From: a virus
Virus record (IMG/VR): IMGVR_UViG_3300017697_000003
Span: 1 to 36,472 of that record
Reading direction: 5' to 3' (one strand)
DNA length: 36,472 nt
Part shown: in pieces, positions 1 through 36,472 of the stretch
Numbering within the stretch: position 1 is the first letter of the stretch
How the letters are laid out: each line of letters opens with the position of its first letter
Made by a program: the position numbers and the translations under genes
Notes under the pieces: model-generated
The model's input: the letters and a program-made list of their open reading frames with translations, nothing else
What the model was told of the DNA's origin: nothing
The model's database searches: none

Positions 1-45
1 AAAGAGAACCTATGCCAGTCATCTCGCCGATGGCCGCACGTTCTC
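1..45. repeat. 45-bp terminal direct repeat (left copy)
   Basis: Bases 1-45 are identical to bases 36428-36472. A single minus-strand reading frame continues through the repeat without a frame change, so this is most simply the overlap of a circular or circularly permuted molecule written linearly. A short assembly-overlap length is a likely reason for exactly 45 bases; a true packaged terminal repeat would normally be longer and lie between genes. Confidence 0.93.
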
Positions 46-1990
46 CTTCTTGGAGAGTACCTAGACCCGCCATGCTCGCCATGCGGCCCATAAGACGAAG
101 GTAGTTTGACGCCAAGGTTCCTGCCTCACCCCCTCTAAACACGTTGAAGTTTGTTTCTTGGTTGCGCGCAATAATTTCCCTTGTTCGTGCCGCCAATCGG
201 TAAAGGCTATGGGAGTTACGTAAGTTACCCCCGAACTCCAGGCGCTCTTGCGGGGTAAACTGCTGCCTTCCTGCCGGAGTCAAGAACAAGCCCCCGCCGA
301 GTGACGCATTTGAAGTTTGTCTACGTGCCCGCTCAACGTCAGCGGTGGCCCTTTGATGTATTGTCTGCTGCAAACGACGCCCCATAAGACGTTCGCCTCT
401 AGTCAAATCCGTGGGGGTACTTATAAGTCGCTGAGAACCATTGCGAGATATGGCAACTAGCTGCCCTCCTTGGGAAGACGGCTCAAAGTAAGTGATGCGA
501 GTACCGCGACCGCTGTCTATACTTTCGCTACCTACCAGATAGCCCGCACCAATCCGGGCTCCCGCCTCGTTTGTGATTACACGAATGTCGCCGCGTAGGC
601 GGTCATGATTAGTTCGTTCGGGGTCATTGTACGCTTGTCGGTTTGCTCTCCGCGTGCGAGCTGACACCGGGGCGGGTTCACCCCCAGACTCACCTGGAGT
701 CGAGGCGGGTGTTTCCTGTGAGGCGGGAATCGCTTCAGCTTCGTTACCCGATGAGTCCGTAACCGACACTACCTCTTCTGGGGCTTGGCGTGGTGTCCGA
801 GGCGTGCTGGCGGTGTCGGAAGACCTAATGTCAGTGGAAGAAATTTCCTGAGTTTGTGGTGGGAGAGAGGGCATCAAACCCTGCTCTTGCATCAGCGATA
901 CAGCAGCAGCATTCCCAATGGCAGAGTTACCCCTCATAGTCGCAAAGGCATCCTCGGCACCTCGGGTATCCCCTGCTCTCTGCCTACCTGTGTTTACTAC
1001 CTTGAGGGTGGTGGTGCGTTGGGATCTGGCTGCAGCTACGTTAGCGCGAGCGCGCTCTAAGCGTAGAGCGTGTACAATCCGGTTCGCATTTCTTGTCTCA
1101 GACATAGAGCGAGACTGCGAGCCTAAAGCCTCAATACGCCTCTCCATTTCGGCTAGGTACATTCCCCGTAGGGCTTCACGAGCTGCGCCTTCTTCTCGGA
1201 ATGTACGTAACATATCCCCATACAAGTTACGTGCAGTCTGCACGCCTTGCTGTTGGTTTGCCATGTCGCTAACTTGAGCTTGAATGTCTCGGTCAATAGC
1301 ACGGTCGATAATAACCATGGCAGTGTTCTGAAGGTTTGGGTTCAGCCCTTGGCCCAAAACACCCAACGCAACAGAGGCAGCCGCCCCTAAACCTGCTCCT
1401 CGATTAGCCGTGTAGAAACGAGCGGGGTCAATCCGCTGGTTCATCACGGACTGGTTCATGGCTTCTAGGTCTGACAGCGCACTATCGTGGGCTTGTTCTG
1501 CAGCCGCCACACGTTGCCTCTCTTGCTCTGCGAACATGTGCTGACGTTGCGCCTGTTGCTGCTGTATCGCTGCGGCTCGACGCTCAAACTCAGCGCCCAT
1601 CATCCCCGAGTCACGGTCAAACCCTGCGACGGCGTCTTCCGCCGCACGCTCTTCTGCTGTATACCGCGGGTCTATCGTGTCGAGTCTGATTTCGTCCGTT
1701 ATGCTGTAGGTGGGAGGAGGACGCCTGCCCCTACCTCGACGGCGGTTAGTCTCTTCCTGTTCAGCGGGTCCGGCACTAGAGATTTGTGTAGTAAAGTCCG
1801 AGCTAAGCCCATGACCAGCACCTGATTCGCCTAATGAGTAATCCACCTGGCTTCCCGCCCGGTCTGTTCTGCCTTCCCGAGGGTTTTGGTCCAGCAAAGG
1901 AATCGCATCGAGGGGGCCGCGAGTTTGATCCGGCGTAGACGAAATGGCTCCAGCTCTAGGATTCTGCCTATTGTCAGGTGTGTCAGGCAT
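1..1990 (-). CDS. Internal virion (ejection-type) protein, N-terminal 663 codons of a 761-aa gene split by the window ends
   Basis: Reading down from the ATG at 1990 the frame is open to base 1 and continues, in the same frame, at 36427 to a stop at 36132. The whole protein is 761 residues. It starts MPDTPDNRQN; the first ~110 residues are Pro/Arg/Glu-rich and look disordered. Next come Gln/Ala/Arg-rich helical stretches likely to form coiled coils, including MNQRIDPARF and AMVIIDRAIDRDIQAQVSDM, then a Thr/Ser/Pro-rich linker and a second helical part. The start overlaps the stop of the upstream gene as TAATG, implying translational coupling. Position after the nozzle and between two other large helical proteins suggests a particle core or DNA-ejection protein of a podovirus. 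This role is inferred from context; I recognise no enzymatic motif. Confidence 0.85.
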   Translation of the reverse strand, partial: MPDTPDNRQNPRAGAISSTPDQTRGPLDAIPLLDQNPREGRTDRAGSQVDYSLGESGAGHGLSSDFTTQISSAGPAEQEETNRRRGRGRRPPPTYSITDEIRLDTIDPRYTAEERAAEDAVAGFDRDSGMMGAEFERRAAAIQQQQAQRQHMFAEQERQRVAAAEQAHDSALSDLEAMNQSVMNQRIDPARFYTANRGAGLGAAASVALGVLGQGLNPNLQNTAMVIIDRAIDRDIQAQVSDMANQQQGVQTARNLYGDMLRTFREEGAAREALRGMYLAEMERRIEALGSQSRSMSETRNANRIVHALRLERARANVAAARSQRTTTLKVVNTGRQRAGDTRGAEDAFATMRGNSAIGNAAAVSLMQEQGLMPSLPPQTQEISSTDIRSSDTASTPRTPRQAPEEVVSVTDSSGNEAEAIPASQETPASTPGESGGEPAPVSARTRRANRQAYNDPERTNHDRLRGDIRVITNEAGARIGAGYLVGSESIDSGRGTRITYFEPSSQGGQLVAISRNGSQRLISTPTDLTRGERLMGRRLQQTIHQRATADVERARRQTSNASLGGGLFLTPAGRQQFTPQERLEFGGNLRNSHSLYRLAARTREIIARNQETNFNVFRGGEAGTLASNYLRLMGRMASMAGLGTLQEGERAAIGEMTGIGSL

Positions 1991-3612
1991 TACATACCTT
2001 CCATTTGTCGGGATCTAAGAGCAAGCGCACGAGTAAGAATTCTTTGGGCGTGCTCACGAGCTGTGTGAGCGGAAGAAGTTCTACCTAAGATGTTCACTAA
2101 CTGGGTCATGGCACCCTGGCTTTCGACCCCACCCCTGGCAAGAATGTCTAGGTTGTTTCTATCCCCTGTGGGGGTGAAGAAACTAACAAGCTCAGGAGAC
2201 TCATAAAGCATACTACGCTCTACAACGGGGGCGTCACCTGTCCCAATCGACATTGTGTTGAACACCGCGTCGGCGGCACGGTGGGCAGCGTTCCTGGGCC
2301 TACGAGCGTTTTGTGTAGGTAGTGTGTTACTTGTATCTACGCCAAACGGGTTAGCTCGATACGCCAAGCCAGGGTCATCAACTCCGAGAGCCTGACGGCT
2401 GTCAAACGCCATGTCGGGCCGACCACCTAGCTCAGCCTCCTCGATGCCGAAGACCATGTTGGGCGGTGCGCTTTGGTCGGCCTGGTCCATAGTGAAAGCC
2501 TCATCGACTCCCTCGGCTTCGGCTAAGTCGAAAGTCATGTCGTCCGCTTCAGCTTCAGCTAAGTCGAAAGTCATGTCGTCCGCTTCAGCTTCGGCCAAGT
2601 TGAAGGTCATGTCGTTGCCTCCCTCAGCTTCGGCTAGGCTGAACGCTTCCATGTCCCTGCCCTCAGCCTCGTTGATGTCGAAGACCATGTCGTCTGTGCC
2701 TACCCGAGAAAGATCCGACACACGGTTATAAGATGCCGCATCCCGCGTGTTACGAGCCGCCCGGCGCTGAGCTTCACGTGCGTTTCTAGCATCGTATGCT
2801 TGGTTAGACTGCACCATACCCACGGGGTCAACCGCTCCGAGTTCCCCAGGAGAGAACGCATCCAACGGGGCGGTGGGCGTGGCCCCTGGCGTCATACCAA
2901 GACCCTCAATGGACATATTTGCAGGCTGCTCTACAGGAGCATACTGTCCCTCTAGCGCAGACATCTGCTCTGGCGTGAGCTGACCACCCAAGAACTGGCT
3001 AAGCAGGTTCTCGTTAGCTGCCTCCTGGTCCATGGTTGCTCCCAAAGCAGCCAGACCATCAAGCGGTGGCACAGCACCCGCAGCCGCCTCGCCAGCCCCC
3101 GTAGCAGCTTGCGCCGCCTCGCCAGCCGCCGTAGCTGCTTGAGCAGGTTGCTGTGCCCCACTCGAAAATTTCATGGCTTCTTCAAGTTTACGAAGCCTTT
3201 CTGCTTCGTCAGTGTCGTCGCCGTCGTCTTGAGATTCCTGCATCGCCGTCAGAAGCTGGCTACCAAAGGCACCTATCGCACCGAGTTCCGCACCCGCCAA
3301 ACGATCGGCTCTTTCTCTGTCTTGCAGAGCGAGAGCAGACTCTTGGTCCATAGCCGCTTGCGTTGCCGCTTGGTTAGACTCGTTTACACTGTCGAGTGCA
3401 GCACGTTGGGCCAACGCAGGGCTTACCCCCACACCTGACCCAGCAATAGCTTGAGCATTCCTAAGATTTCTGCCTTGAGCTTGCGCTAGCAAGTTCCTAA
3501 TTCTTTCTTGGCCCCTTCGATCGTTACGGCGGTCCCGCATTGTCGAAATACCCCGAGCTAGCTGCCCAGCGCCTATACCCAATCGTGCGATTGTGAATGG
3601 ATCTATAGCCAT
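1990..3612 (-). CDS. Internal virion protein with acidic 12-residue repeats
   Basis: 540 residues. The N-terminal ~130 residues are Ala/Gln/Arg-rich and helical, beginning MAIDPFTIARLGIGAGQLAR, with NLRNAQAIAGSGVGVSPALA further on, a style common in podoviral gp14-like core or ejection proteins. A Gly/Ala linker follows. Residues ~305-405 contain about eight degenerate copies of a 12-residue acidic unit, best seen as DDMTFDLAEAEA. At DNA level two 36-bp units (2522-2557 and 2558-2593) are identical. The start overlaps the nozzle stop as TAATG and its own stop overlaps the next start in the same way. I infer a virion core protein from position and composition; the repeats could be a binding or packaging tag. 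No catalytic motif is seen. Confidence 0.85.
   Translation of the reverse strand: MAIDPFTIARLGIGAGQLARGISTMRDRRNDRRGQERIRNLLAQAQGRNLRNAQAIAGSGVGVSPALAQRAALDSVNESNQAATQAAMDQESALALQDRERADRLAGAELGAIGAFGSQLLTAMQESQDDGDDTDEAERLRKLEEAMKFSSGAQQPAQAATAAGEAAQAATGAGEAAAGAVPPLDGLAALGATMDQEAANENLLSQFLGGQLTPEQMSALEGQYAPVEQPANMSIEGLGMTPGATPTAPLDAFSPGELGAVDPVGMVQSNQAYDARNAREAQRRAARNTRDAASYNRVSDLSRVGTDDMVFDINEAEGRDMEAFSLAEAEGGNDMTFNLAEAEADDMTFDLAEAEADDMTFDLAEAEGVDEAFTMDQADQSAPPNMVFGIEEAELGGRPDMAFDSRQALGVDDPGLAYRANPFGVDTSNTLPTQNARRPRNAAHRAADAVFNTMSIGTGDAPVVERSMLYESPELVSFFTPTGDRNNLDILARGGVESQGAMTQLVNILGRTSSAHTAREHAQRILTRALALRSRQMEGM
2413..2710 (-). repeat. 36-bp coding tandem repeat array
   Basis: The minus strand encodes about eight degenerate copies of (D/N)-M-x-F-x-(L/I)-x-E-A-E-x-x. 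Two units, 2522-2557 and 2558-2593, match base for base, showing recent duplication. Outer copies have drifted (EAFTMDQADQ, MVFGIEEAEL, DMAFDSRQAL) and vary slightly in length. The array lies in the middle of the 540-aa virion protein. Confidence 0.85.
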
Positions 3613-6600
3613 TATTTCTTACTCCCCTCGGACATCTTGAACATACCGCTCTTAGTACCGACTTGGATACTGACACTACTAATAATGCCCCCGTCGGCGG
3701 GCGGTGCCCCGACGTCTTCATCAGAATAAACGAACCTAATGCTTTCACATTTTTGTCGCGGTATATGTAGGCCAAGTTGCATAGGATCTGTAGATAATGC
3801 CACTATTTCAGCGTTTGTCCACGACTTGGTAGTCGAAACGCCCTCATTATAGTTGTATTGGGCCGAAAGAGACACCTTCCCCCCAAGATGCTGGCCCAAA
3901 AAGAACGCCCGTTTGACTCGTTTGAACCCTTGCAACCCAGCTAACCTTATCCACGCAGTTATAAACTTGGATACAATCGGCTGTTGTGCGCCGCCGTTAC
4001 CATCAAAGTAAGAACTACGTGCTTCTTGACTAATATAGTTGTCAATCCCTAACACAGTGTACTTTGAATTCACAATAGCGGCGGAGGTTGTGTTAGTCAC
4101 CACGTTAGAATCTGAACTGAACATGGTCCAAGACTGATGGTAGTAATCGTAACAGAGTAGCTTTAGATTTGTTTGACCTAGTTGGTTTAGAGAGAATCGA
4201 ACTTGATTCTTATCCTCTACTAGAACAGCAGACGTAATGTCACTGTGTGAAGTAATCTGGTCCTCGACGTTTGAACCTATGTACGACACCTGTAGGTCAC
4301 GTGTCAGTACATAAATACCCTTTGACGATTGGAACATAACACCAAACGGCCCCGTAACGATAGACGACTTGTTTACGCACCCCACGTCAGAAGCTATTTT
4401 ACGTGGTCCGGTAAACGACCCGCCCCTACCCAAGTTATTCGGGCCATCCCCAAGAAGTATAAAGATGTCGTCTCTGGAAAACATAACTACTTTTTCGTCC
4501 ATAGAAGAAATAGCTGTTAGCCTGTCGGCACCTCTCGGCATAGCAATGGTGTAAGCCGCTGACCACTCAGGAGCTTTCCCGGTAGACAAAAGTTTTGAGT
4601 ACCACACAGACGACCTGTTATCGCCGGGGATACCCCACATACGCTTGTTACCCACAGCAATGTCTATAAACGCGGGGGGTGGGTCGTTCTCTATGACACC
4701 GCCCGTTGTGTAGAGTAGCGTGTCAAGCATTTGACCACTCTGAAACGTGGGTATGTCTACTTGAGCAGCACCATCATACTCGCTACGTATTGAAGCAGAA
4801 GCAAGGAAAATAGGATCTCTAAGAACTCGTTCCCCAAAAAACCTAAAGCCTGACCTAACTCTACCGCCCTGCCGAACCTCGTCTGTCCAAGGCGTAGTTG
4901 AAGTTGTATCATCCGTGGCAACAGTACCCGTTGACCCACGTTGCTGCAAGTTTTGCACTAAGGTGGGCCTAAACCTATCAATAAGTGTAAAGTTGGTAGC
5001 CTGCTTCTCAGGAACTGCCGAGATTACTTTTACGTACACCTCTACAAATAGCTTACCCTGCCTTACAGCGGACCACGCCGGGGCTAACGTGTCTTCATAT
5101 GTAGAGAAAGCAGATGGGGGAGGCATCAAATACCTAAGAGCAACCGGACCCTGGTCCGCCCCTGGTACTAACGTAGCTGCATTCCCGTACACGGTTGTTT
5201 CCGGGGACGGCGCGCTTCGATGAACCCTCCCGTCGTAATCTTCAAGAGCGTATACAGTTACAAAGGTGTACTTCGTGTCGTACACGGTAGTGAAGTTAGA
5301 ATAATCTGTGGCGTGTGTTTTTAGAGGTTTGTGCGTGTCCGTGCTTCTGTACAACTGTATGTAAGGTTTTCCGGGGGAGGTGTGAGGGTCTGACTCACCA
5401 TTGTGCACACCATCAAAAAACCCTAAGTACCCCCCGGAAAACAAAGTCTGTGGTCCATCCTGAACCGCCGTTAGCTTAGGTGCGTCTAGTGATAACTCAA
5501 CCAACTCACCACCAAAAGCTCCCGCCGCGTTAGATGTAAACACACACCCACCAACTGAAGGACCCACACCAGAATGCTGCGGACCCAGAAGACTAACCTT
5601 CAACCTGTTGAAATCTGTAAGTCTACTAATGCCCGCGACCAAACGGCTTTTATAAGAAAAGATGTGCTGGTTTGCAACCTCAGTGGTTTTTACATTGCTT
5701 AGGCCAGCAGACAGCCACCTGGAGGCGGTGTTTACAAAAGACACACCTGTCCCCGCTACGACAGACCCATCAGCGTTTGTATCCCCCGCTACACCAGTTT
5801 CGTAAGGAAAGACATCCTCAGCTTCAACTACTTTGTCTACACCAAATCTAGCGACGGGCCGTAAAACCTGCTCTTCGGATTGAGGGCAGGCGATAACACC
5901 CATAGGGTGTTTACAAGGCTGACCTTCGGACGAGTTGCCGGATGAAGGGTCTACATTAGTAGTGCCTGTAACAAACTTATACTCAAACTTAGAGTTTTCG
6001 TTTTGCACCGCTTGCTGCAGCGGCGCAGTCGTCAGCGGCTCCCCGTTCGTAACAGACAGCCCTACCATTGGGTAAGAGTTAGCCAATCCCCTGAACGCCT
6101 TAGTCATTAGGTAGCATGACGGTTGGTTATACTCAGATGACGCTACGGGATTAGAAGTAAACGCATCGGAAATTTCGACCCATTTAGTGTTTAGTATACT
6201 TTTAGTCCCCGCCGCAGCCCTCATAAGCGAAGTGCGTAGCGTTTGACTAGCCGAAACAGACTGCAGGTTAGTGGGTATTCTCGCGTACCCCAACGGGTTC
6301 CAAAACTGCGTCCCAAAAACAAACACGCTGCTAGGGGAACCTGGACCTATAGTAAGCCGTGTGCAGGCTCCGGTGATCCCAATGTCATTAGCCCCCGTCG
6401 GAGCTGTGTGAGCAAACACTTTTACGGGATAGAAGGGGCTACTGGCGGTGTACGTCATGTCATAACGGTGAACATAGCATTCACCGTCGCCCGGCAAAGC
6501 TCCTGCAATACCGTAATCCGTAGACGTAGCTGTAAATACAAAGTTGTTCGTAGCGTCGTGATAAATAGCACCGCTGTGCTCAGGCTTGGCAGTGGTCCCG

Positions 6601-7556
6601 AGTAACAGGTATTGGCTAATGGCCAGAGTCTTATCAATTCTAATAAGGTAATCACCAGTACCAGCACCTGTGTAGGACTGGGCCAGTATATGCGCGTACG
6701 TTGAATCCTGACCAGCGTCCATATCAAACGCTACAAACCGCTCCACCGGCGTCTGCCCGTCGGTAAAGGAAATTCTATTGTACGTGACGGAGTTATCACT
6801 TGCTGATATGGAAGCAGCGGATAAGTATTGCCAAGCCGTTTCTGAGTACACTTCGGGGGCGGCTACGACTACCCAATGGGGGTCCACCGAGTCCACCAAC
6901 GCAATGTGAGTGTATCTAGGCTGGTTAGTAAACACAGTAACTCCGGTACCTGCAACAGTACCAAACAGTCTAGTAGGGTGCACGACTACCGTACCCGTGT
7001 CTTTTTCCTTTACCATGTAATAACAGCGGTTGTCTGTTTCTACATGTACGTTGTACGCCTCGTCTTGCGTCGGGGGGTTTATTTGTGCACACCACACGGT
7101 GATAACTTTGTTACCACTTACATGGGTCTGTACGTGAAGAATGGCTTCTTCGGATCTAACTACGGGGTCTTCCGTCAACGCACTTGCGTAAATGCCCGTT
7201 GAGTTAGAAGGCACAAAACTAGAGGACGCGAAGGAGCTGCCGCCTGCAACTACAGCCAAGGACGTATCCGAAACTGGGAAGTTGGGCTGCCCCACTACGC
7301 CGAGCTGAGCACCGGGGTGCTCAAACAAAGTGCCTGTGCCGTTATAGGGTTGTGCGTTTACAGAGGAGGGGATAACAGATTGAATCCCGTCCCTTTTCTG
7401 TACCGACCCAGTCTTGTCTACTTCGATGTTCTTTGCTTCAGCTAGAAACGGCGGCTGAAACAACTGCTTATGTGTCTTGTCATCCTTACCGCTACCCATA
7501 GGTATATCTACTACCTGAGTCAACAACGTCTCGCCTGATTTTTTACTATACGGCAT
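3612..7556 (-). CDS. Tail nozzle / tail hub-like protein
   Basis: 1314 residues from the ATG at 7556 (MPYSKKSGET). A GTG 12 bases upstream is possible, but the ATG overlaps the previous stop as TAATG. The N-terminus has the signature seen in podoviral nozzle and stabilisation proteins (T7 gp12, P22 gp10 types): AEAKNIEVDKTGSVQKRDGI, followed by a long beta-rich body. The C-terminal third contains GNKRMWGIPGDNRSSVWYSK, AISSMDEKVVMFSRDDIFIL and GVMFQSSKGIYVLTRDLQVS, typical of the propeller-like domain of these proteins. It is longer than T7 gp12 (about 800 aa) and P22 gp10 (about 470 aa), so it probably carries extra domains. Its place after the adaptor agrees with a tail-tube distal component. 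The assignment is by motif memory and gene order, not by a search. Confidence 0.75.
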   Translation of the reverse strand: MPYSKKSGETLLTQVVDIPMGSGKDDKTHKQLFQPPFLAEAKNIEVDKTGSVQKRDGIQSVIPSSVNAQPYNGTGTLFEHPGAQLGVVGQPNFPVSDTSLAVVAGGSSFASSSFVPSNSTGIYASALTEDPVVRSEEAILHVQTHVSGNKVITVWCAQINPPTQDEAYNVHVETDNRCYYMVKEKDTGTVVVHPTRLFGTVAGTGVTVFTNQPRYTHIALVDSVDPHWVVVAAPEVYSETAWQYLSAASISASDNSVTYNRISFTDGQTPVERFVAFDMDAGQDSTYAHILAQSYTGAGTGDYLIRIDKTLAISQYLLLGTTAKPEHSGAIYHDATNNFVFTATSTDYGIAGALPGDGECYVHRYDMTYTASSPFYPVKVFAHTAPTGANDIGITGACTRLTIGPGSPSSVFVFGTQFWNPLGYARIPTNLQSVSASQTLRTSLMRAAAGTKSILNTKWVEISDAFTSNPVASSEYNQPSCYLMTKAFRGLANSYPMVGLSVTNGEPLTTAPLQQAVQNENSKFEYKFVTGTTNVDPSSGNSSEGQPCKHPMGVIACPQSEEQVLRPVARFGVDKVVEAEDVFPYETGVAGDTNADGSVVAGTGVSFVNTASRWLSAGLSNVKTTEVANQHIFSYKSRLVAGISRLTDFNRLKVSLLGPQHSGVGPSVGGCVFTSNAAGAFGGELVELSLDAPKLTAVQDGPQTLFSGGYLGFFDGVHNGESDPHTSPGKPYIQLYRSTDTHKPLKTHATDYSNFTTVYDTKYTFVTVYALEDYDGRVHRSAPSPETTVYGNAATLVPGADQGPVALRYLMPPPSAFSTYEDTLAPAWSAVRQGKLFVEVYVKVISAVPEKQATNFTLIDRFRPTLVQNLQQRGSTGTVATDDTTSTTPWTDEVRQGGRVRSGFRFFGERVLRDPIFLASASIRSEYDGAAQVDIPTFQSGQMLDTLLYTTGGVIENDPPPAFIDIAVGNKRMWGIPGDNRSSVWYSKLLSTGKAPEWSAAYTIAMPRGADRLTAISSMDEKVVMFSRDDIFILLGDGPNNLGRGGSFTGPRKIASDVGCVNKSSIVTGPFGVMFQSSKGIYVLTRDLQVSYIGSNVEDQITSHSDITSAVLVEDKNQVRFSLNQLGQTNLKLLCYDYYHQSWTMFSSDSNVVTNTTSAAIVNSKYTVLGIDNYISQEARSSYFDGNGGAQQPIVSKFITAWIRLAGLQGFKRVKRAFFLGQHLGGKVSLSAQYNYNEGVSTTKSWTNAEIVALSTDPMQLGLHIPRQKCESIRFVYSDEDVGAPPADGGIISSVSIQVGTKSGMFKMSEGSKK

Positions 7557-7855
7557 TAGAACACCCACAAAGAGATTGTAGTGTCGGGGTCGAAAGAACC
7601 ACTGACTGTTACAGTCGTAGCACTCAAGCCGGTCACAAACACGGGGTTAGCAAGGTCGCTTTGTTTTACCACAAATGCTCCTAAAGCTTGGCGACCAAGG
7701 CGATGGTTTACGGACGTCCCCGGACTGACAGTAGTGGCCTCTACTAGCTCCCCTTCGGCAAGTTCAGACCTAGAAGGTAACGCAGCCTCAACATTGTCTT
7801 GCACAATGTTTAGAGCTGAAAGCCCAGTAGAAATGATTTTTACAAAATCAGACAT
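7556..7855 (-). CDS. Small virion-associated protein, unknown
   Basis: 99 residues from the ATG at 7855 (MSDFVKIIST). The reading frame is open slightly further upstream, but this ATG lies 8 bases inside the end of the adaptor gene, as expected for translational coupling. The N-terminal half looks helical (GLSALNIVQDNVEAALPSRS); the C-terminal half is Val/Thr-rich and beta-like. The stop overlaps the nozzle start. The position between adaptor and nozzle suggests a head-tail connector or tail assembly component, but I do not recognise the family. Confidence 0.75.
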   Translation of the reverse strand: MSDFVKIISTGLSALNIVQDNVEAALPSRSELAEGELVEATTVSPGTSVNHRLGRQALGAFVVKQSDLANPVFVTGLSATTVTVSGSFDPDTTISLWVF

Positions 7856-8585
7856 CGTAAGGGAAGTACACAAACCTTCCGGTTACGTCAGTAACGCGCT
7901 CAGGAAAACCATCATCGTGGGCAGAGGCCAAGCCGTTGATACGTTGGATTAGTCGCTCCTTACGTCGCTCGAGTGCTGTCGTAGAGCTTTCTTCCTTTTC
8001 CAAACACTTGATAGCGGAGTCAACCACAACGTATTCTTCCCAGCCGTTGAACCCGTCCCACACGTCGGTAGCGCCAGTAGCTAGTACCGGAGCGTGGGGA
8101 ATATAGATAAGTGTAACACTAAGACCAGCCGGGGGACTGGGCTTGAACGTAATCCTGTGGTTGTACGTACCAATGTTTGGTGCGGTTGACTTGACCGTAC
8201 CACTCAATCGGTAACGCAAGTTAGTGGTGTTACCGTAAGCGCTCGGTCTTGCGCTGTAATGAGTGCGGTCGTGCCGCTCGTCTAGCATGTACGGACGAAG
8301 GGGGGTAGGGGTGTCCGCACCGCTGTTGAGGTCAACACCTAACAACAAGTAAAAGTCGTGCGTGGTGTCAATTTCGTACGAGTCTTGGTCTGCTAAAGTG
8401 GTGATAGTAGCTTCACGGATAAACCACTCCTGCCCCTTCGCCACGATGAGCATATCGTACAGCTCCGAGATACTCTCGTTGATGTACCGCGTAAGCTCTG
8501 CATCCGTAACAAAGTCGGAGTTCACCATGTCCGACCGCTGTCGGACTTCGGCTATAAGTTCATTTAGTGTACGAGTGCGCGACAC
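7848..8585 (-). CDS. Head-tail adaptor-like protein
   Basis: 245 residues starting at a GTG (8585); an AGGGGG-type ribosome-binding site lies just upstream and no in-frame ATG is better placed. The N-terminus (SRTRTLNELIAEVRQRSDMV, then DAELTRYINESISELYDMLI) is the helical pattern found in many podoviral and siphoviral adaptor or gatekeeper proteins that sit under the portal. The remaining sequence is beta-rich, and the C-terminus has a helical segment, AIKCLEKEESSTTALERRKE. Gene order capsid, small basic protein, adaptor, nozzle supports this. It may correspond functionally to T7 gp11 (tail tube A). Confidence 0.7.
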   Translation of the reverse strand: MSRTRTLNELIAEVRQRSDMVNSDFVTDAELTRYINESISELYDMLIVAKGQEWFIREATITTLADQDSYEIDTTHDFYLLLGVDLNSGADTPTPLRPYMLDERHDRTHYSARPSAYGNTTNLRYRLSGTVKSTAPNIGTYNHRITFKPSPPAGLSVTLIYIPHAPVLATGATDVWDGFNGWEEYVVVDSAIKCLEKEESSTTALERRKERLIQRINGLASAHDDGFPERVTDVTGRFVYFPYDV

Positions 8586-8594
8586 ACTAGCCCC

Positions 8595-8867
8595 CTACCA
8601 TTTTGTTTTGTTAGCCCAGTAAGCTGCGCTCATCTTACCACGAGAAATATTCTTGGCGTGCCGAGCTTTGAAGCTTTTGCGGCGTGCCTTTTGCCGTGCG
8701 CTAGAAGGAGAACTTCCCGCACCGCTGACTCCTTGCTGCCCGAACCTTATAAGACGAACTCGATCGCCTTCCTTCGCTAATACCGCGTGAGACTTTTTAG
8801 GGTGACCCCTAGTCTTCTTAGGCTTGTTATAGCCCGAGAAGCGTTCTCCACGATAAGTGATAGCCAT
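8595..8867 (-). CDS. Small basic conserved phage protein
   Basis: 90 residues and strongly basic: MAITYRGERFSGYNKPKK at the start, QKARRKSFKARHAKNISRGK near the end, closing with SAAYWANKTKW. I recall very similar proteins next to capsid genes in many marine phage genomes, with no known function; this is from memory only. The charge and position between capsid and adaptor suggest binding to DNA or to an acidic virion surface. It is separated from the capsid gene by a GC-rich hairpin and uses an ATG start with a weak GGGGA-type ribosome-binding site. Confidence 0.85.
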   Translation of the reverse strand: MAITYRGERFSGYNKPKKTRGHPKKSHAVLAKEGDRVRLIRFGQQGVSGAGSSPSSARQKARRKSFKARHAKNISRGKMSAAYWANKTKW

Positions 8868-8886
8868 CGAGTTCCCCTTATAAGAC

Positions 8887-8907
8887 GGCGGGGGACAAGC
8901 CCCCGCC
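8887..8907 (-). terminator. GC-rich hairpin downstream of the capsid gene
   Basis: A perfect 8-bp stem (GGCGGGGG / CCCCCGCC) with a 5-base loop lies 7 bases past the capsid stop. No clear U-tract follows on the minus strand, so it probably attenuates readthrough or protects the capsid mRNA 3' end rather than ending transcription fully, allowing high capsid expression relative to downstream genes. Confidence 0.7.
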
Positions 8908-8913
8908 TATAGG

Positions 8914-10161
8914 CTAGAAGCCGGTGATTACAAGGTTGTAACCAGGGGCTCGGCAACCCATCTGTGCGTAGTACCCAACGCGAACCTGGATTCCATCGGA
9001 ATCAGTCTCACGGAGGACGCGCATCCCGTCAGCCTGAAGGATCTTAGGAGCGCCACCCAGGGAGTAGAGCTTCCAGGTATCCATCTGGAGAACGTAGACG
9101 TTACCCATCGGGCAGTTGTGATCGGGGATAACCCGAATCGAACCCGTTGGCGTGTGCAAGAGGCAGCCCGCAAACGAGATGTCACCACGCTCGTAGGCAG
9201 CAACCTCAGCGTAGTCCACCTTGTCGTTCATTTCCTCAAGAAGCGCAGCGTAATCGCCGTGGTTCATGAAGCAATGGGTGGGCATTCCACCTTCGCGAGC
9301 AAGACGTGCTGTGGCTCGAATAAGCGCAGCGCGCTTACCCAAAGCAGCCGCAGCGTTGTCGAAGCGAACGCCACCAAGACGGGTGGTATCAGCAGTACGG
9401 TCAACACCGAAGAACGCAGCAGCACCGGGAGCTGCATCGGGAACCCAAGCCTGAAGACCTGAAACCTTCAAGTTGAAGTCACCTTCGCAGACAATCTGGT
9501 CCGTCGAAACAAGGGCGTTGCCCCAGCCCAGACCAGCCCAGACTCCGCCAGTACCGGCTGCCATGGTTACAACCCCGCTGTCTCGATCGAGGCCGTCAAT
9601 ACGTCGAGGCGCACCCGCAACCGCAGGACCGGCTACAAGGACAAAGTCGATCGTCATACCAACCTCAAGGTTGACAACGTCGTCTGCAGTTGCAAGAGCA
9701 AACTGGTCGGCACCAAGGGCACCGGCACCGAAGGCTCCGCCAGTACCCAGCACACCAGAACCGTCGCGGTAAAGCGCGGTGGCCAGTGAACGGGTGCAGG
9801 AGTGGATAGCCGCATCAATCTCAGACGCCGCAGCTTCCATGAATGCGTTCGGGTTTCCGATGGAGGCTTCCATCGTCTCTGCATCGATCGTGGCGATACA
9901 GTAATCCTTTACGCGGGTAAGCACGAACTCCTTGAACTGCGAACTGTTGGTAGTTCGAGCCAACCGAGCCGTAACGAAGTCCGCAGAACGGGACTGCGGC
10001 ACACCGTATTGGATCGGAATGGGGAGGTTACGTCCACCGAACGCTTCCATCTTAGGCACGATGGCCAAGAAGGGGTTGTTCTTGTAGACAAGGTTTTTGA
10101 TGCGATCATCAGTATAATGTACCTTGAGGGCTGCCTCAAAGGTCGTTGTATTCAAAGTCAT
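8914..10161 (-). CDS. Major capsid protein (HK97 fold expected)
   Basis: 415 residues. The N-terminal pattern MTLNTTTFEAALKVHYTDDR then NLVYKNNPFLAIVPKMEAFG is typical of phage major capsid proteins, where a helix and a loop precede the body. Later come AETMEASIGNPNAFMEAAAS and NHGDYAALLEEMNDKVDYAE, resembling the spine helix and peripheral domain. It directly follows the scaffold gene, has a good AGGAAA ribosome-binding site before its ATG, and is followed by a strong hairpin. The size fits a capsid without a fused scaffold. The exact family is not assigned. Confidence 0.85.
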   Translation of the reverse strand: MTLNTTTFEAALKVHYTDDRIKNLVYKNNPFLAIVPKMEAFGGRNLPIPIQYGVPQSRSADFVTARLARTTNSSQFKEFVLTRVKDYCIATIDAETMEASIGNPNAFMEAAASEIDAAIHSCTRSLATALYRDGSGVLGTGGAFGAGALGADQFALATADDVVNLEVGMTIDFVLVAGPAVAGAPRRIDGLDRDSGVVTMAAGTGGVWAGLGWGNALVSTDQIVCEGDFNLKVSGLQAWVPDAAPGAAAFFGVDRTADTTRLGGVRFDNAAAALGKRAALIRATARLAREGGMPTHCFMNHGDYAALLEEMNDKVDYAEVAAYERGDISFAGCLLHTPTGSIRVIPDHNCPMGNVYVLQMDTWKLYSLGGAPKILQADGMRVLRETDSDGIQVRVGYYAQMGCRAPGYNLVITGF

Positions 10162-10175
10162 TTTAGATTTTCCTT

Positions 10176-10970
10176 TTAGGTGTTATCAACAAACTGTAGC
10201 AACGCCGCCGCTTGACGGATGGACTCGGAGTGTGTCATGGGCTTCTGCCCATCAGTCCGGGTCGGCACCGTAGACGCCTGGCGATTGGTTAGGGTGTTTG
10301 CCAACTGAGTAACGTCTGGCTGTTCCGTTGCCTGCTCTTGCGCGGCGAATCTATTTCTAACTGATTCTACCTGTGCAAGTTTGTCAACAACACCGAGAAG
10401 ATAATCCTCGACTTCCTTAGCGGCAGATGATTCGCTGAGGGCTTGCCCGGTCTTGTTGTAGTGGTCCTGAATACGCTCGAACACTAGGTTCTGCATACCA
10501 GCCTGTTTGGTAAGTGGATAGTCAGATGAGTTATCCACATAAGAAGTTACTAAACTACGTACTTCATCTAAAGCAGCCTGACGGCTATTGGCCTCTTCAC
10601 GTTGTTGGCGCACTCCAAACTGGTTCTTTAGTTCCTCAATTTCTCTCCGTAACAATGCTGTGGGGTCTGGACGTCCCCCCTGTCGAACTTGCTTGGTCAA
10701 CTCTTCGTACGAAGTGCCAGCGTCGTTCAAAAACTGTAATGGGTTGCTCTTGGCCATTTCCATGAGCTTCCGCGCACGATCAACTTCCAGGTGCTGTTGC
10801 TTTACCGAAGTCTCGGCTTCGCGGATTTTACTCTCACGGTCCATCAAAAGGCGCAGCGCCTCTGCCGCACGCGGGGGTGGGTCATAGGTAGCCTCCTGGG
10901 CGGGGGCTTCGGTTGCTTCGGTTGCTTCTACAGCTTCCGCTGCTTCTGCTAATGTAGTTGTGTCAGTCAT
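10176..10970 (-). CDS. Capsid scaffolding protein
   Basis: 264 residues, very acidic at the N-terminus (EAAEAVEATEATEAPAQEAT) and helical or coiled-coil after it (residues ~45-80, then 110-200), with a Thr/Gln-rich C-terminal tail. No hydrophobic core is evident. Composition, length and placement between portal and capsid match podoviral scaffolding proteins, which organise capsid subunits and then leave the prohead. No protease motif is seen, so self-cleavage is not predicted. The start at 10970 lies 7 bases after the portal stop. Confidence 0.8.
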   Translation of the reverse strand: MTDTTTLAEAAEAVEATEATEAPAQEATYDPPPRAAEALRLLMDRESKIREAETSVKQQHLEVDRARKLMEMAKSNPLQFLNDAGTSYEELTKQVRQGGRPDPTALLRREIEELKNQFGVRQQREEANSRQAALDEVRSLVTSYVDNSSDYPLTKQAGMQNLVFERIQDHYNKTGQALSESSAAKEVEDYLLGVVDKLAQVESVRNRFAAQEQATEQPDVTQLANTLTNRQASTVPTRTDGQKPMTHSESIRQAAALLQFVDNT

Positions 10971-10976
10971 ATCCTA

Positions 10977-12788
10977 TTACGCTAATGTTGCAGTGCCATC
11001 GTCTGGCATTACGGCTGTGGGCGAAGCCCCATCTGGGCCTGCTGATGGTGGTGACGTTCTTCCCATCGGAGGCTGTTGTGCCCGTTGTATTAGTAGATGC
11101 GTAGCGGCAAGAAACTGCCGCAACATTGATAGGCGCTCTTCAGGTACGTTATCGTTGACTGCCTTATTGTAAGCAGCCTGTACCTTCTTGAGAGCTAGCA
11201 CCAAATCCATAAACGGTTCTGGTGACTCGTATTGACCATCGTCTACGATATTTTCTACAATGCGGTCAATATTATCCGACGCTGCCCTGTCAAGCGCAAG
11301 TTCGCGGTCAAGGTCAGGGAAGTCAAGTAAACGCTTGGCTTCGTCTCCGCTAAGAAGTCCTGCACGCATAAGCTGCTCAACCATTGCCAAGCGGCCTGCT
11401 GGGGTAGCCGGAAGAGATGAAGACGGAAACACTTTTAGAACGTAAGCATCTTTGCCCATGTCCACGTCTTTCCATTTTACTTCTTGGATAGTGTTACGGT
11501 CGCGTTGAGCGACCACGGACCACCCCTTGTACTCTTGAGAGATTTCCTTACCCAAGGCTACTACCTTCTTGGCCACGTCCATGAACATGTTCTCGTACTG
11601 GCGGGAGATAAGGGCAAACCGCTCCGACTCAATGTCGTTGTACTCACGAAGCGCCACACCGCTCTCCAGGCCCGCAGGCTTGAGCGAAGTGGCAGATAAC
11701 TGGGACACCCCCGCAATCTCATAGGCGCGTTGGTAGAGCCTATCGAGATGACTAAACACCTCGGGGCTCATGGTCTGGTTTGGCCTGACGATAGGAGGTG
11801 TCCCAGAATAAGGTATAATAGCGCCAATCTGATTGTTGAGATGCGCTTTCTTGATCTTCGAGCCAGCCTCCACCAAGACCCAGGGGACAGCAAGAAGTTG
11901 CATCGCCTTCTGAATCTTCATGAGTAGCTTGTTGATCTCTACTTGAATACCGGTCAGTTCTTCCGCTAAACCCATCCCCCAATAACCGCGGAGCCTATCA
12001 CTCCACTTTATAATAGAGAATGGGAAACTGTCGTGTACCCAGTCTTCTCGCAGCAACTCCACTCCGTCTACAACGATGCAGTGCCTACCGTCACTTGCGC
12101 CCTCACTAGAGGGTAAGTGCCAGGCTTCCACAACACAAAGCTGGTCGCCCGTCGAGTCGTACCCGTAATCCCCGTCTTCGTCGTCCCACGCCTGCACGGT
12201 GCGTAGCACGCCCGCCTTGCTGGGAAACATATCTATAAGCACATCCCGGTTGATGTACTTACGTTGAAACATCTGCCGGGGTTCTCCGTACAGTCCCTCC
12301 GCTTGGTCAACAAATACCTCACCGGGGAACACACGTTCCATGCGGATCTTGTCACCGGACTTGTACGTTTTGATTATACCTGTTCCGAACACACACGCAT
12401 CCAGAAAAACTTTGGGGGCCAAGTTGTACAACCCCGCTGTGTAGAACTGGCTCTCTACAAACTTCTCTAGGAGTTGCGCTCGGCGGCGGAGAGAGTAGTT
12501 TCCACCAGACGTAAGAAAAACTGGGCGGGGCCGGTTCTTAGCAACACGAGCGGAAACAGTATCACATACAGACTTGATGACATTCAGTGTGACCCTGTCC
12601 GACGAAACAGGCATCGCATAACTGCTCGGCCCAGCTCCAAGGAAATCCCTATTGCCATACAAACGCATATGACGAAGAGTATCACTACGACGTGAGTCGC
12701 CCCGATTTCGGATGTGGTTGTAGGTGGCCATGACGTCGTCTGCGCCTGTTTCTTTTGCCCACCATCTAAAGTCATTTTTTTCAATCAT
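10977..12788 (-). CDS. Portal protein
   Basis: 603 residues, the dodecameric DNA gate at the capsid vertex. Supporting features are SARVAKNRPRPVFLTSGGNY, YNLAPKVFLDACVFGTGIIK and IKWSDRLRGYWGMGLAEELT, the GTG-containing strand and the helix that precede the stem in podoviral portals, then ISQEYKGWSV and a Gln/Ala-rich helical C-terminus. The tail is Pro/Ser/Gly-rich and probably flexible. It starts at an ATG that overlaps the stop of the 59-aa gene by 4 bases (ATGA), so translation is coupled. Order with terminase upstream and scaffold and capsid downstream is canonical. Confidence 0.9.
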   Translation of the reverse strand: MIEKNDFRWWAKETGADDVMATYNHIRNRGDSRRSDTLRHMRLYGNRDFLGAGPSSYAMPVSSDRVTLNVIKSVCDTVSARVAKNRPRPVFLTSGGNYSLRRRAQLLEKFVESQFYTAGLYNLAPKVFLDACVFGTGIIKTYKSGDKIRMERVFPGEVFVDQAEGLYGEPRQMFQRKYINRDVLIDMFPSKAGVLRTVQAWDDEDGDYGYDSTGDQLCVVEAWHLPSSEGASDGRHCIVVDGVELLREDWVHDSFPFSIIKWSDRLRGYWGMGLAEELTGIQVEINKLLMKIQKAMQLLAVPWVLVEAGSKIKKAHLNNQIGAIIPYSGTPPIVRPNQTMSPEVFSHLDRLYQRAYEIAGVSQLSATSLKPAGLESGVALREYNDIESERFALISRQYENMFMDVAKKVVALGKEISQEYKGWSVVAQRDRNTIQEVKWKDVDMGKDAYVLKVFPSSSLPATPAGRLAMVEQLMRAGLLSGDEAKRLLDFPDLDRELALDRAASDNIDRIVENIVDDGQYESPEPFMDLVLALKKVQAAYNKAVNDNVPEERLSMLRQFLAATHLLIQRAQQPPMGRTSPPSAGPDGASPTAVMPDDGTATLA

Positions 12789-12964
12789 GATGAGTAATAC
12801 AACACATCGTCTGCGTCTTCACCAGGGGTGTGTTCAACTTCAACCTCGTCGGAACCGGGCAATGCTTCCATAGTAATCTCGGCACCTTCCACCTTGAAAT
12901 AAGTAACGCCGCGAGCGCGAAGCTCGTCAACAAGTTCTATTAGTTCCTCTGAGGTGAAGACCAT
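12785..12964 (-). CDS. Small acidic protein between terminase and portal
   Basis: 59 residues, MVFTSEELIELVDELRARGV at the start, then YFKVEGAEITMEALPGSD and an acidic tail ending DDVLYYSS. The N-terminal half is an amphipathic helix. Its TGA overlaps the portal ATG as ATGA. Small proteins of this kind near the portal are common in phages and unassigned. The overlap, codon continuity and lack of another candidate in this gap support it as a real gene. Confidence 0.8.
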   Translation of the reverse strand: MVFTSEELIELVDELRARGVTYFKVEGAEITMEALPGSDEVEVEHTPGEDADDVLYYSS

Positions 12965-13033
12965 CGTGCTAGTGCAATTGGGGTTGCTCAGACCGCTAAT
13001 CCGCTTACACTACAGGCCACCTCAAGGAGAAAC

Positions 13034-13225
13034 ATGGAACCTGTTTTGATCGCCGCAATCCGATATATAGACTCTGCTGGAGGGAACCGCAGAACAGAAC
13101 TAGACCGGTTGCACGAGTTGAAACGGGTAGTCGAAACTTACAGGTCCTGCCACCAGGAAGAGTCGGAGTCTTCCTCAAATCGGCGCATGTCCTCTTCCTC
13201 CATACGGTCAGCCTCCGCAGCGTAG
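13034..13225 (+). CDS. Candidate small plus-strand gene convergent with terminase
   Basis: 63 residues beginning MEPVLIAAIRYIDSAGGNRR. It has a strong AAGGAGA ribosome-binding site 4 bases before the ATG, and a possible promoter, TTGCTC 16 bases from TACACT, about 30-60 bases upstream. Residues 1-37 are encoded outside any other gene and look protein-like; the last ~26 residues lie antisense to the terminase 3' end and are Ser-rich. Everything else for 16 kb is on the minus strand, so it would be an isolated antisense gene, perhaps producing a terminase or portal antisense RNA. It could equally be a chance frame. Confidence 0.4.
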   Translation: MEPVLIAAIRYIDSAGGNRRTELDRLHELKRVVETYRSCHQEESESSSNRRMSSSSIRSASAA

Positions 13226-14583
13226 TAAGCAGACGACCCGTACTCGAAGTCGTCGTTACGAAGAAACTCCCCTATGTTGTGACGACACTCACGCCATGCG
13301 TAGAGAAGCGCGTCACTAAGGTGATTCTGGAACCGACGCCGGTCCATCATCATCTGCCCGCGTTCCATACGGTCTAGGTCCCACTGCAAGAGACTCATCT
13401 CTTCAAGCAACTCTAGGTTTGCGCGCCCGCAAATCTGCAGGCTCCCTGTCCGTAGGTCACCGTTGAGCATCTGCAAGTAAGCGTGCTTCTCTGTCTTCTT
13501 GGCCGCGACAATGGGAATAGAGAATCTCTTCTTCATCTCTTCTGCGTAACCCTTACCAAACCCACCTGTATCAGCTACGATACGATGGAACGGGTACATT
13601 TCCATCAGTGCTTCTACTCTACCGGCGACCACGCTAGGGATGAGTTCTGTCTCTTTGTAACTCTCAACGACAAAACTTTGACGCAGGTTTTGACTGTAGG
13701 CCATGACTACAAACGCTGTCGGGTCGTTGAACCCGAGGTCGATGCCCAGCACAAACTCCCAGTCGTCCGCTGACTCGAAGGGAGGCTCGTCGATCAAATT
13801 TACATTCTTGTTATATTCAAAGACAAGGCACGAGGCGTCACGGATCCACACACCGCAGTACTCACGCAAGTAGGTAGGATGATTATCATCCCACCCCTTT
13901 TGCGTTCGCTTGCGGTCCAACCACGCCTCTACATTGGGGATGTGAGGGTTCTCACGAAGAGTCCAGGTGTGTACATTCCAGCCAGAGGTTTGGGTGGTCA
14001 GCTCATAGAACGGGCCTGCACACGCCGAGTTGGGCGTGCCAGTGACAACTATCTGCCCATCGTAGTCCAAGGTCGCAGGCTCCAGCACGTCCTCGATTAG
14101 GTCGTGGAGGAAATGCGGGAAGCCCTGTGCCTCATCAATGACGGCTATAGGGTACTTAGGACCACGCAGCTTCTCAATCTGCCTCTTGTCGTCTGCACCT
14201 CGGATTATGATTTTAGACTTGTTAGGCAGGATAATATCCCCAGTATTCTCACGGAACCGAAGTTTTAGGTCTAGCTTCGTGTTCAAATCGTGGAGAGCTG
14301 GCCATAGAATATCCTTACCGCTATCACGTGTCAGCGTGATATAGGGGTTGATGCTACGCTCGTGCTTCATGGCGTGCTGCAAAAGCATGAAGGCAATGCT
14401 GAAAGATTTGCCCGCTCGGCGGCTACAGACCGCTACCTTGTTGCGGGACTCGTCGTCAACAAACTTACGTTGGGGGCCAAAGAGCAGAGAGTTAGCGTCA
14501 AGACTTTTACGCTTAGCTGCCCGGCGAGTGGCCTCCTCGATAATCTTTTTAGCGTGGGCTTTATTGACTATCTTCTTGGTCAT
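13138..14583 (-). CDS. terL: Terminase large subunit (packaging ATPase-nuclease)
   Basis: 481 residues from the ATG at 14583 (MTKKIVNKAH). A TTG 30 bases upstream is in frame but less likely. The ATPase domain has Walker A CSRRAGKS (53-60), Walker B IAVIDEAQ (146-153) and a coupling motif TGTPNS (181-186). The RNase H-like nuclease has its first acidic residue in GIDLGFND (about 280-287) and a second in VADTGG (about 337-340). It cuts concatemers and drives DNA into the prohead through the portal. The start overlaps the GNAT gene by 23 bases. Headful versus site-specific packaging cannot be told from sequence inspection. Confidence 0.93.
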   Translation of the reverse strand: MTKKIVNKAHAKKIIEEATRRAAKRKSLDANSLLFGPQRKFVDDESRNKVAVCSRRAGKSFSIAFMLLQHAMKHERSINPYITLTRDSGKDILWPALHDLNTKLDLKLRFRENTGDIILPNKSKIIIRGADDKRQIEKLRGPKYPIAVIDEAQGFPHFLHDLIEDVLEPATLDYDGQIVVTGTPNSACAGPFYELTTQTSGWNVHTWTLRENPHIPNVEAWLDRKRTQKGWDDNHPTYLREYCGVWIRDASCLVFEYNKNVNLIDEPPFESADDWEFVLGIDLGFNDPTAFVVMAYSQNLRQSFVVESYKETELIPSVVAGRVEALMEMYPFHRIVADTGGFGKGYAEEMKKRFSIPIVAAKKTEKHAYLQMLNGDLRTGSLQICGRANLELLEEMSLLQWDLDRMERGQMMMDRRRFQNHLSDALLYAWRECRHNIGEFLRNDDFEYGSSAYYAAEADRMEEEDMRRFEEDSDSSWWQDL

Positions 14584-15034
14584 CAGTGGACCACCCTTCC
14601 GGCAGCTTATCAAAAAGCAGGTAGGGGTTGTAGATGATTTCCTTCTTCTCGACGATGTCCCTGACCTCTCGGTTAGAGTGGGTACACATGAAGGCAGGTG
14701 GGTCCTCTACCTCAGCCATCGTCTGCACCAGGCGCTTAGCCAGCCCGAACTTTCGGAAGCTCTTCTTGACGTACACGTAGTGGATGACCATGGCGGTGTC
14801 CACGACCTCAGCGCACATCCAGCCAAGTATCTGGTCGGGGTCCTCGTGGTTGCAGGCGACAAGCACGACGCTGCGGGGGATGACCTCTTCTAAGATCTTA
14901 TGGTGCTGATGGTAGTACACCGTGTTCGGCACAGACTGAGACGAATAGCCATAGCGGTGGGACTTGAGCCAGGAGCTAGTAATAAAAGGAATGTCCGACT
15001 TCCGGGCACGCCTAAGTTCTACAGGTAATGTCAT
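14561..15034 (-). CDS. GNAT-family acetyltransferase-like protein
   Basis: 157 residues. The N-terminus VELRRARKSDIPFITSSWLK is the first strand and helix of a GNAT fold. The strand MVIHYVYVKKSFRKFGLAKR gives the acetyl-CoA pyrophosphate-binding loop, here K-S-F-R-K-F-G-L-A in place of the usual R/Q-x-x-G-x-G/A, so binding should be retained though slightly atypical. The C-terminus DKLPEGWSTDDQEDSQ is extended. It starts in a TAATG overlap with the zinc-finger gene and overlaps terminase. GNATs in this position occur in several phage late operons; the substrate (a protein amine or small molecule) is unknown. Confidence 0.75.
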   Translation of the reverse strand: MTLPVELRRARKSDIPFITSSWLKSHRYGYSSQSVPNTVYYHQHHKILEEVIPRSVVLVACNHEDPDQILGWMCAEVVDTAMVIHYVYVKKSFRKFGLAKRLVQTMAEVEDPPAFMCTHSNREVRDIVEKKEIIYNPYLLFDKLPEGWSTDDQEDSQ

Positions 15035-15201
15035 TACTCTTCTTTACTTTCAATAATGCCCACCTCAACTTTCCCAGGAGGGAAGGCGTCGGTAAGGCGG
15101 TGTAGGTGTAGGTCGCACACGATAAACACGACCACGCCGTTCCATGTGTTCCTCACATGCCACACACCTCTCTTGGTGCATGAGGGCCAACAACACTTCA
15201 T
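15034..15201 (-). CDS. Small Cys/His protein, probable zinc finger
   Basis: 55 residues, MKCCWPSCTKRGVWHVRNTW at the start, then VVVFIVCDLHLHRLTDAFPP. The Cys and His residues (C3, C4, C8, H15, C29, H32, H34) fit the small treble-clef-like proteins C-x4-C ... C-D-x-H that phages often carry near terminase. The start overlaps the previous stop (ATGA) and its stop overlaps the GNAT start (TAATG), so it lies exactly within the operon. Function unknown; metal binding is inferred from residue spacing. Confidence 0.85.
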   Translation of the reverse strand: MKCCWPSCTKRGVWHVRNTWNGVVVFIVCDLHLHRLTDAFPPGKVEVGIIESKEE

Positions 15202-15677
15202 CAGTCTCCGCTACCGAGCGCCTCTCTTGCTTGCTCTAGCATCTCTAGCAAGGCATCGTCGGAAAGCTGGGAGGGGTCAGTCTTCTTCTCCTGCTCCCTC
15301 TCCTCTCTAGCGAGCTTGGTCATCGTATCAGCAAGGGAGGAAAACTTACGGGCCTCTGAGGGCGACAGCTCCTCACCCATCTCCACTCGGGTCCGCATGG
15401 TGCGGAACTCCTCAGCGATGACGGTGTACGCATCTGAGAGCATAACCCCGATGTGCGGGCGCATACGGGCTGATGGGTTGAAGTTGCTTGCGTGCACGAC
15501 AGTCCCCCGAATGCTCTCCTTCGACAAGCCGGACGTCGGTGTAAGTGACCCCTCAACGGGCCGCTGCGATGCGTCGGTTTCAGGCTCTTGGAACTTACCG
15601 TTGGCCAGCTCTGCTAAGCGCTCCGGCGAAGTACCACGGGTTATGGCGTGGGCTCTATGTCTTTTTGTCTTGGGCAC
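15201..15677 (-). CDS. Late-operon protein, candidate small terminase
   Basis: 158 residues from a GTG at 15677, with AAGGAAA about 10 bases upstream. The N-terminus is basic (PKTKRHRAHAITRG); the middle has RPHIGVMLSDAYTVIAEEFR; the C-terminal half is a long charged helical region (SPSEARKFSSLADTMTKLAR, EEREQEKKTDPSQLSDDALL). This architecture, and the position just ahead of terminase, fit a small terminase subunit that forms a ring on DNA, but the 129-aa gene upstream is an equal or better candidate because it carries the helix-turn-helix. I recognise no specific family. Confidence 0.7.
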   Translation of the reverse strand: MPKTKRHRAHAITRGTSPERLAELANGKFQEPETDASQRPVEGSLTPTSGLSKESIRGTVVHASNFNPSARMRPHIGVMLSDAYTVIAEEFRTMRTRVEMGEELSPSEARKFSSLADTMTKLAREEREQEKKTDPSQLSDDALLEMLEQAREALGSGD

Positions 15678-16044
15678 GGGGTAGTATTTCCTTCGCTATA
15701 CGTTTCACTGTGCGGGATACACGGGCTCTGGGTATGCCGGTATCCCTCTCTATAGCGCGGAAGGACTTACCTTGAGCGTGCATACGCCATATCCGGCGCT
15801 CGTCTTTGTTGTACTTGGGGCCACGGATAGTAGCTGCCTTCTGCCTAGCCAGCTCATAGTATCTCTGGCTTTCGGGGGACCATCGACGCACAGCGTCCAT
15901 GTGGCCAAAACCATTGAGCAGGTTACCGGAGTCCCCAGTCCTCCAGTCGATGTTTTCAATATCACGGAACCCATCGTCACGAAGCCGAGCGTAGTACTCC
16001 CTACGCAGGGCCATAAACTCTGGTGTTTCGTAGTACTTCCTCAC
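15655..16044 (-). CDS. Helix-turn-helix DNA-binding protein, first late gene
   Basis: 129 residues from a GTG at 16044. The first 90 residues are charged (EFMALRREYYARLRDDGFRD). Residues ~90-120 form a clear helix-turn-helix, GKSFRAIERDTGIPRARVSR, of the sigma/resolvase-like kind. It heads the late operon, so it may be the DNA-recognition part of small terminase or a late transcription regulator. It overlaps the next gene by 23 bases. The start codon is separated from GGAAGG by about 12 bases, slightly long. Confidence 0.8.
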   Translation of the reverse strand: MRKYYETPEFMALRREYYARLRDDGFRDIENIDWRTGDSGNLLNGFGHMDAVRRWSPESQRYYELARQKAATIRGPKYNKDERRIWRMHAQGKSFRAIERDTGIPRARVSRTVKRIAKEILPRAQDKKT

Positions 16045-16102
16045 TACCAGTACTTACCTTCCCAATCCCTCTCGTGTCAAGCTCCTATACTGTTATATAG
16101 AG

Positions 16103-16147
16103 AAAGCCTTCTTATCGTTTATAACAAACATATACAAAGAAGGCTTT
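16103..16147 (-). promoter_or_regulatory. Late-operon promoter region within an 11-bp inverted repeat
   Basis: Arms AAAGCCTTCTT (16103-16113) and AAGAAGGCTTT (16137-16147) are perfect complements around 23 AT-rich bases. The minus strand inside holds TGT-TATAAA (16118-16126), an extended -10 element about 75 bases before the first late gene. No good -35 is visible. The repeat could be an operator or an RNA leader hairpin. TTCTTTGTATA inside the site recurs in the same sense upstream of the plus-strand helicase. Confidence 0.45.
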
Positions 16148-16572
16148 ATGTAAGTGACTAACCTATACGCTCCTAGCAGGCGTTCTAAGGGATTGTAGGT
16201 AGCAAAACGATAAATCCCACATGGGTGTACCCCTAATCGTCTTAGAATACGTTCTGTGTCGATTACGAGGGTAGTTTATCCCCGTTTGCTTTTTGACTAT
16301 GCGGAGTGTGAGTGAGTAAGGAACGCTCCGGTGGCGGATTTTGTAGCGGGATTAGTAGGGGTAGGGGTTAGGTAGTCACGAGCATCCGTAAGGATGTGAG
16401 AAAGGTAGTAGTCTTGCGTGGCCGGCTGTGCGGAGTATCAGGTTTTACCTGTCATCGCCACAGAAAAAACGCATTCGCAACGGCAAAACGCTGGAATACG
16501 TGGCTAGTCTTTGGTAAAAAGGCAAGAATGGGTAGCAGAACAAGTGATTCGGTATAAGTCTTGGTAGTACAT

Positions 16573-16594
16573 AACCCAGAATCATTGGGTTTTC
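16573..16594 (+). terminator. Small U-tailed hairpin
   Basis: AACCCA (16573-16578) and TGGGTT (16586-16591) form a 6-bp stem with a 7-base loop, followed by TTC on the plus strand. It resembles a weak intrinsic terminator, but no plus-strand gene precedes it, so it may instead be part of a structured RNA. Confidence 0.35.
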
Positions 16595-16661
16595 TGCTGT
16601 CAGCCTATCCTTGCCATCGCCTACGTTAGCGTGAATGGAACTGGTACGTTACCACGGGGTG

Positions 16662-16732
16662 GCGGCGGGACGCTCGCCTCACCTTGCTCTAATGCTCGGA
16701 ACGAAAGTCAAGTCAGCCGCGTACACGCGACG
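16662..16732. repeat. Imperfect ~70-bp repeat, copy A
   Basis: This segment matches 16885-16954 at about 80% identity with one indel (counted by eye). The conserved blocks are CGGGACGCT, TTGCTC, GGAACGAAA, TCAGCCGCG and CACGCGACG. Each copy contains a CGCG-N4-CGCG hairpin; here TACA forms the loop (16718-16729). The stem is preserved while the loop differs between copies, suggesting structural selection. Confidence 0.8.
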
Positions 16733-16778
16733 TTGATTGCTTGACCAGTTTTGGTTTACGCTAGCGTGACAAGACAAC

Positions 16779-16827
16779 AAATGAAAGGGCAGGGCCGCGG
16801 TACGCGGTGAACTTTCATTTCTTTTTT
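16779..16827 (+). terminator. Large stem-loop with pyrimidine tail
   Basis: Outer arms AAATGAAAG (16779-16787) and CTTTCATTT (16812-16820) pair perfectly, and an inner CCGCG/CGCGG hairpin (16795-16807) caps the structure. TTTCTTTTTTC follows on the plus strand. The shape is of an intrinsic terminator, although no plus-strand gene lies upstream; it may end an RNA made from this block. Confidence 0.55.
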
Positions 16828-16884
16828 CTTTGCTACTTTCTTTTTTAGCAAAAAGCAAAGTAGATCTTACGTGACCACAGGCGT

Positions 16885-16954
16885 GCTGCGGGACGCTGGC
16901 ACGACTTTGCTCAGATGTTTGGAACGAAATCAAATCAGCCGCGGGCACGCGACG
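16885..16954. repeat. Imperfect ~70-bp repeat, copy B
   Basis: Second copy of the element at 16662-16732, in the same orientation, 223 bases downstream. Its hairpin is CGCG-GGCA-CGCG. It ends about 40 bases before the module terminator. Confidence 0.8.
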
Positions 16955-16992
16955 GTTTGGAGGCCGGTTGACTAGTTACAGATATCTTGACC

Positions 16993-17037
16993 AAAAAGAA
17001 GGGCAGCCCACCGGAAGCAGGCCGCCCTTTCTTCAGT
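16993..17037 (-). terminator. Bidirectional terminator downstream of the amidoligase module
   Basis: Stem AAGAAGGGC-a-GCC / GGC-c-GCCCTTTCTT with a loop of about 10 bases. On the minus strand it is followed by TTCTTTTT, ending the replication and amidoligase transcript about 65 bases after the glutaminase stop. On the plus strand it ends TTTCTTC. Confidence 0.75.
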
Positions 17038-17099
17038 CTTCAGTTAGCAATAGAAACAAGACTATCGCGAACATCAGCATGTACATTACTGAGAATGCG

Positions 17100-17951
17100 T
17101 CAGTCGTCTCCCAGCGCCCAGGGACCCGTGATAGGTACTGGTGTGGCGTACTCATCCTGCCAGTTCCAGCCACCGTCTACAGTATACGTGTAAGACTTAG
17201 GCTTGGGACTAGACTTTAGTGTCTGAGTTGATGCGGTACCGAATTCGTACCACGCCTTGCCGAGGGAGTGCTGCAAGTTCATCTCGTAGTCAACACGTCG
17301 CAGTGTCAAGGTGTCCTTACATATACGGTACACCCTACCCTCGGGAAGAGTAGGCTGTAGACGAAACGTAACATCAGGCGCTACGGCTTTGATAACCTTG
17401 AAGGATTGCTGCAGGTTGGAAGACCATATCAGGAACCTGCACTGATTCTTGATAGACGAAACCCAAGCAACGTCAAGGTCACCACGAGACATACGACAGA
17501 TGTATGCTTCGTTGTCTTCCAACCACTGTACTGTACCGTAACCACGAAGGTCACCTACGGTTTCCCGTTGTGACACTCGGTCAGCTAGGACCTCGCTATC
17601 GACTATGTATTTATGGGGTGCGTTATAGATTACGCCGTTGTGCATGAGTGCGATGTCTCCGTATTCATAGGGATGTTGGTTAGCAATGGTGATTTGTCCG
17701 TGTGTAGCATGGCGTGTATGCCCTAGCATTATGGGAGCAAGGGGGGTGCGCCGGTTACCGCTGGCTGGAACCATGCACCCGATACCTCGGGCGATAGATT
17801 CATAGCCTTCGCCTGCGGTCATGTAACCCCAGGAGTCGGTACCACGTTCAGACATAGCGATCTCAAGCTCGGTTGTAACCACGCTTGCAAGCCAGTCTGC
17901 TTTATCATTAGTGATGAGGTCATTACGTACGATTCCAAATAGTCCACACAT
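17100..17951 (-). CDS. Class II glutamine amidotransferase (stand-alone glutaminase)
   Basis: 283 residues from the ATG at 17951, chosen because these enzymes expose Cys2 after Met removal (MCGLFGI); AAAGGA lies 9 bases upstream. The N-terminal nucleophile fold has RGTDSWGY (36-43), HTRHATHG (78-85, including the glutamine-binding Arg80), NQHPY (91-95), the oxyanion Asn-Gly in HNG (104-106) and D118 in VDSEV. All equivalents of the GlmS/PurF glutaminase site are present. No sugar-isomerase or PRTase domain follows, so it only releases ammonia from glutamine and needs a partner. The amidoligase gene ends inside its start region, so the two are coupled. The last ~100 residues are unlike known GATases and may dock the partner. 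Confidence 0.9.
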   Translation of the reverse strand: MCGLFGIVRNDLITNDKADWLASVVTTELEIAMSERGTDSWGYMTAGEGYESIARGIGCMVPASGNRRTPLAPIMLGHTRHATHGQITIANQHPYEYGDIALMHNGVIYNAPHKYIVDSEVLADRVSQRETVGDLRGYGTVQWLEDNEAYICRMSRGDLDVAWVSSIKNQCRFLIWSSNLQQSFKVIKAVAPDVTFRLQPTLPEGRVYRICKDTLTLRRVDYEMNLQHSLGKAWYEFGTASTQTLKSSPKPKSYTYTVDGGWNWQDEYATPVPITGPWALGDD

Positions 17952-17952
17952 A

Positions 17953-19392
17953 TTAGAAGGTCCTTTCAAGGGTTACGATAGCATTCTCTAGTTCGTCAGT
18001 GTCATTGGTGATGGCAGCCCGTACAAACTCACGGGATACCGAAACGCAAGCAAGCAGTTGCTCCTCGGTTATCAGGGGTACATCACAGTCGGTGTCGCTT
18101 GGGGTGTAACCGTCAGGGTTATCCGAATACGCAGGGAACAAACGGAACTCTACGGTCTTCGAGTAAGACTTCAAGTTATTCAGGTTGAGGTCAACGTATC
18201 TGTCAAGACCTGCTCGGCTGGAGCCGGTAGTCAAGATGTTACCGTAGTATTCTACCTCGTGGTCGTAATGGGTGGTGTTCCTACAGTACTCACTATTGTG
18301 TCTAACATCTGGCAGTGCGTCCCAGACTTGAGGTCCGTAGTCCTTCCACAATGTAAGCAGTCTGCTGACAGACACTCGGTCAAGACCGGTACCGTCAACG
18401 TGAACGTGCAGTCCACAACCGAGGCTAGCCTGAGCGCCATTGTTACGTAACAACCGATGCAGTCTTGTCAGTACGTTGGTTGCAACCTCTTGCCGCATCG
18501 GTGACGTACACAGTTCGACTGCCACGCCGCTGGAACCGTCAGGCTTGCGAGTGATTAGGTTATCAACGCAGAACTCAGCTAACTGCGCGACGTCCTTACG
18601 TGGTACGGTATGCAGTTCGAGTTCGACACCTACCGCCAGTCCTTCCTTGCCTTGCATACAGATGTTGTGACTCTGCATACTAAGAGCTGATTGACCTTCT
18701 CTAACGGGAGGTAGTGGCGCTCTCCAGTAACGAGAACCGTCCGATTCGACAGTCCACGCACACTGACACATGTGCGCTGACTTGGCACAGTTCTGACAAC
18801 GGGCGGGCATGTCGAGGTCACGTAACAAAGTACGAGCTGCCTCTCCACTATAGGTGAGTCGGAGGTCGTTCGGCCACCGGGTATCATATGTTCGAGCGGA
18901 GAAGTTTATGGATGACCCGTCGGTGAACTGACTAAGCCAGCCGCGTGCGTTACGCGATAGCTCTGTCCGAAGGGCATGCACCTTAGCCTTGTCAGCTCTA
19001 CGTAATCGGTTCCTGTAATCACCGTGTTCGAGAACGAGTCGCCAGTTCACCCATTGAGAACCCGGTACTAAGTGCGGGAACTTCTTCTCCAAGCATCTGA
19101 AGTAGGCACGCATTGAACGAGAATGGTAACCTGTAGGTACGTAGTCACTGGAAGAGTTGCCGGTACGAATACGCTCTTCACATTGTGTTGTGAACAGGTT
19201 ACGGAATCGTACTCGCTCATCAGCAATGAGTTCGCTCCATGTCATGGCCGAAAACCTCATCGCAAAGCTAGGAGTTATCGTTACTGGTTGACACCGGTTA
19301 GCCTTGTGAAGGGTACGGTACATCGTCATCAAGTCTACGAAATCGTAATTCCTCAGAGCTGAGGGTACTGTGTATTGGTGGTTACATGTCAT
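17953..19392 (-). CDS. Amidoligase (COOH-NH2 ligase, GS/GCS-like fold)
   Basis: 479 residues. Residues 1-110 form an N-terminal domain shared with the next protein upstream. A Cys cluster C199-x2-C202-x6-C209-x-C211 probably binds zinc. The catalytic domain (about 250-425) has VGVELELH (E257, E259), KPDGSSG then AVELCTSP (E293), GCGLHVHVDG (H329, H331), NSEYCR (366-371), and YVDLNLNNLK then TVEFRLFP (E415, R417), the ordered motifs of the amidoligase superfamily, which uses ATP to join an amine or ammonia to a carboxyl group. The neighbouring glutaminase would supply ammonia. The target is unknown; family context suggests peptide, cell-wall or protein modification. Ribosome-binding site AAAGGA precedes the ATG within a duplicated leader. 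Confidence 0.85.
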   Translation of the reverse strand: MTCNHQYTVPSALRNYDFVDLMTMYRTLHKANRCQPVTITPSFAMRFSAMTWSELIADERVRFRNLFTTQCEERIRTGNSSSDYVPTGYHSRSMRAYFRCLEKKFPHLVPGSQWVNWRLVLEHGDYRNRLRRADKAKVHALRTELSRNARGWLSQFTDGSSINFSARTYDTRWPNDLRLTYSGEAARTLLRDLDMPARCQNCAKSAHMCQCAWTVESDGSRYWRAPLPPVREGQSALSMQSHNICMQGKEGLAVGVELELHTVPRKDVAQLAEFCVDNLITRKPDGSSGVAVELCTSPMRQEVATNVLTRLHRLLRNNGAQASLGCGLHVHVDGTGLDRVSVSRLLTLWKDYGPQVWDALPDVRHNSEYCRNTTHYDHEVEYYGNILTTGSSRAGLDRYVDLNLNNLKSYSKTVEFRLFPAYSDNPDGYTPSDTDCDVPLITEEQLLACVSVSREFVRAAITNDTDELENAIVTLERTF

Positions 19393-19423
19393 CAGTTAGT
19401 CCTTTGGTTAGTGTTAGTATCAA
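19388..19423 (-). repeat. Duplicated leader/ribosome-binding site, downstream copy
   Basis: 36 bases spanning the start codon, AAAGGA ribosome-binding site and upstream leader of the amidoligase match 19907-19942, the same region of the upstream paralogue, at 34 of 36 positions. This points to tandem duplication of the gene start and gives both genes the same translation signal. Confidence 0.9.
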
Positions 19424-19911
19424 ACGTACATGTTAGAGTAGAGGAAGGAAAGCGGGTATGGCTTGGGAGGTGGCGCGGTTTGCTCGATGGTGGCTAGTGC
19501 CTCGAAGTAAGCCACGAGGTTTCGCGCATTGGGTGAGTGCCGCATCGCGAAGGCAGACAGGGTCGTGGCCGCTGGACATAGTGCCCAGAACGGTGCGGGG
19601 TTTAGCGGTTCCAGTAGGTACGGCATCAACGGCATGTCAAGACGTCGGGAATCGCGGGCGTACTGGAGTAGGCCACCGAACTCGCTGCGGCATTCCTTGA
19701 GGAGTTCAATCCACGTAAGTCTGCTGAACCACGTAACTGCGTACGACTCAGGAAACTTGTGTTCGATTTCCATGTACGTCATCGCCCATGTTGACCTGGC
19801 ATGTGCGTGTAAACGTCGCAGGGTTGTCATCAAGTCCACGTAGTCTAGTGAGCGCAGCATGTTGGCTCCGACCTGGGTATCAGTAGGGAAGTTGTAGTTT
19901 GAATTCGTCAT
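19420..19911 (-). CDS. Stand-alone paralogue of the amidoligase N-terminal domain
   Basis: 163 residues. LRSLDYVDLMTTLRRLHAHA (19-38) aligns with amidoligase LRNYDFVDLMTMYRTLHKAN (13-32); over the 21-residue block 12 are identical. Two more blocks agree: LTWIEL with MTWSEL, and ARNLVAYFEAL with SRSMRAYFRCL. It stops before the Cys cluster and catalytic domain and ends in a Pro-rich tail. It therefore looks like a duplicated copy of amidoligase residues 1-110, perhaps a subunit, substrate-presenting or inhibitory partner. Leader and ribosome-binding site are also duplicated. It is not an out-of-frame fragment: the frame is open with its own start and stop. Confidence 0.85.
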   Translation of the reverse strand: MTNSNYNFPTDTQVGANMLRSLDYVDLMTTLRRLHAHARSTWAMTYMEIEHKFPESYAVTWFSRLTWIELLKECRSEFGGLLQYARDSRRLDMPLMPYLLEPLNPAPFWALCPAATTLSAFAMRHSPNARNLVAYFEALATIEQTAPPPKPYPLSFLYSNMYV

Positions 19912-19942
19912 CAGTTAGTCCTTTCGTTAGTGTCAGTATCAA
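19907..19942 (-). repeat. Duplicated leader/ribosome-binding site, upstream copy
   Basis: Second copy of the 36-base leader (see 19388-19423). Here it also encodes the last residues of the 84-aa gene, ending LDTDTNERTN. Confidence 0.9.
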
Positions 19943-20165
19943 GGGTAGCAAGTAAGTCAAGGTCAAGCGATAGCAGTACGTCAGAAGTCTTTCGTACTGT
20001 ACCACAAAGTAGCGTAACAGTATGTGTATCGGGTCTGTGGTTGAAGGCTACCTCATCCAGGTAACGACCTCGGAAGAAGCCACCACACGAGAACGGCGAG
20101 TTAGCCATGCTCTCGCTACGCTTTAGGCTGTTACACCTAAGCAGATTGTTTAGCGCAATCTTCAT
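19911..20165 (-). CDS. Small module protein, unknown
   Basis: 84 residues, MKIALNNLLRCNSLKRSESM at the start, then SPFSCGGFFRGRYLDEVAFN and a Leu/Asp-rich C-terminus. Its ATG overlaps the previous stop (ATGA) and its own stop overlaps the next start, so it is firmly in the operon. I recognise no domain. Two cysteines (C10, C27) and C54 do not form an obvious metal site. Being fixed between the amidoligase genes and the 157-aa gene suggests a shared role. Confidence 0.7.
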   Translation of the reverse strand: MKIALNNLLRCNSLKRSESMANSPFSCGGFFRGRYLDEVAFNHRPDTHTVTLLCGTVRKTSDVLLSLDLDLLATLDTDTNERTN

Positions 20166-20635
20166 GCTGTCACCATAGCATTCTTGACACGCAGTGCGTC
20201 AGCTTTAGTCCTCATCGGATCCAAGCGGTAGTTCTGCCAGCAGTGACGATGCTCTAAGGTAAACGTATGCGGGTCGTGTTCGAAATGGTTCATCTCAGCG
20301 AACTCTACACGGTGAAGCACAACCTGTTGGGTCTTGCCTACCTGTACATTGATGTAAGACAAACACACTTCACCTGACACGTAATCTTTGGCAGGATACC
20401 AGTGTTCGAGAGTCATACAGAACTTGTTACGCAGATGCTTGGGACCTTCGCCAGGACGTACGTAGTATTGCAAGAACTTACTCATTGTATTCAAATGCTT
20501 GGGAAGGTTTATGCGAGGATTACTTTGTAGCTTTCTAAAGGCAGCACGTTTGGCAAAGGATTCCAGGCGCCGGATGAGGAAGCCGAGCTCGTCTGGAGAA
20601 ATTGAGGTAGCGGTGTCTGGGGTGATGATGATCAT
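20162..20635 (-). CDS. First gene of the amidoligase module, unknown
   Basis: 157 residues from an ATG with a well spaced AAAGGA ribosome-binding site. The N-terminal half is helical and basic (LGFLIRRLESFAKRAAFRKL), the middle is beta-like (EVCLSYINVQVGKTQQVVLH), and the C-terminus is His-rich (FEHDPHTFTLEHRHCWQNYR). No family recognised. As leader gene of a GATase/amidoligase operon it might be the substrate protein, a binding partner or a regulator. All of these are inference. It is the first gene after the structured 835-base non-coding block. Confidence 0.75.
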   Translation of the reverse strand: MIIITPDTATSISPDELGFLIRRLESFAKRAAFRKLQSNPRINLPKHLNTMSKFLQYYVRPGEGPKHLRNKFCMTLEHWYPAKDYVSGEVCLSYINVQVGKTQQVVLHRVEFAEMNHFEHDPHTFTLEHRHCWQNYRLDPMRTKADALRVKNAMVTA

Positions 20636-20658
20636 GTCGATTCCTTTAGTTGAGGGTG

Positions 20659-20759
20659 AAAGATTTCACTCGCCAGACTATGGAACAAATAGTTGTGTAA
20701 CGGTGACGGGTCTTGGGACAAACGCTGAACTATTTGTGACCAAGCATGGTGAAATCTTT
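20659..20759. repeat. Nested inverted repeats upstream of the amidoligase module
   Basis: Outer arms AAAGATTTCAC (20659-20669) and GTGAAATCTTT (20749-20759) are perfect complements, as are inner arms ACAAATAGTT (20685-20694) and AACTATTTGT (20728-20737). They fold into one long stem-loop about 25-125 bases before the first module gene, suited to an operator, transcript leader or processing site. Confidence 0.75.
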
Positions 20760-21038
20760 TGCAATCAACGTGAAGAAGGGAGCGACATGAGCAGCAGCAG
20801 CACAGACAACGCGAACAAACCTCGATTTTGTAGGACAGATTGGCGAGTCAGCCGGAGACTGGAAGCCCCCGCCAGAACTTTTTGCCTGTGCAAAAAAAAG
20901 ATAGATTCAAAAGTAACTTCACGCAGTGAACGAGCTTGCGAGCTTGGTTGCTTTTGTCCTTCTGAAAGCAAGCGGTTCGCGCTTTCAGGTTGCTTGCGAT
21001 TACAAACGCACGTCCTTTGCGCTCGTCAAAGGTAAGGG

Positions 21039-21177
21039 CTAAGCCACTCCAAGCCCGAAGGGTTCGACTCGCAAGACAAAGAACCCCTAAGAGGGCGGCA
21101 TAGGTCGAGTGATCTACCGACCCCTATGGTCGGAGTGAAGCCACGCCGAACGGCGGGCAACGAGCTCTTGGGCTTAG
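21039..21177. ncRNA. Multi-helix RNA-like domain
   Basis: CTAAGCC (21039-21045) and GGCTTAG (21171-21177) close a domain that contains GGGTTC/GAACCC (21060-21065 with 21081-21086), CCGACC/GGTCGG (21117-21122 with 21128-21133) and CGCC/GGCG (21144-21155). A 7-bp closing helix around three further helices is typical of a structured RNA. An alternative pairing (ATAGG with CCTAT) is also possible. It is not a tRNA. Confidence 0.5.
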
Positions 21178-21359
21178 ACAAATACAGTATCACGCAGTGA
21201 TACCATGAGCGACGAGCACCGGAGTTGAGGTGTGCCTGGAACGGTAGATTGCGAGAAGCCTAGTTCCACGTTAGTGCACAGCGTAGCGTAAGATACCACC
21301 TGAGCCGGAGGTGAAGGACATGTCTTGTTAGGCAACCGGGTCAGTCTTGAGATAGCGTT

Positions 21360-21393
21360 GGTTATCATGAGCAAACTTGTTTGCGAAGTAACC
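21360..21393. repeat. Two-part stem-loop
   Basis: GGTTA (21360-21364) pairs with TAACC (21389-21393), and inside it GCAAAC (21371-21376) pairs with GTTTGC (21379-21384) across a 2-base gap. The hairpin lies about 80 bases past the polymerase stop. Confidence 0.65.
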
Positions 21394-21457
21394 GGATTGC
21401 AGTTTGTAATATACACTCTGCCGCCGGGGGGGTGTCCGATATTATAAGGCCATAATC

Positions 21458-21472
21458 AGAAAACGATTTTCT
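21458..21472 (-). terminator. Short hairpin at the DNA polymerase stop
   Basis: AGAAAA / TTTTCT with a 3-base loop overlaps the polymerase stop codon. There is no long U-tract, so termination would be weak or partial; readthrough to the amidoligase module is likely. Confidence 0.35.
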
Positions 21473-23291
21473 ATTTACAGTCTCCCCATGAACGACCGAC
21501 CGAGGGCTCAGCTACGAGAGGAACGTGTAGCTTTGTGATGTTCTCCATCGTGTGCTGCAGTTCCCATGCTACGTAACGTGCGTGTTCCTCATCACACTCG
21601 ACTATGATCTCATCGTGTACCTGTGACACCATGTGAGTACCGCCGTGCTGCGCGTCTGCTCTGAACTTGAGCATAGACATCTTCACTAGGTCGGCTGCTC
21701 CACCCTGCACCGGGGTGTTGAATGCTATGCGCTCACCGAACCAGCGGTCAAGCCTGTCACTCCATGACTCATACCTATCATGACGATCACGAGCTGCCAC
21801 TAGCTGAGGGATAGGGCGGTACCTACCTGACAACGTGTAGACTCTACCTTTTTGGTACGCTTCTGATAGTATTATCTTCTTTAGGGCGAAGACTTCGGGG
21901 TAACTCTCTTGATACTTAGCTAAAAAATCCTCGGCGGTACTGATGTCCACGTCCAACTGCTCGGCTAACTTCTTACCCTTAGCCCCATACACTGTAGCAA
22001 AGTTGATAGTCTTTGCCTGCTGTCGTGTGCACCCTACTAAGTCAGCGGTCTGCTGGTGTATGTCCGCCCCCTCTTTGTACGCCTGGGCTAGCTTACCCAC
22101 TGTGCCTAGCTTGTCTGTTGCTAGGTGAGCCAGTACCCTAAGCTCAATCTGTGAGTAGTCAGCTACCACTAGTACCTTACCAGGTGGTGCGACGAACGCC
22201 TTGCGTATCTTCTGCCCGTAGTCTGACCGGGCGGGGATGTTCTGTAGGTTAGGGGTGGAGCATGACAGCCTGCCCGTAGCTGTGCCATGCTGCTTGAATG
22301 AGCAACGCAAGCGAGCATCATCGTGCTGCTTAGCCTGCTCTACTAAGGTACCCGTGAATGTACTGAGGTACTTGTTCAAGTCCTGGTACTGCAGTCGTAT
22401 GTCAGCGCCTATATAACCTAGGCTTTCGGGTGCACACCTAGCCTTGGCTTCCTCTACATGCTTACGTCCTGTACTATGCAGCCCGTTCTTACCCTTGGGT
22501 ACACCCTCCGTACTCCATAGCGTACCATAGAAGTGGCGGCTAACCTGCACTGCACTACTGATCAGTACGTCAGGGAACAGGAACTCCCACTCATTTACTA
22601 ATGCTTCCACCTTGACAGACAACTCTTCTCGCAGTGAGTCAAGAGCTGACGTGTCTATCATAACGCCGTAGTCCTCCATCTCCTTGAGGCACAGTAGCAT
22701 AGGCATCTCAACCTCACGCAGGTGCGCGCTAATCACAGGGTCCATGGAGTAGTAGTACTTGTTGACTAGGTCGTGCACAGCTACGCTGTCCTCCCTACCG
22801 TACGCTGCAGCGCGCTCGATAGGTACGTCAGCCCACCGTTCATAAGGACCAAGAGCTTCCTTGAAGGTAGTCATCTCTCGTCCAAGGTACTCAGACGACA
22901 GGGCCTTCAGCCCGTAGCTACCCTTAGCAGATAGACCTAGCAACCACATCATGATCATGCTGTCCATGAGGTGAGCAGGCGGGCTCAACCCCTCACGCTC
23001 CAACACCTTAGCGTCGTGCTTCCAGTTGTGAGCCCATACCCGCTGCTTGCTACGACTGATGGCCTCTAATAAGGGGCGATACTCCGGGGTGTTAGGGAAG
23101 TAGTGCGCCTCCCTGTCCTTGATAAAGCAAATGCTGAAGCCCACAAGGTTAGACTTGTACACGTTCAGCATCTTCTTGCCTACCAGTTGCTCACCATCTG
23201 ACTCAGTATCAAATGCGAACCCCTCGTACTGGCACGTAACCTTTTCTATTAGTTCCTTTACAAGCTCATGCGTTTCCTGCTGGTCCAACAA
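21471..23291 (-). CDS. Family A DNA polymerase with 3'-5' exonuclease
   Basis: 606 residues. It must start at a TTG (23291 or 23288), because no ATG precedes the exonuclease motif; an AGGGAG site sits about 9 bases upstream. Exonuclease motifs: FAFDTE (D28, E30), HNWKHDAKVL (D93) and YGREDSV (Y164, D168). Polymerase motifs: A VADYSQIELR (D378), B RQQAKTINFATVYG (R423, K427, F431, Y435) and C QVHDEIIVE (H559, D560, E561). The residue equivalent to E. coli F762 is Phe (F431), while the following Gly is Ala. No 5' nuclease domain is present. It replicates the phage genome with the exonuclease, annealing protein and helicase encoded nearby. Confidence 0.95.
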   Translation of the reverse strand: MLDQQETHELVKELIEKVTCQYEGFAFDTESDGEQLVGKKMLNVYKSNLVGFSICFIKDREAHYFPNTPEYRPLLEAISRSKQRVWAHNWKHDAKVLEREGLSPPAHLMDSMIMMWLLGLSAKGSYGLKALSSEYLGREMTTFKEALGPYERWADVPIERAAAYGREDSVAVHDLVNKYYYSMDPVISAHLREVEMPMLLCLKEMEDYGVMIDTSALDSLREELSVKVEALVNEWEFLFPDVLISSAVQVSRHFYGTLWSTEGVPKGKNGLHSTGRKHVEEAKARCAPESLGYIGADIRLQYQDLNKYLSTFTGTLVEQAKQHDDARLRCSFKQHGTATGRLSCSTPNLQNIPARSDYGQKIRKAFVAPPGKVLVVADYSQIELRVLAHLATDKLGTVGKLAQAYKEGADIHQQTADLVGCTRQQAKTINFATVYGAKGKKLAEQLDVDISTAEDFLAKYQESYPEVFALKKIILSEAYQKGRVYTLSGRYRPIPQLVAARDRHDRYESWSDRLDRWFGERIAFNTPVQGGAADLVKMSMLKFRADAQHGGTHMVSQVHDEIIVECDEEHARYVAWELQHTMENITKLHVPLVAEPSVGRSWGDCK

Positions 23292-23565
23292 AGTAATCTC
23301 CCTCTGGTTTCTCTATCGTTAGTACCTTGCCAGATGCAATCTCATAAGCAAACAAGAAGCACGCAAGTATAACCCTTGCCTCTTCAAATGAATCGCAAGC
23401 GAACAGGCTAGCACCACCGTCTTCTTCGGTGTTGCCTATGCCCCACGTCTCACCCCCGTCGTCAGTGTACTCCTTGAGTACGAACCATTCAAAGGGGTCG
23501 CCATGCTCGGTGAAGTAGTGGCGAATGGAATCCATCCACTCGTCAGATATTTTATTCGTCAGCAT
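23266..23565 (-). CDS. Small acidic replication-operon protein, unknown
   Basis: 99 residues, MLTNKISDEWMDSIRHYFTE at the start, then EYTDDGGETWGIGNTEEDGG and EARVILACFLFAYEIASGKV. Alternating acidic and aromatic residues and one hydrophobic helix; no family recognised. It overlaps the 77-aa frame at its start and the polymerase at its end, so it is translated as part of this operon. Confidence 0.75.
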   Translation of the reverse strand: MLTNKISDEWMDSIRHYFTEHGDPFEWFVLKEYTDDGGETWGIGNTEEDGGASLFACDSFEEARVILACFLFAYEIASGKVLTIEKPEGDYFVGPAGNA

Positions 23566-23773
23566 CGAGAGCCGCCATCGCCTTACGTACCTTGTCCATG
23601 CGTACTTGTAAGATGTATGCCCACCCGCATACGTCGAGTAGCTCTTCTTCGATCTCAGTCAACAACACGTTAGGCTCCATCGAGAAGGACTTACTGCCGT
23701 ACTCTCTCTGCCCTTCCCGCAACCGGTGTAATACTTTGTCTGCAAACTTGAGGAAGCTTCCGTCGATTTCCAT
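23552..23773 (-). CDS. Small helical protein, MazG-like motif
   Basis: 73 residues from the ATG at 23773, which has GGAG 6 bases upstream; a TTG 12 bases earlier is less likely. YGSKSFSMEPNVLLTEIEEE followed by LLDVCGWAYIL carries the E-x2-E-E-x2-D helix seen in all-alpha NTP pyrophosphohydrolases of the MazG type and in small phage relatives. The protein is too short for a complete MazG domain, but such enzymes work as dimers or tetramers. A nucleotide-pool role would suit its place beside the polymerase. Moderate to low confidence in function. Confidence 0.7.
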   Translation of the reverse strand: MEIDGSFLKFADKVLHRLREGQREYGSKSFSMEPNVLLTEIEEELLDVCGWAYILQVRMDKVRKAMAALDADE

Positions 23774-23785
23774 AGGTGTCTCCAA

Positions 23786-23935
23786 TAAGGGGATGGGTGT
23801 GCGGCCCCAAGGTGTCGTGTTGTTCTAACATGGGATACTATACTGTTGTTGTTTTTTAGCCGGTGTCCGCACCCACCGTCATAATAAGTAGGGCAGTTTA
23901 TCGTCCTACCCAGGACGGAACACTAAAGGAAAGGA
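23786..23935 (-). promoter_or_regulatory. Intergenic region with hairpins and possible internal promoter
   Basis: 150 bases. On the minus strand, arms CCGTC/GACGG enclose GTAGG/CCTAC, then CGGTG/CACCG follows, and further downstream lies CAACAGTATAGTATCC, resembling a -10 box. CAGTATAG also occurs downstream of the late promoter (near 16085). No clear -35. Possibly an internal promoter for polymerase and the amidoligase module, separate from the recombination genes. Confidence 0.35.
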
Positions 23936-24181
23936 CTAGAAACCTTCGTGTTCATCGGCCAGAGGAGACGATACTGGCCAAACATTTAGATAGTAATCTC
24001 CCGACAGGGCGTCGGCAAGAGTCATCTTAGGATACGGACCTTCAACTGTCTCGGTGACAGGTGATAGGTTCAGACTACCCTCAAACTTTCCGGGCCAGAT
24101 GGTGGCGCACTCGACGCCCTTTCCACCTCGACGCTCGGGGTCCTTTAGTACGGCTACGATACGGTATGCTGGCTTAGGCAT
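23936..24181 (-). CDS. Small conserved-type protein after ERF, unknown
   Basis: 81 residues, MPKPAYRIVAVLKDPERRGG then ECATIWPGKFEGSLNLSPVT. The pattern of an RIVAVLK strand followed by a WPG-containing strand resembles small OB-like proteins found beside recombination genes in phages, so a single-strand DNA-binding role is conceivable but unproven. The ATG overlaps the ERF stop region and has GGAG 7 bases upstream. Confidence 0.75.
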   Translation of the reverse strand: MPKPAYRIVAVLKDPERRGGKGVECATIWPGKFEGSLNLSPVTETVEGPYPKMTLADALSGDYYLNVWPVSSPLADEHEGF

Positions 24182-24830
24182 TGCTGTTCTCCTTCGACTC
24201 CAAGCGTGCCTTTGCAGACTTGAAGAGATTGACGAGGGGAGTGTAGTTCTCTGTCCCTCGCATGGTTATGATTTTAGTTTTGATATCAGCCAAGTCTTTG
24301 AGGCGAGCAGCAGAAATCTCCTTCTCGATATCCTCACGACTGAACATTGTTTTGACGGGACCCTTCTTGTTGGTCACCTTCTTCTTAGTAGCGCGAGGCT
24401 TAGACTCACCGCTTTCGTTGGTAGCTTCCGGGTCATCACCCCAGCTAATGGTGAACGCATTGGCGTAGGCGTACTTGAGTGCAGCAGTGTTAGCTTTCAT
24501 CACTGCCTTGTCACCCTTGTCAGAACCCTGACCTAACCCCTGCACTGCGATGACCTCGCTAGAGTCACCATCAATAAAGCGAATGGTTAGCTGCACGATA
24601 GCAGTGTTAGAGTTCTTGCCCTCACCGTGATGGTACTGCACTAAGTCTGCTGTCGTACTAAGCGCAATGTTGCGGGACGATAGTGCTACGTTTACCTTGC
24701 TCAACACAGCTTCAGCCGAAGCGTACTTGTACTTCTGGAATGCGTTGGTTGCATCCTTCTCTACGTACGCCACCTCTGCCGAAATCTCCGAGAGCTTCTT
24801 GGCTAATGAATGTTCTTGCTTAGTGGACAC
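24174..24830 (-). CDS. erf: ERF-family single-strand annealing protein
   Basis: 218 residues from a GTG at 24830 with AAGGA upstream. Family signature: FQKYKYASAEAVLSKVNVAL near residue 30, then LGQGSDKGDKAVMKANTAAL and YAYANAFTISWGDDPEATNE (about 105-145), the conserved core of ERF annealing proteins. The C-terminal third is Lys-rich (RATKKKVTNKKGPVK) followed by a helical tail, as expected for a DNA-binding extension. It anneals complementary strands exposed by the exonuclease encoded two genes upstream, giving a two-component recombinase for genome repair and circularisation. Confidence 0.9.
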   Translation of the reverse strand: MSTKQEHSLAKKLSEISAEVAYVEKDATNAFQKYKYASAEAVLSKVNVALSSRNIALSTTADLVQYHHGEGKNSNTAIVQLTIRFIDGDSSEVIAVQGLGQGSDKGDKAVMKANTAALKYAYANAFTISWGDDPEATNESGESKPRATKKKVTNKKGPVKTMFSREDIEKEISAARLKDLADIKTKIITMRGTENYTPLVNLFKSAKARLESKENSNA

Positions 24831-25134
24831 TGCTGTCTTCCTTTGTTGCTAGAGTTGCGGCTTCCTCTGGGCTTACACCCGCGTCAACCATGCTATCCAT
24901 CTTAGAGTAGGCTCCGTTAGTGTAGCCGTCAATCAACTTCTTAGCTGAATCAACTCCTTCAAAAGCTCTGACGATGTTAGCCATAGATGCAAGCAGCATC
25001 GTAAACATATCACCATCATCTTCGTCCACTGACTTCTGCATGTGCACAGACATAAGTGAGTTCAACCCAGCAGCAATAGATACCAGCTTGGTGTCAAGGT
25101 CACTTGAAGTATTCGTCGTGTTCTCGTCGGTCAT
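24820..25134 (-). CDS. Small acidic helical protein between exonuclease and annealing protein
   Basis: 104 residues from the ATG at 25134, which has GGAGA upstream; the frame is open further upstream but that part overlaps the exonuclease. MTDENTTNTSSDLDTKLVSI starts it, followed by helices (DMFTMLLASMANIVRAFEGV) and GVSPEEAATLATKEDSSVH. No family recognised. Its fixed place between exonuclease and ERF suggests a recombination accessory protein. Confidence 0.75.
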   Translation of the reverse strand: MTDENTTNTSSDLDTKLVSIAAGLNSLMSVHMQKSVDEDDGDMFTMLLASMANIVRAFEGVDSAKKLIDGYTNGAYSKMDSMVDAGVSPEEAATLATKEDSSVH

Positions 25135-25780
25135 TACTAATCTCCTTCCAGATGCTACGTGCATCTTCTTCCATCTCCGTATGCAGAAATGGATCAGCGT
25201 CAATCAAGTACGCTATCATGTCTCCGGCTCCCAGCTTACCACAGAGTATTCCCCAGTCAAGGCCGGTGACGTACAACTGCTGCTGTAGCTGAATGGTGTA
25301 GTGCACAGGGGGACCCTCGTGCCACTTCTTACCAAACCAAGCCTCGGTGTTCTTCATCTCAATAAGCCCTAGCTTCGAGCGAAGTCGTAGCTGGGCGCGC
25401 AAGTCGTCAGCCCAGGGTACTTTAGTAGCGATGTCTAGTACATCATAGTCTGTGTGCGGGGCACGTGCGAACCCATCAATGGTTGCTGCTATCCGTGGCT
25501 CCTTGGTGCTACGTAAGAACGCATTGCAACTACGGGTACGGATGCCAGTAATCTTAGTGAACATCTCCATGTTGAATGACTCGAGAGCAGAGCCCCACCA
25601 CATATTACGTGTGGGCTTGAAGTCATCGGAGCGCGACACCTTACGTCTAACGACGTCGTCTCTTCCTGACCACGGGCACATGCCCATGACAGCGCTCATC
25701 TCACTAGCAGTGATATGCTCAAAGCGATACGACAACCAACGCGGGTCGTCATCGTGACACACCAGTTCGTAACTCTTCAT
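25100..25780 (-). CDS. YqaJ-type viral exonuclease (lambda Exo-like)
   Basis: 226 residues from the ATG at 25780, preceded by a strong GGAGGAG; the frame is open 27 codons further but without comparable signals. Motifs: DDPRWLSYRFEHITASEMSA near residue 10 (R-x-x-x-I/T-AS), a WGSALESFNMEMF segment, GLIEMKNTEAW (catalytic E-x-K) and YTIQLQQQLYVTGLDWG (Q-x-Q), the ordered motifs of the PD-(D/E)XK YqaJ family. It should digest one strand of a duplex 5' to 3' and feed the ERF protein. First gene of the replication operon. Confidence 0.88.
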   Translation of the reverse strand: MKSYELVCHDDDPRWLSYRFEHITASEMSAVMGMCPWSGRDDVVRRKVSRSDDFKPTRNMWWGSALESFNMEMFTKITGIRTRSCNAFLRSTKEPRIAATIDGFARAPHTDYDVLDIATKVPWADDLRAQLRLRSKLGLIEMKNTEAWFGKKWHEGPPVHYTIQLQQQLYVTGLDWGILCGKLGAGDMIAYLIDADPFLHTEMEEDARSIWKEISNDRREHDEYFK

Positions 25781-25955
25781 GTCTCCTCCAGTCCAGGTAA
25801 CAATAGCTGACTCAGCTTCAGAGTCAAACTTTCTTTTACCTTTTACATATCGTTTGATCAAACATATATATAGAATGCTTTCTTTGTATAGGCTAACTAC
25901 AAACTTCTTGACGGTAGGTCAAAGGTTGCTAACCTTCTCTCCGTAAGGAGACACT
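25781..25955. promoter_or_regulatory. Divergent control region between the two early operons
   Basis: 175 bases separating minus- and plus-strand operons. Palindromes: AGCTGACTCAGCT (25805-25817), TTGAC/GTCAA (25909-25923) and AAGGTT/AACCTT around GCT (25923-25937), the last two adjacent. An AT-rich CATATATATAG (25864-25874) could serve as the minus-strand -10. TTCTTTGTATA (25881-25891) matches the late promoter region in the same orientation relative to transcription. A strong AAGGAGA ribosome-binding site precedes the helicase ATG. This is probably the early promoter pair with regulator binding sites; the regulator is not identified. Confidence 0.5.
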
Positions 25956-26783
25956 ATGGCATTTGTAGATCAAGCAGGCGTCTGGAACCTAAGTTCCAGC
26001 GCCGATGAAGCAATCAAAAGGTTTCGCACATTTGATGATGGCGACCCTGGACTCATACCGCTGGGTATACCAGCGGTTGACTCGGTGATCGGTGGACTAT
26101 TCCCCGGCTCATGCGGTGTGTTAGGTATGGCCACTGGGGTAGGCAAGAGTTCTTTGATGCTTACTGCTGCACTTACTTCGTCAGCACCAGTAGGTATTAT
26201 TAGCTGCGAGGATACACCTGACGTACTAGGCTCTCGTGCATTAGCTTGGGCATCGGGCGTGAACTCTCGTAAGCTGCGAACTAAAGAGCTTACCCTTGAG
26301 GATAAGCAATCTATTGAGGCAGGACGTAAGTACCTAGAGTCAACGGAAGTGTTGGTTACCTACGCTGTGGGTGCACCGGCTGACGTGATCAGTGACTGCG
26401 TTACTTCTTTAGCTGAAGCTGGGTGTAAGCTTATATGGCTTGACTATTTGCAGAAGGTACGTGGTGTAACCGACGACCGACGCAACGAGGTGAGCAGGAT
26501 ATACACTCAGTTCCAGTACGGATGTGCGAGAAACGACTGTGCTGGTATGGTAATATCTCAGTTCTCTAGGCAAGACCCTACACGTGAGCCACAAATCTAC
26601 TGGCTAAAAGAGTCAGGTGATATTGAGAACGAGGCACGCCTAATCATACTCGGACATCGTGACCCCTCTGATGCTGACACGGTGTACTGTCGTATAGCTA
26701 AGAGCACGTACGGTGGAGAGAACGTGCGCTTTGCTTACCGACGTAACGACGCTGGTATACTGGAGGCTGTCAATGGGGGGTAG
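25956..26783 (+). CDS. DnaB/RecA-like replicative helicase ATPase (no primase domain)
   Basis: 275 residues. It contains only the RecA-like core: Walker A GMATGVGKSS (57-66), the acidic ISCED at 82-86, Walker B LIWLDYL (159-165), sensor-like MVISQFSR (198-205) and a C-terminal IYWLKESGDIENEARLIILG (214-233), all typical of the DnaB C-terminal domain. DnaB itself is about 470 residues; the N-terminal and primase parts are missing, so a host loader or primase may be used. It is the first gene of the plus-strand operon with a good AAGGAGA site. Confidence 0.85.
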   Translation: MAFVDQAGVWNLSSSADEAIKRFRTFDDGDPGLIPLGIPAVDSVIGGLFPGSCGVLGMATGVGKSSLMLTAALTSSAPVGIISCEDTPDVLGSRALAWASGVNSRKLRTKELTLEDKQSIEAGRKYLESTEVLVTYAVGAPADVISDCVTSLAEAGCKLIWLDYLQKVRGVTDDRRNEVSRIYTQFQYGCARNDCAGMVISQFSRQDPTREPQIYWLKESGDIENEARLIILGHRDPSDADTVYCRIAKSTYGGENVRFAYRRNDAGILEAVNGG

Positions 26784-27129
26784 AGCTTCACGACTGAAGG
26801 GTCACAACTGGGAGAGGGAAGTGGCTAACATACTGAAGCCTATATTCCCCGACGCTAAGCGTGGGTTCCAAACGAGGGGGGGTACCTCGGAGGAGCCTGA
26901 CGTAGAGGGCACGCCTTTCTATATAGAGTGCAAGCGCATGAAGAGATGCAACCCTATTGCTGCACTGCGTCAAGCTGAGGTGGCTTTGTATAAAGAGACA
27001 GACGAGGGTACTATACGGGTAGACGATAGAGCCCCGCTAGCCGTGTGTAAAAGCGACAGGCAGAAGGCTACGGTTACCATGTACCTCGACGATTTCTTGC
27101 CTCTTATAAGGAGTATTTATGACAAGTAA
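26773..27129 (+). CDS. PD-(D/E)XK-like nuclease, possible Holliday-junction resolvase
   Basis: 118 residues from the ATG at 26773, with GGAGG 9 bases upstream and a short overlap with the helicase. E15 (HNWEREVANI), D43 (EEPDVEG) and E52/K54 (FYIECKR) give the E...D...E-x-K core of small archaeal-type resolvases and VRR-like nucleases. It probably resolves branched replication intermediates before packaging. Length fits single-domain resolvases. Confidence 0.75.
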   Translation: MGGRASRLKGHNWEREVANILKPIFPDAKRGFQTRGGTSEEPDVEGTPFYIECKRMKRCNPIAALRQAEVALYKETDEGTIRVDDRAPLAVCKSDRQKATVTMYLDDFLPLIRSIYDK

Positions 27130-27919
27130 AACACATTTAGTTTGTATCTTCTCTGATGTTCACTTTGATAATGAGCACCCGGAATGCTGGGCTTCGTTTA
27201 GAGAGTGGCATGCTGAGCATAGACCGGAGCTTACCGTAGCCAATGGGGATATTGTAGACCTGGGTATGATGTCAAGGTACGACCAAGGCCCTGAAGATAC
27301 GGTGTATGCTGTGCACCAGATCAAGGAAGCGGTAGAGGAACTCAACTCTCTCAACAAAGAATGCGAGAGGTTGGTGTACATACCGGGCAACCACGGGGAG
27401 CGATGGGAGAAAGCAATCTTTGGTAGCAAGGCTCAGGCATTGAAGGGTGCAGTAGGCATGACGTTGCGTGAGCAGATGTACTCGCAAGGATTGTCTAAGC
27501 AGATCCCTTGGATTGCTGAGTCAGCCACGTGCCCCGGATTGTACATAGGTAAGAAGGCAGTGCTAGTACGTCATGGTCACCGTCAAGCAGGGGGGTGGGG
27601 TATCAAGAACATAGCGTCAGCTAACCTCGCTAAGTTCCCTACGGTTAGCACCGTAGTAGGCCACCACCACCGGGCACAGATGATGGCGCAGACTTCGCTC
27701 GGCAGGAAGATCGTAAGCATAGCTAACCCCCACCTATCAGGTGATCATGACTATGCTACGAGCCCCAACTGGCAGCGTGGTTTTACAATATTAGAGTTCT
27801 ATGGGCGCAAAAGACTGCGAGACTGCGTTGACTTCTCAGCTTATGTCGTCATAATGGATGAGAAGGGACGCTTCTCTCTCAATGGTAAAGTGTATGGAGC
27901 CCCACAAAAGGAGACGTGA
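27119..27919 (+). CDS. Calcineurin-like metallophosphoesterase
   Basis: 266 residues. All five metal-binding motifs are in order: FSDVHF (D13, H15), NGDIVD (D44), PGNHGE (N91, H92), VRHGHRQ (H152, H154) and GHHHRA (H182-H184). Enzymes of this class include SbcD-type nucleases and nucleotidases. Position between a nuclease and an Ntn hydrolase suggests a DNA-processing or nucleotide role, but the substrate is undetermined. It overlaps the upstream gene by 11 bases and the next start (TGATG). Confidence 0.88.
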   Translation: MTSKTHLVCIFSDVHFDNEHPECWASFREWHAEHRPELTVANGDIVDLGMMSRYDQGPEDTVYAVHQIKEAVEELNSLNKECERLVYIPGNHGERWEKAIFGSKAQALKGAVGMTLREQMYSQGLSKQIPWIAESATCPGLYIGKKAVLVRHGHRQAGGWGIKNIASANLAKFPTVSTVVGHHHRAQMMAQTSLGRKIVSIANPHLSGDHDYATSPNWQRGFTILEFYGRKRLRDCVDFSAYVVIMDEKGRFSLNGKVYGAPQKET

Positions 27920-28467
27920 TGAGTGTAATCGTAGCAGTGACGAACGGTGAGAAGGTATGGATGGGTAGCGACAGTGCTGTGACTGACAACTTGACCTACC
28001 TATCGGGGTGCAAAGTACACACAGTGGGGGAGATACTCTACGGTGTAGTGGGTAACCTGGATAGCTACAACGCTATCGTGCACGGGGCCAAGCTACCCGG
28101 CTCTATTATAAACGCACGGAGTGGTGGCGATATACGGGGTGAAGTCGAGGTCACAAGGTGGGCGTACCACACTGTGCTTCCCCGTATCAAAGAAGCTATC
28201 ACTAGGGCAGAGGTCAAGGAACCCTGCTTCAGTATACTGCTAGGGGTTCGCGGTCGTATCCTAATGATTGATGAGAACTGCATCACGGAGGACACGAGGC
28301 CGTATGCTTCTATAGGTGAGGGAGCAGAGGTAGCACTCGGTGCACTGCATAGTCAGATGCACCGCCAAGGTAAGCGTGACCACTACCGTATAGCTGAGCG
28401 GTCTATGCTAGCAGCCTCGGAGTTTATCAACACGTGCCGTGGTCCGTTCTTTGTAAGGTCTGTATAA
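27919..28467 (+). CDS. HslV/proteasome-like Ntn hydrolase with Ser2 nucleophile
   Basis: 182 residues from the ATG at 27919, coupled to the preceding stop (TGATG) with AAGGAGA upstream. MSVIVAVTNGEKVWMGSDSA aligns with the start of HslV and proteasome beta subunits, with Ser2 instead of Thr as the candidate nucleophile, D18 in GSDS, K32 in GCKVHTV and GNLDSY for the oxyanion region; YASIGEGAEVALGAL matches the conserved C-terminal G-x-G helix. It probably exposes Ser2 by Met removal and acts as a peptidase or amidohydrolase; no ATPase partner (HslU) is encoded here. It could be a proteolytic or a modification-related hydrolase. Confidence 0.75.
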   Translation: MSVIVAVTNGEKVWMGSDSAVTDNLTYLSGCKVHTVGEILYGVVGNLDSYNAIVHGAKLPGSIINARSGGDIRGEVEVTRWAYHTVLPRIKEAITRAEVKEPCFSILLGVRGRILMIDENCITEDTRPYASIGEGAEVALGALHSQMHRQGKRDHYRIAERSMLAASEFINTCRGPFFVRSV

Positions 28468-28985
28468 TGGTAAACACAGTAATGTATAGTAGCAAGAACC
28501 CGAACTGGGAGACACCTGATGAAGTACTTGAAGTTATCAAAGCGTACAGGCCGATACGACTTGACCCCTGCACCACCAAAGAAAACCCAACGATGGCGCT
28601 GGAGTGGTACACGCCTGAAGATGACGGACTATCTAAGAACTGGGAGATGGAGAAGGGTGGGCTTGTCTACATCAACCCGCCCTACGGAAGAGCCATCGGT
28701 AAGTGGGTCGGCAAAGCTGTCGGAGAAAACTGTAGTAGACCCTACACCCAAGCCATAGGTGCAGAGATTATTATGCTGCTGCCTGCTAGAACGGACACGT
28801 CGTACTGGCAGTACGGGGTGTTCCCCTCAGCCAATGCGCTATGCTTTGTCCGTGGTCGTATCAAGTTCAAGGGGGCGAAGAGCGGTGCGCCATTCCCCTC
28901 TGCCTTTGCGTACTTCGGTGACCGAGAGGGTACCTTTATAGAAAAGTTCTCGTCTCTTGGTCAGTGCATAGCCCTCAGTGAGTAG
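28467..28985 (+). CDS. DNA N6-adenine methyltransferase (phage Dam type)
   Basis: 172 residues from the ATG at 28467, overlapping the previous stop (TAATG). NPNWETPDEVLEVIKAYRPI, LDPCTTKENP and YINPPYG (70-73 is NPPY) are the hallmarks of phage Dam-like methyltransferases. It would methylate adenines in phage DNA, perhaps protecting it from host restriction or marking strands. No partner endonuclease is seen. Last gene of the plus operon before a hairpin. Confidence 0.88.
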   Translation: MVNTVMYSSKNPNWETPDEVLEVIKAYRPIRLDPCTTKENPTMALEWYTPEDDGLSKNWEMEKGGLVYINPPYGRAIGKWVGKAVGENCSRPYTQAIGAEIIMLLPARTDTSYWQYGVFPSANALCFVRGRIKFKGAKSGAPFPSAFAYFGDREGTFIEKFSSLGQCIALSE

Positions 28986-28987
28986 CC

Positions 28988-29005
28988 CCTCGCACTTATA
29001 CGAGG
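28988..29005. terminator. Hairpin between converging operons
   Basis: CCTCG (28988-28992) and CGAGG (29001-29005) form a 5-bp stem with an 8-base loop that overlaps the amidase stop. Both strands could end here; U-tracts are poor, so termination is uncertain. Confidence 0.4.
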
Positions 29006-29724
29006 TGTATGTTTCGTGCAGTTAGAAAAGTTTCGTAGGCGAACTGGTTCAGACTCGGATCCCAAGGACGCCCGCTGTTCGTGGTGCGGGAGATCGGATG
29101 TACATCCGAATGGGACAGTATCCGTGCGCGTTCTAACGGGATTGAGTTTCTGTTCCGTATGTCTTCCGTCAGCCGTACTAAGGTACTCCAGCAAAGGTCT
29201 GTCCATTGCCCTTGAGGATGAGCAATGGGGGGAACTACCTCAATCCCAATAGTGTTAGCGTTGCAACTACCATGACGAGACAACCACTTAGCCCGCCAAT
29301 GAACGTCAGCATCCTTAGCATAAGGACGCCACAGATCTCCATTGGCAATCTCGAGGGGACTCTCGTACCCCGGCCAGCGACCCCGCCACCAGTCGTACTT
29401 TGGCTTCATCCACTGGCGCTTATACTTGCGTGCACCTTTGGACCCAACATGCCAGGATGCTAGCCCCTCGGGTACCATCTGCACACACCGCCCGCTCTGG
29501 TCTATAACGTAATGACCCGACGCCTTCATGATGTGAGCATAGATACGCACCGCAGTATCTAGTGGTCTGTTATCAGGGTACTTACTGTGCTCTCGAATGT
29601 ATCGCCGATTGACGCCTGCTCCGGTAGTATGAATGATAATACCTGAAGCAGTCGAACGAGGTGCATAAAGCCCCTTCCGAACACCCAGGGATGGCGTGTA
29701 CGTCTCGGCAATAGAGGAGTCCAC
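28996..29724 (-). CDS. N-acetylmuramoyl-L-alanine amidase (endolysin, Amidase_2)
   Basis: 242 residues from a GTG at 29724 that overlaps the holin stop (TAGTG), with GGAG upstream. SGIIIHTTGAGVNRR supplies the first zinc His; IGIEVVPPIAHP and the C-terminal ILSHSDVHPISRTT then GRPWDPSLNQF supply the conserved second His and the Lys/Asp region of the family. It cuts the bond between muramic acid and the peptide in peptidoglycan. No signal peptide, so a holin is needed for export, which is encoded just upstream. The C-terminal part is overlapped antisense by a plus-strand Cys-rich frame. Confidence 0.88.
   Translation of the reverse strand: MDSSIAETYTPSLGVRKGLYAPRSTASGIIIHTTGAGVNRRYIREHSKYPDNRPLDTAVRIYAHIMKASGHYVIDQSGRCVQMVPEGLASWHVGSKGARKYKRQWMKPKYDWWRGRWPGYESPLEIANGDLWRPYAKDADVHWRAKWLSRHGSCNANTIGIEVVPPIAHPQGQWTDLCWSTLVRLTEDIRNRNSIPLERARILSHSDVHPISRTTNSGRPWDPSLNQFAYETFLTARNIHLV
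29016..29252 (+). CDS. Antisense Cys-rich frame within the amidase gene (doubtful)
   Basis: A 78-residue frame with a GTG start lies wholly antisense to the amidase C-terminus. It holds two CxxC pairs, ARCSWCGRSD and SFCSVCLPSAV, 21 residues apart, which would make a zinc ribbon. The amidase motifs on the other strand are conserved, so at most one of the two readings is likely to be the main product. No good ribosome-binding site before the GTG. Retained only as a candidate. Confidence 0.25.
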   Translation: MQLEKFRRRTGSDSDPKDARCSWCGRSDVHPNGTVSVRVLTGLSFCSVCLPSAVLRYSSKGLSIALEDEQWGELPQSQ

Positions 29725-29960
29725 TAGCAGTCACACTCCGAGGGGTCGGAGCAGATTGTGCATGGAACCATTGAGGGTGTAAGGGGCAGCTTCATGCCCG
29801 ACACACCGCGTGGCTGCAAGAAGCTAAGCCAAGCTAAGAGTTGCTTCAAGACTTCGTCGTCTTTAGGTGATGGGGTAAGTTTCGTAATAACGCTGGCAAC
29901 GGATACCAATCCGCTCAACGCTACGCCTAGCTCTTCCCAGTGTTCAATCATCCAATCCAT
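29724..29960 (-). CDS. Holin-like small membrane protein
   Basis: 78 residues with a strong GGAGGA site. MDWMIEHWEELGVALSGLVS then VASVITKLTPSPKDDEVLKQ gives one transmembrane segment (about 11-30) followed by a charged part, the pattern of small phage holins that sit next to endolysins. A second hydrophobic stretch, LLAWLSFLQ (41-49), may form a second segment. The C-terminal tail has four Cys (67, 70, 76, 78). It would permeabilise the inner membrane for the amidase. Family identity is not established. Confidence 0.7.
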   Translation of the reverse strand: MDWMIEHWEELGVALSGLVSVASVITKLTPSPKDDEVLKQLLAWLSFLQPRGVSGMKLPLTPSMVPCTICSDPSECDC

Positions 29961-29961
29961 G

Positions 29962-30138
29962 TCATTCCTCCCGTCCGAACTTGTCGGACGCCTCGGCCCG
30001 TGCCGCCGCCTGTGCGAGGCTGGTTCGCAAGGTTTCAGGTAGTATTTGGTCTACAGTTTTGTCATCACCGCTACGGATAGCTCGCACGAGAACAGATGTG
30101 ACTCGGAGCAGTCCTTCCAAGATTTCCCACTTATTCAT
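29962..30138 (-). CDS. Small lysis-cassette protein, unknown
   Basis: 58 residues from the ATG at 30138, chosen for its GGAGGA ribosome-binding site and 8-base overlap with the previous gene. MNKWEILEGLLRVTSVLVRA then DKTVDQILPETLRTSLAQAA: an amphipathic helical protein with no transmembrane segment. Possibly an antiholin-like or structural accessory; not recognised. Confidence 0.75.
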   Translation of the reverse strand: MNKWEILEGLLRVTSVLVRAIRSGDDKTVDQILPETLRTSLAQAAARAEASDKFGREE

Positions 30139-30568
30139 TGTCGTCCTCCAGTAGCCCCGAAAGCATACGAATAGCATCGTGAAGCTCTTCGGGTGCAGTA
30201 ACACCTACACCTTCCAGATGCGTTAGCACCTCGCCCATGGCCTCTAATAAACCAGGCAACATTGCCCGGAAGTTTGCTTGCGATGAACCCTCTTGCCACG
30301 CTAAGAGCGCTTGCTGGCTAGTGTGCAGAGACACAGCCGCAACACGAAGGGAACGCTCTAATGCGTCGTACGGACCCATCACACGGTCGTACTGCTCACG
30401 AGTGTCACTGTCTATAACGGCGATTTCGTGGGCGTGAGTATAAGCTTCGGCTGCCACCTCGTCCAGCTCCACCAATACGTGGCTAGTCACGCTCAATGCG
30501 CGCTGTGCCAGCTCAGGTGGGGGACACGCGGTAAGCAACATAAGAGGGAGAATAGCAGCGGCTCTCAT
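30131..30568 (-). CDS. Probable outer-membrane lipoprotein in the lysis cassette
   Basis: 145 residues. MRAAAILPLMLLTACPPPEL is a type II signal with lipobox LTAC (Cys15). The rest is helical (ERSLRVAAVSLHTSQQALLA, FRAMLPGLLEAMGEVLTHLE). A lipoprotein beside holin and amidase in a Gram-negative phage is most simply an o-spanin or a superinfection-exclusion lipoprotein; spanins are usually shorter and Pro-rich, so I leave the role open. The Cys followed by Pro at +2 disfavours inner-membrane retention (not Asp). Confidence 0.75.
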   Translation of the reverse strand: MRAAAILPLMLLTACPPPELAQRALSVTSHVLVELDEVAAEAYTHAHEIAVIDSDTREQYDRVMGPYDALERSLRVAAVSLHTSQQALLAWQEGSSQANFRAMLPGLLEAMGEVLTHLEGVGVTAPEELHDAIRMLSGLLEDDNE

Positions 30569-30687
30569 TAGTATCGTCCTCGTCCTTTCTTTGGCTTCTT
30601 CTTGGGCTTAGGCTTGGGCCTAGGCTTGGAGGGAGCTTTCTTCTTAGCGCTCATGGAGCGGCGGCTTGTGCTTGATCGTAAGGGCAT
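30568..30687 (-). CDS. Very small Lys/Pro-rich protein
   Basis: 39 residues from an ATG at 30687, ending in KPRPKPKPKKKPKKGRGRY. The frame is open further upstream, but that part is antisense-like shadow of the XhlA-like gene. An ATG at 30651 would give 28 residues. Strongly basic and probably disordered; it could bind nucleic acid, envelope lipid or be a spurious frame. Kept with low confidence. Confidence 0.5.
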   Translation of the reverse strand: MPLRSSTSRRSMSAKKKAPSKPRPKPKPKKKPKKGRGRY

Positions 30688-30691
30688 GGTC

Positions 30692-30889
30692 TTAGATAAA
30701 CTGGAGAACGAGGGCAATGGCTGCTGGGATTGCTCCTGCTGCGAGTCCCCAGATTCCTGCTTTGACTTTGAGTTGTGCAATCTCTACCTGTATTGTTTGG
30801 ATTTCTTTGCGTATCTCTTTGACGTCAGTAGAAACTTCCTTAGTCACCTGCAAGAGATAGCTTTCGTAACGTGTCACGTTATACCCCAC
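30692..30889 (-). CDS. XhlA-like small membrane protein
   Basis: 65 residues from a GTG with AAAGG upstream. A coiled-coil region (EVSTDVKEIRKEIQTIQVEI) leads into one C-terminal transmembrane segment (AGIWGLAAGAIPAAIALVLQ). That is the XhlA layout of phage lysis cassettes. It could work with the holin-like protein. The start overlaps the fibre gene by 16 bases. Confidence 0.75.
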   Translation of the reverse strand: MGYNVTRYESYLLQVTKEVSTDVKEIRKEIQTIQVEIAQLKVKAGIWGLAAGAIPAAIALVLQFI

Positions 30890-32415
30890 TTAGCCTTTAG
30901 GTACGCGGTCAAGTCGTCCCGGTCAGATGTACTTAGCTCTTGATTGAAGAAAAGAATCTCCCCGATTTGGCCTTCAAAGTGTTGGCCACTGGAGCCTATG
31001 CCAAGCTCTAAGGTGCCTGAGCCACCACCGCCAATGCTAGTAAGTGCTGTGAGCGCCGCGCCTGTGGCAGCGCCGTCCTTGTAGTTTGTGACGGCTGCGG
31101 CATCGCGGCTGTGCCCGGCTATTGCCTTATCGCCTACGGGTAAAGCAAAGCCCCCGTAAGTGTTTCTCGTCGAGTAGTTATAAGGTTGCACAAAGGGAGC
31201 GCCGCCCACGTCCTTGACGTACATACCAAAGTATCCCGACGAGTCGCTGGGTCCCACACCGTTGTTTTGCCAGGGATTGGCTGCGTTCTGGCTCGGCACA
31301 GCCGTAGGCTTGAGGACAATGTGTGTCTCGTAGGTATTGCCGGAGAAGACGTCGTCACGTAGCCACGAGTTTGCACCTGCGACCTTTTTGCCAACTAGAC
31401 TGTCGCTAGGAGTAAAGCCTAGCCAGTTTATTCCGCCGTCCGTTACAACAGAAGGGCCGTTGGGAGAGCCGAAGGGTGCCTTGAAGGACGCTCTGTCCGC
31501 GGCGTGGGCTTTGTCGAATACCTCGGTGACCTCGCCACCTGCCGCAGTTGTCACTGTGCTAGCATCGCTAGGGTCAATCCACAGTGTTAGGCTAGAAATA
31601 TGGTCGGGCTTCCAAGCAGCAAACTTTGTGGACTCGGCTGCGTAGTTCTGTGCTACTTCGGCTGCGGAAAACGACGGGTCGCCACCTGCGCTGCGGTCGT
31701 ACATTCTGACAATAGCAATATCGTTATTGTAAGGTAGCGAAGCACCCAACGCACCAACGTATAACTGAGCGTTGTTCCACACTCCGGTGGATGCGTTTGA
31801 CCCCGCTCGGTACTCAACTCCTACGCCGCCGCTAATGGGAGGTATTACTACGCCATCCAAGTATATCGTAGTCGGGTCAGTGGCACCGCCTCCTGTGACT
31901 ACAGTTACCAGTTGATGCCATTGGCTGTCTTTTAGATGCTGCAACCCGCCTGTGTCTACGTATTGCATAGCCAATGTAGACCCGTTGTAAAACTCAAACG
32001 CTTCAGCGTAAGCCCCGCCTGATGCTTGACCGAGGTGGTACCAGTTACCTCCAGTACTAAGTAAAGTACCCAAAGTTTGGGCTGAGTTTACTTTCCAACG
32101 GAACCATACTTCGATAGCTCCCTCGGTTATGCTGGCAATGTTCGCGTTTGTACCGCTGGCAATGTTGTTTCCCTGGAGGTTCAAATATCCGGGGTCGGAG
32201 ACAAACGTAGGGTCACTGCCAAATGTCACGGCCTTAGAGGGGTCTACCAGATCTGTCCAGACCGCGCCTGTGCCGGGATACGACGACGCATCGCTAGCGT
32301 CAAGATGTAGCGCTAGCCCGTCGGTAACGATGCCGCCACCACCACCGCCACCGGCAGCGGGTGGGGAGGTAGGCAAGCGGATCTCCCTACGGTTAGCTCC
32401 GGGCCGACGTTTCAC
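30874..32415 (-). CDS. Tail fibre-like protein with two LamG-type domains
   Basis: 513 residues from a GTG that overlaps the previous stop (GTGA). After a basic N-terminus and a run of seven Gly, two concanavalin A/LamG-like domains appear: GLALHLDASDASSYPGTGAV to about residue 250, and SLTLWIDPSDASTVTTAAGG to the end, both of the Laminin_G_3 kind (LH/LWIDPSDAS...). Such domains bind sugars or glycoproteins, so host-receptor binding is likely. Placed between virion proteins and the lysis genes, as fibres often are. Confidence 0.8.
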   Translation of the reverse strand: MKRRPGANRREIRLPTSPPAAGGGGGGGIVTDGLALHLDASDASSYPGTGAVWTDLVDPSKAVTFGSDPTFVSDPGYLNLQGNNIASGTNANIASITEGAIEVWFRWKVNSAQTLGTLLSTGGNWYHLGQASGGAYAEAFEFYNGSTLAMQYVDTGGLQHLKDSQWHQLVTVVTGGGATDPTTIYLDGVVIPPISGGVGVEYRAGSNASTGVWNNAQLYVGALGASLPYNNDIAIVRMYDRSAGGDPSFSAAEVAQNYAAESTKFAAWKPDHISSLTLWIDPSDASTVTTAAGGEVTEVFDKAHAADRASFKAPFGSPNGPSVVTDGGINWLGFTPSDSLVGKKVAGANSWLRDDVFSGNTYETHIVLKPTAVPSQNAANPWQNNGVGPSDSSGYFGMYVKDVGGAPFVQPYNYSTRNTYGGFALPVGDKAIAGHSRDAAAVTNYKDGAATGAALTALTSIGGGGSGTLELGIGSSGQHFEGQIGEILFFNQELSTSDRDDLTAYLKAKWGIT

Positions 32416-32810
32416 AGCGCTCGACGCCCGCTGCTGTTGTAGAACCTAATGGTCCCCGTAGCACCTGCCGAACGGTGAGCCATAAAGATCTCCTCGGTCG
32501 CAAGAGGCACGAAGTTCCGTAGATAAAACTCTCGCGTGGTACCTACAGGGATGTGAAGAGCACCTCCCGTTGCAGGAGTCACCGGAGTCGTGGCCCCGCT
32601 GACCGCCGCGATGTCAATACCGCTGACCGACGCTGAAGTTGTGCCGAACTTTACGTACACATCCTCTCCGACCGCTTGGACAGTAATCCAGTGGTCGTTC
32701 CAGTCAACAGTGGTAAGTTGAAGCACCTCTCCTCCAGCACTCGTAGTACGAACGTATACTTCGCCAGGTGGAGTAACGGAAGTTGCTGCGATTTCTAGTG
32801 CACTAGTCAT
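32412..32810 (-). CDS. Small beta-rich virion protein
   Basis: 132 residues, MTSALEIAATSVTPPGEVYV then TTVDWNDHWITVQAVGEDVY and HIPVGTTREFYLRNFVPLAT, an all-beta profile. Starts in a TAATG overlap with the 1107-aa gene and ends in a GTGA overlap with the fibre. Probably a fibre-attachment, head-decoration or tail protein; not recognised. Confidence 0.8.
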   Translation of the reverse strand: MTSALEIAATSVTPPGEVYVRTTSAGGEVLQLTTVDWNDHWITVQAVGEDVYVKFGTTSASVSGIDIAAVSGATTPVTPATGGALHIPVGTTREFYLRNFVPLATEEIFMAHRSAGATGTIRFYNSSGRRAL

Positions 32811-35800
32811 TATACGACCTCTTCTAACGACTGACCTGCTGTTACGAACCCAGAGGCCACGTCAATATTTCTTGTTCTCATTCTATCTAGCCCTTGGGCT
32901 GAAGCTTGTTGCGGTGTTTGAGCCGACCGGCTGTTCATTGCAGCGATGAAGCTACTTTCTAACGTAGCGTCGGTAGCAGACCCAGTGAGAGTTGCCAGTG
33001 CTACACGCATTTGATAAGGGATATGCGCGGAGTCCTCTCCCAGCTCCATGATCGCCTCACCCACATCTGCTTTGAGGTTAGCCATTAGCACGGGGAACAC
33101 TGCATTACCTGTCTCTACGGTTTCGACGGCTACAACACCCCTTGCAACGTCATCATAGATAGACAATGGGTCTTGAACCATACGCAAGCGAAGGCCGAAC
33201 TCGTCCAGCTCTGCCATGCTAGGCGGGAGCGCCACATTCGCTAAACTCAACGGGTCAGTGACAGGGGGCGTTATAGTAGAAGCTAGGTGGGAAACCGCAC
33301 GCATAGATACTTGCCGCATTTGGTGCGCTACCGAAGCGTTGATGCTCTCCATGGGAGAATAAGATACGTTCACCTGGTCTACCATTGACATGGGGTCAGA
33401 CTGCATTGCTCGAATGCCTTCCCTTAGTTCGTTGTACGCTTCGATTCTTTCTTTCTTGCTCTTGTCTTCAAAGTAAGTGAACCCGAGGCGGGCGGGGGTA
33501 AGCCTCACGGCTGACTTTAGTCGCTTAGCAACACGCAGTCGCGAGCGTAGGGTGTTACGTAAGTTACGCCTACCCCGCTGCATACGACGTTGGCTATCAA
33601 TAAACTGCTGCCGAACCCTTCCTCGTTGAAGAAGCTGGAACGCAGGGTTTTGATTCATGGCCCTTTCGGACAACGAGTTAGCGAGCAAAGCTCCACCGAC
33701 AGTCCAACCACCCACTGGCCCCGTCGCCGCTCCTGCCAAACCACCACCGACCTGCGCTAAAGCTATACCTACAAGACTAGAGGGATTCTTTCCCTCCGAT
33801 TTTGCAGTCAAGTCTTGGTGCCGACGAAGGATAGCGTAGGATTCTCGTGCAGCGTCAACTGCCTGCATATCTGTGGGAAGGGTGCGAAGGTCAGTCTTAC
33901 CCGAGACAGTTGTCCTTGACGGGGAGCCAGGGACACCTGGTCGGTAAGACACTTCGGAGTACCCCGCCAACTGACGAGCGTGAGTTTCCAAGTCGTCCAA
34001 AGCCGAGAACACGATCGTTTCTCTACGATCCGCAGCGTTCTCATTGACCTCCTCAAACATCAGACGCACGTTTTTCTTAGTGACCTTACCAGTGTTTGGG
34101 TCTTCAAGGATACGTCTAATCTCGGACACGGCCCCACCTGGGTGGTTGGCCGAGTACCCCGAAGAAACCCTATTGAAACGGTCAGCGGCTTGCCTACCGA
34201 AAATAGGCCCCGACAAGACATCCGGCCCCTCTTGTCGAGTAGCGTTGGAGGGAAGAGGCGACATACTTGCTAAGTCTCTAGCAGACCGACGACCACCGAG
34301 AATATCTCCAACGTAGGTACGTAGCTCTGTTACTTGGGGAATCGACGATACGTCCGATTGACCGAGCCGTTGCCACAGCCTGTAAAGATTAGTGTGGTTT
34401 TCCTCCATGGTGCGGCGTATGTAGGCAGGAAACTGGGCGGATTGTGACCGAGTAAGCCCACTACCTGCCTTGGTTGCTGCCGGGAATACATCCTGAGCAC
34501 CTCGGACATTACGTTGCCGACTAAACGTACCCGTTACAAGGCTCCCCTCGCGCCCGATTAGCGAATCTAGCGCTCTTTGCACTGGGCCGGATTCGGTGTC
34601 TCTCAGGGATCTAAGCGCTTCAGCGGTTCGGTCAATGTTTTGTTGCACACCACTAAACATGTTGTCCGCACCAGGCGAACTGTTTATGGCTGTGTAACGA
34701 GATTCATCGAGAATGTTGTGGTACACATCCCCTTTCTCGATATCGAACCCAGGCTTGCCTTGCCGCCCAGTGGCCTGTAGCTGCTCGTCAAAAGCGTCCA
34801 ACCTATCTTGGATGTGGCGAGTCGTCTGCTCAACAAGACCGTCCCTACTTATCTCAGCCGTGCCGTCCGCGGCAGCCCTTCCGGTAGTCTCTGGGATGCT
34901 CAAAGCACGCAGGTTCCGCTCGTCAAGGTACCAATCAATGTCATCCCCTGACAGATTGTTGAAGTACTGCTTGGCTTCTGCCCTCCTGCGGGCATTGCTC
35001 ATAGCAACATCACTACGAAGAGCCGACAATAAAGGCGACCTCGGAGCGCCAGCAGCTCTTTCTGCCGCACTAGAAAACAAGGGGAGTGACCCCCCATACA
35101 TCTGCGTCAGACGCAAGCTGGTAGCCGAAGGAGTAGGCGTGTGCATCGGGGGGTTGCGTGCGTCTTCCACAAACCTACCCATAGGAGTTGTGACGGGGTT
35201 GGCCCTTGCGCCTCCGAAGATTTGGCTTGTGTTCATGGGGTACGCCGAGGAGGGTGCAGATGACGCGGCAGCACGTCGAGTGGCCCGGAAGTAAGGGCCT
35301 GCAAAGTAACCTAACGAACTCCCAACGGCTCCGCCAGCAAGCAGCATTTCAGCCGACAGCTCTGGGTTCTGCTGCATGTACACAAGGGGCAGAGTGCTGC
35401 CGACAGTAAACAGAGCTTCCTCAGTCAGCGCCCCTACCAGACCCTGTTGAACACGGTTGGCCCCCGCTCGTAGGCCGAGCCTTGACCCGAGCCTGCCCGC
35501 TGCTTGACTTGCACGAACACCCGCCCCCTGAATAAGACGGAATCCACTTAGCCCTCTAGCGACACCGACGCCCGGTATAGCAAACGTAGCTAGGTTTCCA
35601 AGCGCCTGGAACCCCGGTCGAGCTTCGCTAAGCTCGCTCATACTATCAACGCCCGCCAGTACGTTGTCATCGTTTTCGTGAATAGCCCCGGTTAGACGTC
35701 CTAGAGCAATGGGAAGGGAAGCGACACCGCTATACGTTGCTAGAGCAGCTCCCTCAAGAGAGCCCTCTAACTCTCTAACCCGCTCTGCCCTCCGCATGTT

Positions 35801-36130
35801 TTCTCTGGACTGCGATACATAGTTACTTACGTCGTAGTCACCAGTAATCACAAGCGGAGTTTGCGAAGAGACACGCGACATCTCCCGCAAGTAATTGCGG
35901 AGGTTGCGTGCAGGGACGTTTACTACCTCCTCCATGGGGCGGCTAGTGTGGACGTCGGGGATAGTAGCAAGAACAGACACGTCTAGGTCTTGCGATTCCT
36001 CGGCGAAGTCGTATCCCTCAGAAAGCAACTGCGTAAGTCTGCCGCTATTGTGACGTGGGTTTTCCTCGACGCGGACTACTTCGCGCTCACCCTCTTCGTT
36101 TTCTAGTACATACTCTTGGGGTTCAGACAT
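32810..36130 (-). CDS. Large internal virion / ejection protein
   Basis: 1106 residues from the ATG at 36130 (MSEPQEYVLE), one base after the previous stop. N-terminal ~110 residues acidic; then alanine/glycine-rich amphipathic or hydrophobic segments (LATYSGVASLPIALGRLTGA, LLAGGAVGSSLGYFAGPYFR), a long helical middle and GIALAQVGGGLAGAATGPVG near the C-terminal third. Large proteins with such glycine-rich hydrophobic patches are typical of podoviral ejection proteins that form a trans-envelope conduit. No transglycosylase or peptidase signature was found by eye. Next to two other internal virion proteins it completes a three-protein set. Confidence 0.82.
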   Translation of the reverse strand: MSEPQEYVLENEEGEREVVRVEENPRHNSGRLTQLLSEGYDFAEESQDLDVSVLATIPDVHTSRPMEEVVNVPARNLRNYLREMSRVSSQTPLVITGDYDVSNYVSQSRENMRRAERVRELEGSLEGAALATYSGVASLPIALGRLTGAIHENDDNVLAGVDSMSELSEARPGFQALGNLATFAIPGVGVARGLSGFRLIQGAGVRASQAAGRLGSRLGLRAGANRVQQGLVGALTEEALFTVGSTLPLVYMQQNPELSAEMLLAGGAVGSSLGYFAGPYFRATRRAAASSAPSSAYPMNTSQIFGGARANPVTTPMGRFVEDARNPPMHTPTPSATSLRLTQMYGGSLPLFSSAAERAAGAPRSPLLSALRSDVAMSNARRRAEAKQYFNNLSGDDIDWYLDERNLRALSIPETTGRAAADGTAEISRDGLVEQTTRHIQDRLDAFDEQLQATGRQGKPGFDIEKGDVYHNILDESRYTAINSSPGADNMFSGVQQNIDRTAEALRSLRDTESGPVQRALDSLIGREGSLVTGTFSRQRNVRGAQDVFPAATKAGSGLTRSQSAQFPAYIRRTMEENHTNLYRLWQRLGQSDVSSIPQVTELRTYVGDILGGRRSARDLASMSPLPSNATRQEGPDVLSGPIFGRQAADRFNRVSSGYSANHPGGAVSEIRRILEDPNTGKVTKKNVRLMFEEVNENAADRRETIVFSALDDLETHARQLAGYSEVSYRPGVPGSPSRTTVSGKTDLRTLPTDMQAVDAARESYAILRRHQDLTAKSEGKNPSSLVGIALAQVGGGLAGAATGPVGGWTVGGALLANSLSERAMNQNPAFQLLQRGRVRQQFIDSQRRMQRGRRNLRNTLRSRLRVAKRLKSAVRLTPARLGFTYFEDKSKKERIEAYNELREGIRAMQSDPMSMVDQVNVSYSPMESINASVAHQMRQVSMRAVSHLASTITPPVTDPLSLANVALPPSMAELDEFGLRLRMVQDPLSIYDDVARGVVAVETVETGNAVFPVLMANLKADVGEAIMELGEDSAHIPYQMRVALATLTGSATDATLESSFIAAMNSRSAQTPQQASAQGLDRMRTRNIDVASGFVTAGQSLEEVV

Positions 36131-36131
36131 A

Positions 36132-36472
36132 CTACTCGCTCTCGTCTCCACCTAGGGAGAGCCCCCGTGATATGAAGTCACTCGCTCTGTCAAGCAAGCT
36201 CGGTGGGCTCTCTGCGGCAGATTCCGTTTGCACAGCAGCGTTTTCGGCGGATGGTGGAGCGTACATTGTTCGGCCTGGGTCTATGTCGGTAGCGTTTTCC
36301 GCTCTTCTAATTTGGCCCGATTGGGTGAGGGGGTTATCGGTTATGTGCTGTTGAGCACTCTCCATGATATCCTGTAGCGCTGCTAAAGCTCTTTCATGTC
36401 GCCACCCCCCAATAAGCCAATCAGACGAAAGAGAACCTATGCCAGTCATCTCGCCGATGGCCGCACGTTCTC
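36132..36472 (-). CDS. C-terminal part of the 761-aa internal virion protein
   Basis: Continues the frame starting at 1990. Bases 36428-36472 repeat 1-45, so the new sequence is 36132-36427, encoding the last ~98 residues, ending LDRASDFISRGLSLGGDESE. Starting at the internal ATG (36449) would give a 105-residue protein, but the circular join shows it is not a separate gene. The tail is Asp/Ala-rich and ends one base before the next start. Confidence 0.9.
   Translation of the reverse strand, partial: ERAAIGEMTGIGSLSSDWLIGGWRHERALAALQDIMESAQQHITDNPLTQSGQIRRAENATDIDPGRTMYAPPSAENAAVQTESAAESPPSLLDRASDFISRGLSLGGDESE
36428..36472. repeat. 45-bp terminal direct repeat (right copy)
   Basis: Identical to bases 1-45; see the left copy. 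Confidence 0.93.

Follow-up and report, generated by a model that had tools for sequence, protein, structure and literature searches.

An operon of this phage carries the N-terminal part of an amidoligase gene twice, once as the front of a complete enzyme (479 residues, here called A) and once as a free protein of 163 residues (B) encoded directly before it. The likeliest role of B, to which we give a probability of about 0.5, is that of a retained non-catalytic partner of the system formed by the amidoligase and its glutamine amidotransferase (GATase), or of a target-binding protein. The window, which is the whole virus record of 36,472 bases, can be identified as phage DNA from its terminase, polymerase A and structural genes, and the genes in question form a tight minus-strand operon in the order 157 aa, 84 aa, B, A and GATase, joined by an ATGA overlap (157/84), a TGATG overlap (84/B) and gaps of 27 nt (B/A) and 1 nt (A/GATase; Table 1). 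Both of the reading frames that an earlier note had picked out of this DNA exist. Amidoligase-GATase modules are of a known kind, whereas the free N-domain paralogue is new.

Table 1. Features of the amidoligase operon and their positions in the window
Feature	Position	Strand	Remarks
157-aa ORF, first gene of the operon	20162..20635	-	ribosome-binding site AAAGGA; no family match
84-aa ORF	19911..20165	-	last ten codons are leader copy 1; stop overlaps start of B (TGATG)
Leader copy 1, 41-nt repeat	19907..19947	-	AAAGGA ribosome-binding site and start of B; 90% identical to copy 2
B, 163-aa free N-domain protein	19420..19911	-	E 6e-6 to A; no family; predicted to be without catalytic domain
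B residues 19-81, homologous to A13-66	19669..19857	-	BLASTP
Leader copy 2, 41-nt repeat	19388..19428	-	ribosome-binding site and start of A; stop codon of B inside
A, 479-aa predicted amidoligase	17953..19392	-	PF12224, E 2e-11; conserved residues intact; modelled fold like YbdK / glutamine synthetase
A N-domain (residues 13-66), common to B	19195..19356	-	BLASTP
Cys knuckle of A, C199-x2-C-x6-C-x-C211	18760..18798	-	precedes catalytic domain
Class-II glutamine amidotransferase, 283 aa, MCGLFG start	17100..17951	-	PF13522, PHROG 4736
Terminator-like hairpin 3' of the GATase gene	16999..17029	-	14 pairs and T run; consensus match only

The start regions of the two genes (19388-19423 and 19907-19942) are identical at 34 of 36 bases, as previously counted, and the repeat proves longer than this, extending to 41 nt at 90% identity with a spacing of 519 nt. 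It occurs twice in the window with no further occurrence there, and no match to it was found in the other fetched loci. When the 37 nt lying 5' of each start codon are compared, those of A and B agree at 32/37 positions and are the most similar pair among all upstream regions of the window, the next pair reaching 21/37. Copy 1 (CTT GAT ACT GAC ACT AAC GAA AGG ACT AAC TGA) provides the last ten codons and the stop of the 84-aa gene, and this stop overlaps the ATG of B; copy 2 is spacer, within which the TGA stop of B (19420-19422) falls. Since copy 1 ends the 84-aa gene and copy 2 holds the stop of B, the arrangement points to a tandem duplication whose unit began at the end of the 84-aa gene and reached into the N-terminal region of A. 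The unit that is present twice, 519 nt apart, comprises the end of the 84-aa gene, the ribosome-binding site and the N-terminal part of the amidoligase gene, and the tandem duplication including leader and ribosome-binding site that the earlier note had proposed is supported both by the 41-nt repeat and by the similarity of A and B anchored at their start codons. Stoichiometric co-production, which it had read into the matching translation signals, is not shown by them: the start contexts differ, with a TGATG overlap before B and a 27-nt gap before A, and copy 1 is also coding. Extension of the DNA comparison 5' of the leader gave no significant similarity, and neither an RNA structure nor a sigma-70 promoter found support as an explanation of the leader.

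At the protein level, residues 19-81 of B align with residues 13-66 of A at 37% identity (BLASTP E 6e-6), a score reached by 0/5000 shuffles (Gumbel p ~6e-6), so that the pairwise alignment suggested as a check yields significant protein similarity beyond the leader. The two are the top-scoring pair among all window proteins; if only the first 110 residues of every protein are compared they score 75 against 41 for the runner-up, and with low-complexity filtering in searches against all window proteins they are the sole pair with E <0.05 (4e-4 to 1e-3). The 12 of 21 identities counted in the first block are correct (LRSLDYVDLMTTLRRLHAHAR / LRNYDFVDLMTMYRTLHKANR). A match in three blocks over residues 1-110 of A had been described, of which the part up to about A66/B81 stands, while block 3 (A88-110 / B125-147; R..AYF..L) is not significant by itself, with p 0.07 locally and, against the rest of A, 0.42; B82-163 as a whole aligns with A at p 0.07. 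On these alignments the homology would therefore reach about A66/B81 only. Structure models of A and B show the same helix order over block 3, in an all-helical region, which is suggestive only of a wider likeness, both models being of low confidence (pLDDT 31-59 in this part of A; 38 for B, whose model is not usable) and the B model, unlike that of A, having been built with the other protein in its alignment.

A itself is predicted to be a complete amidoligase of the glutamine synthetase-like type, with an intact active site. Its match to PF12224 (Amidoligase_2) scores 44.6 bits against a curated cut-off of 22, and all of the catalytic motifs seen in retrieved viral amidoligases are present (GxExE, D, E, CGxHVHVD, R, RY..N and EFR, with conserved residues G255, E257, E259, D285, E293, C326, H329, H331, D333, R364, R398, N403, E415 and R417). 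The structure model is confident over much of residues 250-479, with pLDDT >85 in most of the catalytic core, and its best fold matches in the PDB are YbdK (1r8g, E 1.6e-5) and glutamine synthetases, with TM-scores kept low by the poor modelling of the N half. These enzymes share the catalytic fold with A in the model at ~10-13% identity; unlike them, A has an extra N-domain and a Cys knuckle. A sequence search of the PDB gave no significant match, and a Shiga toxin entry among the NCBIfam results for A was set aside as a chance match, with E 0.14 and a score of 11 bits where the cut-off is 720. Cys-knuckle motifs precede the catalytic domain in 33/123 viral amidoligase ORFs, as in A, and in many viral amidoligases there are two to seven of them (e.g., L095, L029, L124). 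Three loci (L036, L048, L052) have two amidoligase ORFs close together on one strand, so tandem duplication of the entire gene may have taken place elsewhere in the family.

The adjoining GATase, which matches PF13522 at 30.3 bits against a cut-off of 27 and has an N-terminal Cys, is the probable, putative source of ammonia for A. Such neighbours are known from LUZ24-like phages, e.g., UFV-P2 and tf (PMC3890496), and from OM43 phages (PMC10580990), and GATases were found beside amidoligases in six fetched loci as well as in Caudoviricetes ctUh1700 and Alcaligenes phage QDWS535. In all of these named phages, and in Pseudomonas phage JB8, a glutamine synthetase-like amidoligase adjoins a class-II GATase as it does here; most known phage modules have the same gene order, and in many Cys knuckles stand before the catalytic domain. 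Unlike the present operon, none was found to carry a free copy of the enzyme N-domain. The protein that precedes the amidoligase in the LUZ24-like modules of JB8, QDWS535 and ECBP2 was considered as a relative of B and proved unrelated on comparison. LUZ24-like phages also have extra ATP-grasp or COOH-NH2 ligase genes, whereas no such domains were recognised in the other genes of this operon (Pfam, PHROG, NCBIfam); in this it resembles locus L094, where only the amidoligase-GATase pair was seen, without these ligase genes. A ligase fed with ammonia by a co-transcribed amidotransferase is also described for MurT-GatD of Staphylococcus aureus (PMC3267633). The likeness is one of principle (ligase plus amidotransferase), and no relationship is claimed; the ligase there has a Mur-ligase fold and not a glutamine synthetase-like one. 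The amidotransferase of MurT-GatD belongs to a different GATase class from the one encoded here.

Scans of phages, plasmids, viral contigs and genome contigs, which reach close relatives best, returned no relative of B or of the A N-domain. The N-domain was in none of the 117 amidoligase stretches retrieved by motif, and two weak matches to free N-domain copies within amidoligase loci (L013, E 0.002; L100, E 0.009) were not accepted. There was likewise no match to A in a peptide-pattern search of viral contigs, to the C-terminal part of the GATase in a profile search of genome contigs, or to the module in the related phages L003/L011 and L004/L012 (polymerase 58%, terminase 77%). The nearest relative, L010 (IMGVR_UViG_3300012920_009085; terminase 83%), is a contig that starts within a GATase, with 46% identity over the C-terminal part, and ends before A and B would be reached. 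Since this GATase lies at the same place, the amidoligase-GATase module appears, from that part of it, to be shared with L010.

The duplication is probably old, because synonymous sites are saturated: in the aligned codons of A and B, identity is 51% at first, 55% at second and 32% at third positions (the codons were aligned by way of the proteins, which biases the first two figures upward and leaves third-position saturation unbiased), and the fourfold sites of identical residues agree in 2/11 cases. Against this divergence of coding sites stands the 32/37 agreement of the leaders (Fisher p 1e-7), a mismatch that the earlier note had overlooked. Since the leader is nearly identical while third positions are saturated, it would not be a passive relic of the same age as the coding part; we infer that it was held by its double duty, as a start signal and, in copy 1, as coding sequence, or by gene conversion between the copies. 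With its near-constant leader beside saturated coding sequence, the locus clearly exemplifies a duplicated start region that was maintained independently of its gene.

B has no match to Pfam, NCBIfam or PHROG amidoligases and belongs to no known family, and it has neither the active site nor the Cys knuckle of A, nor a GATase directly adjoining it; it appears to be without the catalytic domain and hence not an amidoligase. It does keep the core motifs of the shared domain, including hydrophobic and charged positions, and of the frames in its stretch its own scores best as coding sequence, yet weakly (0.06). An unselected copy at synonymous saturation would be expected to have gained stop codons, and since the frame of B is open, B is most simply a protein that was retained rather than left to decay.

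It might be supposed that A and B resemble each other by chance or through a local DNA repeat, B being unrelated beyond the leader, and the restriction of the similarity to about 63 residues, the failure of block 3 to reach significance and the modest filtered E-values would fit this. It is nonetheless highly improbable, as independent lines (the shuffle test, the rank among all pairs, the collinearity from the start codons and the leader repeat) concur. A by-product origin, in which the duplication served or was tolerated by the operon (as an extra start signal, or by translational coupling into A) with little selection on B, is unlikely. It would account for the leader being far better kept than the coding part and for the weak coding score, and B, which overlaps the 84-aa stop and sits just before A, could by its translation feed the start of A; set against this are an open frame of 163 codons and motif positions conserved at synonymous saturation.

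The order of events could also be reversed, such that a free B-like gene and its leader were duplicated first and an amidoligase catalytic domain, arriving from elsewhere, was then joined to the second copy, making B the original and A the chimera. This is unlikely, although the N-domain is in none of the retrieved amidoligases and unrelated N-extensions are common (55/123 viral amidoligase ORFs have >100 aa ahead of the catalytic domain), because the stop of B falls within leader copy 2, where one would expect a truncated copy that reached the junction to end; this position is the only hint of truncation. The earlier view that an enzyme gave rise to a non-catalytic protein survives in part: B lacks a recognisable catalytic domain and lies beside an intact A, but with no other amidoligase found to carry the N-domain, a free domain later fused to an amidoligase is also possible, and the direction is not shown. 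The present function of B may be the same under either order. That B serves the amidoligase-GATase pair as substrate or carrier, and not as a partner subunit, is very unlikely. Peptides and proteins have been put forward as what amidoligases modify (Iyer et al. 2009, cited in PMC10580990 and PMC7824862), and B is encoded directly before A, but its sequence ends in NMYV, and neither an acceptor tail nor a repeated Glu/Asp motif is obvious in it.

If B is a retained partner or target-binding protein, the system could work as follows. The class-II GATase would release ammonia from glutamine, and A would activate a carboxylate with ATP and then form the amide, so that glutamine-fed amide formation by A and the GATase is a plausible, putative chemistry. 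The N-domain would dock A to its substrate, to a host target or to a complex partner, much as the earlier note had supposed in giving it a role in recognising substrate or partner. Free B would employ this surface while catalysing nothing: it could join A as a non-catalytic subunit, or hold on to the target that A docks to. The more specific proposal that the amidoligase is a hetero-oligomer with its N-domain paralogue, the duplicated start signal setting the subunit ratio or the sharing of targets, is distinctly unlikely. Phage amidoligase-GATase modules are widespread, and in the papers covered here their substrates have only been guessed, the suggestions including cell-wall change, superinfection block and secondary metabolites (PMC10580990). 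A free copy of the amidoligase N-domain would be a ready bait for the target or partner of such a module.

Several non-coding elements lie around the operon. Nested imperfect inverted repeats with arms of 21 and 25 nt (20649-20769) head a stretch of ~830 nt that separates the polymerase from the amidoligase operon and in which no gene is convincing. Beyond the GATase terminator are two diverged direct repeats of ~90 nt (16645-16732 and 16868-16954; 76-86%), which gave no Rfam or tRNA match, fold no better than shuffles and were not seen in relatives. Further on, 5' of a 129-aa gene and the packaging operon, an element at 16226-16369 with the core CCCGTTTNCTTTTTNNNTATGCGGAGTGNGAGTGAGTA is kept at 74-90% in three related phages (L010:1016-1167, L011:3753-3840, L012:6323-6410) and is a candidate promoter or leader. 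The last ~30-40 bases of the record (36433-36472) recur near its start (1-45), so the record may represent a complete genome that was assembled as a circle.
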